A stretch of 64,000 bases of DNA, taken from the NCBI RefSeq assembly GCF_032814565.1, contig NZ_CP136521.1, positions 1,398,501-1,462,500 on the forward strand, written 5' to 3'. Under the pieces are notes generated by a model that was not told the DNA's origin, did not search any database, and saw only the letters and a program-made list of their open reading frames with translations. Source of the stretch: Hwangdonia lutea (GTDB lineage Bacteria > Bacteroidota > Bacteroidia > Flavobacteriales > Flavobacteriaceae). The position numbers and the translations under genes were made by a program. Every line of letters starts with the position of its first letter. Position 1 is the first letter of the stretch. Below are positions 1 to 64,000 of this stretch, one piece after another.

Positions 1-1196
1 GTGGTTATGCTATGGCAGGACTTATTGGCCATGGCGACGCTTTCGTTTTAAGAGACCCAGCCGGTATTCGCCCAACGTACTATTATAAGGATGACGAAAT
101 AGTGGTAGTGGCTTCAGAGCGCCCCGTAATTCAAACGGTTTTTAATGTAGATTTTGACGACGTTAAAGAATTAAAACCCGGACACGCTATCATTACCAAA
201 AAATCTGGCAAAGTATCCATTAAAAAAATATTAGACCCTTTAGAAAGAAAATCCTGTTCGTTTGAACGTATTTATTTTTCTCGAGGAAGTGATGCCGAAA
301 TATATCAAGAGCGTAAAATGCTTGGTAAATTATTGATGCCAAAAGTTCTGGAAGCTATTGATGACGACACCAAAAACACGGTGTTTTCATATATTCCAAA
401 TACCGCTGAAACCTCTTTTTTCGGAATGATAGAAACCGTTGAAGATTATTTAAACGAAAAGAAAACAGAAGCCATTTTAAACGGTGGCGGTAAAATGTCT
501 GCCAAAAAAGTCACCGAAATTTTAGAGGAAAGACCACGCATTGAAAAAATAGCCATTAAAGATGTTAAACTACGTACGTTTATTACCGAAGATAGCAGTC
601 GCGACGATTTGGTAGCGCACGTTTACGATGTTACTTATGGCGTTATAAAACCCACCGATAATTTAGTAATAATTGACGATAGTATTGTTCGTGGTACCAC
701 TTTAAAAATGAGTATTCTTAAAATGCTGGACAGGTTGCACCCTAAAAAAATTGTAGTCGTTTCCTCGGCGCCACAAATACGTTACCCAGATTGTTACGGT
801 ATCGATATGGCAAACCTTGAAACACTCATAGCTTTTAGAGCTGCATTGGCTTTGTTAAAAGACAGAAACATGTACCATATTGTTGAAGATGTTTATAATA
901 AGTGCTTGGTTCAAACCGAATTAGACGATAAAGATGTCAAGAATTTTGTTAAGGAAATATATGATCCATTTACTGATGAAGAAATATCGGATAAAGCTGC
1001 CGAATTATTAAGTGACGACTGTATAAAGGCTGAGGTTAAAATTATTTTTCAACCTGTAGAAAATTTACATAAAGCTTGCCCAGAGCATTTGGGTGATTGG
1101 TACTTTACAGGAAACTATCCAACCGTTGGCGGAAACCGAGTTGTAAATAGGGCTTTTATTAACTTTTTCGAAGGCAATAAAGAACGTGCTTATTGA
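1..1196 (+). CDS. purF: Amidophosphoribosyltransferase, 3' part (5' end outside window)
   Basis: Reading frame is open from base 3, so the N-terminus, including the expected catalytic Cys of the glutaminase domain, lies outside the window. The visible part begins in the Ntn-hydrolase glutaminase domain (RDPAGIRP) and continues into the phosphoribosyltransferase domain with a clear PRPP-binding motif, VIIDDSIVRGTTL. The enzyme transfers glutamine ammonia to PRPP to give phosphoribosylamine, the first step of purine synthesis. The extended C-terminal region fits the long flavobacterial form of this family. Family assignment is firm. Flavobacteria often carry a second, longer paralogue, so this copy may not be the only PurF of the cell. 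It is followed by an intergenic region holding two putative small RNAs. Confidence 0.9.
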   Translation, partial: GYAMAGLIGHGDAFVLRDPAGIRPTYYYKDDEIVVVASERPVIQTVFNVDFDDVKELKPGHAIITKKSGKVSIKKILDPLERKSCSFERIYFSRGSDAEIYQERKMLGKLLMPKVLEAIDDDTKNTVFSYIPNTAETSFFGMIETVEDYLNEKKTEAILNGGGKMSAKKVTEILEERPRIEKIAIKDVKLRTFITEDSSRDDLVAHVYDVTYGVIKPTDNLVIIDDSIVRGTTLKMSILKMLDRLHPKKIVVVSSAPQIRYPDCYGIDMANLETLIAFRAALALLKDRNMYHIVEDVYNKCLVQTELDDKDVKNFVKEIYDPFTDEEISDKAAELLSDDCIKAEVKIIFQPVENLHKACPEHLGDWYFTGNYPTVGGNRVVNRAFINFFEGNKERAY

Positions 1197-1313
1197 GTTA
1201 TAAATGGATAACACTCTAGTACATGATTTTTTTAGAAAAACATTTAATCTGAAAAAAACAACCGTTCGTCTAAAAAATATTCGATTTCTATTAAATACGC
1301 ATAAATTGGTATC

Positions 1314-1386
1314 ACCATAACATAAGTAGGTTAAGTTCATGGTAGATTTGGGGCAAAAAAAGGTGAACTTCTGTTCGCCTTTTTTT
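1314..1386 (+). ncRNA. Putative small RNA, copy 1, ending in intrinsic terminator
   Basis: About 73 bases nearly identical to a second copy at 1528-1600. The 5' part can fold by pairing ACCAT with ATGGT around an AACATAAGTAGG loop. A linker, GATTTGGGGC, follows, then a terminator hairpin (GGTGAAC/GTTCGCC with one T-G wobble) and a T run. A weak TAAATTGG box lies just upstream at 1302-1309. No open reading frame is shared by the copies. The name of the RNA family is not known to me with certainty; the Flavo-1 RNA motif is the first one to test. Confidence 0.6.
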
Positions 1387-1515
1387 ATGCGTTTTACTTT
1401 TTTCTCACAATAAAATTGAAACAGGGTCTTTTTCCTTAAATAATCAGTATTAACTCATTTAAGCCAATATATAAGCCGTTTAACTAAAATATTTTAGTGG
1501 GCTGTTTCAGCGTTA

Positions 1516-1523
1516 TATATTTG
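1516..1523 (+). promoter_or_regulatory. TAnnTTTG -7 box for small RNA copy 2
   Basis: TATATTTG is an exact match to the Bacteroidota -7 element. It ends 4 bases before the start of the conserved RNA copy at 1528, the expected distance for a transcription start there. No exact TTTG is seen at -33. Confidence 0.6.
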
Positions 1524-1527
1524 TTCC

Positions 1528-1600
1528 ACCATAACATAAGTAGGTTAAGTTTATGGTAGATTTGGGGCAAAAAGGTGAACATCTGTTCACCTTTTTCATT
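1528..1600 (+). ncRNA. Putative small RNA, copy 2, ending in intrinsic terminator
   Basis: Second copy of the element at 1314-1386, 214 bases downstream and in the same direction. The 5' helix (ACCAT/ATGGT) and the GATTTGGGGC linker are kept. The terminator hairpin is GGTGAAC/GTTCACC, fully paired, where copy 1 has a G-T pair, and its loop differs (ATCT against TTCT). Conservation of the paired shape with change in the loop supports a transcribed, folded RNA. Confidence 0.62.
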
Positions 1601-1660
1601 TTTATATCATCACCAAAAAATCAGAAACTTCTTTTTTTAATATTAACACGCCATTTCATA

Positions 1661-1768
1661 ATGTATACCTACACAGAATCTAATACACTTGATAGTCTCA
1701 GAAAACAGTTGAGAAACAATAGCTATAATCGCATTCAAAATATTTCAATTGAAAAATGGAATATATAG
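1661..1768 (+). CDS. Possible 35-residue small protein
   Basis: A short open frame starting MYTYTESNTL and ending KWNI, with a polar, helix-like middle (DSLRKQLRNN). It lies after the second small RNA copy and before the 3' end of gpsA on the other strand. No promoter or family can be named. It may be chance. Confidence 0.2.
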   Translation: MYTYTESNTLDSLRKQLRNNSYNRIQNISIEKWNI

Positions 1769-1817
1769 CCTCGCTTTAAAGAGTAATCAGTGAAATAAAT
1801 AGGTGTCTTAGTTTAGA

Positions 1818-2819
1818 TTAATCCAACTTTTCCGTTAGTTTTAAAAACACTTTTTTAGGGTTTTTATTTTCATATAAAACCTCGTAAACGGCATTTATAA
1901 TAGGAATTTTTGCTTTTTTACCATTTTTTTCATGGAGTAAATGGGCGCTTTTTGTAGCATAATAACCTTCGGCAACCATATTCATTTCCATTTGAGCGGA
2001 TTTTACAGTGTAGCCCTTACCAATCATGTTTCCAAACATGCGGTTTCTGGAAAACACCGAGTAACCCGTTACCAATAAATCGCCCAAATATGCCGAATTA
2101 TTAATGTTGCGCTTCATTTTATGCCGCCTTTTTATAAACCGTTTCATTTCCCGAATGGCATTACTCATTAACACACTTTGGAAATTGTCGCCATACCCCA
2201 ATCCGTGCGCAATTCCTGCCGCAATGGCATAAATATTTTTAAGCATAACGGCATATTCGATACCGATAACATCGTCACTAATTTTGGTTTTAATGTAATG
2301 GCTCGATAAATTATTGGCTATAATTTGGGCTTTTTCAGCATCGGAACAGGATACCGTTAAATACGATAAACGCTCTAGCGCAACCTCTTCGGCATGGCAA
2401 GGACCGGCAATTACGGCAATATTATCGTAAGGGATTTTATAAACATCATGAAAGTGTTCGCCAACCAACAGTCCCGTTTCTGGCATGATTCCTTTCACAG
2501 CCGAAACAATAATTTTGTTTTCAATATTGGTAGTTAATTTTTCCAATTCAGAATGCATAAAAGCCGAAGGAATTACAAATATTAAAACATCGGCATAATC
2601 GGCAATTTCATTAATATCGTTACTCAGCTTCAATTGCTCCAAATGAAACTCAACCGAACTTAAATAATTCGGGTTGTGTTGTTCTTTTAATAAATGTTCT
2701 TTGGTGTAAACACTGCGCATGTACCACCCAACTTCATCTAAATTTTCGCAGAGCATTTTTACAATGGCCGTTGCCCAACTTCCTGCGCCAAAAACCGCAT
2801 ATTTTAAAGGTTTATCCAT
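1818..2819 (-). CDS. gpsA: NAD(P)H-dependent glycerol-3-phosphate dehydrogenase
   Basis: Reduces dihydroxyacetone phosphate to sn-glycerol-3-phosphate, which feeds phospholipid synthesis in the cytoplasm. The N-terminal Rossmann motif is clear (AVFGAGSWATAI), followed by VIPSAFMHSEL, SAVKGIMPETG and IAGPCHAEEV, then the C-terminal catalytic domain with EYAVMLKNIYAIAAGIAHGLGYGDN, which includes the catalytic Lys region. Length, about 333 residues, is normal. I chose the ATG at 2819 (MDKPLKYAV), which aligns with typical family starts; an in-frame ATG three codons upstream (2828) is also possible. It stands alone, divergent from the lipoprotein gene at 2952. Confidence 0.95.
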   Translation of the reverse strand: MDKPLKYAVFGAGSWATAIVKMLCENLDEVGWYMRSVYTKEHLLKEQHNPNYLSSVEFHLEQLKLSNDINEIADYADVLIFVIPSAFMHSELEKLTTNIENKIIVSAVKGIMPETGLLVGEHFHDVYKIPYDNIAVIAGPCHAEEVALERLSYLTVSCSDAEKAQIIANNLSSHYIKTKISDDVIGIEYAVMLKNIYAIAAGIAHGLGYGDNFQSVLMSNAIREMKRFIKRRHKMKRNINNSAYLGDLLVTGYSVFSRNRMFGNMIGKGYTVKSAQMEMNMVAEGYYATKSAHLLHEKNGKKAKIPIINAVYEVLYENKNPKKVFLKLTEKLD

Positions 2820-2901
2820 AAAAAACATTTATTATTTGAATCTCAAAAATACGTAAAAAAACTATCAATTTTAAGCACATAAAATATTCACACTTGTTTT
2901 T

Positions 2902-2917
2902 TGGCACGTGTTTTGAA
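2902..2917 (+). promoter_or_regulatory. Sigma-54-like promoter candidate
   Basis: TGGCACG, four bases, then TTGAA. This has the exact spacing of the sigma-54 -24/-12 consensus (TGGCACG-N4-TTGC) with one mismatch at the -12 C. It lies 35 bases before the lipoprotein start at 2952. Confidence 0.4.
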
Positions 2918-2951
2918 ACTATGTAAAAAGAAACCCTAAAAATGTTTGATT

Positions 2952-3887
2952 ATGAAGACTGTAAAATTACTTTTAACTTTTGCTTTATCAGCAACACTAT
3001 TTACATCTTGCTATGTAGAAACCAATATAATTGATGAGGAACCAACCATTTCAATAAACCAATTGTTAAGCTTATACGAGTTATGGTATGTTGATATTAA
3101 TAGTACGAGTGGCTACGGCACCACCCCGTTTTTGCAAAAAGCGTTTACCATTTCGTTTAAAAACGGCGTTATGTTTGCCAACAACAACTTAGTTGGTCTC
3201 GGCAGCAGTGGTAGTGGTTACGGCATTGCCGTTGCAGATTACAGTGCCTATGATATGATTTTAGATGTAAACCACGATGTGGATGGGTTTGAAACTTTTG
3301 ATGTGTATCAAATAGATAATAATACCATTGAATTATATAATCCAAATAACGATACATCTTATTTTTTAGACGGTTACCAACGTAGTAATTTCGATTACGA
3401 TTTTGTGTTCTACGACAATATTCATTATTTCTTACAAGAATACGAAGCTTGGGAAAAAACATACACCAGTGAGTTTGGTGCCATTAATGAGTTTGACAAC
3501 GAAAACTATCTGCAGTTTTTAGCGGGTGGAAACGACGATACTTTTAGAAGTTCGCAAGATGAAAACGGAACAAGTTTGAACAATCTAATTTGGGATTACA
3601 CCGGGTTTTATGGCGTTGGAAATATTACCGGAAACACAAAGCTTAAAACTTTAACATTAGATTATGATTCCTTCGACAATGAACATTTCGAATTAACCAT
3701 TTTAAATGATGCCAAGATAGAATTGTTTCACCCAGCCTCTGAAACCGTTTACGAGTTTGAAGGTCGAGGATACATCCAATATTTAAAAAATGGTGATGTA
3801 AAAAGAAAAGAAACCTTAAAAAGAAACATCATGCGTAAGCATAGAAAAAATAAAGTAGACAACCCAAGAAAAAACACTAGGGTTTAA
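2952..3887 (+). CDS. Lipoprotein of unknown function
   Basis: The start at 2952 gives MKTVKLLLTFALSATLFTSC, a lipoprotein signal peptide with lipobox FTSC; an ATG two codons upstream is in frame. The mature 290-residue part is acidic and rich in Asn, Tyr and Asp, with no catalytic motif I recognise. It appears to hold two similar halves, each with a long strand-rich stretch ending in ...IELYNP... or ...IELFHP..., which suggests a duplicated beta-sheet domain of lipocalin-like type. The C-terminus is basic (MRKHRKNKVDNPRKNTRV), in contrast to the rest. It is probably on the inner leaflet of the outer membrane or surface exposed. A sigma-54-like site precedes it and a strong terminator follows. 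Confidence 0.8.
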   Translation: MKTVKLLLTFALSATLFTSCYVETNIIDEEPTISINQLLSLYELWYVDINSTSGYGTTPFLQKAFTISFKNGVMFANNNLVGLGSSGSGYGIAVADYSAYDMILDVNHDVDGFETFDVYQIDNNTIELYNPNNDTSYFLDGYQRSNFDYDFVFYDNIHYFLQEYEAWEKTYTSEFGAINEFDNENYLQFLAGGNDDTFRSSQDENGTSLNNLIWDYTGFYGVGNITGNTKLKTLTLDYDSFDNEHFELTILNDAKIELFHPASETVYEFEGRGYIQYLKNGDVKRKETLKRNIMRKHRKNKVDNPRKNTRV

Positions 3888-3913
3888 TAAAAATTTTGGT
3901 TGGTTATTTAGTT

Positions 3914-3956
3914 GAGAAACTGTTTAAGGCACTTTGCTTTAGGCAGTTTCTTTTTT
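3914..3956 (+). terminator. Intrinsic terminator after lipoprotein gene
   Basis: GAAACTG pairs with CAGTTTC, extended inward by TAAGGCA/TGCTTTA, and is followed by a run of six T. Confidence 0.8.
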
Positions 3957-4070
3957 ATAAAATATATTGTGACAAATAAATTCTTTCTGTGTCTAAACTT
4001 ATGTATCGATAAAATAACGTATTTTAACCTGAACAAAAATTAATCAGTAACACTTAAAAACAAAACAAAA

Positions 4071-4556
4071 ATGGGACTATTTTCATTCATTAAAAACGCA
4101 GGCGCCAAAGTATTTGGCATAGGAAAAACAGACGCTGAAGAAGCTGCCGAAGCCGCAGCAAAAGAGCTTAAACTGGAAGAGGCCGCTGCAAGAAAACTAG
4201 AAGAAACAATTAACGATTTACAACTGCAGGTTGAAAATTTAAATGTGCATATTGATGACGATGCAGCCACCATTACAGGAAAAGCATACAATCAAGCTAC
4301 AAAGGAAAAAGTAGTTTTGGTAGTAGGCAATTCAAACGGTATTGCAACGGTAGACGACCAAATGACAGTTGAGCATGTAGAGCCAGAAGCACAATTTCAC
4401 ACCGTTGTAAGTGGTGACACTTTAGGTAAAATAGCTAAAACCTATTATGGAAACGCCATGAAGTATCCAGAAATTTTTGAAGCCAATAAGCCAATGCTTA
4501 CCGACCCGGACAAAATATATCCAGGACAAGTTTTACGTATACCTGCCTTAGACTAA
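4071..4556 (+). CDS. LysM peptidoglycan-binding protein (BON-LysM, Kbp/YgaU-like)
   Basis: The N-terminal 50 residues are Ala/Glu-rich and probably helical, following MGLFSFIKNAGAKVFG. A BON-like domain follows (residues 45-105: LNVHIDDDAATITGKA...VVLVVGNSNGIATVDDQM). The C-terminal LysM repeat (residues 110-160: FHTVVSGDTLGKIAKTYYG...NKPML...IYPGQVLRIP) should bind peptidoglycan. The order matches E. coli Kbp (YgaU), a potassium-binding stress protein. There is no signal peptide, as in Kbp. It is a single gene with its own terminator. The family call is firm; potassium binding is inferred only. Confidence 0.9.
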   Translation: MGLFSFIKNAGAKVFGIGKTDAEEAAEAAAKELKLEEAAARKLEETINDLQLQVENLNVHIDDDAATITGKAYNQATKEKVVLVVGNSNGIATVDDQMTVEHVEPEAQFHTVVSGDTLGKIAKTYYGNAMKYPEIFEANKPMLTDPDKIYPGQVLRIPALD

Positions 4557-4579
4557 TTTAAAGTACCTACTTTATATGC

Positions 4580-4612
4580 AAAAAGCCAACTTAAAATAAG
4601 TTGGCTTTTTTG
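4580..4612. terminator. Bidirectional intrinsic terminator
   Basis: AAAAGCCAACTTA pairs with TAAGTTGGCTTTT around AAA. The T run on one side and A run on the other serve the LysM gene (+) and probably the OmpA-family gene (-). Confidence 0.9.
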
Positions 4613-4637
4613 TTTTTCTTTTACGGTAAAACTCATG

Positions 4638-5345
4638 TTAATTTTGTGCTTGTTGCTTAGCTTCTTCAATCATTTTTTCGCTAGGTACAATGGCAACATT
4701 TACACGACGGTTTTTGGCACGTCCTTCGGCTGTAGCATTATCGTGCATGGGTTGCGATTCGCCAAACCAATTGGTGGTAAAACGTCCAGAGCTCAAGCCT
4801 TTTCCTTTTAAGTAATTTGTAACGGCATAGGCCCTGTTTTTTGAAAGTATCATGTTCGATTCATCGCTACCTACACTATCGGTATGCCCAACTACAAGAA
4901 TATTGGTGTCTGGGTATTCTTTAAACACATTAGCCAATTTATTCAAGGTTTCCTGCGAAGCAGAATTAATATTATATTTTGCCGTAGCAAAGTAAACGCC
5001 ACTATTCTCATCAAAAGTAACAACGATACCGTTATCTACGCGTTCTACTTGTGCGCCTGGAATTTCTTCTTCAATTTTTTGAGCTTGTTTGTCCATTTTG
5101 TTTCCAATAAGCACTCCAGCACCGCCACCAACAACGCCTCCAATAACAGCGCCTAATTCGCCATTACCGCCTTTACCAACATTGTTTCCAATAATGGCTC
5201 CTAAAATAGCGCCACCCGTTGCACCAATTACAGCGCCTTTTTGTTTGTTATTTGCATTTTCAACAGCCTTACAGTTTATTAAACTCAAAGCCATAACCAA
5301 ACTTAAAAAAGTTATTCCTATGTTTTTTATATTCATTTTCATCAT
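4638..5345 (-). CDS. OmpA-family lipoprotein with glycine zipper
   Basis: Lipoprotein signal ending LSLINC (lipobox). After it comes a Gly-rich glycine-zipper segment (residues 38-85, AVIGATGGAILGAIIGNNVG and a second similar run), then a C-terminal OmpA domain (residues 115-225) with the peptidoglycan-binding motif: NILVVGHTDSVGSDESNMILSKNRA and AEGRAKNRRVNV. It would join the outer membrane to the cell wall. Three nearby in-frame ATGs (5345, 5342, 5336) leave the start uncertain; the one at 5336 gives the most typical signal peptide. It lies downstream of the lipocalin-like gene in the same direction, 48 bases apart, probably one operon. Confidence 0.9.
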   Translation of the reverse strand: MMKMNIKNIGITFLSLVMALSLINCKAVENANNKQKGAVIGATGGAILGAIIGNNVGKGGNGELGAVIGGVVGGGAGVLIGNKMDKQAQKIEEEIPGAQVERVDNGIVVTFDENSGVYFATAKYNINSASQETLNKLANVFKEYPDTNILVVGHTDSVGSDESNMILSKNRAYAVTNYLKGKGLSSGRFTTNWFGESQPMHDNATAEGRAKNRRVNVAIVPSEKMIEEAKQQAQN

Positions 5346-5393
5346 TTTATATTTTAAATTGTTTTTATTGAATTTAGACGAATTAACCTCAAT

Positions 5394-5864
5394 CTATTGC
5401 AGCGTGAAATTCATTGTAATAACAAATGGAGCACCGTCAACTAAAACCGTCTGCTCCCATTGCATTGAGGTTTCAGAAAGCGCTTTCAGCTTTATTCTAA
5501 ATCCTTGATTGGTCTCCGATTTTCCTTTTTCGTTTGTTGGTTTCAACAGAAAATCATAGAGTCCCGTTTGCGCATCAACTTCTTGAATTGTGAAATTAAA
5601 ATAACGTTCACCTGTGTTACACGCCGTTTGGTTTATGGCATATGTTCCGGTGTTATTGTTTGGTACAAATTGCCATGTGCTACCTTCAAAACATGCTTTT
5701 GAAGCATCGTTTAGCAAGGTTACATTGTAAGTACCTGTTTTATTATAGGTTACCGAGGTTAGTGTCCAATTTCCTTTAATGGTTTTTTTTGCTTGCCGTA
5801 CGGTTTTAGTACTTCCGCAGGACACAAAAGTAACTGTTAACAGTAATATTAGTAGGTGTTTCAT
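5394..5864 (-). CDS. Lipocalin-like lipoprotein
   Basis: MKHLLILLLTVTFVSC is a lipoprotein signal with lipobox VSC. The mature part has the lipocalin-like opening IKGNWTLTSVTYN, a CFEGSTWQFVPNNNTGTY segment and alternating beta strands, about 140 residues in all, consistent with a small outer-membrane lipocalin-like domain that binds an unknown ligand. It probably forms an operon with the following OmpA-family lipoprotein; this pairing suggests a shared envelope role. Confidence 0.82.
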   Translation of the reverse strand: MKHLLILLLTVTFVSCGSTKTVRQAKKTIKGNWTLTSVTYNKTGTYNVTLLNDASKACFEGSTWQFVPNNNTGTYAINQTACNTGERYFNFTIQEVDAQTGLYDFLLKPTNEKGKSETNQGFRIKLKALSETSMQWEQTVLVDGAPFVITMNFTLQ

Positions 5865-5889
5865 AATGTTTATTATTTTAATGTTTCAT

Positions 5890-5897
5890 CAAAACTA
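5890..5897 (-). promoter_or_regulatory. TAnnTTTG -7 box, lipocalin/OmpA operon
   Basis: On the minus strand the sequence is TAGTTTTG, 26 bases upstream of the lipocalin-like start. No TTTG is evident at -33. Confidence 0.5.
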
Positions 5898-6128
5898 GCA
5901 ATAAGTGATAAAGTATCTTGATGCTTTTGATTAAAATATTGATACGTTTACTAATACATACGATATATGATGTGAGGTTGGATTTAATGAAAATCACATC
6001 TTATTAGAAGGTGGTTTTGAAAAAGCCCCTATTTACATCAGGGTAAATCTATTACTAAATAAAAAGTTATAAAATACTACAAATTTAATATTGAAATACA
6101 TATATTTATTATCTAAATTTTATATTAT

Positions 6129-7397
6129 ATGCAAACAAAAAAGCTTACCAATAAATTCCTGTTTACCTTATTTACAATTCTTATTTTTCATATATCTCAT
6201 TCTCAAGAAAACTATTTACCTGGTTACATTATTAAAACTACAAAAGATACCATACATGGTTTTGTAGACTATAAAAACTGGAGTGTAAACCCGAACAAAA
6301 TAACCTTTAAGAAAAAAACAGATCAGCAAGCAAAAACTTATAATCAAACTAATATTATTGAATTTAGTGTTAAAGATGAAATTTATGTAAGTGCCATTGT
6401 GAAAAGAGAAACTAGTCCTGTGCAAACTAATATATTGCAAGATTATCCAGAGTTAAACATCAAACTAGATACCGTTTTTTTACAAACCCTATTTAAAGGT
6501 TCTAAAAATTTATATTACCACAAAAGTATTAAAGGCAGAGACAATTTTTATATAAAGCGAGGAAACGATTTTGTTCTACTAATGTATAAAAAATATACAT
6601 CTTATGGACTCTTAAAAGAAAACAAGAAATACAAGGGGCAATTGGACTTGTACCTTAGTGATGATTGCCCATCAACTCGATTAAAACTAGCTTATACGGA
6701 ATATACTCAAAAAAGCTTAGAAAAACTTTTTCAACATTACTATAACTGTTCTCAAGAAGAGATTATTTTCCAAAAAAAGAAAGAAAAAGTATCTGCCGAT
6801 ATTGGAGTGCTAGCCGGCATATCTTTGAGTAAATTAGAATTTAATGGAAAGACATCTTTGAATTATCTTACGGAAACAGATTTTAGTCAATCGACAGACT
6901 TTACATCTGGTATTTTTATTGATATCTTTTTTTCTAGAAACCTCCAAAAATGGTCCTTGAACAATGAGCTTATATACAGTCAAGCAAAATATGAAGGTCG
7001 TCATCATTCTTTTAGAAATGAAACCGGAGATGTTAATACTTTAGTTCAGTTTGATTATTCGTATATAAAACTTAACAATTTATTACGTTTTAATATCCCC
7101 TTAAACCAAAAATCATTACGTGCATTTATTAATTTAGGAATATCTAATGGCTTTGCCATAAAAGAAAAAAATTACAAAAAACAAGAAATAAACTTTTTTG
7201 GCAATGAAAGAGTTGTTGAGGAAAAAGCACTCGATAGAAGTCGTAAATACGAACAAAGCTATATTCTAGGGGCAGGCATAAAACACAAGAAATTATCTCT
7301 TGAAGCTAGGCACGAAAGAGGCAATGGTATATCAGAATTTGAAAACTTGAGTTCACCAACCAAAAGGATTTATATTTTATTAGGGTATCGCTTTTAA
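6129..7397 (+). CDS. Outer membrane beta-barrel protein, function unknown
   Basis: A signal peptide (residues 1-25, ending HISHSQ) is followed by a 190-residue periplasmic domain, with the opening YLPGYIIKTTKDTIHGFVDYKNW typical of a Bacteroidota-specific family. From about residue 220 there are eight or so amphipathic strands, including GVLAGISLSKLEF and SYILGAGIKHKKLSLEARHE, ending in ILLGYRF with the C-terminal Phe expected for a beta-barrel. It is probably a PorT-like outer membrane protein. No partner genes are adjacent. Its base composition is more AT-rich than its neighbours. Confidence 0.75.
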   Translation: MQTKKLTNKFLFTLFTILIFHISHSQENYLPGYIIKTTKDTIHGFVDYKNWSVNPNKITFKKKTDQQAKTYNQTNIIEFSVKDEIYVSAIVKRETSPVQTNILQDYPELNIKLDTVFLQTLFKGSKNLYYHKSIKGRDNFYIKRGNDFVLLMYKKYTSYGLLKENKKYKGQLDLYLSDDCPSTRLKLAYTEYTQKSLEKLFQHYYNCSQEEIIFQKKKEKVSADIGVLAGISLSKLEFNGKTSLNYLTETDFSQSTDFTSGIFIDIFFSRNLQKWSLNNELIYSQAKYEGRHHSFRNETGDVNTLVQFDYSYIKLNNLLRFNIPLNQKSLRAFINLGISNGFAIKEKNYKKQEINFFGNERVVEEKALDRSRKYEQSYILGAGIKHKKLSLEARHERGNGISEFENLSSPTKRIYILLGYRF

Positions 7398-7622
7398 AAT
7401 GCACCTCTTAACTTTATATCCTATTGTATTGGGTTTCTCTTATCCATCATTTTGGTTGATAAATTAAACTATTGCGGACCATTTGCAATTGAGATAGTTA
7501 GTTAAATTTTCAATATCTCTCCTAAATAAATATGATAGTCCGTAAAAATAGCCAAATCCAATTTTTACATGAGTATTGCTTTATTTGAGAACTTGGTTTA
7601 TTTAACATCCAAAAACAATGTT

Positions 7623-9722
7623 TTAACTTATTTGCAATCCATTTGCAACCTTAGAAGTATCTGGGTTTACAAACACCAATTTTCCATCTGGGGTTTCGGT
7701 CATTAAAATCATGCCTTGACTTTCTACACCGCGAAGCGCTCTTGGAGCAAGATTCACTAAAACGGTTACTTGTTTTCCAACCACTTCTTCGGCTGTAAAG
7801 CTTTCTGCAATTCCGGAAACTATGGTGCGCACATCAATGCCCGTATCGACTTTAAGCTTTAACAATTTTTTGGTTTTAGGCATTTTTTCTGCTTCTAAAA
7901 TAGTGCCAACTCGAATATCTAACTTAGTAAAATCTTCAAAAGTAATGGTGTCTTTTTGAGGCTCAACAGTGGCATTTGCGATTTCATTGGCTTTTTTACT
8001 CGCCTCTAATTTCTCCAATTGCTTTTTAATGGTGTCGTCTTCAATTTTGGAGAACAACAATTCTGCTTTTCCAATTTGATGGTTTGCTGGAATTAATACA
8101 TCTTTAGTGCTTACTTCATTCCATTGAAGTGCTTCAACAAGCTCAGTATGACCATCGTTTTCGTTTTTGTCCATTTGAGCAATCCCAAGGATATCTTTTA
8201 ATTTTTTTGAAGTAAAGGGTAAAAAAGGTTCGCTTAAGGTGGCTAAAGCTGATGCAATTTGAAGCGCTACGTACATGATGGTTTTAGTACGCTCTTCGTC
8301 TACCTTAATGACCTTCCACGGCTCTTCATCGGCCAAATATTTATTACCTAATCGGGCTAAATTCATAAGTTCTTGTCCCGCTTCTCTAAAACGGTAGCGC
8401 TCAATGGAACTCGCAATAACATCGGGATATGCTTTTACCGTTGCCAAAGTCTCATTATCGATTTGCGATAATTCATTAGGCACTGGAACAATTCCACTGT
8501 AATATTTGTTGGTTAGCACCACAACACGATTAATAAAATTGCCAAAAATAGCCACCAATTCGTTATTGTTTCGTGCTTGAAAATCTTTCCAAGTAAAATC
8601 GTTATCCTTGGTTTCTGGAGCATTTGCGGTTAATACATAACGAAGTACATCTTGTTGGTTCGGGAAATCCTGCAAATATTCCGTTAACCAAACTGCCCAG
8701 TTTTTAGAGGTAGACAGTTTATTGCCTTCTAAATTTAAAAATTCGTTTGCGGGCACATTTTCCGGTAAAATATAAGAACCTTCCGCCTTAAGCATGGCCG
8801 GAAAGATGATGCAATGAAAAACAATATTATCCTTACCTATGAAGTGTACCAATTTTGTGTTTTCGCCTTTCCAATAGGGTTTCCAATCTTTCCCTTCACG
8901 AGCGGCCCATTCTTTAGTTGAAGAAATATAACCAATAGGCGCATCAAACCAAACGTAAAGCACTTTGCCTTCGCCACCTTCGGCGGGTACGGGAATACCC
9001 CAATCTAAATCGCGGGTTACGGCACGCGGACGCAAACCATCGTCAATCCACGATTTTACTTGTCCGTAAACATTGGGTTTCCAATCTTTTTTATGGCCTT
9101 TTAAAATCCATTCTTTTAAAAAATCCTCGTGTTTATCCAACGGTAAAAACCAGTGTTTGGTTTGTTTTAAAGTAGGAACATTACCCGTAATTGCTGATTT
9201 CGGATTGATCAAATCGGTGGCATTATGGCTGGTGCCGCAGTTTTCACATTGATCGCCATAGCTTTCTTCGTTGCCACATTTTGGGCAAGTGCCTATAACA
9301 AAACGGTCTGCTAAAAATTGGTTGGCTTCTTCATCAAATAATTGTTCGGTGGTTTCTTCAATAAACTCACCTTTATCGTTTAAAGTGGTAAAAAACTCCG
9401 ATGCCGTTTCATGATGAATTTTAGCCGATGTACGTGAATAATTATCGAACGTTATCCCAAAATCTTCAAAAGAGGCTTTTATAATGGCGTGATATTTGTC
9501 GACTATATCTTGCGGAGAAACGCCTTCGCTTTTTGCTTTAATGGTAATGGGCACACCGTGTTCGTCGCTGCCGCATACAAAAAGCACATCGTTTCCTGTT
9601 AAACGCAAATAGCGTGCATAAATATCGGCCGGGACATAAACACCCGCTAAATGCCCGATGTGGATTGAGCCGTTGGTGTAAGGTAATGCCGCAGTAATGG
9701 TATATCGTTGTGGTTGATTCAT
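7623..9722 (-). CDS. metG: Methionyl-tRNA synthetase
   Basis: Class I synthetase that charges tRNA-Met. HIGH motif as SIHIGHLAG near residue 20; a zinc knuckle, [18 protein letters not shown], near 147-164; the KMSKS motif as KLSTSKNW near 335; anticodon-binding helical domain to about 550; C-terminal tRNA-binding OB-fold of EMAPII/Trbp111 type ([20 protein letters not shown], residues 605-699). Length 699 is normal for the fused bacterial form. It is a single gene, divergent from the LD-carboxypeptidase, with a terminator-like hairpin in its own leader (9763-9795). Confidence 0.98.
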
Positions 9723-9762
9723 TATGAAATTCGAATTAAACTTTCATTGTGAGGTGTTTGAT

Positions 9763-9795
9763 AAAAAATGTGGTAATCTTTGAAAACATTACCAC
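9763..9795 (-). promoter_or_regulatory. Terminator-like hairpin in metG leader
   Basis: On the minus strand, GTGGTAAT pairs perfectly with ATTACCAC around a 10-base loop and is followed by A then six T. It sits 41-73 bases upstream of the metG start with no gene before it on that strand, so it could act as an attenuator. The regulatory role is inferred. Confidence 0.45.
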
Positions 9796-9887
9796 GTTAC
9801 TTATCTCCTCTAATAACGTTTGATTTTAACAAGCCGTAAAAATACGCATTTTGAAGGCTATTTAGAAAAAAAATGTAAATTTACATT

Positions 9888-10895
9888 ATGACAAAAAATA
9901 TTTTAATTCTCGTTTTAAGTTGTTCGCTTTTTTTATTTGGAAACATATCCATTTCTGCACAAGATATGGCACCCAAAAAATTAATACAACCACCTTATTT
10001 AAAGGCGGGAGATACAGTTGCTATTGTTGCGCCTTCGGGTATTTTAAAAAACAAATTCAAAGAAATAGAAGCAACCCGAACATTGCTTAAAAGTTGGGGC
10101 CTGCACACCGTGGTTGGCAAACACGTTTTTAATCAAAATAATCATTTTGCAGGAACCGATAGCGAGCGTTGTGAAGATTACCAAAACGCGCTAGACGACC
10201 CCACAATTAGTGCCATTATGTGCGCTCGCGGAGGCTACGGAACGGTTAGAATTCTTGATAATATAGACTTTACAAAATTTAAAAACCATCCCAAATGGCT
10301 GATTGGTTACTCTGATATTACAGCATTGCACAATCAATTGCATAACGAAGGTTTTGAAAGTCTCCATGCCATGATGTGCACCAGCATGATTGATGATTTG
10401 GAAGCCATTAAAGAAACCATTTCAACCTTTAAAGATGCCATTTTCGGAAAACCTTTAAGCTATACGTTAGAAGGTTCTGAATACAATAAAACAGGCGCGA
10501 GTACCGGACAGCTTGTTGGTGGCAACTTAACTTTATTACACACCATGTTGGGCTCTGAAACCAGTATTGACGTGTCTGGAAAAATACTGTTTATTGAAGA
10601 AGTTGGAGAGCACAAATACCACATTGACCGTATGTTGCAAAGCTTAAAACGCGCTGGTTACTTTGATAATTGCAAAGGTGTTATTGTGGGCGATATCAAT
10701 AAAATACGGAAAAACACAACGCCTTGGGGAAGCTCGATAGAGCAGCTTATTTTAGATGCTTTGGCAGATTACGATTTCCCGATTGCCTTTAACATGCCTG
10801 CTGGACACGAAGATGATAATCGGGCGTTGATTTTGGGACGAACCATAAAATTGACTGTTACCAAAGATAAAAGTACGGTTGTTTTTGAGGAGTAA
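9888..10895 (+). CDS. LD-carboxypeptidase (peptidase S66)
   Basis: A signal peptide (residues 1-25, FGNISISAQD) exports it. The S66 fold follows: LKAGDTVAIVAPSG at the N-terminus, MCARGGYGTVRILDNID, IGYSDITALHNQL (the nucleophile-elbow region of the family is normally GxSD, here GYSD), GGNLTLLHTMLG, LFIEEVGEHKYHIDRML, and the C-terminal GHEDDNRALILG holding the catalytic His. It cleaves the bond between the L- and D-residues of murein tetrapeptides in cell-wall recycling. Unlike cytoplasmic LdcA of E. coli, this one appears to be secreted to the periplasm. A 14-base palindrome lies just before its start. Confidence 0.93.
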   Translation: MTKNILILVLSCSLFLFGNISISAQDMAPKKLIQPPYLKAGDTVAIVAPSGILKNKFKEIEATRTLLKSWGLHTVVGKHVFNQNNHFAGTDSERCEDYQNALDDPTISAIMCARGGYGTVRILDNIDFTKFKNHPKWLIGYSDITALHNQLHNEGFESLHAMMCTSMIDDLEAIKETISTFKDAIFGKPLSYTLEGSEYNKTGASTGQLVGGNLTLLHTMLGSETSIDVSGKILFIEEVGEHKYHIDRMLQSLKRAGYFDNCKGVIVGDINKIRKNTTPWGSSIEQLILDALADYDFPIAFNMPAGHEDDNRALILGRTIKLTVTKDKSTVVFEE

Positions 10896-10926
10896 AATAC
10901 ATCTAGCCACCTAAAAATCAGTGTGT

Positions 10927-10958
10927 TTTGCTTTTGTCACTTTTAAAGATTATCTTTG
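10927..10958 (+). promoter_or_regulatory. Bacteroidota promoter (TTTG-N20-TATCTTTG)
   Basis: TTTG at 10927-10930 and TATCTTTG at 10951-10958, close to the ideal 19-base spacing. The start would be near 10963-10965, giving a leader of about 300 bases before the Rnk-like gene and about 14 before the small ORF at 10978. Confidence 0.7.
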
Positions 10959-10977
10959 CACCTATTCGTGATACAAC

Positions 10978-11091
10978 ATGGCTACAAGTAATTTTTTATA
11001 CAAACAAGCAGGTTCTGATAGGGTATATTTATCAATACCTTATTTGCACGATGATATTTTTTTAAATCACTCCAAAGAGTTTATTCTATAA
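10978..11091 (+). CDS. Possible 37-residue small protein or leader peptide
   Basis: Starts MATSNFLYKQ 20 bases after a well-formed -7 box and ends HSKEFIL. The stop codon is directly followed by a 7-base-pair hairpin. No homologue is known to me. It could be a small protein, or a leader peptide for the Rnk-like gene downstream. The promoter position supports translation, but the length is short. Confidence 0.4.
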   Translation: MATSNFLYKQAGSDRVYLSIPYLHDDIFLNHSKEFIL

Positions 11092-11092
11092 T

Positions 11093-11115
11093 CCCTGTCA
11101 AGACTCAAGACAGGG
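11093..11115 (+). terminator. Hairpin after small ORF (terminator or attenuator)
   Basis: CCCTGTC pairs with GACAGGG around a 9-base loop; the tail (TATTTCT) is only moderately T-rich. It may end a short transcript or attenuate the gene at 11268. Confidence 0.45.
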
Positions 11116-11267
11116 TATTTCTACAGGGTTTCAGAATAAAATTTAATCATTTTTTTCTTTTTTAAAAGTTGCTTTTACGGTTAAACATTTACATGATTTA
11201 TGCTGCGTTTAATGGTTTGAGTCAGTCATAAAAGCCTTAAAAAAAGAAAGTTTTAAATATCAATATA

Positions 11268-11651
11268 ATGCAAGAACAAGTTATTTTAACAACCGGAATA
11301 TACGATATGATCAAAGATCATGTAAGAAGAAAAAAAGTAACCCAACAAGAAGAAGAGCTTTTACTTGAAGAATTAAAAGGTGCTAAACAAGTACGTCGAA
11401 GAGAATTACCTAACGACGTTGTAACGGTGAACCGTAGGGTAAAAATTATGGACCACACGGCGAATAAAGAAGAGGAATACATATTCGTTTCAACCGATAA
11501 AAAGAATAATAAAAAGCGTAAATCTTCAATTTTGAGTGATGTTGCCGTGGCTACAGTCGGCCGAAAAGTTGGCGATTTAATCACTTGGCCTTTTAGAAAT
11601 GGTGAGAAAAAGTTGGAGATTTTACACGTTGAAGAATTTCACCAAGCTTAA
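11268..11651 (+). CDS. Rnk/GreA-like RNA polymerase-interacting protein
   Basis: About 127 residues. The N-terminal half is charged and helical (MIKDHVRRKKVTQQEEELLLEELKGAKQ), like a short coiled coil. The C-terminal half has the GreA/GreB C-terminal fold (VTVNRRVKIMDHTANKEEEYIFV...ILSDVAVATVGRKVGDLITW). This layout matches Rnk (regulator of nucleoside diphosphate kinase), which binds RNA polymerase through the GreA-like domain but has a short coiled coil. It likely modulates transcription. A true greA is present at 46879. It has a long leader with a possible small ORF and a strong terminator after it. Confidence 0.8.
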   Translation: MQEQVILTTGIYDMIKDHVRRKKVTQQEEELLLEELKGAKQVRRRELPNDVVTVNRRVKIMDHTANKEEEYIFVSTDKKNNKKRKSSILSDVAVATVGRKVGDLITWPFRNGEKKLEILHVEEFHQA

Positions 11652-11674
11652 GTACAAGCTAATCTAATATTTTT

Positions 11675-11711
11675 AAAAAACCTTGGCTTTATAAAGTCAA
11701 GGTTTTTTTTG
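11675..11711. terminator. Bidirectional intrinsic terminator
   Basis: AAACCTTGGCTTTA/AAAGTCAAGGTTT with T run, between convergent genes. Confidence 0.9.
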
Positions 11712-11716
11712 ATTTG

Positions 11717-12493
11717 TTAAAACCCACGCTCCTTTTGTAACTGCTCGTAAGCCATTTGCACTTGCCTGAATTTTTCTTCGGCGCCTTTTTGGTGTTCTTT
11801 ACCTAAATGGATGACTTTATCGGGATGGTATTTTTTTGCCATTTTTCGATAGGCTCTTTTTATCTCGTCGTCGGTCGCACTTTTATCAATCTCCAATATT
11901 TTATAAGCGTTGTCGCTACTGTTGTAAAACATGGCCTTGATACTCTCGTAATCGCGCGCGCTAACCCCCAAATACCCCGCAATGGTATAAATTTGTTTTA
12001 CCTCATTATCGGTTACAAAACCATCGGCTTTGGCAATGCCAAACAAAAAATGGATAAGCTGTAAACGCGATGGATGATCCATCATTTGTTTTATTTGTAA
12101 ACATACTGGCCGTAACGAAATGTTTTGTTTGCTTATGTTTTTAAACAATTTAAAAGCATGATTTGCGCGTTCTTTGCCGTACATGTTTAAAAATTGCTGA
12201 CGCACAAAATCCAATTCGCGCTGGTCTTGTTTTCCATCGGCCTTTATAACTACCGAGGCTAAAATCAACAAGCTTACTTCAAAATCGCCCGATTGTGTTT
12301 GTGGGCGTTGTCTGGGTTGTGTTCTATAAGTTGATCTTCTGCGGCTTTTGGTTTCTCTTTCTCCTAAAAGCGGATTGCCACTACCGTTTGCCATGGAGTC
12401 TATTAGGCTCCCTATTGCTAATCCGATTATGGCCCCAATTGGCCCACCAAACGACCAGCCCAAAGCTCCACCTATCCATTTTGAAAAACTCAT
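11717..12493 (-). CDS. TerB-DnaJ domain protein (DjlA-like)
   Basis: Residues 1-40 form a Gly-rich hydrophobic segment ([21 protein letters not shown]) that may anchor it in the membrane. Residues 75-175 are a TerB-like helical domain with two acidic motifs ([30 protein letters not shown]). Residues 190-258 are a J-domain ([31 protein letters not shown]) with an intact HPD, so it should stimulate a DnaK ATPase. Order and size match DjlA-type co-chaperones. A second, stand-alone TerB protein is encoded at 16575. Confidence 0.9.
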
Positions 12494-12519
12494 GTTGTTT
12501 TCTTGTTTTTATTATGGTT

Positions 12520-12527
12520 CAAATATA
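12520..12527 (-). promoter_or_regulatory. TAnnTTTG -7 box for TerB-DnaJ gene
   Basis: TATATTTG on the minus strand, 27 bases upstream of the start codon. Confidence 0.5.
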
Positions 12528-12613
12528 CTATTGTTAGTTGAACTTTATAGGGTTTTGTTACATTTCGATGGTGTCTGTTTTGAGCAAAGTTGAAATGCCC
12601 AATGCAAACCCCT

Positions 12614-12709
12614 GCGTTAAGGATAGAAGCGGCATCCTTTTGCTTTTTTGCAAAAGATATAGCGGATAGCCTGACCTTATAACGCTATAAGCGTTTTAAG
12701 GGAACGCCC
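12614..12709 (+). repeat. Dispersed structured element, copy A
   Basis: Layout: GCGTTAAGGATAGAAGCGG, then hairpin CTTTTGC/GCAAAAG, then TATAGCGGATAGCCTGACC, then hairpin AACGC/GCGTT, then GGGAACGCCC. The same order of conserved blocks with different hairpin sequences appears at 33825-33924 and 57101-57272 (both minus strand). I recognise this as a type of repeat common between flavobacterial genes; its function is unknown. Confidence 0.75.
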
Positions 12710-12734
12710 TAACCTTAATTACACGTTTTTTGAT

Positions 12735-12742
12735 TAACTTTG
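12735..12742 (+). promoter_or_regulatory. TAnnTTTG -7 box for bacilliredoxin gene
   Basis: TAACTTTG, 32 bases upstream of the ATG at 12775 and just after repeat copy A. Confidence 0.6.
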
Positions 12743-12774
12743 CAGCATAATTATTAATAATAAAAAATTAAGAT

Positions 12775-13185
12775 ATGTATCCAGCAGAATTAGTAAAACC
12801 AATGCGCGAAGATTTAACCAATGTTGGTTTTGAAGAGTTACAAACTGCCGAGGCTGTTGATGCTGCTTTAGCAAAGGAAGGAACGACTTTAGTGGTTGTA
12901 AATTCGGTTTGCGGTTGTGCAGCGGCCAATGCGCGCCCAGGGGCGAGAATGAGTTTACAAAACGCCAAACGACCAGACCATATAACCACTGTTTTTGCAG
13001 GTGTTGATAAGGAAGCTGTTGATAAGGCTCGAGAATATATGATTCCGTTTCCTCCAAGTTCACCATGTGTGGCCTTGTTTAAAGATGGCGAATTGGTGCA
13101 CATGTTAGAGCGCCACCACATTGAAGGCAGACCAGCAGAATTAATTGCAGAAAACTTGGTTGACGCCTATAATACGCATTGTTAA
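12775..13185 (+). CDS. BrxA/BrxB-family bacilliredoxin
   Basis: The 136-residue protein carries the CGC active-site motif (VVNSVCGCAAANARPGA, residues 40-56), the conserved RPDHITTVFAGVDKEAV segment, and FPPSSPCVALFKDGELVHMLERHHIEGR. In Firmicutes such proteins remove bacillithiol from oxidised thiols. Flavobacteria carry homologues and some make bacillithiol, so the role here is probably repair of thiol-modified proteins, in the cytoplasm. It stands alone, with its own promoter and terminator. Confidence 0.93.
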   Translation: MYPAELVKPMREDLTNVGFEELQTAEAVDAALAKEGTTLVVVNSVCGCAAANARPGARMSLQNAKRPDHITTVFAGVDKEAVDKAREYMIPFPPSSPCVALFKDGELVHMLERHHIEGRPAELIAENLVDAYNTHC

Positions 13186-13242
13186 AATTTAGATTTCTTT
13201 TAATTGGGCTAAAAAGATGCCTAAAGAATAAAATGAAATTAG

Positions 13243-13274
13243 ACCTGTTATGTTAAAACATGACAGGTTTTTTT
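13243..13274 (+). terminator. Intrinsic terminator after bacilliredoxin gene
   Basis: ACCTGTTATGTT pairs with AACATGACAGGT and is followed by seven T. Its stem belongs to the same ACCTGTCA-type sequence seen in the terminator at 61163. Confidence 0.88.
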
Positions 13275-13298
13275 AGTTAAATTAAGTTTGAAATCACT

Positions 13299-13306
13299 TA
13301 GATTTG
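13299..13306 (+). promoter_or_regulatory. Candidate -7 box for tex
   Basis: TAGATTTG fits TAnnTTTG and lies 26 bases before the ATG at 13333; no TTTG at -33. Confidence 0.4.
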
Positions 13307-13332
13307 ATTAAACTTTAATTTTTTGAAAGCCC

Positions 13333-15450
13333 ATGATAAAATATATCATCCAACAAACGAAGCTTCCGAAACAAGGTGTGAAAAACACCATTGCATTGCT
13401 TAATGAAGATTGTACCATTCCGTTTATTTCGCGCTACCGAAAAGAACGAACCGGAAATTTAGATGAACTTCAAATTGGAGATATTGTAAAGTACAAAGAT
13501 CTATTTGAAGCTTTAAAAAAAAGAAAGCTTGCCATTTTAAAAGCACTTGAAGAACAAGCGGTTTTAACGGATGAATTAAAGCAAAAGATAGAATCGACCC
13601 AAGATGTAACAGCGCTCGAAGATTTATACTTGCCTTATAAAAAAAGCCGAAAAACAAAAGCTGAAAAAGCGCGACAAAACGGCTTGGAACCACTCGCAAA
13701 AATTATTATGTCTCAAAATGCAAACGATTTGGAATCCATTGCATTGAGATATGTAAAAGGTGATGTTAAATCAGTTGAAGACGCTTTGGAAGGTGCTCGC
13801 CATATTATTGCAGAATGGATTAACGAGCGTACCGATATCCGGAATAATATCCGTCATCAGCTCGAGCGATTTGCTATGATTTCCACGAAAGTGATAAAAA
13901 CAAAAGCAAGTGAAGAGCAGGCTCAAAAGTTTAAAGATTACTTTGATTGGGAAGAAAATTTAAGCAGAATTCCATCACATCGTCTATTAGCTATTTTAAG
14001 GGCAGAAAAAGAAGGATTTGTTCGCGTAAAAATAAATATAGATGACGATCGCGCTTTAAATTATATTGAAAGACGCCTTATTAAAAGCCATAACGCTTGC
14101 GCGGAACACATACAAACGGCCATTCAAGATGCTTACAAACGCTTGTTGTTTCCATCGTTAAGTAATGAAGCGCTGCAAAAAGCCAAGGAAAAAGCCGATG
14201 AATCGGCCATTGGCGTATTCGCTAAAAACCTAAAACAATTGTTATTGGGTGCGCCATTGGGCGAAAAACGGGTTTTGGCTATCGACCCTGGATTTAGAAC
14301 CGGTTGTAAACTGGTATGCTTAGATGCACAAGGACAATTAAAATACAACGAAACCATTTATCCGCATCCGCCAAAAAACGATGGTATTGGCGCCATGCAA
14401 AAAATAAGTTCATTGGCCGATGCCTATAAAATTGAAGCTATTGCGATTGGCAACGGAACGGCATCTCGTGAAACTGAAGCGTTGATTAGAAAAATAAGGT
14501 TTAAAAACGATATTCAAGTTTTTGTGGTTAATGAAGCTGGCGCGAGTATTTACTCGGCATCAAAAATTGCTCGGGAGGAATTCCCCAATTACGATGTTAC
14601 GGTACGTGGCAGTGTTTCCATTGGGCGGCGTTTGCAAGACCCACTTGCGGAATTGGTAAAAATTGATGCCAAGTCTATTGGCGTGGGGCAATATCAGCAC
14701 GATGTCGATCAAACAAAACTTCAAAAATCATTAGATATGGTTGTTGAAAACTGCGTAAATTCGGTTGGGGTAAACATCAATACGGCCAGCAAACCATTAT
14801 TGAGTTATGTGTCGGGAATTGGTCCCAAACTTGCCGAAAATATTTTTAATTACCGAAACGAAAACGGATCTTTTACCTCAAGAAACGACATTAAAAAGGT
14901 GCCGCGTTTGGGCGCAAAGGCTTTTGAGCAAGGTGCTGCTTTTTTGAGAATTAAAGGAGCCAAAAATCCGTTAGACGATTCTGCCGTACACCCTGAAAGT
15001 TACGGCATCGTAAAAAAAATGGCAAAAGATTTGGGTAAAAACGTTACCGATTTAATAGGGAATTCTGAGCTGCTTAAAAACATAGATTTAAAAACATACT
15101 GCACAGATTCGGTGGGATTGCCAACGCTTAAAGACATTGTTAAAGAACTTGAAAAACCAGGTTTGGATATTCGCGAACAAGCCAAGGTATTCACTTTTAA
15201 TGAGAATATAAAAACGATTAACGATTTGCGCGAAGGACAATTGCTTCCAGGAATCGTCAATAACATCACTAATTTTGGATGCTTTGTAGATGTTGGCATT
15301 AAAGAAAGTGGCCTTATTCATGTTTCAAATCTATCCGATACGTTTGTAAAAGATGTGAATGAACATGTTGCGCTGCACCAACAAATTATTGTAAAGGTTT
15401 TAGAGGTTGATGTGCCGCGAAAGCGTATTCAATTAAAGCTGCATAAATAA
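13333..15450 (+). CDS. tex: Tex-like S1 RNA-binding protein
   Basis: Tex proteins bind nucleic acid and act on transcription and translation. Domains in order: N-terminal helical domain with IALLNEDCTIPFISRYRKERTGNLDE; YqgF-like RNase H fold from about residue 315 (LAIDPGFRTGCKLVCLD...IAIGNGTASRETE); helix-hairpin-helix region at 480-560 (VNINTASKPLLSYVSGIGP, FRxR-type DIKKVPRLGAKAFEQ); S1 domain at 630-705 (LLPGIVNNITNFGCFVDVGI). Length 705 is slightly short but complete. Single gene. Confidence 0.96.
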   Translation: MIKYIIQQTKLPKQGVKNTIALLNEDCTIPFISRYRKERTGNLDELQIGDIVKYKDLFEALKKRKLAILKALEEQAVLTDELKQKIESTQDVTALEDLYLPYKKSRKTKAEKARQNGLEPLAKIIMSQNANDLESIALRYVKGDVKSVEDALEGARHIIAEWINERTDIRNNIRHQLERFAMISTKVIKTKASEEQAQKFKDYFDWEENLSRIPSHRLLAILRAEKEGFVRVKINIDDDRALNYIERRLIKSHNACAEHIQTAIQDAYKRLLFPSLSNEALQKAKEKADESAIGVFAKNLKQLLLGAPLGEKRVLAIDPGFRTGCKLVCLDAQGQLKYNETIYPHPPKNDGIGAMQKISSLADAYKIEAIAIGNGTASRETEALIRKIRFKNDIQVFVVNEAGASIYSASKIAREEFPNYDVTVRGSVSIGRRLQDPLAELVKIDAKSIGVGQYQHDVDQTKLQKSLDMVVENCVNSVGVNINTASKPLLSYVSGIGPKLAENIFNYRNENGSFTSRNDIKKVPRLGAKAFEQGAAFLRIKGAKNPLDDSAVHPESYGIVKKMAKDLGKNVTDLIGNSELLKNIDLKTYCTDSVGLPTLKDIVKELEKPGLDIREQAKVFTFNENIKTINDLREGQLLPGIVNNITNFGCFVDVGIKESGLIHVSNLSDTFVKDVNEHVALHQQIIVKVLEVDVPRKRIQLKLHK

Positions 15451-15516
15451 CAAAAACAGGATAATAAACTATCATAAATTGCCAATTTAGTCTTATGTAA
15501 ACTAGCTGCCGTCAAC

Positions 15517-15524
15517 TACTTTTG
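15517..15524 (+). promoter_or_regulatory. TAnnTTTG -7 box for exporter gene
   Basis: TACTTTTG, 33 bases upstream of the ATG at 15558. Confidence 0.55.
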
Positions 15525-15557
15525 CCGATTTATTTTTAGTCACTAATTCAATTCAAA

Positions 15558-16427
15558 ATGAAAAGGGCAAGAATCGCACTCGTTATTGGAATATTTTGTA
15601 TTTCGATATTCCCTATTTTGGTTAAACTTAACCTAACGCCAGGAGTTATTTCGGCATTTTACCGCATGTTGTTTTCGTTGTTGTTACTTTTACCTTATGT
15701 ATTAATAACGCGACAACTTAAAATCCCTGATTATAAAACGGGGTTATTGGCCGTTTTATGTGGCGTTATTTTTGGTAGCGATGTGGCCGTTTGGAATGTT
15801 GCCATACAAGAATCTACGGCAACTCAAGCCTCGTTATTAACTAATTTATCGCCTGTTTGGGTGGGTGTTTTGGCTTTAATATTTTTAAAGGACAAGCCAA
15901 GAACCAATTTTTGGATAGGCACTGTAATTGCCGTTTTTGGCATGATTTTGCTAGTGGGTTTTTCGGTGTTTAGAAATTTAGACTTCGATTTGGCCTTCAC
16001 TTTCGGTGTGCTTTCCGGGGTTTTATATGCCTTTTACATGCTGATTAGCAAAGAGGTTTTAAAAAGTATGGACGTTATCACGTTTATGACGATAAGTCTA
16101 GCCGCTTCTTCTTTACATTTAGCGGTGGTAAGTTATGCCATTAACGAACCTTTTTCAGGATTTTCAGATGCCGGTTGGTTGGTGTTGGTTATTCAAGCCG
16201 TTGTTTGCCAGCTTTTGGCTTGGCTTCTTATTAGTTACGCCACTAAGCACATGCGGGCCACAAGGGTTTCGGTAAGTTTGCTGGGTCAAGGTATTTTAGC
16301 ATCAGCTTTAGCGTGGTTGTTTATTGATGAAACCATTACGCTAAACATGGTTTTGGGCGGTATAATTTTATTAATAGGCATTGGTGTTACTTTTATCGAA
16401 AAACAACTCATCTCTTTTAAAAAGTAA
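15558..16427 (+). CDS. EamA/DMT-superfamily membrane transporter
   Basis: 289 residues with about ten hydrophobic helices in two EamA repeats (residues 5-135 and 150-282). Typical motifs include FYRMLFSLLLLLPY, ATQASLLTNLSPVWVGVLA and LLGQGILASALAWLFIDETI near the end of the second repeat. Members export small metabolites or drugs across the inner membrane; the substrate cannot be told from the sequence. It stands alone and ends at a strong terminator. Confidence 0.9.
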   Translation: MKRARIALVIGIFCISIFPILVKLNLTPGVISAFYRMLFSLLLLLPYVLITRQLKIPDYKTGLLAVLCGVIFGSDVAVWNVAIQESTATQASLLTNLSPVWVGVLALIFLKDKPRTNFWIGTVIAVFGMILLVGFSVFRNLDFDLAFTFGVLSGVLYAFYMLISKEVLKSMDVITFMTISLAASSLHLAVVSYAINEPFSGFSDAGWLVLVIQAVVCQLLAWLLISYATKHMRATRVSVSLLGQGILASALAWLFIDETITLNMVLGGIILLIGIGVTFIEKQLISFKK

Positions 16428-16520
16428 AGCGGTGTTGTTTTTAAAAACTGAACATAAAAATGACAGGTTTTTAAACGTTGCTGTTTCCGCGAAAGGGTAC
16501 GATTCTTAATTTATTCAAAT

Positions 16521-16555
16521 AAAAAATGCGAACTTTAAGAAGTTCGCATTTTTTA
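16521..16555. terminator. Bidirectional intrinsic terminator
   Basis: AAAAAATGCGAACTT pairs with AAGTTCGCATTTTTT around TAAG, between the convergent exporter and TerB genes. Confidence 0.93.
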
Positions 16556-16574
16556 TGTTTCGTACCAAAAAAAA

Positions 16575-17006
16575 CTATCTGTTCATGTTTTTCATTTCAT
16601 CTTTAAAGGTGTCCAAATCAACACCATTGCTTACCAAAGTCAAAGCTTTATCAACAATATACTTGACGTTTTCGGGATGAAAACCCAAGCCCACACTAAT
16701 TTTACCCAACAAAATCTCTTCGTGGTCGCCTTTTATATGGTCGACATAAACCATACGTGCCAAATCGTACAATCGCTCTAATCGTCTGTCGTAAGACATC
16801 GGCGGATTTATGGGATGCGATTTATAGTCTTTTAAAATTTGGTTATAATCGCCCTCACTAATACTTAAATTACGCGCTAATCTATCTAAAAAGGCTTTTT
16901 CTCCATCAGAAATCACACCATCATCCATGGCAATACGCACAATAGCTGCAAAATGGTTTTTATTGCGCTTTTTAAACCCACTATCAAATAAATCTGAAAA
17001 CGACAT
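16575..17006 (-). CDS. TerB-family protein
   Basis: 143 residues, all helical. The TerB features are RIAMDDGVISDGEKAFLDRLARNLSI near the N-terminus, and a second half (LARMVYVDHIKGDHEEILLGKISVGLGF) where TerB proteins place their metal-binding acidic residues. It lacks the J-domain found in the related gene at 11717. Function unknown; the family is linked to tellurite resistance and membrane stress. It has its own promoter on the minus strand. Confidence 0.82.
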   Translation of the reverse strand: MSFSDLFDSGFKKRNKNHFAAIVRIAMDDGVISDGEKAFLDRLARNLSISEGDYNQILKDYKSHPINPPMSYDRRLERLYDLARMVYVDHIKGDHEEILLGKISVGLGFHPENVKYIVDKALTLVSNGVDLDTFKDEMKNMNR

Positions 17007-17029
17007 ATATTTTTGTTTTAAAGGTCATG

Positions 17030-17037
17030 CAAACCTA
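17030..17037 (-). promoter_or_regulatory. Promoter for TerB gene
   Basis: TAGGTTTG on the minus strand, 24 bases before the start. TTTA at exactly 19 bases upstream (17057-17060) is one mismatch from the -33 TTTG. Confidence 0.6.
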
Positions 17038-17434
17038 CATATTTTTTTTAATATTCTAAACCGAAACGTTTATTTTTTTGGATGTTAGCACAACCGTTCG
17101 GCTGCGCTGAGAGTAGGCAGTCAATACAGTATAAAACAATCATTTAAAAGTCTCAAAGGTTTTAAATTCCTTTATTCATTAGTTTTTGCTCAATATGCTT
17201 CAATACATTAATAAAGTTCTGTTGCAATGAACTTAATCGAACGTTAAACACAACGTTAACAGATTTTTCGGATAAGTTTAACTCATTATTGTAATTTACT
17301 AATAAGACTTTTTCACAAAAGTATGATTTCAATTTAAAACCAAATGTTTACTTTTATGTTTTAAAATCAAACAAAATAATACGATTCCCTCTAGATAGTC
17401 ATCGGGATTCAATGACAAACAAAACAAATTAGTA
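17038..17434. other. Intergenic region with no recognised gene
   Basis: About 400 bases between the divergent TerB and Lrp genes. I see no open frame of note, no hairpin with a T run and no exact -7 box for the Lrp gene. A GC-richer patch near 17092-17120 (TTCGGCTGCGCTGAGAG) resembles fragments of the dispersed repeats but is too short to assign. Confidence 0.5.
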
Positions 17435-17905
17435 ATGAAAGTTATAAACCAAAACATACATATTGATGGTATCGATAAAAAGATACTTCGTGCTTTAATG
17501 GGAGATGCACGAACCCCAATTCTAGAAATTGCCCGTAACGTGGGTATTTCTGGAGCGGCTATTCATCAACGGTTACGCAAACTGGAAAAATCGGGGTTAA
17601 TCTCTGGGTCTAAATTCATTATCAACCCCAAGGTTTTGGGTTACACCACTATGGCTTTTATTGGTATTTATTTAGATAAAGCCATGAGCAATCCCGAGGC
17701 TGTTAAACAACTAAAAAAAATTCCTGAGGTTTTAGAGTGCCATTACACCACGGGCAACTGGAGTGTTTTTATAAAAATACTGTGCAAAGACAACGAACAT
17801 TTAATGCATTTGCTCAACAAAGAAATTCAATCGATTTCTGGGGTGTCGCGTACCGAAACATTTATTTCGCTGGATCAACAGATTGATAGACAGATTAGTA
17901 TATAA
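17435..17905 (+). CDS. Lrp/AsnC-family transcriptional regulator
   Basis: 156 residues. N-terminal winged helix-turn-helix (residues 10-65: IDKKILRALMGDARTPILEI...GISGAAIHQRLRKLEKSGLI) and C-terminal RAM/AsnC ligand-binding domain (residues 75-150: YTTMAFIGIYLDKAM...VLECHYTTGNWSVFIKI...ISGVSRTETFISLDQ). These regulators bind amino acids and form octamers. Targets are not evident; the DUF3575-like gene follows 91 bases later in the same direction, but the gap suggests separate units. Confidence 0.95.
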   Translation: MKVINQNIHIDGIDKKILRALMGDARTPILEIARNVGISGAAIHQRLRKLEKSGLISGSKFIINPKVLGYTTMAFIGIYLDKAMSNPEAVKQLKKIPEVLECHYTTGNWSVFIKILCKDNEHLMHLLNKEIQSISGVSRTETFISLDQQIDRQISI

Positions 17906-17996
17906 AAAAATGTATTTAACCCTCGTTCTATTGTAAGATATTTTTTATTCTTGGTATCATTTTTCTATTATTGTCATTTAATTTAAAATCAATCTT

Positions 17997-18539
17997 ATGA
18001 AAAAACTACTGCTATTTCCTCTTGTTGCGCTTTTCTTTTATTCAACATCTTTTTCCCAAAACGAAACACAAAATGAAACGGATAACAGTGCTAGCACACA
18101 AAACTTTAATGAAATTAAATTAAACGGTTTGTTTTTAATAATAGGTGCATTGGATGTTACCTACGAACGCACTCTTAATGAAGAATCTGGAGTAGGAATT
18201 TCAATTTTACTCCCTATTGATAATAATGTAAGTGATGATATTAAATATATGATATCGCCATATTACCGTTTTTATTTTGGCGAAAAATATGCCGGCGGTT
18301 TTTTTCTTGAGGGCTTCGGAATGCTAAATTCTACAAATAGAGAAATTAATTTTTCTAACGACACTTATGATTTCAGAACAGATTTTGCTTTAGGTATTGG
18401 CTTAGGCGGAAAGTGGATTACTAAAAGTGGTTTTATTGGTGAGTTGAGTTTTGGAGTTGGTAGAAATCTTTTTAATAATAAGAATACCGATTACGAAATT
18501 ATTGGTAAAGGTGGCATTTCTATTGGTTACAGATTTTAG
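17997..18539 (+). CDS. Outer membrane beta-barrel protein (DUF3575-like)
   Basis: A signal peptide (LVALFFYSTSFSQN) is followed by a polar linker and an eight-stranded barrel-like region: LNGLFLIIGALDVTYERTLN, SPYYRFYFGEKYAGGFFLEGFG, FALGIGLGGKWITKSGFIGE, ending GGISIGYRF with the terminal Phe of outer membrane barrels. The opening block (LNGLFL...DVTYER) is typical of DUF3575. Function unknown. A terminator follows directly. Confidence 0.8.
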   Translation: MKKLLLFPLVALFFYSTSFSQNETQNETDNSASTQNFNEIKLNGLFLIIGALDVTYERTLNEESGVGISILLPIDNNVSDDIKYMISPYYRFYFGEKYAGGFFLEGFGMLNSTNREINFSNDTYDFRTDFALGIGLGGKWITKSGFIGELSFGVGRNLFNNKNTDYEIIGKGGISIGYRF

Positions 18540-18551
18540 ACCTTAAAAAAT

Positions 18552-18577
18552 AATCCCAAACACAATGTTTGGGATTT
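18552..18577. terminator. Hairpin terminator between convergent genes
   Basis: AATCCCAAACA pairs with TGTTTGGGATT around CAA. The following run is A/T-mixed but T-rich further on. Confidence 0.75.
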
Positions 18578-18623
18578 GAAATTTATTTTTTTTCATTTAA
18601 AATTCCTGATAAAACAGGAGGTT

Positions 18624-20165
18624 TTACATTTTCATCAACCAAGAACGCACATCAACCTCTTGCTTGATAATTTTACGTAAATCTTCAATTTTAACGCGTT
18701 GCTGCTCCATGGTATCGCGGTGGCGAATGGTAACCATGTTATCTTCTAAAGTGTCGTGATCAACAGTGATGCAGAATGGTGTTCCGTTGGCATCTTGACG
18801 CCTGTAACGTTTTCCAACAGCATCCTTTTCATCGTAAAACACATTAAAATCCCATTTTAAATCGTTTACAATTTGTTTAGCGATTTCTGGCAAACCATCT
18901 TTTTTAACCAAAGGAAAAATGGCGGCTTTAACCGGTGCTAAAACACTTGGCAATTTTAAAACGGTTCGTGTAGTGCCGTTTTCAAGTTCTTCTTCTTGTA
19001 ACGAATTTGAGAATACGGCCAAAAACATACGGTCTAAACCAATGGATGTTTCTAAGACATACGGTGTGTAACTGGCGTTTTCTTCGTGGTCGAAATACTG
19101 TAATTTTTTACCTGAAAATTCTTCGTGGGCTTTTAAATCAAAATCGGTGCGCGAATGGATACCTTCCAATTCTTTAAACCCAAAAGGAAACTTAAACTCG
19201 ATATCGGCTGCTGCATCAGCATAATGCGCTAATTTTTCGTGGTCGTGAAAACGGTAATTTTCTTCGCCCATGCCTAAGGATAAATGCCATTTTAATCGGG
19301 CTTCCTTCCAATGCTCGTACCACTCTTTTTGCGTGCCTGGTTTTATAAAAAACTGCATTTCCATTTGCTCGAACTCGCGCATTCTGAAAATAAATTGACG
19401 TGCTACAATTTCGTTTCTAAAGGCTTTTCCGGTTTGGGCGATACCAAACGGAATTTTCATGCGTCCCGTTTTTTGTACGTTCAAAAAGTTCACAAAAATA
19501 CCTTGTGCCGTTTCGGGTCGTAAATATAAATCCATCGCAGTATCAGCCGATGCGCCTAACTTGGTACCGAACATTAAATTAAACTGCTTTACTTCAGTCC
19601 AATTTTTACTGCCGGTTAACGGATCGGCAATTTCCAACTCTTCAATAAGTAATTTAACATCGGCTAAATCTTCGTTATCCAAAGATTTTGCCATCCGCGA
19701 AAGCGTTGTGTCTATTTTTTCTTGATAGCCTAAAACACGTTTGTTGGTAGTAACAAATTCGTCTTTATTAAAGGCATCACCAAAACGTTTTGCCGCTTTA
19801 GCTACTTCTTTATCGATTTTAGCTTCAATTTTAGCACAATAGTCTTCAATTAAAACATCGGCACGATAGCGTTTTTTAGAATCTTTATTGTCAATTAAGG
19901 GGTCGTTAAAAGCATCAACGTGCCCCGAGGCTTTCCAAATGGTTGGATGCATAAATATGGCGGAGTCAATGCCCACAATATTATCGTTCATTTGCACCAT
20001 GGCCTTCCACCAATAGTCGCGTATATTTTTCTTTAACTCTGCGCCGTTTTGTGCATAGTCATAAACAGCACTTAATCCATCGTAGATTTCACTACTCTGG
20101 AACACGTAACCATACTCCTTCGCATGAGAGATTACTTTCTTAAATTGATCGTCTTGATTTGCCAT
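18624..20165 (-). CDS. glyS: Glycyl-tRNA synthetase, single-chain class II
   Basis: 513 residues from the ATG at 20165 (MANQDDQFKKV), the usual family start; an in-frame ATG 7 codons upstream adds MVSYFCI and is less likely. It is the alpha2-type enzyme found in Bacteroidota, archaea and eukaryotes. Class II motifs: motif 1/2 region LYLRPETAQGIFVNFLN, RNEIVARQFIFRMREFEQMEMQFF; motif 3 VLETSIGLDRMFLAVF. The C-terminal anticodon-binding domain runs from about 410. It charges tRNA-Gly in the cytoplasm. A TATTTTTG box ends only four bases before the ATG, which suggests a leaderless mRNA. Confidence 0.97.
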   Translation of the reverse strand: MANQDDQFKKVISHAKEYGYVFQSSEIYDGLSAVYDYAQNGAELKKNIRDYWWKAMVQMNDNIVGIDSAIFMHPTIWKASGHVDAFNDPLIDNKDSKKRYRADVLIEDYCAKIEAKIDKEVAKAAKRFGDAFNKDEFVTTNKRVLGYQEKIDTTLSRMAKSLDNEDLADVKLLIEELEIADPLTGSKNWTEVKQFNLMFGTKLGASADTAMDLYLRPETAQGIFVNFLNVQKTGRMKIPFGIAQTGKAFRNEIVARQFIFRMREFEQMEMQFFIKPGTQKEWYEHWKEARLKWHLSLGMGEENYRFHDHEKLAHYADAAADIEFKFPFGFKELEGIHSRTDFDLKAHEEFSGKKLQYFDHEENASYTPYVLETSIGLDRMFLAVFSNSLQEEELENGTTRTVLKLPSVLAPVKAAIFPLVKKDGLPEIAKQIVNDLKWDFNVFYDEKDAVGKRYRRQDANGTPFCITVDHDTLEDNMVTIRHRDTMEQQRVKIEDLRKIIKQEVDVRSWLMKM

Positions 20166-20290
20166 GATGCAAAAATATGAAACCACTTTAAACTAACAGA
20201 GTTCTTTAGTGAAAAATAAGGTGGGTTTTATTACTTTTTTCAACAAAACTTACAATACATCAATTACTAGTTTTACTTATATTTGATATT

Positions 20291-20482
20291 ATGTTATTAT
20301 TTTCTATTGGAATTGCGCTTTTATCAGTTTATATTTTTCTATGTTATTTTTTTGAATGGGAACACTCAAAAAAACGTGGACAAAAAGGCATACCTTACTC
20401 TAAATTTGATAAAACATTAGGGATTTTAATCTCTATATTCGTATTCTTATGTTCAATCTATCTTTTTGTACATTCTTTCTAA
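20291..20482 (+). CDS. Small two-helix membrane protein, unknown
   Basis: 63 residues with two strongly hydrophobic helices (IGIALLSVYIFLCYFF and LGILISIFVFLCSIYLFV) separated by a basic loop (EWEHSKKRGQKGIPYSKFDK). The amphipathic loop and helix arrangement suggest a real inner-membrane peptide rather than chance. It ends 16 bases before the likely comF start, so the two may be co-transcribed. No family recognised. Confidence 0.5.
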   Translation: MLLFSIGIALLSVYIFLCYFFEWEHSKKRGQKGIPYSKFDKTLGILISIFVFLCSIYLFVHSF

Positions 20483-20498
20483 TTTTTTTTTATCACAA

Positions 20499-21176
20499 AT
20501 GATTGAATCTGTTATCAATTTATTCTTCCCCAAAGTATGCTATGCGTGTCTTAATTTATTAGACGACAACGCCGATACGATTTGCATTGATTGTCGGCAC
20601 GATTTGCCCGTTACCAATTTTCATTTTGATGATAATGATGCAGTAAAAAAGGTACTTTACGGACGTGCAAAAGTTGAAAACGGCACCGCCCTTTTTAGGT
20701 TTGAAAAAAAAGGATTGGTACAACAACTCATTCACGGATTAAAGTATAGGGGTTATGATAATATTGGGTATTTCTTAGGCAACTGGCTTGGAGGCGAATT
20801 AAAAACCGTTGCACAGTACAACGCCATAGACCTGGTAATTCCCGTACCACTTCATAAAAACAAGCTAAAAAAAAGAGGTTTTAATCAAGTGGCAAAATTT
20901 GGTCAACAAATAGCAAAGGCTTTAAACACCGATTATAGAGACGATGTGTTGGTTAAAATCACCAATACCAAATCGCAAACTACAAAAGGGCGCATTTCCC
21001 GTTGGATGAATACAGATGAATTATTTGCTTTAAAAAACATGGCGGCCATTGATAATAAACACATTTTATTGGTTGATGATATTATTACCACAGGTGCCAC
21101 AATGGAAGCTTGCATATTGGTTTTAAAGCAAGTTGAAACCGTTAAAATCAGTATCGCAACCATGGCAATAGCTTGA
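20499..21176 (+). CDS. comF: ComF-family phosphoribosyltransferase-like protein
   Basis: 225 residues from ATG 20499 (MIESVINLFFPKVCYAC). An N-terminal zinc site (CYAC...CIDC) is followed by the motif LKYRGYDNIGYFLGNWLG, the conserved IPVPLHKNKLKKRGFNQ, and a PRPP-type loop, ILLVDDIITTGATMEAC. ComF helps import single-stranded DNA in naturally competent bacteria; homologues are also found in bacteria not shown to be competent. No other competence gene is in the window. Confidence 0.93.
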   Translation: MIESVINLFFPKVCYACLNLLDDNADTICIDCRHDLPVTNFHFDDNDAVKKVLYGRAKVENGTALFRFEKKGLVQQLIHGLKYRGYDNIGYFLGNWLGGELKTVAQYNAIDLVIPVPLHKNKLKKRGFNQVAKFGQQIAKALNTDYRDDVLVKITNTKSQTTKGRISRWMNTDELFALKNMAAIDNKHILLVDDIITTGATMEACILVLKQVETVKISIATMAIA

Positions 21177-21208
21177 TAAGTTTAAACGTTATGTTTCTAA
21201 AATTTATG

Positions 21209-21216
21209 TAGGTTTG
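21209..21216 (+). promoter_or_regulatory. TAnnTTTG -7 box
   Basis: TAGGTTTG, 20 bases before the Ig-like lipoprotein ATG at 21237. Confidence 0.5.
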
Positions 21217-21236
21217 TAAAAATTTAAAATGAGTCG

Positions 21237-22847
21237 ATGAGCAAGACCCTTTCTAACTTTATTTTTATCGCATTAATAAGCTTAATTTTTATTAATTGTG
21301 CCAATAGGGGCACCCCAAGTGGTGGACCAAAAGACGACACGCCTCCGAGTATTGAAAAATCTACGCCCGAAAATTTTTCGACTAATTTTAAAGGCAACGA
21401 AATCAAGATTGTTTTCGACGAATACATTAAGATAAAAGACTTGCAAAAGCAATTGATTATCTCGCCTCCTATGACATACCAACCCGATATAACACCGCTT
21501 GGTAATGCGAGTAAAGAGATAAAAATTAGAATAAACGATACGCTGCCACCGAATACAACCTACGCCTTTAACTTTGGGAATAGTATTACCGACAACAACG
21601 AAGGCAACCCATTCCCCTATTACCGATATGTGTTTTCAACGGGCGATTATATAGATTCGTTAACCGTAAAGGGGCAAATTGTTGATGCGTTTAAAAGAGA
21701 ACCCGAAACCTTTGTATCGGTGGGTTTATACGAAGTAGATTCTACCTTTAACGATTCCATTGTTTACAAAGAAGCGCCAAAATATATTACCAACACCCTC
21801 GATAGTGTTACCACGTTTTCGATTGAAAACATTAAAGCTGGGAAATATATGCTTATAGCCTTAAAAGATGCTAATAACGATAATAAATTTCAGCAAAAAA
21901 CAGATCAAATCGCTTTTCATGAAAACTTTATTGAAGTGCCCAACGATTCGCTTTACACCTTAAAACTATTTTCCGAACAACTCGATTTTAAAGCCGCAAG
22001 ACCACGTTTAATAGCAGGTGAAAAAATTGCTTTTGGGTACGAGGGCGATTATAAAGACATGAAAATAAAGATAACTTCTGAAACGCCTGAAGATTTTTCA
22101 CATCGTATTTCTAAAGATGAAAAAACCGACACGCTTTACTATTGGTACAAACCCAGATTAGAGGTGGACTCGTTGTTGTTTAATGTGTCGCACCCTACTT
22201 TTGAAAAAGATTTTACCGTACGCATTAGCGAGCAAAAAAGAGATTCTTTGATATTTAAAGCACAACCGACCGGGAATATAGGTTACGAAGATGCTTTTAA
22301 GATTTTTGCCAACATTCCTTTTACAGATTTTGATGCTTCAAAAATGCGTATTTTAGATCGAGATTCTACAAATGTTGATTTTACAACCCAATACGATTCC
22401 ATTACAAATACTTATAATTTCGACTTTAACAAAACCGAAGACAACAACTATAACATTCAAATATTACCCGAAGCTTTTACCGATTTTTTCGATAATAGAA
22501 ATGATACTTTAAACTACGCTGTAAAAACTAAAAAAGCCTCGGATTTTGGATCGGTAAGATTTACATTGGCAAATGCAAAATACCCTATTATTTTTCAGTT
22601 AACCAACGCCAATGGCGAAGTTAAATACGAAAAATACGTAACCAAACCCGAGCCTTTGGATTTCTTAACCTTAGACTCTGGAAAGTATTTTATTAGAGTG
22701 ATTTTTGATACCAATGGCAACGGGAAATATGATCCCGGTAATTACCTTAAAAAAATTCAGCCGGAGCGTGTAAGCCATTTTGAAATGGACGATGAAGTTC
22801 GGTCGGATTGGAGTTTTGTACAGACTTTAAATTTTATTGAAGAGTAA
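21237..22847 (+). CDS. Lipoprotein with N-terminal Ig-like (Big_5/SbsA) domain
   Basis: Lipoprotein signal with lipobox INC at residue 21, then the conserved RGTPSGGPKDDTPPSI, followed by an SbsA/Big_5 Ig-like domain (residues 35-130: STPENFSTNFKGNEIKIVFDEYI...YVFSTGDYIDSLTV). The rest is beta-rich, with a C-terminal DTNGNGKYDPGNYLKKIQPE motif that looks like a calcium-binding dockerin-type loop. It is a widespread Bacteroidota family of unknown function, probably surface attached. The 3' end overlaps the convergent amidase gene by 14 bases. Confidence 0.85.
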   Translation: MSKTLSNFIFIALISLIFINCANRGTPSGGPKDDTPPSIEKSTPENFSTNFKGNEIKIVFDEYIKIKDLQKQLIISPPMTYQPDITPLGNASKEIKIRINDTLPPNTTYAFNFGNSITDNNEGNPFPYYRYVFSTGDYIDSLTVKGQIVDAFKREPETFVSVGLYEVDSTFNDSIVYKEAPKYITNTLDSVTTFSIENIKAGKYMLIALKDANNDNKFQQKTDQIAFHENFIEVPNDSLYTLKLFSEQLDFKAARPRLIAGEKIAFGYEGDYKDMKIKITSETPEDFSHRISKDEKTDTLYYWYKPRLEVDSLLFNVSHPTFEKDFTVRISEQKRDSLIFKAQPTGNIGYEDAFKIFANIPFTDFDASKMRILDRDSTNVDFTTQYDSITNTYNFDFNKTEDNNYNIQILPEAFTDFFDNRNDTLNYAVKTKKASDFGSVRFTLANAKYPIIFQLTNANGEVKYEKYVTKPEPLDFLTLDSGKYFIRVIFDTNGNGKYDPGNYLKKIQPERVSHFEMDDEVRSDWSFVQTLNFIEE

Positions 22848-23613
22848 ACGCGTCTTTATCATCTAAAAACTTAAATTTATTTCTGTATTTGGATATGTGG
22901 TTTTTTTCCAATGTCACGATTTCGGTCTGTTCTTTACTGGGTTTAAATGAAGTCATTACATTTCCTAAAACATCATAAACCGCTGAATGTCCCGAATACT
23001 CACTATCCACACCATCAATCCCAACGCGGTTTACACCAATGCAATAACTCATATTCTCAATGGCGCGCGCTTTTAATAAGGCATCCCAAGCTGAAACCCT
23101 GGGCTTTGGCCAATTGGCAACGTAAATTAATACATCATAATCCTCAGTGTTTCTCGCCCAAACGGGAAAGCGTAAATCGTAACAAATTAACGGACAAATG
23201 TTCCAACCTTTATAACTGACGATAACTTTCTCTTGTCCAGCGGCAAACACTTTATCTTCACCAACCAAAGTAAAGGTATGTCGTTTGTTATAAATAATTA
23301 TTTTTCCGGAAGGCTCAACAAACAACAAGCGGTTAAAATATTGGTTGTCTTCAGAAATAATAAGGCTTCCAACCATAGCTGCATTGTACTTTGAAGCGGT
23401 ATTTTTCATCCACTCTACCGTTTTACCTTGCATGGTTTCGGCAACAGCCTTGGCATTCATGGTAAACCCTGTGGTAAACATTTCGGGCAATATAATCACA
23501 TCAACTTGCTCAGAAATATGTTTTATTTTTTTAGAAAAATTATTTCGATTTTGCTCTGGGTTTTCCCAAACTAAATCTGATTGAATTATTGCTATTTTGA
23601 GTTGATTGTTCAT
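22834..23613 (-). CDS. Carbon-nitrogen hydrolase, omega-amidase type (YafV/Nit2-like)
   Basis: 259 residues with the nitrilase triad: Glu in IILPEMFTTGF, Lys in YNKRHTFTLVGE, Cys in CPLICYDLRFPVWARN. The sequence closely follows YafV, an omega-amidase that hydrolyses 2-oxoglutaramate and 2-oxosuccinamate. The next gene on the same strand (23730-24872) is a YbdL-like methionine aminotransferase. The pairing makes sense: glutamine-dependent transamination of methionine's keto acid gives 2-oxoglutaramate, which the amidase removes. Confidence 0.9.
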   Translation of the reverse strand: MNNQLKIAIIQSDLVWENPEQNRNNFSKKIKHISEQVDVIILPEMFTTGFTMNAKAVAETMQGKTVEWMKNTASKYNAAMVGSLIISEDNQYFNRLLFVEPSGKIIIYNKRHTFTLVGEDKVFAAGQEKVIVSYKGWNICPLICYDLRFPVWARNTEDYDVLIYVANWPKPRVSAWDALLKARAIENMSYCIGVNRVGIDGVDSEYSGHSAVYDVLGNVMTSFKPSKEQTEIVTLEKNHISKYRNKFKFLDDKDAFTLQ

Positions 23614-23662
23614 GTATTAAAAGTATTGATTTTATCATTCTGTGCAAAACGCAACTTAATTG

Positions 23663-23723
23663 TTGCCACTAATTCACGAATGTTTGAGGGTGTTCCAAAA
23701 ATATATTCGTGAATTCGTGGCAA
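23663..23723. repeat. Inverted repeat of the TTGCCACGAATTCACGAAT type
   Basis: 19-base arms (23663-23681 and 23705-23723) with one mismatch around a 23-base loop. It lies between the aminotransferase and amidase genes, so it would form a long hairpin in any joint mRNA. A single arm of the same family is found at 54827-54845. Confidence 0.8.
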
Positions 23724-23729
23724 ACTAAA

Positions 23730-24872
23730 TCAAACGTGGTTCAAAATATCCGCGGCACGTTTTAAAGTGTCATCTTTTTTGGCAAAACAAAACCGAAGCA
23801 TTTTACTTTCAATTTTGGTATCATAAAACACCGAAATAGGTATCGATGCCAATTTGTTTTCAATAGTCAGCCGTTTTGCGAAATCGACATCGTTTTCATT
23901 AGTAATTTCAGAATAATCCAAAAGCTGAAAATACGTGCCTTTTGATGGCGTAAACTTAAACCGCGAATCTTTTATCAAACTTAAAACCAGGTCTCTTTTT
24001 TGTTGGTAAAATACCGATAGTTCCAAATAATGATTTTCATTTTCCAAATATTCGGCCAATGCCTTTTGCATGGGATGATTAACGCTAAATACATTAAACT
24101 GATGCACTTTTCTAAACTCGCTCATCAACGTTTTTGGAGCACAACAATAACCCGTTTTCCAGCCGGTATTATGGAAGGTTTTACCAAAAGAAGCGACGAT
24201 AAAGCTTCTGGATTTTAAGTCTGGAAACAAGCATACGCTTTGGTGTTTTTTGCCATCAAAAACCATATGCTCGTAAACCTCGTCACTCAATACAATAATA
24301 TCGGTTTCCTTGGTTATTTGTTGCAATTGAAGCATGTCAGCTTCAGAAAAAATGGTACCGATAGGGTTTTGTGGCGTATTGATAATCATCATTTTAGTAC
24401 GACTATTAATTTTCGCTTTTACCACATTCCAATCCACTTTAAAATCGGGAGATGCCAAAGCAATCGAAACTGTTTTTCCTCCATTTAATGCAATGGCGGG
24501 TTGGTAACAATCGTACGCCGGCCTAAAAATAATAACCTCATCATTTGGTTTAATAAATGCTGAAATAACACTAAAAATAGCTTGGGTTGCGCCTGCGGTA
24601 ATGGTGAGCTCTTGTTCCGGATGATAACTTGTATTGTACAACAAATCGAACTTTTTTGCAATCGCCTCACGCAACCCTAAATCTCCGGGCATGGGCGCAT
24701 ATTGGTTGTGTCCGTTTTTCATAGCGGAAGTAACCAAATCGATAAGGTTTGCATCCATTTTGAAATCGGGGAAACCTTGCGCTAAATTTATCGCGCGATG
24801 CTTTTTAGCCAAAGTTGCCATAACCGTAAAAATAGTGGTGCCAACATCCGGCAATTTAGAGATATGTTGCAT
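23730..24872 (-). CDS. Methionine aminotransferase (YbdL-like)
   Basis: 380 residues, class I/II PLP aminotransferase. Features: AINLAQGFPDFKMD at the N-terminus, ITAGATQAIFSVISAF, INTPQNPIGTIFSEADML, VLSDEVYEHMVFD, and the PLP-lysine segment SFGKTFHNTGWKTGYC. The sequence is of the KAT/YbdL group that transaminates 4-methylthio-2-oxobutyrate with glutamine, the last step of methionine salvage. Its neighbour, the omega-amidase, fits the same route. The two genes are 116 bases apart, with a long inverted repeat between them. Confidence 0.92.
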   Translation of the reverse strand: MQHISKLPDVGTTIFTVMATLAKKHRAINLAQGFPDFKMDANLIDLVTSAMKNGHNQYAPMPGDLGLREAIAKKFDLLYNTSYHPEQELTITAGATQAIFSVISAFIKPNDEVIIFRPAYDCYQPAIALNGGKTVSIALASPDFKVDWNVVKAKINSRTKMMIINTPQNPIGTIFSEADMLQLQQITKETDIIVLSDEVYEHMVFDGKKHQSVCLFPDLKSRSFIVASFGKTFHNTGWKTGYCCAPKTLMSEFRKVHQFNVFSVNHPMQKALAEYLENENHYLELSVFYQQKRDLVLSLIKDSRFKFTPSKGTYFQLLDYSEITNENDVDFAKRLTIENKLASIPISVFYDTKIESKMLRFCFAKKDDTLKRAADILNHV

Positions 24873-24920
24873 TTTTTAATTATTATTAGCAGTAAATTTA
24901 CACAATAAATAAATGCTTTA

Positions 24921-24928
24921 TATATTTG
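24921..24928 (+). promoter_or_regulatory. TAnnTTTG -7 box for S46 peptidase
   Basis: TATATTTG, 22 bases upstream of the ATG at 24951. Confidence 0.55.
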
Positions 24929-24950
24929 ATTTTATTCTAAAATTAACACC

Positions 24951-27038
24951 ATGAAATTTCTTAAATTTTTATTGCTATTTGTATCGTTAAACGCCTTTGC
25001 ACAGCAAGGTGGCATGTGGATTCCTTCGCTTTTAGAAGGCATGAATGAGGAGGAAATGACCAGTTTGGGCAGCAAGTTAACGGCCGAAGATATCTACGAC
25101 GTTAACAACTCCAGTTTAAAAGATGCCATTGGGCATTTTAACGGCGGATGCACCAGTGAAGTGATTTCGCCAAAAGGCTTGATTTTAACCAATCACCATT
25201 GCGGATTTAGCCAAATACAATCGCATTCCTCTCTTGAAAACGATTATTTAAAGCATGGTTTTTGGGCAAAGAATTTTGAAGAAGAACTTCCAAACAACGG
25301 TTTGTTTATTGAGTTTATTGTGAGCATACACGATGTAACCAACAAAGTTTTGGCAGCCGTAAATGAGCAAATGACCGAAAAAGAAAAACAGTCTGCCCTT
25401 GATAAAACCAGCAATGGGATTTTAAAAACATGGCCCAAAGAAACTTGGCAAGACGCCAAAATAAAAGCGTTTTACAAAGGCAATCAGTACTTTTTATTTG
25501 TTACCGAACGTTTTGATGATATTCGTTTGGTTGGTGCGCCACCAAGCAGTATTGGTAAGTTTGGCAGCGATACCGATAATTGGGTGTTCCCAAGGCACAC
25601 AGGCGATTTCGCTTTGTTCCGAATTTATGCCGATGCCAATAATCGTCCAGCAAAATACAGCGAAAACAACAAACCGTACACCCCAAAACATTTTTTACCC
25701 ATATCGCTTGATGGTGTTGAAGAAGGCGATTTTACCTTGGTATTTGGTTTTCCGGGTCGCACCAACGAATATTTACCTGCCGTTGCTATTGAACATATCA
25801 CAAAAGATTACAACCCAACAAACATTGCCATTCGCGAAGCGGCTTTAAAAGTGATTGATGAAAAGATGAAAGCTGATGACGAGGTGCGCATAAAATACGC
25901 CTCAAAACAAGCCAGAATAGCCAATGCTTGGAAAAAATGGATAGGCGAGAACTTAGGCATTGAAAAAAGTAATGCCGTAGAAAAAAGACGTGCTTTCGAA
26001 GCTACTTTTACCAAGGCCTTAAAAGAAAAAGGCTTGGAGAAAAAATATGGTAATATCCTTCCGGAGTTTGACCGTTTGTACAAAGATTTTGCACCCGTAA
26101 ACATTAAGCGCCGTAATTTTATCGAGGTGTTTTTAACCACTAATGAGTTGATGCAAATGACTTTTAGAACCTATCAAGTTATGGAAGCCATCAAAAACAA
26201 CCCCAATGTTTTTGAACCTGCCAAAGCAGATCTTTCGGCAAGGTTAAAGAAAATCCATAAAAATTATAATGTCGATGTGGATAGAGGCGTGTTCAATAGC
26301 GTGATGCCTTTATACACCAATCATGTGGATGCTTCAATTTATGATAAAACGGCCTTCACGAATTTAGATACGGCTTTAAAATTATTAGAAGGCACACCAG
26401 AAGAGGTCTTAAACAACATTAATAACGATGCCGCTTACAAATACGCTAAACCACTTATCGATGAGTTTTTCAATGTTATCGATAAAGAATTTCAGAAAAA
26501 AAACGAGCCGATTACCGCGTTACAAACCCAATACATGACCGCTTTAATGGAGGCTTTACCCAATGCGCGTTATTTCCCGGATGCGAACAGTACGCTTCGT
26601 GTTACATACGGTCAGGTTCGTGGCTATTCACCCAGAGATGCGGTATATTACAACCATGTGAGCTATTTAGACGGTGTTATTGAAAAATATATTCCGGGAG
26701 ATTACGAGTTTGACGTGCCACAAAAACTCCGCGATTTATACGCTGCAAAAGATTACGGGCAATATGCCGATACCAACGGAAAAGTACCGGTTTGCTTTTT
26801 GGGCACCAACCACACCACAGGAGGAAATTCGGGTAGTCCAGCTATTGATGCCAACGGCAATTTAGTAGGGTTGAACTTCGATAGGGTTTGGGAAGGCACA
26901 ATGAGCGACATGAATTACGACCCCGAAATTTGCCGAAATATTATGGTGGATGTGCGTTACATCCTTTTTATTGTCGATAAATATGCGGGTGCCAAACACT
27001 TAATTGATGAAATGGAATTGGTGCATCCTAAAAAGTAG
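24951..27038 (+). CDS. S46 dipeptidyl-peptidase, DPP11-like
   Basis: Secreted (signal peptide ending NAFA) 695-residue exopeptidase that removes dipeptides from peptide N-termini in the periplasm. The chymotrypsin-like triad is visible: His in TNHHCGF (residues 80-85), Asp in the NWVFPRHTGDFALF region (near 220), Ser627 in GGNSGSP. Arg645, 18 residues after the catalytic Ser in NFDRVWEG, matches the residue that gives P. gingivalis DPP11 (Ser655/Arg673) its preference for Asp/Glu at P1; DPP7 has Gly there. A large helical domain is inserted from about 290 to 500, as in the family. Single gene. Confidence 0.95.
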   Translation: MKFLKFLLLFVSLNAFAQQGGMWIPSLLEGMNEEEMTSLGSKLTAEDIYDVNNSSLKDAIGHFNGGCTSEVISPKGLILTNHHCGFSQIQSHSSLENDYLKHGFWAKNFEEELPNNGLFIEFIVSIHDVTNKVLAAVNEQMTEKEKQSALDKTSNGILKTWPKETWQDAKIKAFYKGNQYFLFVTERFDDIRLVGAPPSSIGKFGSDTDNWVFPRHTGDFALFRIYADANNRPAKYSENNKPYTPKHFLPISLDGVEEGDFTLVFGFPGRTNEYLPAVAIEHITKDYNPTNIAIREAALKVIDEKMKADDEVRIKYASKQARIANAWKKWIGENLGIEKSNAVEKRRAFEATFTKALKEKGLEKKYGNILPEFDRLYKDFAPVNIKRRNFIEVFLTTNELMQMTFRTYQVMEAIKNNPNVFEPAKADLSARLKKIHKNYNVDVDRGVFNSVMPLYTNHVDASIYDKTAFTNLDTALKLLEGTPEEVLNNINNDAAYKYAKPLIDEFFNVIDKEFQKKNEPITALQTQYMTALMEALPNARYFPDANSTLRVTYGQVRGYSPRDAVYYNHVSYLDGVIEKYIPGDYEFDVPQKLRDLYAAKDYGQYADTNGKVPVCFLGTNHTTGGNSGSPAIDANGNLVGLNFDRVWEGTMSDMNYDPEICRNIMVDVRYILFIVDKYAGAKHLIDEMELVHPKK

Positions 27039-27086
27039 ATTGTAACAAAATATAATATGTTTATCCCGCGAGTTGGCAATAATTTG

Positions 27087-27833
27087 ATGAAAACGATTTT
27101 TAGAATAATAATTTTAGTTTCAATTTTACATTCTTGCTCTTCAAATCCTGAAAAAGACAAACTAATTGGGAATTGGAGTGTTGTGAATGGAATGAATGAA
27201 TTTGAATTTTACAAAGACTCTCTTATTGTTAATGAATTCGGAATGTCATACATAAACGAATGGATTATCAACGAATCAAAACTATATCTTGAGACAATTA
27301 AAGGACTTGACAGTTTCGGAATTAAAACTAAAGAATTTGATTATAAATTAAGTAAAAATCTAGATACGCTTTTTATTAAAAGGCCAACAGATAGCATTTT
27401 TGGACCACCAATTTTGCGAATTGAAAATGCGTATGATTATTTTCTGAAACGATTACAATTGACAATTGATTTACCTTCTAAAAGTAATTTGATTTCAAGT
27501 AACGAAAAAGGAAATGGATTAGATGTTTACGTTGGATTTAGAGATGGAAAATTAATAGCTAAAACTGATAGTGACAAAACTTATGGATTAGATGAAATTA
27601 ATTATGAAACTTTTGTTTTTATAGCTTCTCAAGAAACCGAATTAGATTCAACAAATTTTCAGTTTAATTTATTGATAGATAAAGGCATAAATAAAACAAA
27701 AATAGACTCAATCAAAAATATTTTACAATCAACAGGTTATAACAGAATGTTTAGAGTTTACACCAATAATAAAGTCGATTACCAAAAAAAGGATTGGAAA
27801 GATGAACTGAATTGGTTTGGTGTTTATGAATAA
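27087..27833 (+). CDS. Lipoprotein of unknown function
   Basis: ATG 27087 gives MKTIFRIIILVSILHSCSSN, a lipoprotein signal with lipobox HSC; the frame is open 10 codons upstream but that start has no signal. After it a small lipocalin-like segment (DKLIGNWSVVNGMNEFEFYKDSLIVNEFG) is followed by a 150-residue region with no recognised family, ending FRVYTNNKVDYQKKDWKDELNWFGVYE. The second half resembles a biopolymer transport-like fold (VGFRDGKLIAKTDSD...LLIDKGINKTKIDSI), but the call is weak. It is more AT-rich than its neighbours. Confidence 0.75.
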   Translation: MKTIFRIIILVSILHSCSSNPEKDKLIGNWSVVNGMNEFEFYKDSLIVNEFGMSYINEWIINESKLYLETIKGLDSFGIKTKEFDYKLSKNLDTLFIKRPTDSIFGPPILRIENAYDYFLKRLQLTIDLPSKSNLISSNEKGNGLDVYVGFRDGKLIAKTDSDKTYGLDEINYETFVFIASQETELDSTNFQFNLLIDKGINKTKIDSIKNILQSTGYNRMFRVYTNNKVDYQKKDWKDELNWFGVYE

Positions 27834-27935
27834 AAAAACTATTACCACATTGGTAACCGCTACACAAAAATTGAATTTGATTAAACCCGCACAATACAAG
27901 TAATTAACTCAACTTGTAAGACATAAATAGGTCGT

Positions 27936-27964
27936 CCTGCAAGGTCTCTTTTTGACCTTGTAGG
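27936..27964. repeat. Palindromic repeat (CCTGCAAGGTC type), copy 1
   Basis: CCTGCAAGGTC pairs with GACCTTGTAGG around TCTTTTT with one wobble. A second, reversed-order copy follows at 27989. Together they fill the gap between the convergent lipoprotein and LytTR genes and could act as a terminator pair. Confidence 0.75.
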
Positions 27965-27988
27965 TATTTTATCAAATTAAGAAAGGTA

Positions 27989-28019
27989 GACCTACAAGGT
28001 TTTGAAAACCTTGCAGGTC
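27989..28019. repeat. Palindromic repeat (CCTGCAAGGTC type), copy 2
   Basis: GACCTACAAGGTTTT pairs with AAAACCTTGCAGGTC around one G, a near-perfect palindrome just past the stop of the LytTR regulator gene. Confidence 0.8.
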
Positions 28020-28025
28020 GAAAAA

Positions 28026-28721
28026 CTATATAATTTTCAGTTGTTTTAATAAATTCTGCTTGTAAGTCCTGCCAATGGGGATTTTATTTTCTTTTATAAA
28101 AAGGATGTTTCCTGAAATTTTATCGACAAATTTTCGGTTTATAATAAATGATTTATGCACTTGAAAAAACTGGTTCTTCGGTAATTTGGAATGCCAATTT
28201 TTTAACGCATCAATATACGATAGCTTTTGGGTTTCGGTAACAACGGTAATGTAATTCCGGTCCGATTCAATATAAAGTATTGTGTTAAAAGTAAGCTTGT
28301 GCAATGTTTTATCGACATTTAAAAAGATGGTTTCCTCGTCTTTGTCTTCGGTGTTGCTTTTGGGCGTTTCAATTCTATCTTTTGCTTTATTAATGGCTTT
28401 TAAAAACCTATCGAACGAAAAAGGCTTTACCAAATAATCAACTATCGTATCGAGCTCGAAACTAGAAACCGCGTAATCGGGATATGCTGTCGTCATTATA
28501 ATTGCTGGTGGATTTTTAACGGTTTTAATAAAATCGAGCCCAGAAATATCGGGTAAGTTAATATCTAAAAAAATGACATCAACCGCATTGGAGTTTAAAA
28601 ACGAATTAGCTTCAATGGCCGCTTTAAACGTATCAATCAAATTGAGATGAGGAACTTTACCAATAAAGTTTTTTAAAACTTTTTGAGCAGGAATTTCGTC
28701 TTCAATGATGATGCAATTCAT
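28026..28721 (-). CDS. LytTR-family response regulator
   Basis: 231 residues from ATG 28721 (MNCIIIEDEIPAQK). A receiver domain (residues 1-118) has the acidic pair at EDE, phospho-Asp in VIFLDINLPDISG, and Lys in VKPFSFDR. The C-terminal LytTR DNA-binding domain (residues 135-231) includes LHKLTFNTILYIESDRNYI and FFQVHKSFIINRKFVDKI. An in-frame ATG at 28763 would add residues encoded by a repeat element and is less likely. It is 44 bases after the sensor kinase gene; the two form a LytS/LytR-type system. A candidate LytTR operator is at 29826-29864. Confidence 0.95.
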   Translation of the reverse strand: MNCIIIEDEIPAQKVLKNFIGKVPHLNLIDTFKAAIEANSFLNSNAVDVIFLDINLPDISGLDFIKTVKNPPAIIMTTAYPDYAVSSFELDTIVDYLVKPFSFDRFLKAINKAKDRIETPKSNTEDKDEETIFLNVDKTLHKLTFNTILYIESDRNYITVVTETQKLSYIDALKNWHSKLPKNQFFQVHKSFIINRKFVDKISGNILFIKENKIPIGRTYKQNLLKQLKII

Positions 28722-28737
28722 AGCTTTATGTTTTCTG

Positions 28738-28764
28738 GATTCCTGCCATCGCAGGAATGACAAA
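28738..28764. repeat. ATTCCTGC small hairpin repeat between kinase and regulator genes
   Basis: ATTCCTGC pairs with GCAGGAAT around CATC and is followed by GACAAA. It fills the intergenic gap of the two-component operon. Related copies are at 43272, 48028, 50289, 54011 and a decayed one at 37312. Confidence 0.85.
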
Positions 28765-28765
28765 C

Positions 28766-29737
28766 TTATTCAAGAATCAATTTTAAATACACTTTGAAGG
28801 TTTCAGTTTTATTAATTTTAAAGATGAATTTATCTTTATAAATCAGTTTTAATCGTTTTTCTAAGTTTTGTAAGCCTATTTTAAAATCGGTTTCGGTTAC
28901 TTTCTCTTTGTCAAAATCATTCTCACAAATACATTCTAAACTATTATTTTCAATATTAATAGAGATCGAAATATCGCTATTTAAAGTACTGTGTTTAAAA
29001 GCGTTCTCGATAATGGTTATTAAAAGCAATGGCGCAATTTTATGCTGAAACGAATCGATGTTTTTTGAATAATGAATCTGTTTTGTGCCTTCGGTTCGTA
29101 GCTTTTGAAATTTCATGTAATTATCAATAAACTGAATCTCTTTTTTCAAAGAAATCGTTTCAGCATTACTTTCGTAAAGTACATGTTTTAAGTTATCGGA
29201 TAGCATTAAAATAAGGTTGGCAGCTTCGTTTGGTTTTTCTAAAGTATAGGAATAAATGGTGTTCAAATTATTAAAAAGCACATGCGGGTTTATTTGCGAT
29301 TTTAAAAACTTCAGCTCCATTTCGGTGTGTTCTTTTTTAATCTGTTCCACTTCGGCTTGTTCATCTAAAAACCGGTACAGCATCCAAATAAAAGAGAAAA
29401 ATATGAGCGGCACCAGCGTTTGCCATAAGTAGTCGCTTAAACATTTCATAATAGAACATCCGCATTCTGCAAACACATTGCAATACAATTCGGTGGCTAA
29501 AAACGAGATGGCGGCAAAAACGAAAACGTACAAAATATAAAGCCGCTTTTTAACAAAAAACGGAAGCAACACAAAATGGTTGGCGTAAACAATAATAACG
29601 AGGATGGACAGGTATTGCAAAAACGGATTGTCGTGCCAATAAAAGTCTGAAAACAAAAAAAGCGATACTAATATAAACAGCATCCAAAACAGGATGTGCA
29701 CTAAAATTTGCGAAGTATGTTTGTGTAAAACCAGCAT
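28766..29737 (-). CDS. Sensor histidine kinase, LytS/YehU-type
   Basis: 323 residues from ATG 29737 (MLVLHKHTSQILVHILFWML). Four membrane helices occupy residues 10-135. The cytoplasmic part begins with a short coiled coil (EQAEVEQIKKEHTEMELKFLKSQ) leading into the His_kinase box INPHVLFNNLNTIYSYTLE (the family has NPHFL, here NPHVL), then the ATPase N-box LLITIIENAFKHS and a degenerate G-box region. It would phosphorylate the LytTR regulator encoded next. An upstream in-frame ATG (29791) gives an unlikely 18-residue extension. Confidence 0.93.
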   Translation of the reverse strand: MLVLHKHTSQILVHILFWMLFILVSLFLFSDFYWHDNPFLQYLSILVIIVYANHFVLLPFFVKKRLYILYVFVFAAISFLATELYCNVFAECGCSIMKCLSDYLWQTLVPLIFFSFIWMLYRFLDEQAEVEQIKKEHTEMELKFLKSQINPHVLFNNLNTIYSYTLEKPNEAANLILMLSDNLKHVLYESNAETISLKKEIQFIDNYMKFQKLRTEGTKQIHYSKNIDSFQHKIAPLLLITIIENAFKHSTLNSDISISINIENNSLECICENDFDKEKVTETDFKIGLQNLEKRLKLIYKDKFIFKINKTETFKVYLKLILE

Positions 29738-29825
29738 TATTTCCTGCTGAAAGTAAAGAGAAATGCAAAAGCAACAAAAAATTATGTACAAAAAACGGTT
29801 TTAGTATTGCAAACTACACAAACAT

Positions 29826-29864
29826 TGCCGTTTGTAAATTTAAGTGTGCCGTTTGTAAACTTAA
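29826..29864. promoter_or_regulatory. Direct repeat with 21-bp period, candidate LytTR operator
   Basis: Two 18-base copies (29826-29843 and 29847-29864), both TGCCGTTTGTAAAnTTAA, start 21 bases apart, so they face the same side of the helix. This is the spacing of known LytTR sites (two 9-bp repeats with 12-bp spacer). They lie between the LytS-type kinase gene and the divergent gene at 29928, upstream of a -7 box that has no -33 TTTG. Confidence 0.6.
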
Positions 29865-29888
29865 TTGGCAGGGTTTGCACAACTGTTT

Positions 29889-29896
29889 TAGGTTTG
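29889..29896 (+). promoter_or_regulatory. TAnnTTTG -7 box for thioredoxin-TPR gene
   Basis: TAGGTTTG, 31 bases before the ATG at 29928. There is no TTTG 19 bases upstream, as expected if an activator bound at 29826-29864 is needed. Confidence 0.6.
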
Positions 29897-29927
29897 AAAA
29901 TCATCAGTCAAAAAAATCATTTTACAC

Positions 29928-30815
29928 ATGAAACGAACCGTTATCTTATCCATCCTTTTACTTAATCTACTTTTTTCATTTTCCCAAACGGCAAATAAAC
30001 TTATAACCGATGAAAAAGGAAATGAACTTTTATTGGGAGAAATCTCAAAATTTGACTTAACTAAAAACACATTCAACACTTGGTTTTCTAAAAATTACGA
30101 CGATTATTTAGTTAATAAAGGCATTGCTAAGCAGTTAAAAGATTCGTTAAACCAATATGAAATTAAAGCTTTTTTAGGCACTTGGTGTGGCGATAGCAAA
30201 AAAGAAGTCCCTCGGTTTTATAAAGTTTTGGAAGCCGCGAAATTTCCTGAAAATCAATTGCAAGTTATTGCGGTCAATAGTACCAAAGAAGCTTATAAAC
30301 AAAGTCCCGATGGCGAGGAAAAAGGGTTGAACATCCATCGGGTGCCAACCTTTATTTTCTATAAAAATGGTAAAGAAATCAATAGAATTGTTGAGCATCC
30401 CAAAGAAACTTTTGAGCGTGATATGTTGACTATTGTATCCAAAAACAAGTACACCCCAAATTATATGGCGGCCAATTATATGTACAACTTACTCAACTCA
30501 AAAACTATTAACAGTTTAAAAATGGAGGAATCTATTTTAGTGCCAAGACTGGCCGAATTTGTAAAAGGCAGTCGCGAATTAAATACTTTTGGTTACTCGA
30601 TTTTACGCTCAAATCAAATAGAGAAAGCTTTGTATATTTTCGATTTGAACACCAAAATATTTCCCTATAAATACAATGTTTACGATAGTTTGGGCGAAGC
30701 TTATTTTGAAACAAAAAATTACACCGAAGCTTTAAAAAACTATTACAAAGTGTTGAGTTTAAAACCAGATGATAAAAATGCCAGAGAAATGGTTGATAAG
30801 ATTACGAAGTTATAA
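29928..30815 (+). CDS. Secreted thioredoxin-fold protein with C-terminal TPR
   Basis: Signal peptide (LLLNLLFSFSQ). Residues 75-180 form a thioredoxin fold: IKAFLGTWCGDSKKEVPRFY, QLQVIAVN, HRVPTFIFYKNGKEINRIVE, with the cis-Pro in RVPT. The active site is WCGDSKK, with only one Cys of the usual CxxC. Residues 230-290 carry two TPR-like helical pairs (VYDSLGEAYFETKNYTEALKNYYKVLSLKPDDKNA). It may bind or shuttle a thiol protein in the periplasm. It is divergent from the LytS/LytTR genes and is the best candidate target of that system. Confidence 0.85.
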   Translation: MKRTVILSILLLNLLFSFSQTANKLITDEKGNELLLGEISKFDLTKNTFNTWFSKNYDDYLVNKGIAKQLKDSLNQYEIKAFLGTWCGDSKKEVPRFYKVLEAAKFPENQLQVIAVNSTKEAYKQSPDGEEKGLNIHRVPTFIFYKNGKEINRIVEHPKETFERDMLTIVSKNKYTPNYMAANYMYNLLNSKTINSLKMEESILVPRLAEFVKGSRELNTFGYSILRSNQIEKALYIFDLNTKIFPYKYNVYDSLGEAYFETKNYTEALKNYYKVLSLKPDDKNAREMVDKITKL

Positions 30816-30869
30816 ACATAAAAACCACCTAAAAACAAATTCAAACTTCAGTCTTCGTGCTTCAAACTT

Positions 30870-32639
30870 TTAAACAATCTCCATTTTCTTTAATAAAAAA
30901 GACGCATTCATATTTTGGCAAATACCTTGTTTTAAGGTATAATCAAAGTGAAGTTCATCGTTTATAATTTTGGCATCAAAATAATAATTTTTCACGTCGT
31001 CGAGTTCCTTTTCAATCTCGCACAAACTTAAATCATGTGTAGCGATAATACCCGTAGCGTTTGATGCGACCAGCTTTTCTACAAATTTTTTAGATCCAAT
31101 GGCTTTATCGGTGCTGTTTGTGCCTTTTAAAATTTCATCCAAAACAATAAAGTACGGTTCGGTTTTTATAGCATCCACAATGTATTTCAATCGGGTTAAC
31201 TCTGAAAAGAAATACGAACTGTCATCGGTCAGAGAATCCGAAGTCCGCATACTTGTTATCAATTTTACAGGCGAATAACTACTGGATTTTGCACAAACGG
31301 GCAAGCCCACATTGGCCATAACAATATGTAAAGATACCGTACGTAAAAAGGTGCTTTTACCAGCCATATTTGCGCCGGTAACAATAAAAAACTGTTCGTT
31401 TTCAATGCTTAAATTACTGTCAACCCGTTTGTTTTTATTGAGTAGCGGATGCCCTAACTCCTCTGCTTTTATAACCGTTTGAGAGGTATTGATTTCCGGG
31501 AACACAAATTCTGGATGATTGTATGCAAAACCACCAAGCGAATTGTAGGCATCAAAAAACGAAACCACCTCAAACCAATCTTCAACTTTATCGGCATATT
31601 GTTTAATCCATTGCTCGATACGGTAGCTGTTTTTTATATCGGAAAGAAATAATCCGTTTCCCAAAATGGCTGAAATCAAATTATTCCGATTGTCCAAGGC
31701 ATCCAAAGATTTTGAAAGCTCATTAAAAATAGCTGATGCTTTTTTGGTGTCCGATTGAATTTTCTGTTGTTTTTCTTTCAACAACTCCGATGTAAAATCC
31801 TCGTTTTCAATACGGTTTAAAAGCGATGCATATTGACGAAAAGTGTCTTTAACCTTATCGGTATTCGATGAAAGTATATTGGTTTTTTTAACATAAATAC
31901 CCGTAATGCCCAATCCAATAAGCAACCAATAACCTATAAAAACCATATCAATAAGATTGAACAAAGCCAATGTGAAAATAGCAATGGAAAGCAAGGAAAA
32001 CACCAACGGAAACCAGCGCATCATTTTTGGTAAAAACGGTTTGTAATGTTGCAGCCAATTGATAATATCTTTTGCCGGAGTTTCAACAGAAACCAAACTT
32101 GATGTTGCAGAATACTGCTGGCGCCACTTAGGTTTACGGCTCAATTCTTTAATCGCGGTTTGCCGTAAAACAATGTTATCGGTATCATTTGCCAACAACG
32201 CTTCAGCTAATTTTTTGGTTCCCTCGTTAATGGTGGTACGGTTTATAAATTGAAAGAACGACCCACGCCCAAACAAATCGATATCCAAACTATAGAAATG
32301 GTTGGGGTTTTGAAATTGCAAGCCTTCATTTCTGCTATGAAAATCGCCCGTAGCTATTTTAAGTTCCTCTTCATTAATGGACACCAATGCGTTGTTAAAG
32401 TTTCGCTGCGCTTTAACATCGGTATGTTTTGAAAGCAAAAACGCAAAAATAGCAATGCCAATTATCAAAATTAAAACCGCCAGTTGCCAAAAACCAAAAC
32501 TTAAATACACGCCAAAACCGGTGGATAAAAATACGATGACCCTAAGCAAGCTGAGAGTTGTCATGCGTTTATAAAGCTTATCGGCTTTAGCTTTATAGAT
32601 TTTTAAATGATTATTATAATATGCTAAAGGATTATCCAT
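30870..32639 (-). CDS. MutS-like ATPase with membrane helices
   Basis: 589 residues. The N-terminus has two pairs of hydrophobic helices (residues 25-72 and 195-250), absent from true MutS. Residues 385-589 are a MutS-type ATPase: Walker A FIVTGANMAGKSTFLRTVSL, the SDS signature region (SMRTSDSLTDDSSYFFSELTRL), Walker B FIVLDEILKGTNSTDKAIGS and IIATHDLSL. There is no mismatch-binding domain. It is a Bacteroidota-wide family of unknown function, probably an inner-membrane protein with a cytoplasmic ATPase. Confidence 0.9.
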   Translation of the reverse strand: MDNPLAYYNNHLKIYKAKADKLYKRMTTLSLLRVIVFLSTGFGVYLSFGFWQLAVLILIIGIAIFAFLLSKHTDVKAQRNFNNALVSINEEELKIATGDFHSRNEGLQFQNPNHFYSLDIDLFGRGSFFQFINRTTINEGTKKLAEALLANDTDNIVLRQTAIKELSRKPKWRQQYSATSSLVSVETPAKDIINWLQHYKPFLPKMMRWFPLVFSLLSIAIFTLALFNLIDMVFIGYWLLIGLGITGIYVKKTNILSSNTDKVKDTFRQYASLLNRIENEDFTSELLKEKQQKIQSDTKKASAIFNELSKSLDALDNRNNLISAILGNGLFLSDIKNSYRIEQWIKQYADKVEDWFEVVSFFDAYNSLGGFAYNHPEFVFPEINTSQTVIKAEELGHPLLNKNKRVDSNLSIENEQFFIVTGANMAGKSTFLRTVSLHIVMANVGLPVCAKSSSYSPVKLITSMRTSDSLTDDSSYFFSELTRLKYIVDAIKTEPYFIVLDEILKGTNSTDKAIGSKKFVEKLVASNATGIIATHDLSLCEIEKELDDVKNYYFDAKIINDELHFDYTLKQGICQNMNASFLLKKMEIV

Positions 32640-32667
32640 TCAATTTTTTTATTGAAACGTAAATAAA

Positions 32668-32699
32668 CAAAAAAGCCCTGAAAATTTTCAAGGCTTTTA
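32668..32699 (-). terminator. Intrinsic terminator after zinc peptidase gene
   Basis: On the minus strand AAAAGCC-TTGAAAATTTTCA-GGGCTTTTTTG forms a near-perfect stem followed by six T; it separates the peptidase gene from the MutS-like gene. Confidence 0.85.
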
Positions 32700-32716
32700 A
32701 CTGTTTATTTTTAAAC

Positions 32717-33415
32717 TTAATCGCGGCTACCACCAAACACTTGTAGCGCCCAATACAACAAGGTTGCCAAAGCGCCAATAGCGGCAACTAAATAGGTTCG
32801 TGCTGCCCATTTTAAGGCATCTTCCGAACCTGCGTACTCCTGTTGCGATACCATATTTTTGTTTTTTAGCCATGCCAAAGCGCGGTTACTGGCATCGTAC
32901 TCAACCGGTAAGGTAATAAAGCTAAATAAGGTTGCAAACCCCATCATCACTACACCGGCAACCGCAACCCACCAGCCTAAACCTAAGCCTGCTGCACCAC
33001 CAAGTATTAAACCACCAATAATGAGCCATTGCGACATGCCCGAAGTTACACTTACTACGGGTACTAAAGCAGAACGCATTTTAAGCCACTCGTAAGCCTG
33101 CGCATGCTGTACGGCATGCCCACATTCGTGCGCCGCAACCGCAGCCGCAGCCGCATTTCGCTGGTTGTAAACTGCCTCGCTTAAATTAACCGTTTTGTTT
33201 TTAGGGTTATAATGGTCGGTTAAACGCCCCGGGGTCGAAATAACCTCAACGTCGTAAATACCGTGGTCTGCCAGCATTTTTTCGGCAATTTCGGCACCGC
33301 TCATTCCATTGCGCAATTGTACTTTGGAGTACTTCTCAAATTTCCGCTTTAGCGTACTGCTTACCAACCAACTCACCAAAGCAATCGCCCCGATTAATAT
33401 ATAATATCCTATCAT
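32717..33415 (-). CDS. Zinc-dependent membrane peptidase (YugP-like)
   Basis: 232 residues. It starts with one membrane helix (YILIGAIALVSWLVSS), then the conserved SGAEIAEKMLADHGIYDVEVI, the zinc motif AAHECGHAVQHAQAY (HExxH), three more hydrophobic helices (VVSVTSGMSQWLIIGGLILGGAAGLGLGWWVAVAGVVMMG...), and the third-ligand region FITLPVEYDASNRAL. The family is found in most bacteria; the substrate is not known. Confidence 0.93.
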   Translation of the reverse strand: MIGYYILIGAIALVSWLVSSTLKRKFEKYSKVQLRNGMSGAEIAEKMLADHGIYDVEVISTPGRLTDHYNPKNKTVNLSEAVYNQRNAAAAAVAAHECGHAVQHAQAYEWLKMRSALVPVVSVTSGMSQWLIIGGLILGGAAGLGLGWWVAVAGVVMMGFATLFSFITLPVEYDASNRALAWLKNKNMVSQQEYAGSEDALKWAARTYLVAAIGALATLLYWALQVFGGSRD

Positions 33416-33447
33416 CTTTTTCTCTTTTTAATTAATTTTAAATATAG

Positions 33448-33455
33448 CAAAAATA
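33448..33455 (-). promoter_or_regulatory. TAnnTTTG -7 box for zinc peptidase gene
   Basis: TATTTTTG on the minus strand, 33 bases upstream of the start. Confidence 0.4.
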
Positions 33456-33501
33456 ACGCCAATGTTGCGGTCTGAAGTTTTGTCAGTCTGTTAAAAAATT
33501 G

Positions 33502-33756
33502 CTAATTATATTTCACCTTAAAATAGATTAACAAAAACGCCGAAATAATCGTTATCGCGTTAGCGGCAATCATCGATGGACTATTAATAAACAAGGCATA
33601 AACCAACCATAATGCGACGCCCACAAAAAACATAATAAGCATGGGTAACGACAACCCCGAAACGTCTTTGGTTTGCCACGTTTTAAACACTTGTGGCAAA
33701 AAAGCAGCGGTAGTTAAAATGGCTGCTGCAAAACCTATAAATTCTATGTAATCCAT
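33502..33756 (-). CDS. SemiSWEET-type sugar transporter
   Basis: 84 residues forming three membrane helices, with the PQ-loop motif in helix 1 (AAFLPQVFKTWQTKDVSGLSL). SemiSWEETs dimerise to make a sugar channel across the inner membrane. The substrate is probably a hexose or disaccharide, but this is inferred from the family only. It stands alone; its upstream region is filled with repeats. Confidence 0.92.
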   Translation of the reverse strand: MDYIEFIGFAAAILTTAAFLPQVFKTWQTKDVSGLSLPMLIMFFVGVALWLVYALFINSPSMIAANAITIISAFLLIYFKVKYN

Positions 33757-33780
33757 GTGCTAATTTTAATTAAAACTTGT

Positions 33781-33824
33781 GTCACTTCGAGTGTCTCGAA
33801 TTTTTTCGGGATGTATCGAGAAGT
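33781..33824. repeat. CACTTC/GAAGTG palindromic repeat
   Basis: CACTTCGA and TCGAGAAGTG flank a loop with CTCGAA and TTCGGG. It is the first element of a repeat island that fills the gap between SemiSWEET and leuS. Confidence 0.6.
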
Positions 33825-33924
33825 GGGCGTTACCCAATCCCGATAGCTATCGGGAGGGTCGGGCTATCCGTTGCAAGTCCTCGCTCGTACCTCGCTGTGG
33901 GCTTTCCACTGCTATCCCTAACGC
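33825..33924 (-). repeat. Dispersed structured element, copy B
   Basis: Minus strand: GCGTTAGGGATAGCAGTGG, AAAGCCC, a variable hairpin (GCGAGGTACGAGCGAGG), CGGATAGCCCGACC, hairpin CCCGATAG/CTATCGGG, then GGGTAACGCCC. Same block order as copy A (12614) with different stem sequences. Confidence 0.75.
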
Positions 33925-33953
33925 GGAACAAACCGTAATCCATTAACCTTTTG

Positions 33954-34033
33954 TCATTTCGACAACAGGAGAAATCACATCATCAAACGACATATACTAT
34001 GTGATATCTCAATCGTACCTCATTTCGACATGA
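33954..34033. repeat. GTCATTTCGAC inverted repeat element
   Basis: TTTGTCATTTCGAC at the left and TTTCGACATGACAAA at the right, with ATCACAT and ATGTGAT nested inside. It is the third element of the island before leuS and may also act as its terminator. Confidence 0.6.
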
Positions 34034-34041
34034 CAAAAAAA

Positions 34042-37000
34042 CTACCCCACAATATTCACGATTTTTCCGGGTACCACAATCACTTTTTTGGGTTCGCGCC
34101 CTTGTAATTGGTCCTTGGTTTTCTCGTGTGCCAATACCGCTTTTTCAATGTCTTCTTTACTCATATCCAAAGGCAATTCCATGGTAAAGCGCATTTTACC
34201 GTTAAACGAAATGGGGTAATTTTTACTGCTTTCTACCAAGTGCTTTTCCTCGAATTTCGGGAATGCCGCAGTTGAAATCGACTCGGCATGCCCCAATTGA
34301 TGCCATAATTCCTCGGCAATATGCGGCGCATACGGCGAGATTAAAATCAAGAGCGGTTCGAGTATGTCTTTTGATGTACATTTTTGAGCCGTTAACTCGT
34401 TAACCGCAATCATAAAAGTAGACACCGAGGTATTAAATGAAAAACTCTCAATATCTTCCTGTACTTTTTTAATGGTTTTGTGCAGTGTTTTTAAAGACTC
34501 TTTTGATGGTTCAGCATCATTAACTTTAAGTCCGTTATCATCGGCATACAATTTCCAAAGCTTTTTTAGGAAGGAATGCACACCCGTAATACCAGCAGTT
34601 TTCCAAGGTTTGTATTGCTCCAACGGGCCGAGGAACATTTCGTATAAACGTAAAGAATCCGCGCCGTAATCTGAAACAATATCATCTGGATTAACAACGT
34701 TGTATTTGGATTTCGACATTTTTTCGACGTCAAAATCGGCAAACAAATCAAACCCCTCTACCAACTGCGCCTTGCCTAATATTGAATGAAACATTTCCCA
34801 TGCTTTTAACTTCTTCAAATCAACTTTTGCTCCGGGGCCAACACAATCTACAGGTATATTATAACTTCGGGAAAACTCTAAGTTTTGAATTACAATATTA
34901 TTATCAAAAGATTTTAAAAGAAACTCTTTGTCTTTTATTGAAGATAGCTTTAAAATTAAACTATAAAGTTCTTTAAAATAATCTCCATCATCTGGATAAT
35001 CTGAAAAATTAAAATCTGAAAAAAGAATTGGTGATTTTAAACTCAATTTCACCTTAGAAAATCTATTTAATTTATCTTCAATTGAAAATGAGCTTGACAC
35101 TTTAACAAAAGCACTAGTCCCCAAAATCATCCCCTGGTTAATCAGTTTTTTGGCAAACTCATCAACGGGCACCAAACCTTTATCAAACAAAAATTTCTGC
35201 CAAAAACGCGCGTACAGTAAATGCCCTGTGGCATGCTCGCTGCCACCAATGTACAAATCGACGTCCTTCCAATAGTTTAGTGCTTCTTTACTTGCAAATT
35301 CGTTTTCGTTATGGGCATCCATATAGCGGTTAAAATACCACGAGCTTCCTGCCCACCCGGGCATGGTGTTTAATTCGAGAGGGTAAACGCCATTGTGTTG
35401 AGACCCTTCGACTGCGCTCAGGGTGACATCCTGCTCCTTTTTGTCATGCTGAACTTGTTTCAGCATCTCATTAGAAACCACTTTGTTTGTTTTAGTACAC
35501 CAAGCCCACTTTGTGGCGTTCCCCAATGGTGGTTCGCCAGTTTCGGTGGGTAAGTATTTTTCAACTTCGGGCAGTTTTATTGGTAAATGTGCCGTATCAA
35601 TCATTTGTGGCATCCCGTTTACATAATATACGGGAAACGGCTCGCCCCAATAACGCTGTCGCGAAAACACCGCATCGCGCAAACGGTAATTGGTTTTTCC
35701 TTCGCCCTGTTTAATTTTTTCCAATTCGTATATAACGCGTTTGGTGGCTTTTTTATAGTTTAATCCGTTAAGGAAATCGCTGTTTCCAATTACGGTTTTT
35801 TCTTTATCTGAAAATGCTTCTTCAGAAATATCTACCCCATCAAAAATATTTGGAATTGGAATATTAAAATGTTTTGCAAAATCGTAATCACGCTGATCGC
35901 CACAAGGCACCGACATTACCGCACCTGTACCATAGCCTGCCAACACGTAATCGCCAATCCAAATAGGAATAGGTTCTTTTGTAAATGGATGTTCGGCATA
36001 AGCACCCGTAAACACGCCCGAAATGGTTTTTACATCGGCCATTCTATCGCGTTCGCTACGTTTTGCCGTGGCTTCAACATAAGCGTCCACCTCAGCTTTT
36101 TGCTCAGGTGTTGTAATTTGCGATACCAATTCGTGCTCTGGTGCAAGCGTCATGAAACTGACTCCGAAAATGGTGTCGGGTCTGGTCGTGAATACATCTA
36201 TTTTATGGGACCCTTCAACTGCGCTCAGGGTGACATTCTCGTTTTCATTTTTGGGCAAAACGTTAAACGACACACTCGCTCCAACCGATTTTCCAATCCA
36301 GTTGCGTTGGCTTTCTTTTAAAGCATCTGTCCAATCAATTTTATCCAAACCTTGTAGCAAACGCTCTGCATAAGCCGATATACGCATACTCCATTGGGTC
36401 ATTTTTTTACGGATTACCGGATGCCCGCCACGTTCTGAAACCCCATTAACAATCTCATCGTTTGCTAAAACGGTTCCTAAAGCGGGACACCAATTCACTT
36501 CGGTTTCGGCTAAATAGGTTAAACGGTATTGCAATAATATCTGTTGCTGTTTTACCGTGTCGAAAGCATTCCAATCGACCGCAGTAAATAATTCGATATT
36601 ATCATCGCATACAGCATTTACTGTTGCGTTTCCTTCAGCTTCAAAAAGCTTTATCAATTCTGAAATATCTTCAGCTTTATCGCTGTCGTTATTGTACCAC
36701 GAATTGAACAATTGGATAAAAATCCATTGCGTCCATTTATAATAATTGGGGTCGGAAGTTCTTACTTCACGCGACCAATCGAACGAAAACCCGATTTGAT
36801 CGAGTTGACGGCGATAAGTTTTTATGTTTTCAGCAGTAGTGATTGCAGGATGTTGCCCGGTTTGAATCGCATATTGTTCAGCCGGCAAACCAAAGCTATC
36901 GTACCCTTGCGGATGCAATACATTAAACCCTTGGTGGCGCTTGTAACGCGCATAAATATCCGAGGCGATATAACCCAAGGGATGCCCAACGTGCAAGCCC

Positions 37001-37134
37001 GCACCACTTGGATAGGGAAACATATCCAACACATAATATTTTGGTTTGTCGCTACCGTTTACGGCTTTAAAAGTTTGGTTTTCTGCCCAATATTTTTGCC
37101 ACTTTTCTTCGATTTTATTGAAATCGTATTTCAT
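34042..37134 (-). CDS. leuS: Leucyl-tRNA synthetase with in-frame repeat insertions
   Basis: 1030 residues, long for the family. Class I motifs: HVGHPLGY near residue 47 and KMSKSKYN near 803. The CP1 editing domain starts near FTTRPDTIFGV (residue 315), and the Trp-rich PGWAGSSWYFNRYMD block is intact. Three short peptides match palindromic repeats read in frame: NVTLSAVEGS (about 300-309), and MLKQVQHD followed by DVTLSAVEGS (about 556-578). Both lie in loops, so the enzyme is probably active. Essential gene, so the inserts must be tolerated. Single gene. Confidence 0.97.
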   Translation of the reverse strand: MKYDFNKIEEKWQKYWAENQTFKAVNGSDKPKYYVLDMFPYPSGAGLHVGHPLGYIASDIYARYKRHQGFNVLHPQGYDSFGLPAEQYAIQTGQHPAITTAENIKTYRRQLDQIGFSFDWSREVRTSDPNYYKWTQWIFIQLFNSWYNNDSDKAEDISELIKLFEAEGNATVNAVCDDNIELFTAVDWNAFDTVKQQQILLQYRLTYLAETEVNWCPALGTVLANDEIVNGVSERGGHPVIRKKMTQWSMRISAYAERLLQGLDKIDWTDALKESQRNWIGKSVGASVSFNVLPKNENENVTLSAVEGSHKIDVFTTRPDTIFGVSFMTLAPEHELVSQITTPEQKAEVDAYVEATAKRSERDRMADVKTISGVFTGAYAEHPFTKEPIPIWIGDYVLAGYGTGAVMSVPCGDQRDYDFAKHFNIPIPNIFDGVDISEEAFSDKEKTVIGNSDFLNGLNYKKATKRVIYELEKIKQGEGKTNYRLRDAVFSRQRYWGEPFPVYYVNGMPQMIDTAHLPIKLPEVEKYLPTETGEPPLGNATKWAWCTKTNKVVSNEMLKQVQHDKKEQDVTLSAVEGSQHNGVYPLELNTMPGWAGSSWYFNRYMDAHNENEFASKEALNYWKDVDLYIGGSEHATGHLLYARFWQKFLFDKGLVPVDEFAKKLINQGMILGTSAFVKVSSSFSIEDKLNRFSKVKLSLKSPILFSDFNFSDYPDDGDYFKELYSLILKLSSIKDKEFLLKSFDNNIVIQNLEFSRSYNIPVDCVGPGAKVDLKKLKAWEMFHSILGKAQLVEGFDLFADFDVEKMSKSKYNVVNPDDIVSDYGADSLRLYEMFLGPLEQYKPWKTAGITGVHSFLKKLWKLYADDNGLKVNDAEPSKESLKTLHKTIKKVQEDIESFSFNTSVSTFMIAVNELTAQKCTSKDILEPLLILISPYAPHIAEELWHQLGHAESISTAAFPKFEEKHLVESSKNYPISFNGKMRFTMELPLDMSKEDIEKAVLAHEKTKDQLQGREPKKVIVVPGKIVNIVG
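35402..35429. repeat. ACCCTTCGACTGCGCTCAGGGT repeat inside leuS, copy 1
   Basis: ACCCT pairs with AGGGT around a 12-base core containing GACTGCGCTC. Read on the minus strand it encodes VTLSAVEG. A near-identical copy is at 36209. Confidence 0.85.
35443..35469. repeat. ATGCTGAA/TTCAGCAT repeat inside leuS
   Basis: GTCATGCTGAA, short loop, TTTCAGCATCTC. Encodes MLKQVQHD on the minus strand. A relative with a longer loop is at 54049-54098. Confidence 0.85.
36209..36236. repeat. ACCCTTCAACTGCGCTCAGGGT repeat inside leuS, copy 2
   Basis: Differs from the copy at 35402 by one base in the loop. Encodes NVTLSAVEGS before the editing domain. Confidence 0.85.
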
Positions 37135-37311
37135 TATAAGCTTTTATTTTCAAATTACTGCCCACTGAAGACTGATTACTGCCCACTTTTTCAAGCTGCA
37201 AATTTAAGCTTATTATAACAATGTTGAAAGTTTAAACGTTGTAATCCTTAAACATCAGTAATTATTCTAAATATTTAATTTGAAAAACGAAAAAACGCCC
37301 TTAAAAGGTGA

Positions 37312-37338
37312 GATTCCAATTTTCAAGGGAATGACAAA
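37312..37338. repeat. Decayed ATTCC small hairpin repeat
   Basis: ATTCC at the left and GGGAATGACAAA at the right, with a changed loop. It lies in the leuS-ftsX divergent gap. Confidence 0.55.
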
Positions 37339-37422
37339 TTCAATTGAAATCAAAAGACTTATGGCTTTTGAAGTCTCTTTTCAATTTCTTTACTATTTTT
37401 ACACCGTTAATCCCATTATTTT

Positions 37423-38301
37423 ATGAGTACATCTTTCGAAAAACACCAAAAACGCAGACTTATTTCTTCCTATTTTTCGGTGGTACTAAGCATTGCACTG
37501 GTATTGTTTTTATTGGGTTTATTGGGCATGCTTATTTTAAATGCCAAAAAGGTGTCTGATCATTTTAAAGAGCAGGTCGTATTAACCATTTACCTAAAAG
37601 AAAACGCCAAAGATGTTGAAGTAAAACAGCTTGAAAAAAGTTTGGCGATGGCAGATTATGTAAAATCGACCGAATATGTTTCGAAAGAACAGGCTGCCGA
37701 ATTTATGAAAGCTGAAAACGGTGAGGATTTTATGGATTTTGTGGGTTACAACCCCTTGCAAAATTCCATCGATGTGCATTTAAAAGCCGATTTTGTAACC
37801 TCAGAGCATCTTGAAAAAATTTCCGCGGAAGCGTTAAATAAAAACTTTGTTGATGAAGTGACTTACGATAACGACCTTGTTAATTTGATGAACGACAACG
37901 TTAAAAAAATAAGTTTTTGGGTATTGGTAATTAGCGGTATTTTTACCTTAATCGCGGTATTGCTTATTAATAGTTCGATACGATTGGCAGTGTATTCTAA
38001 ACGATTTACCATTAAAACCATGCAAATGGTTGGCGCTACAAAACGATTTATTCGTCGTCCATTTGTTTGGAAAAGCGTTCGTCTGGGCATTATTGGCGCG
38101 ATTTTGGCATTAATTGGTATGGCTGTTGTTTTGTTTTATCTCAATAAATCATTTACCGAATTGGAGTTGTTAAGCAATCCTGTTTTAATGGGCGCATTGT
38201 TTGTTTTTATTTTTGCTTTAGGCATTATCATTACATGGATAAGCACGCATTTTGCAACCCAGCGTTTTTTAAATTTGAAAACCGACCAACTGTATTATTA
38301 G
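37423..38301 (+). CDS. ftsX: Cell division permease-like protein FtsX
   Basis: 292 residues with four membrane helices: one after the short N-terminal cytoplasmic tail (YFSVVLSIALVLFLLGLLGMLIL), a 110-residue periplasmic domain, and three near the C-terminus, including VLVISGIFTLIAVLLINSSIRLAVYSKR. Conserved FtsX block MVGATKRFIRRPFVWKS is present. With FtsE it forms a complex that links division to murein hydrolases. No ftsE is adjacent. It heads a cluster with DUF3098, uppP and truB that is conserved in Bacteroidota. Confidence 0.95.
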   Translation: MSTSFEKHQKRRLISSYFSVVLSIALVLFLLGLLGMLILNAKKVSDHFKEQVVLTIYLKENAKDVEVKQLEKSLAMADYVKSTEYVSKEQAAEFMKAENGEDFMDFVGYNPLQNSIDVHLKADFVTSEHLEKISAEALNKNFVDEVTYDNDLVNLMNDNVKKISFWVLVISGIFTLIAVLLINSSIRLAVYSKRFTIKTMQMVGATKRFIRRPFVWKSVRLGIIGAILALIGMAVVLFYLNKSFTELELLSNPVLMGALFVFIFALGIIITWISTHFATQRFLNLKTDQLYY

Positions 38302-38373
38302 TTAATTTACCATGGTATTAACAGTTCTATTTAAATAAATCCGTTAATTTGCATTACTATTTTATTCAGCATT

Positions 38374-38640
38374 ATGGGAGATAAAAAACGTAAAGAAAAC
38401 TCGAAATTTGTTTTTGTTTTTGGAAAGAAAAACTATAAATTCATGTTTATTGGTTTAGCGTTTATTGCGCTTGGTTTTATTTTAATGGCCGGTGGCGGTA
38501 GCGACGACCCCAATGTTTTTAATCCTGAAATTTTTAGTTGGCGACGCATCCGGTTGGCACCAACCTTAGTTTTGATTGGGTTTGGTATTGAAATGTATGC
38601 TATTTTATTGAATCCCGATAAATCAAAATCCAAAAAATAA
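38374..38640 (+). CDS. DUF3098 two-helix membrane protein
   Basis: 88 residues: basic N-terminus (MGDKKRKENSKFVF), helix 1 (FMFIGLAFIALGFILMAGG), a conserved loop SDDPNVFNPEIFSWRRIRLAP, helix 2 (TLVLIGFGIEMYAILL). DUF3098 proteins sit between ftsX and uppP across Bacteroidota, which suggests an envelope role, but the function is unknown. Confidence 0.9.
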   Translation: MGDKKRKENSKFVFVFGKKNYKFMFIGLAFIALGFILMAGGGSDDPNVFNPEIFSWRRIRLAPTLVLIGFGIEMYAILLNPDKSKSKK

Positions 38641-38691
38641 ATCCCCATTGATTTTCAAGCTTTACCGTTCCAATTTTAATATTTTTGCCCC

Positions 38692-39489
38692 ATGGATATA
38701 ATCGACGCAATCATCCTTGGCATTATTCAAGGGCTTACCGAATTTTTACCGGTTTCTTCAAGTGGTCATTTAGAACTGGGGAAAGCCATTTTAGGTGATA
38801 ATTCCGTACCTGAAGAAAGCTTGTTGTTTACCGTGGTTTTGCATTTTGCAACTGCGTTAAGTACCATGGTTGTTTTTAGAAAAGATATTTTAGACATCCT
38901 AAAAGGACTTTTAAAATTTCAATGGAACGAAGATTTACAGTTTGTTAGTAAAATTGTGGTTTCTATGATTCCTGCGGCTGTAATTGGTTACACCTACGAA
39001 TCCCAATTTGCCGAGTTATTTGGCGGCAACATTAAACTTGTTGGCTTTATGCTTATTATCACGGCACTTTTACTTTATTTGGCAGACAAGGCCAAAGACA
39101 CCGATAAAAAGGTATCTTTTCAAAACGCCTTTATCATTGGTATTTCTCAAGCTATTGCCATGTTACCCGGAATTTCACGTTCTGGTGCAACAATTTCAAC
39201 ATCGGTATTGTTGGGGAACGATAAAACCAAAGCAGCCCGTTTTTCATTTTTAATGGTGGTGCCGTTAATATTCGGAAAAATCGCCAAAGATGTTTTAAGC
39301 GGAGACATTTCGATGGAAAGCCATAATATCACAACGCTTTCTGTGGGGTTCGTCGCGGCATTTGTGGCGGGTCTATTCGCCTGTACTTGGATGATTGCCT
39401 TGGTTAAAAAAAGCAAACTATCCTATTTTGCCGTGTATTGTGCTATTGTTGGCGTTATTGCTATTATTTTTTCCGTGCTAAACTCATAA
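38692..39489 (+). CDS. uppP: Undecaprenyl-diphosphate phosphatase
   Basis: 265 residues with about eight membrane helices. Catalytic motifs: GLTEFLPVSSSGHLELG near the N-terminus and ISQAIAMLPGISRSGATISTS in the middle. It recycles undecaprenyl pyrophosphate to undecaprenyl phosphate for peptidoglycan and other wall polymers, with the active site facing the periplasm. A TATTTTTG box ends 4 bases before its ATG. It is followed after one base by truB, so they are co-transcribed. Confidence 0.97.
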   Translation: MDIIDAIILGIIQGLTEFLPVSSSGHLELGKAILGDNSVPEESLLFTVVLHFATALSTMVVFRKDILDILKGLLKFQWNEDLQFVSKIVVSMIPAAVIGYTYESQFAELFGGNIKLVGFMLIITALLLYLADKAKDTDKKVSFQNAFIIGISQAIAMLPGISRSGATISTSVLLGNDKTKAARFSFLMVVPLIFGKIAKDVLSGDISMESHNITTLSVGFVAAFVAGLFACTWMIALVKKSKLSYFAVYCAIVGVIAIIFSVLNS

Positions 39490-39490
39490 C

Positions 39491-40204
39491 ATGATTTCGA
39501 AAGAAGCCTATCTTTCCGGACAAGTTTTACTTATTGATAAGCCGTTGCATTGGACCTCGTTTCAAGTGGTTAATAAACTCCGTTGGGAAATCCGTCAGGC
39601 CTTCAACATTAAAAAAATAAAAGTCGGTCACGCCGGCACCTTAGACCCTTTAGCTACAGGTTTATTAGTGATTTGCACGGGGAAAATGACCAAGCAAATC
39701 GATACCTTTCAAGGCCAAATAAAGGAGTACACGGGCACCTTTGTTTTAGGAAGCACAACACCTTCCTTTGATTTGGAAACCGAGATAAATGAAACATTTC
39801 CAACGGATCACATTACCGAAGATCTAATCCATAAAACCACGGAACAGTTTGTTGGTGAGATTGAGCAATTTCCACCGGTATTTTCAGCCTTAAAAAAGGA
39901 TGGAAAACGTTTATACGAATATGCGAGATCTGGCGAATCGGTTGATATTAAAGCAAGAACTGTAAGCATTCAAGAATTTGAAATCACTAATATCGATGCC
40001 ATAGATGGTGATACCGACTCCATAAATATCGACTTTAGAGTTGTTTGCAGCAAAGGCACATATATCCGTTCTTTAGCCAACGATTTTGGACAAGCATTGC
40101 AGTCTGGTGCACATTTATCATCACTCCGAAGAACAAGAATTGGAGCCTTTCATGTTGCCGATGCCGTTTCAATTGAAACCTTCATTACATACCTAAAAGG
40201 CTAA
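39491..40204 (+). CDS. truB: tRNA pseudouridine-55 synthase
   Basis: 237 residues. Catalytic Asp in HAGTLDPLATGLLVICTGKMTK; conserved LIDKPLHWTSFQVVNKLR at the N-terminus and KGTYIRSLANDFG in the PUA-proximal part. It makes pseudouridine 55 in the T-loop of tRNAs. The start follows the uppP stop by one base. The PUA domain is short, as in other Bacteroidota. Confidence 0.96.
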   Translation: MISKEAYLSGQVLLIDKPLHWTSFQVVNKLRWEIRQAFNIKKIKVGHAGTLDPLATGLLVICTGKMTKQIDTFQGQIKEYTGTFVLGSTTPSFDLETEINETFPTDHITEDLIHKTTEQFVGEIEQFPPVFSALKKDGKRLYEYARSGESVDIKARTVSIQEFEITNIDAIDGDTDSINIDFRVVCSKGTYIRSLANDFGQALQSGAHLSSLRRTRIGAFHVADAVSIETFITYLKG

Positions 40205-40245
40205 ATTATTTATTTTTACGTATATTTCATATAGAATTGCACTAA

Positions 40246-40974
40246 ATGAACTCAGATTTGAACCTAACAAATCAACATAAAGCCCTACTTATTACCTTGC
40301 TTTTAGCGGGCACCGTGGTACTTTCTATTTTCAATTTAAGCCTTAAAAAACAAAGTGAATTTATTTCTGAAAGTTACTATGAAATGGAGCCCGAAGAAGA
40401 ACTCACCGAAGAAGAAATAAAAATACTTGAAGCCTTAGAAAACTTAAATGCCAGTAAGGCAGAAACCAATAAAGCCTTTAACGAAACCAGCAACAACAAA
40501 CAGTTTGCCCAGGCCTATAAACCCATTGCGCCACCTGAGGATTATGTGCCAAAAAACAGCGGTGCACCCGAGCAAAATAACGCTTTTAAAAAAGTATATG
40601 AGAGCTCTGATGATTCTAAATTAAATACCGAAGAACTCTCGTCGTTTAGCAAAGTAAACGACTTGTTAAAAAAACAGCAAGACGAGGGCGCCAACACCAA
40701 AAGCACCATCAGCTATTCGTTAGTAGACCGAAAAAAAATATACATTCCAATTCCGGTTTACCTCTGTGAAATTGGCGGTAAAATTGTTATAAACATTACC
40801 GTTAATGCCCAAGGCGATGTAACCGATGCCTATGTAAACTCGTCTTCATCCACATCAAACGAATGCTTGGTTGAACACGCATTGGAGTATGCAAAAAACG
40901 CTCAGTTTAGCACCGATACTTCTAAAAAAAGCCAAATAGGTTCTATTACATTTAACTTTATTGGCAAACGGTAG
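40246..40974 (+). CDS. TonB-like membrane protein
   Basis: 242 residues: cytoplasmic tail, one membrane helix (residues 13-30, ALLITLLLAGTVVLSIFNL), a Glu-rich stretch (EPEEELTEEEIKILEALENL), a long polar linker, and a C-terminal TonB/TolA-like domain (residues 160-242) with GGKIVINITVNAQGDVTDAYVN and CLVEHALEYAKNAQF. It probably spans the periplasm. Which receptor or complex it serves cannot be told; it lies after truB with a 41-base gap and may belong to that operon. The 3' end overlaps the convergent thioredoxin-like gene by 17 bases. Confidence 0.8.
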   Translation: MNSDLNLTNQHKALLITLLLAGTVVLSIFNLSLKKQSEFISESYYEMEPEEELTEEEIKILEALENLNASKAETNKAFNETSNNKQFAQAYKPIAPPEDYVPKNSGAPEQNNAFKKVYESSDDSKLNTEELSSFSKVNDLLKKQQDEGANTKSTISYSLVDRKKIYIPIPVYLCEIGGKIVINITVNAQGDVTDAYVNSSSSTSNECLVEHALEYAKNAQFSTDTSKKSQIGSITFNFIGKR

Positions 40975-41575
40975 GCTGTAATTCGCACAGCAATTCGGTA
41001 AGATCATTTATTACATTTTGTCCCTTATCGTTATTATACCAATGCTGTAAATCTTCTTTAAATTCTGGAGTTAATGTGCCGTATTTTGCTTTAAATCTAT
41101 TCACATAGTTTGTGGCTTCAGTTGGTCGAGGCCCAAAAGTATTTACAACATTACCTGTTGCATTTTCAACAATGATTAACTTCGGAATTGCCCTTCCACC
41201 ATTGGTTAAAAAGGCATTCATTAAATCTGGATTGTCATCACGAAGTACAATTCTTAAATCAATATGGTCGTTTAATTCGGCCACCTTATTTATGGCAGGC
41301 ACTACATGAGCCGCATCGCCACACCAGCTTTCGGTAAGTAGCAACCAGGTCATATTTTCTTCAAAAGACTCTATTCTTTTTTTAGCATTCTCCGAAATTT
41401 TTATGGTTTTATCCCAGCGGTTCATCCGTCTGTCGTTAAGCTTGGTATAGTCAACCATTGCTTCACTTTTATCGTCTCCAGTGGTCGAATTATCTACAAC
41501 CAACTGCTTTACCAAATTTCTGTATTCGGCATACGACATGCTATTTTTTAAACTATTTTTTATAATAGAATCCAT
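40958..41575 (-). CDS. Thioredoxin-family protein with WCGD motif
   Basis: 205 residues from ATG 41575 (MDSIIKNSLKNSMSYAEYR), the most likely start; the open frame extends 12 codons further. The fold is thioredoxin-like: MTWLLLTESWCGDAAHVVPAINKVAE, HIDLRIVLRDDNPD, RAIPKLIIVENATGNVV. The active site is WCGDAAH with a single Cys, the same variant as in the protein at 29928. It has no signal peptide and so is cytoplasmic, the other being secreted. Function unknown. Confidence 0.85.
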   Translation of the reverse strand: MDSIIKNSLKNSMSYAEYRNLVKQLVVDNSTTGDDKSEAMVDYTKLNDRRMNRWDKTIKISENAKKRIESFEENMTWLLLTESWCGDAAHVVPAINKVAELNDHIDLRIVLRDDNPDLMNAFLTNGGRAIPKLIIVENATGNVVNTFGPRPTEATNYVNRFKAKYGTLTPEFKEDLQHWYNNDKGQNVINDLTELLCELQPTVCQ

Positions 41576-41608
41576 GATTTTATGTTTTATTGACAAAATA
41601 TGATGGCA

Positions 41609-41616
41609 CAAATTTA
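41609..41616 (-). promoter_or_regulatory. TAnnTTTG -7 box for thioredoxin-like gene
   Basis: TAAATTTG on the minus strand, 34 bases before the chosen start. Confidence 0.4.
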
Positions 41617-41719
41617 GTACCTTGGTGTTTTATTTAAGATGATATTTGTCATGTTTTAAATTTAAACCTTACAGCCCAAAATGGGCTCCTAATTATTAAT
41701 GTTTATTTATTAATAGCTT

Positions 41720-42286
41720 ATGGAAAAAAAACATAGATGTGGCTGGTGTGTTGGAGATAATTTATACGAAACTTATCATGACAAAGAATGGGGCGTTCCG
41801 GTTTATGACGATGCGACGCTTTTTGAGTTTTTAATTTTAGAAACCTTTCAAGCGGGTTTAAGTTGGATTACCATTTTACGCAAACGCGAAAACTTCAGGA
41901 AAGCCTTTGATAATTTTGACTATAAAAAAATAGCCCAATACAACCAAGATAAAATTGACGCTTTATTGCAAGATGCTGGTATAATAAGAAACAAGCTGAA
42001 AGTAAAAGCCACCATTACCAATGCCCAAGCTTTTATGAAAATTCAGGAAGAATTTGGATCGTTCTCAAAATACATTTGGGCTTTTGTTGATGGCAAACCT
42101 ATTAAAAACAAACTTAAACACTACACCGACGCACCTGCCAACACGCCTTTAAGCGATGCCCTAAGCAAAGATTTAAAAAAACGTGGATTTAAATTTGTGG
42201 GCTCTACCGTAGTTTATGCGCACATGCAAGCGACTGGAATGGTTAACGACCATGAGCTTGGGTGTTTTAGGTATGAAGAAGTATAG
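41720..42286 (+). CDS. tag: DNA-3-methyladenine glycosylase I
   Basis: 188 residues. It has the Tag signature: RCGWCVGDNLYETYHDKEWGVP (zinc Cys near the N-terminus), FEFLILETFQAGLSWITILRKRENFRKAF, and the C-terminal FVGSTVVYAHMQATGMVNDHELGCF with the other zinc ligands. It removes 3-methyladenine from alkylated DNA. Its last codons overlap the next small gene. Confidence 0.95.
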   Translation: MEKKHRCGWCVGDNLYETYHDKEWGVPVYDDATLFEFLILETFQAGLSWITILRKRENFRKAFDNFDYKKIAQYNQDKIDALLQDAGIIRNKLKVKATITNAQAFMKIQEEFGSFSKYIWAFVDGKPIKNKLKHYTDAPANTPLSDALSKDLKKRGFKFVGSTVVYAHMQATGMVNDHELGCFRYEEV

Positions 42287-42530
42287 CTACAAAACTGAAA
42301 AACAGATTAAAAATTTACTTGGGGGAACAGTTAGGTGGATTTTAGCTTACCTCTATGGTATTATTTTAAAAAAAGAGAAACCTAAAAGAAAAGATTTTAT
42401 TTTTGGACCTAAAAAGGAAGAAGATTATTTCGGGTACACAAATACGCAACATAGAAATACCATTTCTGCCATTATTGCTTCATTTTTAATATTAAAAATA
42501 ATAATTAAATTTTTTAGATTACTATTTTAA
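42273..42530 (+). CDS. Small membrane protein of unknown function
   Basis: 85 residues from an ATG overlapping the end of tag by 14 bases (MKKYSYKTEKQIKNLLGG). It holds a helix-like segment (GTVRWILAYLYGIILKK), a basic stretch and a C-terminal hydrophobic helix (ISAIIASFLILKIIIKFFRLLF). Its tail overlaps the 3' end of aat by 9 bases. Translational coupling with tag is possible. No family recognised. Confidence 0.5.
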   Translation: MKKYSYKTEKQIKNLLGGTVRWILAYLYGIILKKEKPKRKDFIFGPKKEEDYFGYTNTQHRNTISAIIASFLILKIIIKFFRLLF

Positions 42531-43148
42531 ATACTCCAAAAACAAATCTCTTGAAATCTCCTCAGCGCCCAAACTTTCTAAATGTTTGGTGTACACTTGG
42601 CAATCTATAAGCTTGTAATGTGTGTTTTGTATAAACGTTATAAAACCAGCTTTACTGGCGTTGCTTTCTTTGGTAAACATGCTTTCGCCACAAAACACAT
42701 TATTGCCCAAATCGATGCCGTATAAACCAGCAACTAGATTGTTATCGCGCCAAACTTCAACGGATTTTGCATAGCCCAATTCGTGTAGTTTCGTGTATGC
42801 CTCAATCATAGTATTGGTTATCCAAGTGCCTGTTTGTCCGTTGCGTTTTATTTTCGAGCATTCGGTAATCACCGCTTTAAACGCTTTGTTTACGGTAACG
42901 GTATAATCGCGATTGCGCAATATTTGTTTCATGCTTTTTGACACTTTAAGCTTTTCTGGAAACAGCACAAATCGCGGATGGGGCGACCACCATAAAATAG
43001 GCTCTTCGGCCTCAAACCAAGGAAAAATACCGTTTTTATAAGCGTGCAACAGACGCTCAACCGACAAATCACCTCCAATGGCGAGTAATCCGTCTTCGGT
43101 GGCTTCATTTACGTTTGGGAACCAAATCTTATTTGTTAAGTAGTGCAT
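42522..43148 (-). CDS. aat: Leucyl/phenylalanyl-tRNA-protein transferase
   Basis: 208 residues. Motifs typical of Aat: WFPNVNEATEDGLLAIGGDLSVERLLHAYKNGIFPWFE, WWSPHPRFVLFPEKLKVSKS, GLYGIDLGNNVFCGESMFTKESNASK and a C-terminal LESLGAEEISRDLFLEYL. It adds Leu or Phe to N-terminal Arg/Lys of proteins, marking them for ClpS/ClpAP. The 3' end overlaps the small gene above. Confidence 0.96.
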   Translation of the reverse strand: MHYLTNKIWFPNVNEATEDGLLAIGGDLSVERLLHAYKNGIFPWFEAEEPILWWSPHPRFVLFPEKLKVSKSMKQILRNRDYTVTVNKAFKAVITECSKIKRNGQTGTWITNTMIEAYTKLHELGYAKSVEVWRDNNLVAGLYGIDLGNNVFCGESMFTKESNASKAGFITFIQNTHYKLIDCQVYTKHLESLGAEEISRDLFLEYLK

Positions 43149-43271
43149 TATAATAATAATTGACAGATTGCCACACTTCGACCGCGCACAATGTAGGCTG
43201 TTTCATCCTCGCAATAACGTAAAAATAAAAAAACCTCCTAGTTTCAAAAAACAAAGAGGTTGTATAATTAA

Positions 43272-43297
43272 GATTCCCACCTACGCGGGAATGACAA
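43272..43297. repeat. ATTCCCAC small hairpin repeat
   Basis: ATTCCCAC and GCGGGAAT around CTAC, followed by GACAA. Lies just after the stop of the DUF3127 gene. Confidence 0.75.
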
Positions 43298-43307
43298 ACT
43301 AGTTTTA

Positions 43308-43685
43308 TTAAAAAGGCAAATCGTCGTGATCGTCTTCTTTTAAATCGCCTGCAGGCTCAAACGCATCCATTGGTGGCACAGGCGGTAAGTTTTCGCCAGT
43401 AGCTTCAGTTTGTAAAGCTTCTATTCTCCAGCCTTGAATTGAGTTGAAATATTTAGTTTCGCCTTGTGGATTAACCCACTCTCTACCACGTAAATTAATA
43501 TTTATTTTTACTTGTTGCCCTACTTGATAGTTATTTAGTAAGTCTGTTTTATCTTGTACAAATTCCACCATAATGTGTTGTGGATATTGCTCTTCAGTAG
43601 TTACAACTATTTCTCTTTTTCTAAACCCATTGTTTCCAAAAGTTTGAGTTTCTCCTACCATTTTTATTCTTCCTTGAACTTCCAT
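43308..43685 (-). CDS. DUF3127 protein with SSB-like acidic tail
   Basis: 125 residues. The N-terminal OB-like domain (MEVQGRIKMVGETQTFGNNGFRKREIVV...EFVQDKTDLLNNYQVGQQVKININLRGREWV) is of the DUF3127 family, related to single-strand DNA-binding proteins. The last residues are DDHDDLPF, nearly identical to the tip of the SSB at 63149 (DNDDLPF). In SSB this tip binds many partner proteins, so this protein may share partners, for example in repair. Function not shown. Confidence 0.88.
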   Translation of the reverse strand: MEVQGRIKMVGETQTFGNNGFRKREIVVTTEEQYPQHIMVEFVQDKTDLLNNYQVGQQVKININLRGREWVNPQGETKYFNSIQGWRIEALQTEATGENLPPVPPMDAFEPAGDLKEDDHDDLPF

Positions 43686-43737
43686 TTAATCTATTTTTAT
43701 TCTTTATTAATATTCTTTATTTAGTATGGTCTTAAAA

Positions 43738-44607
43738 TTAAGACAGTAATATTTTCCAAGCACTTTCAACATCGCCAAAACTTAAATAATTTCGCGCCAA
43801 TTTATGTTTTTGCCGGTGCGTTGCCGTTTTAATGTTTGGGTAACGTTCGCCCAAATCTTTAACAAACTCATCAACGCTAGCTTCGGTTGGCAAAGCTTCA
43901 ATATTACCCAACATGCCCAAATCGTTTCCAGTTAAAACCATGCTGTTTTTTACAAAATCAGGAAAACTATCAACACCAATACCTAAGGTTGATAAGGGTT
44001 TTGGGATTTCAAAAAAACCTTTTTTAGCTCTGCTGTAGTAACTGCCACCGGCTCGGGCTACTAAATCTAATTTTTGTTGATTTATGGCGCCATCTTCATT
44101 TAAAACCTCATCATCAATATGTAGTTTTACAACTTCGCAAATAATTAAATTTCCCGCGCCACCTTCGCTTCCCAATTTCACAATCTGGTTGACTTTACAC
44201 TCAAATTGCACGGGCGATTCGGCCACACGAAAGGGTTTTACAATATCGGATTTCAACATGGTTAAACCCGCCTTTTCAAACTCGTTAACCCCTTCGGCAT
44301 ATTCGGTGCTACTTAACGATGCTTGATGCACCATATCGTAATTCACCACATTTATCACCACTTCTTTTATGGCCTCAACATTTTCCAAGGTGTGTTTGGT
44401 GGTGTTATTTCTAACCCGACGCGCCGGTGAAAAAATCATAATGGGCGGGTTGGCACTAAACACATTAAAAAAACTAAATGGCGATAAGTTTGGGTTACCT
44501 TCGGCATCTAAAGTACTTGCAAAAGCAATAGGTCGCGGTGCCACGGCGCTTAACAAATAACTATGTAATTTGCCTATTGAAAGGTCTTTAGGTTCAAACG
44601 ACGTCAT
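43738..44607 (-). CDS. Flavin reductase-like FMN-binding protein
   Basis: 289 residues. The flavin reductase-like domain spans about residues 10-205: LLSAVAPRPIAFASTLDAEGNPNLSPFSFFNVFSANPPIMIFSP and VVINVVNYDMVHQASLSS bind FMN. The extra C-terminal 80 residues (LARNYLSFGDVESAWKILL) are typical for the long Bacteroidota form. The substrate is unknown; some relatives reduce ketones or quinones. Single gene. Confidence 0.9.
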   Translation of the reverse strand: MTSFEPKDLSIGKLHSYLLSAVAPRPIAFASTLDAEGNPNLSPFSFFNVFSANPPIMIFSPARRVRNNTTKHTLENVEAIKEVVINVVNYDMVHQASLSSTEYAEGVNEFEKAGLTMLKSDIVKPFRVAESPVQFECKVNQIVKLGSEGGAGNLIICEVVKLHIDDEVLNEDGAINQQKLDLVARAGGSYYSRAKKGFFEIPKPLSTLGIGVDSFPDFVKNSMVLTGNDLGMLGNIEALPTEASVDEFVKDLGERYPNIKTATHRQKHKLARNYLSFGDVESAWKILLS

Positions 44608-44817
44608 TTAACTTTAAAAGTTTTCACAAAACTAATCAAAAAAAACATGATAATTTAAACTAGTTTTCAACATTAGTTTGCCACTGTCAACAATTTACAA
44701 TTATTTTCGCCAGATGGCCTGCAATGATGCTAGCAAATAACTAAAAACCGATTTACCACCAACTCGCGCAATAATATTAACAGATTTGCATTATATTACT
44801 GATTAATTAAAATTGGA

Positions 44818-45975
44818 ATGATTTTTACCGAGTACAAAAATACGTTTCGTTGGGTTATGATAGCCGCTTCGTTTATAATCGTATCGCTTATCTTATGGAA
44901 AACCTATGAGTTTTTTCAGCATTTTAAAGAGGAAGAGCGTGTAAAAATGGAAAATTGGTCGTTTGCCCAAACCGATTTACAAAAAATGAACAACCTTAAT
45001 GTTGATATGGGCAATTTGCCCCTAAAGGTAATTACAAGCAACACCACAACACCAATGATTCTGGTTGATTCGGATGGTAACATTTCGAGCTATAACAACA
45101 TTGACGATACCAAAGCCGTAGATTCAACTTATCTTAAAAACCTAATTTTAAAATTTGAAAAGGAAAATACGCCCATAGAGGTGAAACAAGATGGCGAAAT
45201 TATAAGCACGATATATTATGGAAATTCGCCATTGTTAAACAAACTGGTTTATTATCCGTTTGCATTAATTTTAATAGTAGTTTTGTTTGGTGCCGTTATA
45301 TTTTTCTTTTATCGCAGCAATAAAAATGCCACTCAAAACAAACTATGGTCGGGCATGGCAAAGGAAACGGCACATCAAATTGGTACGCCGCTATCTTCTT
45401 TAATTGGATGGACTGAGATTTTAAAAAGTGAAGAAGTAAATCCTGAATATATTGTTGAAATTGAAAAGGATGTGGACCGCCTGAAAACCATTACCGAGCG
45501 TTTTAGTAAAATAGGCTCCATCCCCACTTTGGAAGTTGCCGATATTATAAAAGAAACCATTGATGCTTACGATTATTTAAAATCGAGATCATCAAAACTC
45601 ATCGATTTTGAAATTATAACCCCAAGCGGAGACATCCCCGTTAAACTCAATAAACAACTGTATAGTTGGGTAATTGAAAACTTGGTTAAAAACGCTATTG
45701 ATGCCATGAAAGGCAGGGGCAGGCTTACCGTTGAAATCTCTCAGCTTGAAAATAACGTAAAAGTAAGTGTAACCGATACCGGAAAGGGGATTCCTAAAAA
45801 TGAATTTAAAAAAATATTCGAACCCGGATTTACCTCAAAAAAACGCGGTTGGGGATTGGGTTTATCGCTTACAAAACGTATTATAGAAGATTTTCACAAT
45901 GGGCAAATTAAAGTGTTGCAATCTGAATTAAACAAAGGTACCACCATACAAATTGCTTTAACACGAGCCGTTTAA
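44818..45975 (+). CDS. Sensor histidine kinase, orphan
   Basis: 385 residues: membrane helix at 11-28 (WVMIAASFIIVSLILWKTY), a 120-residue periplasmic sensor domain, helix 2 at 140-165, then HisKA H-box AKETAHQIGTPLSSLIGWTE, N-box YSWVIENLVKNAIDAMKGRG, and G-boxes VSVTDTGKGIPKNEFKKIFEPGF, KKRGWGLGLSLTKRI. There is no response regulator nearby, so its partner is elsewhere. Followed at 12 bases by a small zinc-ribbon membrane protein. Confidence 0.93.
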   Translation: MIFTEYKNTFRWVMIAASFIIVSLILWKTYEFFQHFKEEERVKMENWSFAQTDLQKMNNLNVDMGNLPLKVITSNTTTPMILVDSDGNISSYNNIDDTKAVDSTYLKNLILKFEKENTPIEVKQDGEIISTIYYGNSPLLNKLVYYPFALILIVVLFGAVIFFFYRSNKNATQNKLWSGMAKETAHQIGTPLSSLIGWTEILKSEEVNPEYIVEIEKDVDRLKTITERFSKIGSIPTLEVADIIKETIDAYDYLKSRSSKLIDFEIITPSGDIPVKLNKQLYSWVIENLVKNAIDAMKGRGRLTVEISQLENNVKVSVTDTGKGIPKNEFKKIFEPGFTSKKRGWGLGLSLTKRIIEDFHNGQIKVLQSELNKGTTIQIALTRAV

Positions 45976-45987
45976 AATTGTTAATTT

Positions 45988-46338
45988 ATGTCTGAAAAAT
46001 TTATAACCATAAAAGAAGTTGCGCTAAATAACAACTGCCCCGAATGCTATAGTAAAGATGGGCTGCGCTTAACCTTTAAGCAGAAATTTTTAGATACCAA
46101 ATTTTACAAATCGATTACCGCCGATGTTAGCAGCAGTATTGCTTGTAAAACCTGTAATACTACGATTTACCCTGTACAATGGACCGATGACATTGAACGC
46201 GTTTTTGAATACCACCATAGAGCATTAGAGCCCAAAAAAGCATCAACTTACTTAAAAAAACTATCGTGGATTGCTATCCTTTTCATCGCCATAGTAATAG
46301 CGGGTATAGTTTTTACGGTGTTTTACGCCAAATTATAA
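45988..46338 (+). CDS. Zinc-ribbon membrane protein of unknown function
   Basis: 116 residues. Two Cys pairs (NNCPECYS at 15-20, ACKTCNT near 55) can bind zinc; between them a basic strand segment. A C-terminal helix (LSWIAILFIAIVIAGIVFTVFYA) anchors it in the membrane. It is 12 bases after the histidine kinase gene, probably co-transcribed, and may modulate or accompany it. Its stop overlaps the convergent HIT gene by a few bases. Confidence 0.75.
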   Translation: MSEKFITIKEVALNNNCPECYSKDGLRLTFKQKFLDTKFYKSITADVSSSIACKTCNTTIYPVQWTDDIERVFEYHHRALEPKKASTYLKKLSWIAILFIAIVIAGIVFTVFYAKL

Positions 46339-46722
46339 TTGTGCCTTTATAGCTTCGGCCGTCGCTTGAAATTCTTCAGCAGTCATTTTTGTTTTTTGGA
46401 TAAAACGCGCGTCTTCCATAGAGTGCAGCGGAATTAAATGCACATGCACATGCGGCACTTCCAACCCAATAACGCTCATCCCAACGCGTAGGCACGGAAT
46501 GGCCTTTCTAATAGCCAAAGCTACTTGTCTGGAAAATTCCATTAAGCCATGATATGTCACTTCATCTAAATCGAAAATTTTATCCACTTCCTTTTTAGGA
46601 ATACAAAGTGTATGACCTTGGCTGTTTGGATTTACATCAAGAAAAGCTAAAAAATCGTCGGTTTCGGCAACCTTATAACAAGGAATTTCGCCATTTACTA
46701 TTTTCGTGAAAATTGATGCCAT
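46333..46722 (-). CDS. HIT-family nucleotide hydrolase
   Basis: 129 residues from ATG 46722 (MASIFTKIVNGEIPCYK). It has the HIT motif HVHVHLIPL near the C-terminus and FLDVNPNSQGHTLCIPKKE. HINT-branch proteins hydrolyse AMP-lysine and related nucleoside phosphoramidates. The 18-codon upstream extension to 46776 overlaps the greA terminator and is unlikely. Follows greA on the same strand, but a terminator separates them. Confidence 0.93.
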   Translation of the reverse strand: MASIFTKIVNGEIPCYKVAETDDFLAFLDVNPNSQGHTLCIPKKEVDKIFDLDEVTYHGLMEFSRQVALAIRKAIPCLRVGMSVIGLEVPHVHVHLIPLHSMEDARFIQKTKMTAEEFQATAEAIKAQL

Positions 46723-46756
46723 AAATCTTGAGGGTTTTGAGAGTATATGTAAATAT

Positions 46757-46793
46757 AAAAGATTCCTGCTTAACATTAAACAGGAATCTTTTA
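46757..46793 (-). terminator. Intrinsic terminator after greA
   Basis: AAAAGATTCCTG pairs with CAGGAATCTTTT around a 12-base loop; T-rich on the minus strand. It uses the same ATTCCTG stem as the small hairpin repeats. Confidence 0.85.
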
Positions 46794-46807
46794 TATTTAT
46801 TCAGTTG

Positions 46808-46867
46808 AGGCTGTGTAATAAGCAACGCTAATGTCACATTGAGCAATAAAGAATTTTTAGACAGCCT
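46808..46867. repeat. AGGCTGT/ACAGCCT inverted repeat
   Basis: AGGCTGT at 46808-46814 and ACAGCCT at 46861-46867, with TGTCACATTGAGC in the loop. Lies between greA and its terminator. Confidence 0.55.
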
Positions 46868-46878
46868 TATCTATTAAT

Positions 46879-47352
46879 TTATCTGGAAATCTCAATAATA
46901 TCAAATTTCATCACACCATTTGGCACTTGTATTTCGGCCACTTCACCAACCGATTTACCTAACAAGCCTTTACCGATAGGAGAATTTACCGATATTTTAC
47001 CCGCAGCTAAATCTGCTTCACCATCTGCAACCAAAGTGTAGTTCATTTCCATACCATTGGTCTGGTTTTTAATCTTCACCTTAGACAATACCAATACTTT
47101 TGAAGTGTCTAATTGCGACTCATCAATTACGCGCGCACCGGCCAAGGCATCTTCTAATTTGGCAATGCGCATTTCTAACATCCCTTGAGCCTCTTTGGCG
47201 GCATCGTATTCGGCGTTTTCACTTAAATCGCCTTTATCTCTGGCTTCTGCAATGGCTCTTGACGCTTTTACGCGCTCCACATCCTTTAATTGCTTTAACT
47301 CTGCTCTCAATTTTTTTAATCCTTCTGGTGTATAGTATGATACTTTACTCAT
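46879..47352 (-). CDS. greA: Transcription elongation factor GreA
   Basis: 157 residues. N-terminal coiled coil (YTPEGLKKLRAELKQLKDVERVKASRAIAEARDKGDLSENAEYDAAKE) with the catalytic acidic tip DLSENAEYD, then the C-terminal FKBP-like domain (SKVKIKNQTNGMEMNYTLV...VNSPIGKGLLGKSVGEVAEIQVP). It rescues arrested RNA polymerase by RNA cleavage. A -7 box candidate lies far upstream at 47480, with a long hairpin in the leader. Confidence 0.97.
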   Translation of the reverse strand: MSKVSYYTPEGLKKLRAELKQLKDVERVKASRAIAEARDKGDLSENAEYDAAKEAQGMLEMRIAKLEDALAGARVIDESQLDTSKVLVLSKVKIKNQTNGMEMNYTLVADGEADLAAGKISVNSPIGKGLLGKSVGEVAEIQVPNGVMKFDIIEISR

Positions 47353-47380
47353 AACATCATCGTTTATTTAATAATAAAGA

Positions 47381-47444
47381 TGCTGAAACAAAAGATTCAT
47401 GAATATCTTGATTTAAATGGATATTTGAATAAACAAGTTCAGCA
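47381..47444. repeat. TGCTGAA/TTCAGCA inverted repeat in greA leader
   Basis: TGCTGAA at 47381-47387 and TTCAGCA at 47438-47444, with an inner pairing of ATTCA..ATATC and GATAT..TGAAT. Belongs to the ATGCTGAA family seen in leuS and at 54049. Confidence 0.55.
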
Positions 47445-47479
47445 CATAAAAAAAATCCCGCGTACACGAGATTGCTTAA

Positions 47480-47487
47480 CAAATATA
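47480..47487 (-). promoter_or_regulatory. Candidate -7 box for greA
   Basis: TATATTTG on the minus strand, 127 bases before the start; the leader contains the repeat at 47381-47444. Confidence 0.45.
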
Positions 47488-47546
47488 CAAAATATTTATC
47501 TCAATTTCCTTTTTGTTAGTAAATTGCGATTTAATTTTAAAACCTC

Positions 47547-47972
47547 ATGAAGCCTTATTTCTATATTTTAATTCTGATATTTTTCACGGCGTGCAGCAAA
47601 AATAATGATGATAAAAACTGTAAATTTTTATTGGATGTAAGTGTTAACGTAACTATCAATTTAAATTTGCCACAATACAACCAACTTAATTCGATAGGCA
47701 ATTCTGTTTACGTGGCCAACGCGGGCAATGGTGGCGTAATTGTTACCAATGCCGGTTCTGGGTTTTTAGCTTGGGACGCTGCCGACCCCAACCACGCACC
47801 AACCTCTTGTTCGGTAGTTTCAGGTTCTGGATTAGAAGGTACTTGTGGTTGTACAGATGCCAACAAATATAGTTTTGTAACCGGACAACCTCTAGAAAAT
47901 TCAACCCTGCAATGTGGTTTAAGAAATTACCGTGTTGAACAAAACGGGAACTCACTTTTAATTTTCAATTAA
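47547..47972 (+). CDS. Lipoprotein, Rieske-like fold without iron ligands
   Basis: 141 residues. Lipobox FTAC at 16 then KNNDDKNC. The C-terminal part follows the order of a Rieske domain: DAADPNHAPTSCSVV, then TCGCTDANKYSFVTGQPLENST, then LRNYRVEQNGNSLLIFN. In true Rieske proteins these segments are CxH and CxxH; here they are CS and CGCTD, with no His. So it is probably a non-iron relative. Bacteroidota have many such lipoproteins. Function unknown. Confidence 0.7.
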   Translation: MKPYFYILILIFFTACSKNNDDKNCKFLLDVSVNVTINLNLPQYNQLNSIGNSVYVANAGNGGVIVTNAGSGFLAWDAADPNHAPTSCSVVSGSGLEGTCGCTDANKYSFVTGQPLENSTLQCGLRNYRVEQNGNSLLIFN

Positions 47973-48027
47973 AGCCTCCCCTAACCCCATTATAGGAGGG
48001 GAATTAGAAAGTTCAACTATACTTTTA

Positions 48028-48053
48028 GATTCCCGATTTCTCGGGAATGACAG
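48028..48053. repeat. ATTCCCGA small hairpin repeat
   Basis: ATTCCCGA pairs with TCGGGAAT around TTTC, followed by GACAG. Confidence 0.8.
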
Positions 48054-48065
48054 TTTCAAGGGAAA

Positions 48066-48086
48066 CCCCGAGGTAGAACCTCGGGG
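48066..48086. terminator. Hairpin between convergent genes (likely TonB receptor terminator)
   Basis: CCCCGAGG pairs with CCTCGGGG around five bases. The T run on the minus side is short (TTT), so termination may be partial. Confidence 0.6.
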
Positions 48087-48097
48087 AATTCTTTTCA

Positions 48098-50335
48098 TTA
48101 AAACTTTAAGGTTGCCCCAAGCAAAAAGTTTGTGGTTGCTTGCGGATAGTAGCCTGCACCCTCAATGGTTGTTGTAACTCCCGGAGTGCTCCAAGTGTCA
48201 TCATAGGTATAATAATATCCGTTTGACACATATTTTTCACCAAAAATATTATTTACCAATCCAGAAAGTGTAATGGATTTAAAAAGCGATTTGGTTTTAA
48301 TTTCATAAGTGACATTAAAATCATTTACAAAATAACTGTCTAATTTTGAGGCTTCCGAATCGTTATTTCCCATAAATTGTTCACCGACGTATTTGCTTAA
48401 AAAAGACATTTGAAAATGTGTTGATGGACTATAAATCAAAGCATTGGCCGCAACCAGCTCCGGTGAAAATGAAATATTTGTTTTACCTAAATTTTCTAAA
48501 ACCCCATCACGTTGGAAAAACGATTCTTTATTTTTATTTGAACTTATTGTAAAATTTGGTTGCACAGCAAACTGCTCAGAAATCCGTATAGCGGCATCAA
48601 CCTCTAAGCCCAAACGATAACTTTCGCCACTATTGGTTCTAATAGGTGTGCCCGTATTGTCTATGGCACCTGTTAAAACCAATTGCTCATTGTATAGCAT
48701 ATAATAGGCATTGGCGTTAATTCTGAATGCTCTATTACGGTGCCTCCAACCTAATTCGAAATCGTTTAACTGCTCTGGTTTTATGTTTGGATTGCTTTCA
48801 AAATCGCTGCGGCTTGGTTCTCGATTTGCCCGAGCATAAGAAAAATACAGGTTGTTATTAGCATCCAATTCATACGTAATTCCCGCTTTGGGATTGAAAA
48901 AGTTATACTGCTCATCAACCAATAAATTAATTCTGTCTGATGTTAAACCGGTGGTTTTATAATTTACAAAACGCATTTGCAAATCGCCGTACAAACTCAC
49001 CTTATCATTAAGTCTGTATGTGGCCTTTGTAAATAGACTAAAGTCTTTTTTCTTGCCTTGTCCGTTATAATAATGGTCGCCTATTTCAGAATCACTGGCA
49101 AAACGCGCCCATATTATTTCACCAAAATGGTCGCCAATATAACTGCTGTACGATAGTCCAAAATTCATGTCCAATACATTCTTTTTATAATTTGCACCGG
49201 CATTTACAACATAAAAGTTGTTATCTAACCAACGGCGACGAATTAAATCGGTTTCATCAATGGTTTCGCCACCTATATTTATTGGGGTTAAATCATATTC
49301 ATCAAAAGGCTCGTCTTCTTTATATTGTTCAAAATAACCACGTCCTTTGGTATAATTCAACGCTAGGTTTGTAGACCAATAGTTGTTGTATCGTTCATTC
49401 CAATGCAATTGATAATGGTCTTGCTGATAATTATCTTCTTCATTTTCATGAAATTGAGTATTCCCATTTTCATCGGTGTATTCACCAGCGGTATTATAGG
49501 TTCTATTATTGGCTAAAAGATCTAAATCCTCTAAACCATTCCAAGATTGATAGGTAATTTCATGGCCGCTAAAAGTAATGGCCTTTATTAACGTGTTGTC
49601 ATCGACATAAGCCCCTTGGAGGAAATACGATTTTAAATCGGATGAGGCCCTATCAATATAACCATCGGATTTAATTTTAGATAATCGCCCTGCAATTTCT
49701 ATGTTATTATTGAGTTTACCCGTGCTAAATTTAATACTGTGCTTTCTGGTATTATAACTTCCGAAGGTATTGGAAATTTCTCCCTTAGCTTCCTCTGAAA
49801 CCGCATCGGTAAGTACGTTAATACTCGCGCCAAAAGCACCCGAACCGTTGGTTGATGTACCTACGCCACGTTGTAATTGCAGACTTTCTACCGAAGATGC
49901 AAAATCGCCTAAATTCACCCAAAATGTCCCTAAAGACTCCGCATCGTTGTACGGAATACCATTGAGTGTAATATTGGTGGATTGCGCATTAATACCACGA
50001 ATGCGAATACCCGTGTAACCCACACCGGCACCGGCATCGGTAGTGGTTACAACCGACGGTAAATAGTTTAATAAAACAGGAATATCTTGCCCTAAATTGC
50101 GTTTTTCCAACTGTTTTTTAGTAACGTTGGAGTGTGTAATGGGCGATGTAGCATTTACACGAACGGCTTTCACTAAAACTTCGTCTAGTTTTTGTGTTTT
50201 AGTTGAATCTTGTTCGGTTTGATTTTGTTGTGCACTAACCCCAAAGGAAAGTAGAACACCAAATAAGGTTAAACACTTTTTTTGATAAGATTCCTGCCTT
50301 CGCAGGAATGACAAATTTTCGAATAAATTTTTCAT
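48098..50335 (-). CDS. TonB-dependent receptor under TPP riboswitch (likely thiamine uptake)
   Basis: 745 residues. Signal sequence region 1-35, in which residues 8-16 (LSFLRRQES) are encoded by a hairpin repeat, then KKCLTLFGVLLSFGVSAQQ. Plug domain at about 55-175 (LLNYLPSVVTTTDAGAGVGYTGIRIRGINAQSTNITLNGIPYNDAES). The rest is a 22-strand barrel ending ATTNFLLGATLKF. A TPP riboswitch precedes it, so it should import thiamine or a thiamine relative across the outer membrane, powered by TonB. The PnuC/PnuT gene two genes upstream would carry it through the inner membrane. Confidence 0.95.
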   Translation of the reverse strand: MKNLFENLSFLRRQESYQKKCLTLFGVLLSFGVSAQQNQTEQDSTKTQKLDEVLVKAVRVNATSPITHSNVTKKQLEKRNLGQDIPVLLNYLPSVVTTTDAGAGVGYTGIRIRGINAQSTNITLNGIPYNDAESLGTFWVNLGDFASSVESLQLQRGVGTSTNGSGAFGASINVLTDAVSEEAKGEISNTFGSYNTRKHSIKFSTGKLNNNIEIAGRLSKIKSDGYIDRASSDLKSYFLQGAYVDDNTLIKAITFSGHEITYQSWNGLEDLDLLANNRTYNTAGEYTDENGNTQFHENEEDNYQQDHYQLHWNERYNNYWSTNLALNYTKGRGYFEQYKEDEPFDEYDLTPINIGGETIDETDLIRRRWLDNNFYVVNAGANYKKNVLDMNFGLSYSSYIGDHFGEIIWARFASDSEIGDHYYNGQGKKKDFSLFTKATYRLNDKVSLYGDLQMRFVNYKTTGLTSDRINLLVDEQYNFFNPKAGITYELDANNNLYFSYARANREPSRSDFESNPNIKPEQLNDFELGWRHRNRAFRINANAYYMLYNEQLVLTGAIDNTGTPIRTNSGESYRLGLEVDAAIRISEQFAVQPNFTISSNKNKESFFQRDGVLENLGKTNISFSPELVAANALIYSPSTHFQMSFLSKYVGEQFMGNNDSEASKLDSYFVNDFNVTYEIKTKSLFKSITLSGLVNNIFGEKYVSNGYYYTYDDTWSTPGVTTTIEGAGYYPQATTNFLLGATLKF
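50289..50315. repeat. ATTCCTGC small hairpin repeat inside TonB receptor coding region
   Basis: ATTCCTGC pairs with GCAGGAAT around CTTC, followed by GACAAA. On the minus strand it is translated as LSFLRRQES in the n-region of the signal peptide. Confidence 0.9.
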
Positions 50336-50499
50336 TACGATTGTTTAAAATCGAATAAAAAGAGGTAATTATTCTTTATTATTAATAATTAGTTTTTTTT
50401 GAACGTTAGAAATATTTAGTTGAAATTTAGCTTAGTTATTAGCATCAAACAAGATGAGCTAATCGCACTCGCTAAAAATGTCTACTAGACGTTTTCTTG

Positions 50500-50580
50500 A
50501 CGCTCGATTCCTAAACAGCATTACCTGTTCTAGGTTCAATGGGTGTGATCTCAGCCGATAATAGGCACCCCTTTTTTGAG
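50500..50580 (-). promoter_or_regulatory. TPP (THI-element) riboswitch
   Basis: On the minus strand the conserved blocks appear in order: GGGGTGCC, GGCTGAGAT, CACCC, TTGAACCT, CAGGTAATGCTG and GGAA. This is the thiamine pyrophosphate aptamer. It begins right after a -7 box and lies about 165 bases before the TonB receptor start. The expression platform is not clear: the only T run after it follows a weak GTCT/AGAC hairpin, so control could be at transcription or translation. Binding of TPP should lower expression of the receptor. Confidence 0.95.
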
Positions 50581-50587
50581 AACGCTG

Positions 50588-50595
50588 CAAAGTTA
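50588..50595 (-). promoter_or_regulatory. TAnnTTTG -7 box for riboswitch/receptor transcript
   Basis: TAACTTTG on the minus strand, 8 bases before the aptamer, so the receptor has its own promoter within the gap after arfB. Confidence 0.75.
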
Positions 50596-50635
50596 GATAA
50601 GAATTAACAATTAAAAGAGCAAAAGGGGAAAATAA

Positions 50636-51043
50636 TTAATCCAAATCCGGTTTTTTTCGATGCGCCTTTTTTTCTGAACGATGCCGTTTGTTTTTTAAGC
50701 GTTTTCTAATAACGGATTTCGGGATTTTGGTTGGAATTCTTTTTTTTGGAATAATTAACGATGTTCTTATTAAGTCGAAAAACCGCTTAATTACCAAGTC
50801 TTTATTTTTATGTTGACTCCGGCTTTCATCGCAGTGTAAAATTAGCATACCATCTTTGGTTAACCGGTGTTGAAGCTTGTTTTGTAAGCGTTCTTTTTGA
50901 TGCTCGTTAAGCGCAAGCGATTCCAATAGATTAAAAGTCAACTCCATTTTTGAAGATACTTTGTTTACATGCTGTCCGCCAGCTCCAGAACTTCTAACGG
51001 CTTTAAATGTTAACTCTTGCAATAAGGCTTCTTTATTAATCAT
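50636..51043 (-). CDS. arfB: Alternative ribosome-rescue peptidyl-tRNA hydrolase ArfB
   Basis: 135 residues with the GGQ release motif in VRSSGAGGQHVNKVSSKMELTFNL and a basic C-terminal tail (KTVIRKRLKNKRHRSEKKAHRKKPDLD) that enters the mRNA channel. It hydrolyses peptidyl-tRNA on stalled ribosomes. The start overlaps the end of the DUF4301 gene by four bases, so they are translationally coupled. Confidence 0.93.
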   Translation of the reverse strand: MINKEALLQELTFKAVRSSGAGGQHVNKVSSKMELTFNLLESLALNEHQKERLQNKLQHRLTKDGMLILHCDESRSQHKNKDLVIKRFFDLIRTSLIIPKKRIPTKIPKSVIRKRLKNKRHRSEKKAHRKKPDLD

Positions 51044-52593
51044 GCTAAATCTTGGTGCTCGGGTTTTAGCAAATCGTTTACCGTTTTTACAGGGTTAAAG
51101 GTTTCTAAAGGCACTTCAACAAAAATGGAATTCCAATAGGCCATACTGCCATTCCACAGTCCGGGTAATTCCAATGCTTGTATATCTGTGCCGTTTTGGG
51201 TTTTCATGGTAATAAAAGCGGCCTCGGGATCTACGTAATTGAGAAGATTGAATTTTTCGCCCTTGTAATTTTTAGTGCCACAAACCAAATCGGTTGGGTT
51301 AAAGTGGGTGGCGTTTTTTACAATATCGGCTTGTTGGGTGTTTTCAATGTCAATTTGTGCAAATTCTGCTATTTGTAACGAAATGTTCCCGTTTTCGTCT
51401 TTTACCCAAAAAGGACCACCTCCGGGTTCGCCCTCGTTTTTTACCATAGCGCAAACACGAATGGGTCGATTTAATTTTTCTATTAAATATTGTTTCTTTT
51501 TTTCCGAAGACAAATCATCAAATTCATCGCTAATGGAAACATTCATTTCATTAGAAAGAAACGTCGCCATGGTTAGCATATCTGCTTCTGAAACAGAGTC
51601 ATTATCTAATTTGTGCAAAAACGAAAAGGCTTTTTCTTGAGCCTGAATAAGCACACCAGCAATGAGTTTTTTATACTTGACCAATTTTTTGTTCCGATTA
51701 AAAACCACAATATTATCGACGTTTTTAATAAAAATAAGGTCGCCATCAATAGCATTCAAGTTTTCAATTAATGCGCCATGGCCTGCCGGACGGAATAAAA
51801 TAGAGCCATCTTCGTTTCTGTAAATCTCGTTATTTGTAGTTAGGGCTACGGTTTCGGTCTCTTCTTTTTGATACGAATACGAGACGTTAAAAACATTGTT
51901 TGTCTTTTCTTCTAAATCCTTTTTTATTTTATTTAATTCTGAATCAAAATACGGATGGTGCTTTTTGGAAACCGTAAAATGAAGGTTGGCTTTGTTGTTT
52001 GATGAAGCGTACAAGGTAGACTCCAATAAACGCTCATGAAACGCGGTAATAGCGCCTGTTTTATAGTTGTGAAATGGCAGTAATCCTTTCGGGAAAAAGC
52101 TATAGTTTAAAGCCTCTTCGCTCAACATGGTTTTTATAAAGGCCAAACACACTTCGTCTTTATTTAAACTTTCGAAATTGGGATGTATCGTTTTTGCTTT
52201 TGATAAGACTGCTTCGTAAAACGGAAAGCTTTCTAAATTTGAAACAAAAGTTTTTATGAGGTTATCATTTTGTCTTTCAGCATATTCTTCAATGGTTTCC
52301 TGTGAAGGCTTATAATTTTTTAAAAACTGGAACAAAAACTTAAACATACGCGTAGCCGCACCCGAGGCCGGCACAAACATGACGATATTTAAAGCGTCTC
52401 TTTTAGCATCAAATAATGCAATAAAATCCTGAATTTCAGCTTCATTATAACTTTTAATACCATTTCCAATATTTGCTGCAGCCACCAAATTAGAATAAGA
52501 CATCCCGTTTTTTATACGATTTACCTGGGCTTCAATTTGTTTTACAGTAATGCCCTTTTTTTTAATGTGTTGGATGTCTTTTTCTGAAAACAT
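51040..52593 (-). CDS. DUF4301 protein
   Basis: 517 residues, no signal peptide. Conserved blocks: MFVPASGAATRMFKFLFQFL, PKGLLPFHNYKTGAITAFHERL, LFRPAGHGALIENLNAIDGDLIFIKNVDNI, RPIRVCAMVKNEGEPGGGPFWV, and GLWNGSMAYWNSIFVEVP. These recall a nucleotidyltransferase-like fold (SGAATRM near the start, GHGALI and GPFWV), but no activity is known. It is in the operon with the NadR-like kinase before it (one-base overlap) and arfB after it. Confidence 0.9.
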   Translation of the reverse strand: MFSEKDIQHIKKKGITVKQIEAQVNRIKNGMSYSNLVAAANIGNGIKSYNEAEIQDFIALFDAKRDALNIVMFVPASGAATRMFKFLFQFLKNYKPSQETIEEYAERQNDNLIKTFVSNLESFPFYEAVLSKAKTIHPNFESLNKDEVCLAFIKTMLSEEALNYSFFPKGLLPFHNYKTGAITAFHERLLESTLYASSNNKANLHFTVSKKHHPYFDSELNKIKKDLEEKTNNVFNVSYSYQKEETETVALTTNNEIYRNEDGSILFRPAGHGALIENLNAIDGDLIFIKNVDNIVVFNRNKKLVKYKKLIAGVLIQAQEKAFSFLHKLDNDSVSEADMLTMATFLSNEMNVSISDEFDDLSSEKKKQYLIEKLNRPIRVCAMVKNEGEPGGGPFWVKDENGNISLQIAEFAQIDIENTQQADIVKNATHFNPTDLVCGTKNYKGEKFNLLNYVDPEAAFITMKTQNGTDIQALELPGLWNGSMAYWNSIFVEVPLETFNPVKTVNDLLKPEHQDLA

Positions 52594-53162
52594 TATTTTT
52601 TGTTTTTTAGTAATTTATCAATATGTTTTACGGCTTTTTTCAATCGGATTTGTTTATCGCCTTTTAACAAAACATAAGGTCGGTTGTTATTTATTAAAGC
52701 ATTCTCGAAAGCACGAAACATCTCTTTTCTGTGTTCTGGTTTATCGCGTAAATCATCAGCTTCCCAAGGCGTATCAATATACGTTAAAAAGTACAAATCG
52801 TAAGTATTCTTTAAGGCGTACTTTTCTAAAATGGGGTCGCAGGTTCCGGAGTAATAGGTCTCCGAATACACTTTGGTTTCCAGCAAATCGGTGTCGCAAA
52901 TTAAAACGGTATTGGTTTTTTGTGCCAGCTCATTTTCAAGTTTCATTTGTCCTTCTGCTATGGGCAATAAGTCTTTTGGCTCACAGGTTTTGCGCTCGTT
53001 ATTCCATTTGTTTTGCAAATATTCGCGTGCGTATTCTGGCACCCAAACCGAATTATAATAACGCGCCAATTGACGAGACAGTGTTGTTTTCCCTGTTGAT
53101 TCCGGGCCAAATAAAACTACTTTTATGCAGTTTGCGGGTTGCTGTTTAAGTTTTTCTTCCAT
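52593..53162 (-). CDS. NadR-like nucleoside kinase/ATPase
   Basis: 189 residues with the P-loop in VVLFGPESTGKTTLSRQLA and the NadR-type sequence VWVPEYAREYLQNKW. It resembles the ribosylnicotinamide kinase domain of NadR. Its start overlaps the end of the PnuC gene by 40 bases. With PnuC-like transport and a TPP riboswitch nearby, the substrate may be thiamine, as in PnuT systems, instead of nicotinamide riboside. This is inferred from context; residues that would fix the substrate cannot be judged by eye. Confidence 0.85.
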   Translation of the reverse strand: MEEKLKQQPANCIKVVLFGPESTGKTTLSRQLARYYNSVWVPEYAREYLQNKWNNERKTCEPKDLLPIAEGQMKLENELAQKTNTVLICDTDLLETKVYSETYYSGTCDPILEKYALKNTYDLYFLTYIDTPWEADDLRDKPEHRKEMFRAFENALINNNRPYVLLKGDKQIRLKKAVKHIDKLLKNKK

Positions 53163-53755
53163 GCTAAATAACCGAATATGGCAATAAATGTAAAGCCAAA
53201 ATACTGAAAACTAGTAAATGTAAAGCCTTTGTAAAAATATAGTGGTATGGAAATCAGGTCTCCGATTATCCAAAAAATCCAATTTTCAAGTTTTCGTCGT
53301 GCCATAAGCCACATGCCAACAAAAAATATGGCGGTTGTAATGGTGTCTATATAGGCTACGACACTGGTCCATTTATCAAAGGTTTTATACACCAAATAAA
53401 CAAATAAAAGGGTTGCTATAAATATAGCTGCGCTTATTTTTTTCTCGCTGAACGTCATTCTAGAAATTGGCGTTACCTGTGTGTCATTCACTTTTCTCGT
53501 CCAAATATACCACCCATAAACACTCATTATAAAGTAATAACCATTTATCATCATATCGCCCAACAATTCCCATTTAAACAATAAATACACAAAAATAATG
53601 GTGCTTATCATACCCGTGGGAAACACTAAAACATTGTTCTGTTTAGAAAACCAAACAGAAAGAAAACCAAAAATAACGGCTATAATTTCCAGAATAATAT
53701 CAATGGTTTGATAATCGGAATATTGCTCAAACAAAAAATCAAAAATGGGGCTCAT
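53123..53755 (-). CDS. PnuC/PnuT-family vitamin transporter
   Basis: 210 residues with seven or so membrane helices: TIDIILEIIAVIFGFLSVWFSKQNNVLVFPTGMISTIIFVYLLFKW, MMINGYYFIMSVYGWYIW, TITTAIFFVGMWLMARRKLENWIFWIIGDLISIPLYFYKG. The WxxW-type and GDLISIPL motifs are typical of PnuC proteins, which move riboside vitamins by facilitated diffusion and rely on a kinase to trap the substrate. PnuT members carry thiamine. The neighbours (YkoF-like protein, NadR-like kinase, TPP-regulated receptor) point to thiamine. Confidence 0.93.
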   Translation of the reverse strand: MSPIFDFLFEQYSDYQTIDIILEIIAVIFGFLSVWFSKQNNVLVFPTGMISTIIFVYLLFKWELLGDMMINGYYFIMSVYGWYIWTRKVNDTQVTPISRMTFSEKKISAAIFIATLLFVYLVYKTFDKWTSVVAYIDTITTAIFFVGMWLMARRKLENWIFWIIGDLISIPLYFYKGFTFTSFQYFGFTFIAIFGYLAWKKNLNSNPQTA

Positions 53756-53999
53756 AATTTTGTCTATCTGTTTTTACTATTTTCATGTACAGCAAACCAT
53801 TTTCAATAAGTTGGAAGGCTTCTTTTATCTCGGTGTTGAGCAAATTCATCACCTCATCGTATTCGCCATAAACCTGTGTGCTCAAAGGATTTTCTAAAAC
53901 TTTGAGATTTGAGGCTCTTAATTTTTTTATAAAATGAATGATTGCTGGTTCGAACTCGTCTTGCAACGGTGTTAATGTTAATTCTACTGATATTTTCAT
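53739..53999 (-). CDS. YkoF/MTH1187-like thiamine-binding domain protein
   Basis: 86 residues, one ferredoxin-like domain of the YkoF/MTH1187 (DUF77) type: MKISVELTLTPLQDEFEPAIIHFIKKL, LSTQVYGEYDEVMNLLNTEIKEAF. YkoF of Bacillus binds thiamine's pyrimidine part; MTH1187 is a related single-domain protein. It overlaps the PnuC gene by 17 bases and is the first gene of this operon. Thiamine binding fits the neighbourhood. Confidence 0.82.
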   Translation of the reverse strand: MKISVELTLTPLQDEFEPAIIHFIKKLRASNLKVLENPLSTQVYGEYDEVMNLLNTEIKEAFQLIENGLLYMKIVKTDRQNYEPHF

Positions 54000-54010
54000 A
54001 ATTTATTTTT

Positions 54011-54034
54011 GTCATTCCCACGAAGGTGGGAATC
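54011..54034. repeat. ATTCCCAC small hairpin repeat
   Basis: GTC then ATTCCCAC, GAAG, GTGGGAAT, C. Lies between the YkoF-like and GGGP synthase genes, directly before the repeat at 54049. Confidence 0.85.
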
Positions 54035-54048
54035 TTTATCTATTTAAT

Positions 54049-54098
54049 GAGATGCTGAAATACCGAAACAAGTTAAGCACGGGCAAGTTCAGCATGAC
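54049..54098. repeat. ATGCTGAA/TTCAGCAT repeat, long-loop copy
   Basis: GAGATGCTGAAA at the left and TTCAGCATGAC at the right with a 28-base loop. Same family as the translated copy in leuS at 35443. Confidence 0.8.
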
Positions 54099-54101
54099 GT
54101 T

Positions 54102-54833
54102 TTACGTTCTTAAATCGTCAAAAAACGATTCGTCTTCTTCAAAGGCGGTTCCAATTACCACGATATCGGCTCCCGATTGGTACGCGCTTTCCAATTGTTG
54201 TTTGCTTTTTATGCCACCGCCAACGATCAACGGAACTTGTATTTCAGCTTTTACCTTTTTAATTATTTCTGTGCTTACGGGTTTTAAAGCGCCACTTCCA
54301 GCTTCTAAATATATGAGATTCATTCCTAAAAGCGCTCCCGCTTTTGCAGTATCAACAATATGTTCAACAGCGCTTCTTTCCATCGGTTGTGTGTTTGTTA
54401 CGCGCTGAACGGTTGTTTCCTTGCCGCCTTCAATTAAAATATATCCTGTTGAAAGCACCTCTAAATTTGTGCTTTTCAACTTTGAAATGGACCTTACGTG
54501 CTTCCCAATTAAATACTCTGGATTTCTTCCCGAAATTAAGGATAAAAACAAAAGTGCATCGGCCTTATCGGTTATTTGTGATACGTCTCCGGGAAATAAA
54601 ATAACGGGTAAATTCGTCTGTTTTTTTATTTCGACAACTACATTTTCAGTCGCATGAGCTTCGTCCGTGCTGCCACCAACAAAAATATGAGTAGCCACCG
54701 ATTGATTGACCTTTTTAAAGAAACGCGCCGCATTTTCAACGGAAAACTTTTCAGGGTCGATTAAAACGGCCAATAATTTTTCTTTAACAGAAATGGATTT
54801 TAGTATGTTTTGGTATATCTTTTTATTTGCCAC
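54102..54833 (-). CDS. Geranylgeranylglyceryl/heptaprenylglyceryl phosphate synthase
   Basis: 243 residues. TIM-barrel GGGPS: LLAVLIDPEKFSVENAARFF, HIFVGGSTD, PVILFPGDVSQITDKADALLFLSLISGRNPEYLIGKHV, LIEGGKETTVQRVTNTQPM, IYLEAGSGALKPV, PLIVGGGIKSKQQLESAYQSGADIVVIGTAFEE. It joins a polyprenyl diphosphate to glycerol-1-phosphate, an archaeal-type ether lipid step that some Bacteroidota also carry. The only start codon in range is a GTG (54833) inside a TTGCCACGAATTCACGAAT-type repeat. Confidence 0.94.
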   Translation of the reverse strand: MANKKIYQNILKSISVKEKLLAVLIDPEKFSVENAARFFKKVNQSVATHIFVGGSTDEAHATENVVVEIKKQTNLPVILFPGDVSQITDKADALLFLSLISGRNPEYLIGKHVRSISKLKSTNLEVLSTGYILIEGGKETTVQRVTNTQPMERSAVEHIVDTAKAGALLGMNLIYLEAGSGALKPVSTEIIKKVKAEIQVPLIVGGGIKSKQQLESAYQSGADIVVIGTAFEEDESFFDDLRT

Positions 54834-54845
54834 GAATTCACGAAT
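54827..54845. repeat. Half of TTGCCACGAATTCACGAAT repeat, at the start codon of GGGP synthase
   Basis: One arm of the inverted repeat family whose full copy is at 23663-23723. The GTG start of the GGGP synthase is inside it. Confidence 0.75.
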
Positions 54846-54933
54846 GTTATTTTAAAAAACAAATACCAAATTCCAAAATACCTAAAAGCGCCTTCATTTA
54901 TCTGTGTTCTTTTATCTTTAATTCTTTATTCTT

Positions 54934-55557
54934 TTAAATCGCATAGGCACAAGTAAAACCTTCAAACTCTAAAAAACGAATATTGTATCGGTGTTTTTTG
55001 GTTTTGTAATCAATCCAAGCCACGGTTTCTTCATCATTTATATTAAACGGAATCACCAAACAATGCTGCTTAAAACTCAATCCTGGTGTAGCATAAAGCT
55101 TGTACAACGATTCCTTTACGCACCAAATAGTGGTGAGTTTTTTTATGTAATCGGCATCATTTTCATCTAAATAATCAAACTCGTAATCAATAAATTTATG
55201 TGCGATGATATTAATTTTCTGCCGTTGTTTTTCAATGTCTATACCAACTGCTGTATCACTAACAATAATTGCCGAAAATTGAAACGAATGGGTTATCGAA
55301 ATATGTTTGCCATCTTTTAAATGGGGTTTTCCGCAGTCATCATAAAACAAATCTTTATCAGCATATCCAAATTCGGCCAATAATTTTCTAACGCTTAAAA
55401 AGCCACGTTGATGCAGCTCACTTTTCATACGCAAAACACGCTCTAAACTTTTAGGTTTTAAGCTAAGTGACTGAAACAAATCGTTATAAGGCTCAGAAAT
55501 CTTCCAGATTTTAACAGTAGTTTGTGAATTTGGAGTAATGGTTTTATATAGTGGCAT
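54934..55557 (-). CDS. 4'-phosphopantetheinyl transferase superfamily protein
   Basis: 207 residues. Motifs: VGIDIEKQRQKI with the Mg-binding Asp, and WCVKESLYKLYATPGLSF. The enzyme adds the phosphopantetheine arm to carrier proteins. It is a Sfp-like form with an N-terminal half and a C-terminal half of equal size. The N-terminus has YDDCGKPHLKDGKHISITHSF. The target carrier protein is not in the window. Confidence 0.92.
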   Translation of the reverse strand: MPLYKTITPNSQTTVKIWKISEPYNDLFQSLSLKPKSLERVLRMKSELHQRGFLSVRKLLAEFGYADKDLFYDDCGKPHLKDGKHISITHSFQFSAIIVSDTAVGIDIEKQRQKINIIAHKFIDYEFDYLDENDADYIKKLTTIWCVKESLYKLYATPGLSFKQHCLVIPFNINDEETVAWIDYKTKKHRYNIRFLEFEGFTCAYAI

Positions 55558-55580
55558 TTACTATTCTGAAAGTTATTGAT

Positions 55581-55588
55581 TATCTTTG
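55581..55588 (+). promoter_or_regulatory. TAnnTTTG -7 box for ahcY
   Basis: TATCTTTG followed by CACTG; about 100 bases before the ahcY start at 55689. It lies in the divergent region with the phosphopantetheinyl transferase gene. Confidence 0.6.
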
Positions 55589-55688
55589 CACTGCCTAAAG
55601 CAGATTTGGCATTTTTGTTAAGCGAATTTAACCAAAATAAGTGCTAAATCCCAAGGGCTATTCATTAAAAAAGCAAAGAAAAAATACT

Positions 55689-57005
55689 ATGAGCACAAAA
55701 ACGATTCCTTATGTTGCCAATAAAGTGAAAGATATATCGCTTGCCGATTGGGGACGCAAAGAAATAGAATTAGCAGAAGCCGAAATGCCTGGGTTAATGA
55801 GCCTTCGTGAAGAATACGGAAATTCGCAACCGCTTAAAGGTGCGCGTATTGCCGGTTGTTTACACATGACCATTCAAACGGCGGTTTTAATTGAAACTTT
55901 ACAGGCTTTAGGTGCCGAGGTAACTTGGAGTTCTTGTAATATTTTCTCAACACAAGACCAAGCTGCTGCTGCCATTGCTGCTGCCGGAACCGCAGTTTAC
56001 GCATGGAAAGATATGACCGAAGAAGAATTTGACTGGTGTATCGAGCAAACCTTATTTTTTGGTGAAGACCGCAAACCGTTAAACATGATTTTGGATGATG
56101 GTGGCGATTTAACCAATATGGTTTTAGACAAATACCCAGAATTGGCTGCGGGCATAAAAGGTTTATCTGAAGAAACCACAACAGGCGTTCACAGACTTTA
56201 TGAACGCGTAAAAAACGGCACCTTACCTATGCCAGCTATAAACGTAAACGATTCGGTTACCAAATCTAAATTCGATAATAAATACGGCTGTAAAGAATCT
56301 GCAGTTGATGCGATTCGTCGTGCCACCGATATTATGCTAGCCGGAAAACGCGTAACCGTTTGTGGTTATGGCGATGTTGGTAAAGGAACTGCTGCTTCTT
56401 TTAAAGGCGCTGGTTCTATTGTAACCGTTACCGAAATAGACCCCATTTGTGCATTACAAGCGGCCATGGATGGTTTTGAAGTGAAGAAATTAGAAACTGT
56501 TGTTGCTAATTCTGATATTGTAATTACCACCACAGGAAATAAAGATATTGTTCGCGCTGAGCATTTTAAAGCGATGAAAGACAAAACCATCGTGTGTAAC
56601 ATTGGGCATTTCGATAACGAAATACAAATGGCTTGGTTAAACGATAACTACGGAGATACCAAAAACACCATTAAACCACAGGTTGATAAATATACCATTG
56701 ACGGAAAAGATATTATCATACTTGCCGAAGGACGTTTGGTAAATTTAGGATGCGCCACAGGCCACCCGAGTTTTGTAATGAGTAACTCGTTTACTAACCA
56801 AACCTTAGCGCAAATCGAACTTTGGAACAATGCCGACGCATACCAAAACGATGTGTATATGTTACCAAAACACCTCGATGAAAAAGTAGCAAAACTACAC
56901 TTGGCAAAAATAGGTGTGGAGCTCACCGAGTTAAAACCGTACCAAGCCGAATATATAGGTGTAACGGTTGATGGCCCTTATAAGCCAGAGCATTACAGAT
57001 ACTAA
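55689..57005 (+). CDS. ahcY: Adenosylhomocysteinase
   Basis: 438 residues from ATG 55689 ([39 protein letters not shown]). It hydrolyses S-adenosylhomocysteine to adenosine and homocysteine and so keeps methylation running. Substrate-binding motif [44 protein letters not shown]-binding Rossmann [28 protein letters not shown]-terminal YRY. An upstream in-frame ATG (55641) would add 16 residues and is less likely. A clear terminator follows. Confidence 0.98.
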
Positions 57006-57010
57006 TTAAA

Positions 57011-57045
57011 CGTCATTGCGAGGAGCTTGCGACGTGGCAATCTCT
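57011..57045. repeat. ATTGC...GCAAT inverted repeat
   Basis: CGTCATTGCGAGG at the left and GCAATCTC at the right around GAGCTTGCGACGTG; a type of small repeat common in many genomes. Confidence 0.65.
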
Positions 57046-57065
57046 TTGTTTGAATTTATAAATTT

Positions 57066-57098
57066 AATCCCGAGCAGAAATGTTTGGGATTTTTTTAT
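57066..57098 (+). terminator. Intrinsic terminator after ahcY
   Basis: AATCCCGAGCA pairs with TGTTTGGGATT (two wobbles) followed by seven T. Confidence 0.85.
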
Positions 57099-57100
57099 TT

Positions 57101-57272
57101 GGGCAATTTTATTTTGGCAAAAAAACCAAAATAAACCGCGCTTTCCACTATATCTTTCTGCGAAGCAGTCCCGAACTTGTTTCGGGATCTCGACATATCA
57201 CGGCTTTTATTTTAAAATAAAATTACAATTTCTTAGGCTTCGCACAAAGGATGCCGTTTCAATCGCTATCGC
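57101..57272 (-). repeat. Dispersed structured element, copy C
   Basis: Minus strand: GCGATAGCGATTGAAACGG, CATCC, long stem CTTTGTGCGAAG/CTTCGCAGAAAG enclosing nested CCCGAA/TTCGGG and TTTTATT/AATAAAA hairpins, then GATATAGTGGAAAGC, then hairpin TTTATTTTGG/CCAAAATAAA and TTGCCC. Same order as copies A and B, but with a much larger first hairpin. It lies before the vsr gene. Confidence 0.72.
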
Positions 57273-57325
57273 ACAATCTGTCATGGCTTGCTACACTTCC
57301 CTTTTTTCGTTATATTTATTTGCAC

Positions 57326-57796
57326 ATGGGCTATAACGAAGAAAAAATAAAAGTCCCCAGATTCAATGAGGAATCCGGTTTCTACACCACCAAAAAACGC
57401 TCTAAAATAATGAGCCGTATTGGAGGCAAAAACACCAAACCGGAACTGCAATTCAGAAAAGCGTTGTGGGCAAAAGGCGTAAGGTATCGTGTAAACTCCA
57501 AAAAAATCTTTGGCAAACCCGATGTGTCCATCAAAAAATACAAACTAGCTGTTTTTATTGATGGCGCATTTTGGCACGGGTACAATTGGCAGGAAAGAAA
57601 AGCGCAACTTAAATCCAATCGCGGTTTTTGGATTCCTAAAATAGAACGCAATATGCAACGTGATAAAGAAGTGAATTTAAAATTGAAAAATTTAGGCTAT
57701 TCCGTTTTTAGGTTTTGGGACCACGACATAAAAAATGAGCTCGACAAATGCATTAATGATGTGATGGTTTATATTCATTCTGGCGAAATATTGTGA
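57326..57796 (+). CDS. vsr: Very-short-patch-repair endonuclease (Vsr)
   Basis: 156 residues from ATG 57326 (MGYNEEKIKVPRFNEESGFYTTKKRSKIMSRI). The Vsr signature KRSKIMSRIGGKNTKPELQFRKALWAKGVRYRV is followed by FGKPDVSIKKYKLAVFIDGAFWHGYNW, in which the catalytic Asp, the FxDGxFWHG block and a His are intact, then GFWIPKIERNMQRDKEVNLKLKNLGYSVFRFWDHDI. Vsr nicks DNA next to T-G mismatches made by deamination of 5-methylcytosine. It is usually beside a cytosine methyltransferase gene, but none is present in the window. Confidence 0.95.
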   Translation: MGYNEEKIKVPRFNEESGFYTTKKRSKIMSRIGGKNTKPELQFRKALWAKGVRYRVNSKKIFGKPDVSIKKYKLAVFIDGAFWHGYNWQERKAQLKSNRGFWIPKIERNMQRDKEVNLKLKNLGYSVFRFWDHDIKNELDKCINDVMVYIHSGEIL

Positions 57797-57808
57797 AAAG
57801 CAAAAAAA

Positions 57809-58084
57809 TCAATCCACCACATCCTCCTCAAAATACCACCACAAACTAGAGTCTATAGATTGTTTCATTTTATTAATATCTACATCATCTTTTAAAAAAA
57901 CCGTAATGTTTTCGTTGACGCGGTTTTGCCCAATGCTCTCCCTTATTTCAATCATTTCAATCTCATTAAAATGCTCTAAATGTCTTTTTATTTTAGCACC
58001 TGAGGATTCGTCACTCAAAAAAATCTTAATGGTTTGCCGGCTTGGAGAGTTTCTAATTTCTGATCTAAACGGTAGCATAATCAA
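57809..58084 (-). CDS. Small conserved protein of unknown function
   Basis: 91 residues. It reads as a mixed alpha/beta small domain: RQTIKIFLSDESSGAKIKRHLEHFNEIEMIEIRESIGQNRVNENITVFLKDDVDINKM, possibly ferredoxin-like. The ending SSLWWYFEEDVVD is acidic. No signal or membrane segment. A second in-frame ATG at 58078 is an equal candidate start. No name can be given. Confidence 0.6.
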   Translation of the reverse strand: MIMLPFRSEIRNSPSRQTIKIFLSDESSGAKIKRHLEHFNEIEMIEIRESIGQNRVNENITVFLKDDVDINKMKQSIDSSLWWYFEEDVVD

Positions 58085-58159
58085 TAATTTTAAGTAAAAT
58101 AATATGTATTAGCCTAAGTTAAGAATTTAATCAATATCTTTTAGAAATAAATTAAATCC

Positions 58160-58633
58160 ATGCCGAATAAAAAAATTAAGGTATTATATGCTTTATTATC
58201 TGAAATAGAGCAAAATATACCTTTTAAGGATAAAACCAACCCTAAGGTTACCAACTCTGATATTGGTTGGCAGCTCGATCACAGTTTACAGGTATTTAAC
58301 GCCGTTTGCGAATGGACTATAAATTCGAACCCAAAAGATTACGAACGAAAGTTTAGTTTTTGGCGTATGGTTTTATTCCCCATAGGCTATATTCCAAGAG
58401 GAAAAGTTAAAGCCCCAAAAATAGTAAGGCCGCCAAATATTATTTTAGATGAAGATTTAAAAGCCCAACTACAAACTGCAAAAACCCATATTGAAGCTTT
58501 AAAAACTTTACCAGAAAACGCCTATTTCAAACATTTTATTTTCGGTAAATTATCTAAACAGCAAACGTTACGCTTTTTGCAAATGCACACCAATCATCAT
58601 TTAAAAATTGTGCGGGATATGTTGCAGGCATAA
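58160..58633 (+). CDS. DUF1569 protein (DinB-like fold)
   Basis: 157 residues, helical. Two His-containing motifs: DIGWQLDHSLQVFNAVCEW near residue 40-55 and FLQMHTNHHLKIVRDML at the end, likely to bind metal as in the DinB/YfiT superfamily. Middle part YIPRGKVKAPKIVRPPN is family-typical of DUF1569. Function unknown; relatives bind bacillithiol or other small thiols. Separate unit ending in a terminator. Confidence 0.85.
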   Translation: MPNKKIKVLYALLSEIEQNIPFKDKTNPKVTNSDIGWQLDHSLQVFNAVCEWTINSNPKDYERKFSFWRMVLFPIGYIPRGKVKAPKIVRPPNIILDEDLKAQLQTAKTHIEALKTLPENAYFKHFIFGKLSKQQTLRFLQMHTNHHLKIVRDMLQA

Positions 58634-58664
58634 AAAAACCTTTCTGTTTCCAGAAAGGTTTTAA
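58633..58664. terminator. Bidirectional intrinsic terminator
   Basis: AAAACCTTTCTG pairs with CAGAAAGGTTTT around TTTC, between DUF1569 and rpmA. Confidence 0.92.
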
Positions 58665-58684
58665 ATATCTAAAAGAAATTATTT

Positions 58685-58945
58685 CTAAGCCTCAAAAGGC
58701 TCAATAGAAACGTAAGACTTGTTGTCTTTTTTCTTTGTAAATCTTACAACACCATCAACTTGAGCGTGTAAAGTATGGTCTTTTCCTTGGTATACGTTTT
58801 CACCTGGGTGATGTGTGTTACCGCGTTGTCTTATGATAATGTTTCCAGCAATAGCAGCTTGTCCTCCAAAAATCTTAACACCTAAGCGTTTCGATTCTGA
58901 TTCTCTACCATTCTTAGAACTACCTACTCCTTTTTTATGAGCCAT
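58685..58945 (-). CDS. rpmA: 50S ribosomal protein L27
   Basis: 86 residues beginning [42 protein letters not shown], the canonical L27 sequence; it contacts tRNA at the peptidyl transferase centre. 42 bases after rplU, in the same operon. Confidence 0.99.
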
Positions 58946-58987
58946 TGTCTTAAGTTTTTATATTGTTAATATTAGGTATATGAAAAA

Positions 58988-59683
58988 CTATTTTTCAATA
59001 CCGCCTTCTAATCTGTCTTGTAATTCTTTAAGCTCGTCCCATTTTCCATCTGCAGCTAATTTAGCTTGCTTTGGCCAAGTATCAGTCACAATGTGAGCTA
59101 ATCTTGAACTTGCTTCTGAAAGAATATTACTTAAATCTTCTGGTTTTGCTTTTGCCACCTTAGCAAAAGTATCTAAACCTGCGTTTACTAAAGCTTCCGC
59201 CGCTTTAGGCCCTGCACCTTCGATTTTCTTTAAATCGTCAGCTTTTCCTGTTGCTTTTTTACCAGCTGGTTTTGCTTCGGCCTTTGGTGCTTTAGCTTTT
59301 GGTTCTACTTTTTTAGCTTCCTTTTTTGGAGCAGCTTTTTCAGCTTTTGCTGGTGTTGCTTTTTTAGCTCCCGAAGCAGCAATGCTTTCGATTACAATTT
59401 CTGTTAAAGATTGACGGTGTCCGTTTTTTACACGGTAACCCTTACGTCTTTTCTTTTTGAAAACGATTACTTTATCACCTTTAAGGTGCTTTAAGACTTT
59501 TGCACTAACCTGTGCTCCGTCTATAGCTGGGGCGCCTACAGTTACTTTGTCGCCATCTCCAATTAAAAGAACGTTATCGAAATCTACTTTCTTACCTTCT
59601 TCGGTTTGCAAACGGTTAACAAAAACTTTTTGGTCTTTTTCAACTTTAAATTGATGCCCTGCTATCTCTACAATTGCGTACAT
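58988..59683 (-). CDS. rplU: 50S ribosomal protein L21 with long C-terminal extension
   Basis: 231 residues, more than twice the usual 103. Residues 1-102 are L21 (MYAIVEIAGHQFKVEKDQKVFVNRL...KHLKGDKVIVFKKKRRKGYRVKNGHRQ). An Ala/Lys/Glu-rich linker follows (115-150), then a helix-hairpin-helix domain (residues 150-231: DDLKKIEGAGPKAAEALVNAGLDTFAKVAKAKPEDLSNILSE), which may bind DNA or RNA. The same extension is seen in other Bacteroidota. The promoter at 59723-59753 drives it and rpmA. Confidence 0.96.
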   Translation of the reverse strand: MYAIVEIAGHQFKVEKDQKVFVNRLQTEEGKKVDFDNVLLIGDGDKVTVGAPAIDGAQVSAKVLKHLKGDKVIVFKKKRRKGYRVKNGHRQSLTEIVIESIAASGAKKATPAKAEKAAPKKEAKKVEPKAKAPKAEAKPAGKKATGKADDLKKIEGAGPKAAEALVNAGLDTFAKVAKAKPEDLSNILSEASSRLAHIVTDTWPKQAKLAADGKWDELKELQDRLEGGIEK

Positions 59684-59722
59684 AGCGAATTTTTATTAAT
59701 TAATTTGTTCAAAAAATGAGTG

Positions 59723-59753
59723 CAAATATAAGGCTAAATAATTAAACTGCAAA
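59723..59753 (-). promoter_or_regulatory. Perfect Bacteroidota promoter of rplU-rpmA
   Basis: Minus strand: TTTG at 59753-59750, 19 bases, TATATTTG at 59730-59723. This is an exact match to the TTTG-N19-TAnnTTTG consensus, 40 bases before the start codon. Confidence 0.85.
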
Positions 59754-59757
59754 CGTT

Positions 59758-60210
59758 TTATTTCTTTTGAAGAATATTTCCGCTGTTTTTAAATAATTGC
59801 ATTACGGTAAGTGTTGAAATCACGGTTGTAGCAACGCCCATAATTGCCACTATAAAAGTAACCATGCCAATATCAATATTAAAAACACCATCAATGTTTT
59901 CTAGTAATTCCGATAAAAAACCAGGATTAATTTCGGTAGTATAAAACAAGAAGAATGCCGTGAAAAAAAAGGTAGCCACAAATCCTGTAATGATTCCGGT
60001 TTTAAAGCCTTCGCCATAAGAAAACGAGTCGGTATCTTTAAGTTTTTGCAATCGAACAGCTTCGTAAATACCAAAAACGGTTATTACCGCGTTAAAGAAA
60101 CTAAAAACTGGATTTGTATGCTTGCCAAACAAGGCCAAAATTAAAAAATAAGCAATAAGCACCGCACTTGTAACGAGGCCAAAACGAATGGGAAGTGATA
60201 GTGTTTTCAT
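59758..60210 (-). CDS. DUF4199 membrane protein
   Basis: 150 residues with four membrane helices: FGLVTSAVLIAYFLILALFG, FFNAVITVFGIYEAVRL, GIITGFVATFFFTAFFLFYT, MVTFIVAIMGVATTVISTLTVMQLF. Conserved middle KLKDTDSFSYGEGFKTGIITG is typical of DUF4199. Role unknown. Divergent from the metal-binding lipoprotein. Confidence 0.85.
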   Translation of the reverse strand: MKTLSLPIRFGLVTSAVLIAYFLILALFGKHTNPVFSFFNAVITVFGIYEAVRLQKLKDTDSFSYGEGFKTGIITGFVATFFFTAFFLFYTTEINPGFLSELLENIDGVFNIDIGMVTFIVAIMGVATTVISTLTVMQLFKNSGNILQKK

Positions 60211-60555
60211 GATTTTATATCTATATATTTTTAGATTTAAACAGGCACTATTATTTAGTGGTTTGAAGATAGATTTCTCTAAATTTCGTAAAAAAAAATG
60301 ATTAATAATAATTTAATACAAACTATTTTACAATAAACAAGCTCAACGGAAGACCAAATGGCATTAAAACTTAGAAAAAGAAAAAAATGTACTGGAGTTA
60401 ATTTGATTGATGCTTTTTTATCCTTCATAAATGGTTTTTAACATTGATATCAAACCTAAAAAAGAGGCTGCATTTTATAAAAACACATTTAATTTTAGCT
60501 ATTTCCCGAGAATGATAAAATTCACTTTTTTGTACATTAACCGCCTTAAATTTAG
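60211..60555. other. Intergenic region with no recognised gene
   Basis: About 345 bases, very AT-rich, with no open frame worth reporting. A degenerate stretch near 60425-60520 has codon-like runs (KNTFNFSYF) but no start and stop pair, so it may be the remnant of a gene. No hairpin with T run was seen. Confidence 0.4.
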
Positions 60556-60563
60556 TAGTTTTG
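60556..60563 (+). promoter_or_regulatory. TAnnTTTG -7 box for metal-binding lipoprotein
   Basis: TAGTTTTG, 82 bases before the ATG at 60646; a TTTG lies 23 bases further upstream (60529-60532), longer than the usual spacing. Confidence 0.5.
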
Positions 60564-60645
60564 TAGATACAATGGGGATTTAGTGTTTCTGAACGAAGCC
60601 CTTTAAATGCCTTTAATTTGATAATTTAATTTAAATCACACCCAA

Positions 60646-61140
60646 ATGAAAACATTTAAGACTTTTATAGCTATTACTGTAATGACACTTTTTGCTTTTA
60701 GCTGTAAAAACGAGACTAAAGCTGAGGTTAAAACGGTTGAAATAGCATCGGAAACTACTAAAACGCTCGACCCAAATGCGACTTACGCTAAAGCGGAATT
60801 TACTATTGACGGTATGACCTGCGAGATTGGATGCGCAAAAACCATCGAGAAAAAAATTGCTAAAATGGAAGGTGTAAAATCGGCCAAAGTAGATTTTGAT
60901 AGAAAATTAGCGATGGTTGAATATAACGACGAAAAAGTAACACCAACCTCTTTGGAAGAAACCGTAACTAAAGTTGCCGATATTTATAAGGTTAGCGATA
61001 TGAAAACGGTTGAAGGGTTTTCAGCTAAAAAAGCATGTGCTGCAGACTGTACCAAAGCCTGTTGCGCCAACAAAACCGATGCTGAAAAAAAAGCATGCGC
61101 TGCCGATTGTAAAAAGGCATGTTGCGCTGAAAAGGCTTAG
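60646..61140 (+). CDS. Lipoprotein with heavy-metal-associated domain and Cys-rich tail
   Basis: 164 residues. Lipobox FSC, residues 45-120 form an HMA (copper-chaperone-like) domain with the metal loop GMTCEIGCAKTIEKK, where the Cys are three residues apart instead of two (CxxxC), and EGVKSAKVDFDRKLAMVEY. The C-terminus holds a duplicated Cys motif: KKACAADCTKACC and KKACAADCKKACC. It is exported and could bind several metal ions at the outer membrane. Own promoter and terminator. Confidence 0.9.
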   Translation: MKTFKTFIAITVMTLFAFSCKNETKAEVKTVEIASETTKTLDPNATYAKAEFTIDGMTCEIGCAKTIEKKIAKMEGVKSAKVDFDRKLAMVEYNDEKVTPTSLEETVTKVADIYKVSDMKTVEGFSAKKACAADCTKACCANKTDAEKKACAADCKKACCAEKA

Positions 61141-61162
61141 GCATAATAATATGACACACACT

Positions 61163-61202
61163 AGACCTGTCAGGTTTTTGAAACCTGACAGGTCTTTTTT
61201 TA
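61163..61202. terminator. Strong terminator after metal-binding lipoprotein
   Basis: AGACCTGTCAGGTTT pairs perfectly with AAACCTGACAGGTCT around TTG, then eight T. It reaches into the gldD stop and can serve both strands. Confidence 0.93.
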
Positions 61203-61784
61203 TTCTTTCCACTGCACAGTTTCCATAATGTGCTTGATGTCTTTTTGCAAATAATTTGCTGCCGGAAGAATGGAATCGTAATTGGGTTTGGCGTTAAAAT
61301 ATAACGAGCCCGTTAAAAAATGATTAACGCTATCGGTTACATAAAACTGTACTGGCGATGCTACATTTCCCTTTACTTCAGATAGCAAACCATAAACCTT
61401 TCTGTTATCATCTTCAAAAGGATATGCTGGAATTTCGTCTGCTTTTTTAGTGTGTTCCAAAGTGAATTTTTGAGCATCTCTTAAAAAGTTTATCAGGTTT
61501 TTTTCGTCCTTTTCAATAGCCTTATAAGTTAAAAAGATGGTGCCTTTTAACGCTGTATATTCCAGATTTATACCATAGCTTTTTGTTGGTGCTTTAAGCT
61601 CTTTTAAAACTGTTTTTGAAGCTAGTAAGTTTTTCTCGAAAGTAAATGGCGCTAGTAAATTGGCTTCAACATATTTCGCCTCCGGGTAGTCTAACCTTAG
61701 TTCTGCCTTTGGTTTTGGCGTTGTAGTTTCTCCACAAGACAAACAGACCATTATTAATAGCAAAACATAAAAATTCTTTTTCAT
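61200..61784 (-). CDS. gldD: Gliding motility lipoprotein GldD
   Basis: 194 residues. Lipobox CLSC, then ETTTPKPKAELRLDYPEAKYV. The block TKSYGINLEYTALKGTIFLTYKAI and FYVTDSVNHFLTGSLYFNAKPNYDSILPAANYLQKDIKHIMETVQW match GldD, needed for gliding and chitin use in Flavobacterium johnsoniae. The start overlaps the gldE stop by one base (61784). Gene order mutY-ssb-gldE-gldD is conserved in flavobacteria. Confidence 0.95.
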   Translation of the reverse strand: MKKNFYVLLLIMVCLSCGETTTPKPKAELRLDYPEAKYVEANLLAPFTFEKNLLASKTVLKELKAPTKSYGINLEYTALKGTIFLTYKAIEKDEKNLINFLRDAQKFTLEHTKKADEIPAYPFEDDNRKVYGLLSEVKGNVASPVQFYVTDSVNHFLTGSLYFNAKPNYDSILPAANYLQKDIKHIMETVQWKE

Positions 61785-63088
61785 TAAGTTTTGGTTAATT
61801 TTATGCGCTTTATACGTTTATTATCTAAAGCTTCTATAGTGAAAACGTAATTTTCGAAATTTATTTTACTGTTTAACTTCGGGAAACTTTTAGATATTTC
61901 CAGAACAAAACCGGCAATGGTTTCGGCTTCACCTTTATTGTCCTCAAAAGTAGTTTCATCTTCAACTTTAACCACTTTATAAAAATCCTTTAAAGCGGTT
62001 TTACCTTCAAATACATAATTATTGTCGTCTAGTTTTGAATACATTAAATCCTCATCATCAAACTCATCGCTAATATCGCCCACAATTTCTTCAATAATAT
62101 CCTCTAAGGAAATCAATCCGGAAGTACCTCCGTATTCATCAACCACAACCGCCAAATGCACTTTTTTCTCTTGAAACTCTGCCATTAAATCATCAAGCTT
62201 TTTGTTTTCTGGCACAAAAAATGGTTCGCGCAATAAGGTGGGCCAATCAAATTGTTTTCGGTCGATGTATGGCAACAAATCCTTAACGTACAAAACACCT
62301 TCAATTGTATCAATATTATCTCGGTAAACCGGAATTCTGGAGTAGCCATTGGCAATGATTTCGGGCATAATTTCGGCATATTTCTGTTCGATATTCAGTG
62401 CAAAAATATCTATTCGCGGTCGCATAACTTGTTTGGTATCGGTATTGCCAAACGAAACAATGCCTTGCAATATTTTTTGCTCTTCTTTGGTGGTGTCCTC
62501 TTCACTGGTAAGTTCTAAGGCTTGTGATAATTGATCGACACTTATATTCGATTTTTGCTTGCCCAATTTTTTATGAATGGCCAACGTAACACCGCGCATA
62601 GGCATGCTAATTGGCGTAAGCAACACATCTAAAATTCGTAACGGATACGCCATAAACGACGCAAACTTTAGCTTATTTCTATTGGCGTAAATTTTAGGTA
62701 ATATTTCGCCAAACAATAAAATAAGAAAGGTTACAATAATAACCTCTATGGTAAACTTTAATACCGGAGATGCAATTGCATTAAACAGATTGCCACCCAA
62801 ATAAGCGAATAAAATAACAATGGCTATGTTTATAAAATTATTGGATACCAATATGGTTGCCAACAACTTTTTAGGGCGCTCTAAAAGTTTTGCAATAATT
62901 TGAATGCGTTTAGAATTGGCCGCCAAACCTTCGTCAATATCTGTTCTTGTGAGCGAAAACAATGCCACTTCGGCACCCGAAATAAGGCCGGAACAAATTA
63001 ATAGCAATAACAGTAATGCAAAACCACTAACAACTGAAAAATCAACTGTTAAAACTAAGGTTATAAAACTCGCGGGGTCAGGATCCAA
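61784..63088 (-). CDS. gldE: Gliding motility-associated protein GldE (CNNM/CorC-like)
   Basis: 434 residues. An N-terminal CNNM domain with four membrane helices (LLLLLICSGLISGAEVALFSLTRTDI, LLATILVSNNFINIAIVILFAYLG, TFLILLFGEILPKIYA), two CBS domains (residues 205-335, VMRPRIDIFALN and LREPFFVPENKKLDDLMAEFQ...DEYGGTSGLISLEDIIEEIVGDI), and a CorC-type C-terminal domain. It is linked to gldD by overlapping stop/start. Mg/Co transport activity is possible but not proved for GldE. Confidence 0.95.
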   Translation of the reverse strand: MDPDPASFITLVLTVDFSVVSGFALLLLLLICSGLISGAEVALFSLTRTDIDEGLAANSKRIQIIAKLLERPKKLLATILVSNNFINIAIVILFAYLGGNLFNAIASPVLKFTIEVIIVTFLILLFGEILPKIYANRNKLKFASFMAYPLRILDVLLTPISMPMRGVTLAIHKKLGKQKSNISVDQLSQALELTSEEDTTKEEQKILQGIVSFGNTDTKQVMRPRIDIFALNIEQKYAEIMPEIIANGYSRIPVYRDNIDTIEGVLYVKDLLPYIDRKQFDWPTLLREPFFVPENKKLDDLMAEFQEKKVHLAVVVDEYGGTSGLISLEDIIEEIVGDISDEFDDEDLMYSKLDDNNYVFEGKTALKDFYKVVKVEDETTFEDNKGEAETIAGFVLEISKSFPKLNSKINFENYVFTIEALDNKRIKRIKLTKT

Positions 63089-63148
63089 TTACCATGGTAT
63101 TAGTTAAACATAGGTTTCGGCACACACATCGAAAACCACTTTTTGATA

Positions 63149-63601
63149 TTAAAACGGAAGGTCATCATTATCTTCCTCAACAGGTTTTACTGTTTCAGAT
63201 GGTTTTGCAGCAGCATTGGTGTTTTGCGCTGCAGGTTTATTGGCTGCATTGGTATCGCTTTCTTTTTTAGTGCTTAAAAACGTAAAATCTGTACAATGGA
63301 TTTCGGTCGAGTACCGGTCTGCACCTTTATCGTCTTGCCATTTTCTGGTTTTCAATCGGCCTTCAATATATACTTTATCGCCTTTGCTTAAATATTTTTC
63401 GCAAATTTCGGCACCTTTGTTACGCACCACAATATTATGCCATTCGGTGTTGGAAATACGCTCGTTGGTTTGCTTGCTGGTATAGGTTTCGTTTGTTGCC
63501 AACGGAAAGCGCCCAATACACCCGCCACCTTCAAAATAGTGCATTTTTACTTCATCGCCCAAATGCCCAATAAGCATCACTTTATTTAATGTTCCCGACA
63601 T
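63149..63601 (-). CDS. ssb: Single-stranded DNA-binding protein
   Basis: 150 residues. OB fold at residues 5-108 (NKVMLIGHLGDEVKMHYFEGGGCIGRFPLATNETYTSK...WHNIVVRNKGAEICEKYLSKGDKVYIEGRLKTRKWQDDKGADRYSTEIHCTDFTFLS), a short disordered linker, and acidic tip DNDDLPF. It binds ssDNA as a tetramer and recruits repair enzymes through the tip. It is between mutY and gldE. Confidence 0.98.
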   Translation of the reverse strand: MSGTLNKVMLIGHLGDEVKMHYFEGGGCIGRFPLATNETYTSKQTNERISNTEWHNIVVRNKGAEICEKYLSKGDKVYIEGRLKTRKWQDDKGADRYSTEIHCTDFTFLSTKKESDTNAANKPAAQNTNAAAKPSETVKPVEEDNDDLPF

Positions 63602-63624
63602 AATCTTTTTTTAATTTAATACTG

Positions 63625-63632
63625 CAAAATTA
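63625..63632 (-). promoter_or_regulatory. TAnnTTTG -7 box for ssb-gldE-gldD
   Basis: TAATTTTG on the minus strand, 23 bases before the ssb start. Confidence 0.55.
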
Positions 63633-63692
63633 CTCTTTTGCTTTTGATAAACTTAAAATTAATAAAAAAATCTGACTGTTTAAAATTAAGCT

Positions 63693-64000
63693 TCAGAAAT
63701 TAAATTTTTCAATAAAATTCCCAATTATAATAGGCACGGGGAAATCGTGGATTTTATCAACCGAAATGGCCTTTCCATTTAAATGCTCAACATGTACAAT
63801 CCAAAATTTTGTGTGCAAATGCTGATGCGATAATTTATGCACCACGGCGTCCTTATTATATAACACCAATTCAAAAGGTACATTTTCCAACAAGGCATGG
63901 TTTTTTACCAATGTTTTAAATTGGGTATAGCTTAAATTTTTATCGGTTTCAATTAAGGGAAATTGATACAGGTTTTGCCAAATCCCTTTACCCTCGCGTT
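63693..64000 (-). CDS. mutY: A/G-specific adenine glycosylase, C-terminal part
   Basis: The frame is open to the window edge on the minus strand and translates as ...REGKGIWQNLYQFPLIETDKN..., the start of the MutY C-terminal NUDIX-like domain that recognises 8-oxoguanine, and ends HDFPVPIIIGNFIEKFNF. The catalytic helix-hairpin-helix and iron-sulfur parts lie outside. Position before ssb and gldE agrees with the conserved flavobacterial order. Confidence 0.92.
   Translation of the reverse strand, partial: REGKGIWQNLYQFPLIETDKNLSYTQFKTLVKNHALLENVPFELVLYNKDAVVHKLSHQHLHTKFWIVHVEHLNGKAISVDKIHDFPVPIIIGNFIEKFNF

Follow-up and report, generated by a model that had tools for sequence, protein, structure and literature searches.

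CGTC-type palindromic repeats in the leucyl-tRNA synthetase gene of Hwangdonia lutea and their association with small GIY-YIG nuclease genes

Short tagged hairpins dispersed through bacterial genomes have been described in several systems. CGTC-tagged REPs, as described by Di Nocera, De Gregorio and Rocco (2013, PMC3733652), consist of an unpaired tag at one end (CGTC, TGTC or CCTC), an 8–9 bp stem with A/T in its first two positions, a 4–5 nt loop and a CCA-like tail. The same paper lists them from five phyla, including Bacteroidetes, some of them within genes; genomic dimers are mostly head-to-head, and a dedicated transposase is apparently lacking. The R. conorii families CGTC-1 and CGTC-4 are there equated with RPE-6 and RPE-4 of the Rickettsia palindromic elements (RPE), short palindromes translated in frame within unrelated proteins (Ogata 2002; Claverie and Ogata 2003; both as cited in PMC3733652). 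Both the CGTC REP class and insertion in frame are already known. In the GTAG system, GTAG repeats border the RAYT genes (PMC3733652), and coevolution of the RAYT enzyme with its cognate REP has been suggested (PMC6006769).

Here, we describe three such repeats inside leuS of Hwangdonia lutea. The gene lies in a 64,000-nucleotide stretch of the single 3.9 Mb contig of this genome, referred to as the window, in which the following features are found:

34042–37134, minus strand: leuS, leucyl-tRNA synthetase (LeuRS), the host gene, with a frame open over 1030 aa.
35403–35428, minus strand: palindrome A, copy 1, at LeuRS site 2; TGTCA tag leading on the minus strand, peptide DVTLSAVEG.
35442–35467, plus strand: palindrome B, paired head-to-head with copy 1 of A; TGTCA tag leading on the plus strand, minus-strand peptide MLKQVQHD.
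36210–36235, minus strand: palindrome A, copy 2, at LeuRS site 1; peptide NVTLSAVEG, directly ahead of VFTTRPDTIFG.

The leuS product matched the leuS_bact model with 897.9 bits (cut-off 548.4). A sequence-only reading of the window had reported three palindromic repeats translated in frame within this gene, and this was borne out: the repeats are exact pattern matches (A at 35404–35428 and 36211–36235, B at 35443–35467), while 100 shuffles of the window gave no match to either pattern at up to three mismatches. The minus-strand frame of leuS translates them as MLKQVQHD, DVTLSAVEGS and NVTLSAVEGS. On the coding strand, site 2 consists of B followed by A, a head-to-head pair (35403–35467) with a short spacer between, ahead of PLELNTMPGWAGSS; site 1 has a single A. 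Site 2 lies ahead of the PGWAGSS block, as previously read, and site 1 ahead of the TTRPDT block. The same reading placed all three on one strand and in one frame, which is correct for the two A copies, but B is reversed. Additional palindromes of another type, C (TGTCATTCC...GGAATC-like), are found in the window at 28738–28767, 43272–43301 and 50289–50318, with 80–93% identity to the first copy; one of them is close to the beginning of an ORF of 745 aa. The window also contains a 59-nt direct repeat (1301–1359 and 1515–1573; 92% identity, 214 bp apart).

With the CGTC REPs of PMC3733652, the H. lutea elements share the YGTC tag at one end, the hairpin, the occurrence as dispersed singles and head-to-head pairs, and the location of some copies within genes. 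B has a stem of 8 bp, a loop of 5 nt and A/T in the first two stem positions (ATGCTGAA arm); A has the tag as well, but its stem is shorter, with tandem G.A mismatches. In leuS, neither A nor B is followed by a CCA tail (the next letters are TCT, TCC and CTC), and because the tail is lacking we refer to both as CGTC-type and do not assign them to families CGTC-1 to 4. B fits a CGTC-tagged REP except for the tail, and A is a divergent relative with the same tag.

An in-frame peptide in an essential protein might also be an ancient or functionally selected part of that protein. We aligned leuS from the 30 best-scoring of 60 genomes searched, with one gene per genome and H. lutea included; the relatives searched contained no congener. 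In 24 of the 30, sites 1 and 2 contained neither a palindrome nor a DUF559 unit. The stretch at site 1 is typically 14 residues long (SVSFKVNDYDAVID), compared to 27 in H. lutea, and site 2 typically lacks the B/A peptide. (The B pattern is short, and also matches a native stretch at codon 154 in 4/30 leuS.) Palindromes also occur here in four other genera of the alignment: in G019 there is an A at site 2, in G028 both sites are occupied, each by a different palindrome, and in G029 and G005 site 1 contains two; a fifth genome, G036, has a palindrome-flanked DUF559 unit at site 1. The H. lutea repeats are insertions, missing from the LeuRS of most other genera, as the sequence-only reading had supposed. 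Since most of the LeuRS inserts differ in sequence and frame, the alignment points to mostly separate insertions; apart from A at site 2 of G019, this variability is difficult to reconcile with inherited or selected parts of the enzyme, an explanation that we consider scarcely credible.

The sequence-only reading further placed the inserts in loops. An AlphaFold model of LeuRS, based on a 21-row alignment, was poor, with a mean pLDDT of 57.6. In this model, residues 297–307 have pLDDT < 50 and lie between predicted strands 280–293 and 311–316, compatible with a loop at site 1. Around site 2 the model has low confidence, and the probable loop character of this site is therefore taken from the alignment only.

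Site 1 is also occupied by larger inserts. Among 149 genomes searched for PF04480, at least 12, including G036, have an in-frame DUF559 nuclease at this site (L120, L122, L123, L125, L126, L127, L133, L136, L140, L159, L160 and L161). Nine of these were seen in the DNA, eight with palindromic ends by eye and one (G002) without, and three in the protein. DUF559 domains were also found in what we take, from the translations, to be MetH (L142, L147, L162) and RecG (L158, L163), at the N-terminus of a presumed HemD (L124, L130, L132, L138, L139, L149) and at the C-terminus of a presumed HisD (L129). All of these domains keep the frame of the host enzyme, whether internal or terminal, and the cases seen at the DNA level lie mostly between hairpins of other types.

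In the whole genome, A is present in 25 copies and B in 5 at up to two mismatches, while reversed patterns gave 0 copies. Protein-coding ORFs contain at least six A copies, distributed over five or more genes. Two of the copies are in leuS; the other hosts are a Type ISP enzyme, a BioF-like enzyme, a ketoacyl-synthase-like enzyme and a GYDIA GHMP kinase, of which 320 residues aligned with a model of 299 positions. B is internal to three ORFs: leuS, PrmC and a mannosyltransferase-like ORF of weak identity. (Hosts other than leuS were judged by family models; the orthologue comparison concerns leuS.) A is translated in three frames, giving VTLSAVEG, CHTERSRS-type and FDCAQG-type peptides, and B is elsewhere also read as RHAELVSAS. 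Thus, no single frame is special, and the fixed strand and frame suggested by leuS do not hold for the family. Nor did the prediction that the same peptides would recur in many unrelated proteins: among the copies read in this genome, VTLSAVEG is internal only to leuS, and the peptides encoded by the other A copies differ from it, the nearest being SLSAVEG at the end of one MetH-like ORF. (This ORF, L013 at 1004303, which we take from its translation to resemble the N-terminal module of MetH, has an A copy as its last residues, FSLSAVEGSF.) The comparison with Rickettsia RPE was apt insofar as A and B lie in frame in unrelated proteins and the leuS inserts are absent from most orthologues; the phylum is different, and the likeness is one of description. 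The occurrence in Bacteroidota, which had been presented as unusual, is already listed for CGTC REPs in PMC3733652.

The tag is TGTC in 21/25 A copies (the search pattern includes the tag, with two mismatches allowed) and CGTC or TGTC in 4/5 B copies. A is an imperfect palindrome with five Watson-Crick pairs and either a long loop or tandem G.A mismatches, and its folding energy is no better than that of shuffled sequences (z about 0, compared to -4.3 for B). However, while the tag and loop of A are nearly constant, its arms change together: we counted 23 cells with compensatory changes in the stem, compared to 6.4 in shuffles (0/500 as high) and at most 4 when the stem partners were slid. At one locus (L021), the loop of a B copy contains an A copy, and comparison with the B consensus shows neither loss nor duplication of bases, which is compatible with insertion.

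Each of the families also occurs in a larger form. Two units of roughly 400 bp in the H. lutea genome (G000) consist of a GIY-YIG gene within an inverted pair of A (G000:1994083) or B (G000:3512177), and inverted A pairs 300–450 bp apart hold small GIY-YIG genes in H. lutea and two other genomes. (Another inverted A pair in H. lutea, 815 bp apart, holds an ORF that we presume to be HD-type, and not a GIY gene.) A GIY ORF was present in 5 of 52 A-centred loci (23 from H. lutea and 29 from other genomes), corresponding to four genes in all; most A copies are therefore solitary. Of ten PF01541 matches in the H. lutea genome, six are small ORFs, and three of these six lie between two palindromes of one class (L197 between A, L194 between B and L198 between C copies). 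For a fourth (L195), inspection by eye shows related hairpins to either side, while no hairpins were detected by the patterns used in the flanks of the other two (L177 and L196), and none near the four longer GIY proteins.

A flanked GIY gene matched PF01541 with 60.7 bits (cut-off 22.6). Residues Y4, Y7, Y17, G19, R27 and E65 are invariant in eight aligned proteins; we assume that these Y, YxG, R and E residues are catalytic. Searched against solved structures, the GIY profile matched UPF0213 proteins (1zg2, E 5.6e-16; 1ywl, E 1.7e-13) and, weakly, SLX1 (7cq2, E 0.0038), which the structure record names as a structure-specific endonuclease subunit. Unlike for the REP-flanked nuclease, no link to REPs was found for these sequence relatives in the open-licence literature as covered by title and start of abstract. 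At the same depth, which is not proof of absence, no link between GIY-YIG proteins and REPs or palindromes was found; 'GIY' does not occur in the text of PMC12306157 or PMC6006769, nor 'GIY-YIG' in that of PMC3733652 or PMC8266576.

Scoring the flanks of GIY genes by de novo inverted matches hardly separated them from Y1, DUF559 and leuS controls. Since the stems of the paired flanking copies are frequently not alike, this scoring was replaced by tag-plus-hairpin and class patterns. The wide set comprised the best 80 of 549 relatives, chosen by sequence, and therefore favours one clade; its phyla, as labelled, include Bacteroidota, Pseudomonadota, Chloroflexota, Planctomycetota, Patescibacteria-type and others. 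GTC-tagged hairpins were found on at least one side in 72/80 of these best-scoring loci and on both sides in 54/80, compared to 20/73 and 0/73 in shifted controls (one window upstream of the gene; seven of the 80 loci had too little upstream DNA). The corresponding counts were 2/23 and 0/23 for Y1_Tnp loci and 8/29 and 2/29 for DUF559 loci (30 of each, the rest being too short). Within the 54 two-sided loci of the best 80, the upstream tag was YGTCA in 45 and the tail of the upstream hairpin held CCA in 48, and the median gaps to the gene match were 27 and 28 bp. For small GIY genes of the H. lutea-type family, this strict detector, which does not pick up A, A' or untagged B types, found tagged hairpins on at least one side in 44/100 and on both sides in only 17/100. 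The association of GIY-YIG genes with such elements is a difference from the CGTC REPs of PMC3733652, for which that paper found no dedicated enzyme.

Some small GIY-YIG genes had other neighbors. Eight of 22 loci scanned lie beside tRNA genes (L166, L181, L193, L220, L229, L232, L236 and L239); at L239, the GIY gene comes after a partial copy of tRNA-Leu with a palindrome and before an intact tRNA-Leu. In two cases the GIY-YIG ORF runs in frame into another ORF, which we take to be a pyridoxal-enzyme-like ORF of 435 aa (L234) and a GHMP-kinase-like ORF resembling the A-insert host of H. lutea (L209).

With looser patterns, 50 of 99 GIY rows of the family had one palindrome class on both sides and 49 had no shared class. 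(The 100-gene and 99-row sets were chosen by sequence, except for L101, L114 and L116, which were chosen for an adjacent A.) A tree was built from the 50 same-class rows; the 49 dropped rows include L197 of H. lutea, in which the second A overlaps the end of the ORF. The tree required 10 class changes, compared to 32.2 when classes were shuffled (0/200 as low). Classes A' and E form single clades with starred support, while class F (three rows) is not clearly clustered by itself (16/500 shuffles). GIY clade and palindrome class thus co-segregate.

The pairing extends to copy number in a sample of 149 genomes, one per genus. A-type GIY genes (at least 170 bits) were present in 10 of these, each with 8–33 A copies; the median was 19 copies, compared to 0 in the remaining 139 genomes (p=1.7e-8). 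B-type GIY genes (at least 108 bits) were present in 33 genomes, two of them without B copies, with a median of 7 B copies compared to 0 in the other 116 (p=6.2e-15). The counts include copies flanking the GIY genes, and the thresholds were set after seeing the lists; for A, 150 and 120 bits gave p values of 4e-9 and 1e-10. Cross pairs were weaker (A-type GIY with B copies, p=0.0084; B-type GIY with A copies, p=0.0013), and as DUF559 was also associated with A copies, the association partly reflects general repeat load. Moreover, the p values are overstated because genomes of one family are not independent. Among 20 genomes with at least eight A copies, 10 have an A-type GIY of at least 170 bits and six a weaker one (125–165 bits); in the remaining four (G019, G150, G158 and G164, with 13–23 A copies) no A-type match was found at E<=1e-25, which loss of the GIY gene would explain. 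Flank tallies for profile-found GIY loci (23 of 27 readable, out of 30 loci) and for a second such set (both sides 20/30, any side 28/30) are partly circular, because the profiles, A4 and A6, were built from flank-chosen genes (six A-flanked and seven mostly B-flanked).

Two other enzyme types were considered as mobilizers in the same sample. The RAYT/IS200-type Y1 transposases have been proposed to mobilize GTAG REPs, and the H. lutea units resemble that system in having an enzyme gene between hairpin repeats together with many solitary repeats; RAYT genes are themselves repeat-flanked, as described above. However, the tag here is GTC (TGTC in A) rather than GTAG, and the enzyme is a GIY-YIG protein rather than a Y1 transposase. 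The H. lutea genome had no match to PF01797, and a RAYT/Y1 mobilizer was rejected for this genome at the threshold tested; A, B, C or D elements occurred in 0/30 Y1 loci, and Y1_Tnp presence did not follow copy number among the 149 genomes (p=0.16 for A, 0.11 for B). Mobilization of A and B by Y1 enzymes accordingly deserves almost no credence. It is also very improbable that A and B are moved by the DUF559 nucleases of other genera, which share the LeuRS loop, have palindromic ends and co-occur weakly with A (p=0.0025): their units are bounded by other palindromes, A was found in 0/30 and B in 1/30 DUF559 loci, and there was no link to B copies (p=0.4). DUF559 was thus left unsupported as the A/B mobilizer.

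A further alternative is that some unknown process, or one of the host, spreads CGTC REPs, the leuS repeats among them, and that the GIY-YIG genes are homing parasites that landed on REP hairpins without moving them. REPs have been reported as insertion sequence targets (PMC1525189), and site-specific homing would also yield the pairing of clade with class and the co-occurrence. However, in the 54 two-sided loci from the best 80 of 549, the nearest tags point outward in 33, inward in 9 and in parallel in 12, whereas CGTC dimers are mostly head-to-head according to PMC3733652. Assuming that "head" denotes the tagged end in that source, most units are unlike the product of insertion into an existing dimer, and we regard homing as unlikely, though a serious alternative.

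We consider it probable that the three leuS repeats represent mobile hairpins of the CGTC type, solitary and non-autonomous, and that GIY-YIG nucleases mobilize such REPs. Counting against this view are the A-rich genomes with a weaker A-type GIY match or none, the low two-sided count among the 100 family genes, the 49 rows with no shared class, the inverted A pair around a presumed HD-type ORF, the share of general repeat load in the association and the weak folding of A. In the proposed mechanism, the nuclease encoded within the inverted pair of its own palindrome would recognize the tag plus hairpin and cut beside the hairpin, at the tag–hairpin junction, in single-stranded or extruded DNA. 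Repair would then copy the hairpin or the whole unit elsewhere, so that both the units and, in trans, the solitary hairpins would spread. A and B hairpins would have entered two variable stretches of LeuRS in this way, and would persist there as presumably neutral inserts because insertion kept the frame and LeuRS tolerates the extra residues.

By a slight balance of the evidence, we favor the broader view that GIY-YIG proteins are dedicated mobilizers of CGTC-type REPs across bacteria, non-Y1 enzymes that recognize hairpins, with each clade moving its own family and thereby introducing peptides into host proteins. For CGTC REPs, which PMC3733652 lists from five phyla and leaves without a dedicated transposase, the pairing of hairpin with GIY clade makes the question testable with one protein and one oligonucleotide. 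VTLSAVEG and MLKQVQHD in predicted proteins would then be read as footprints of mobile DNA, and not as conserved motifs.
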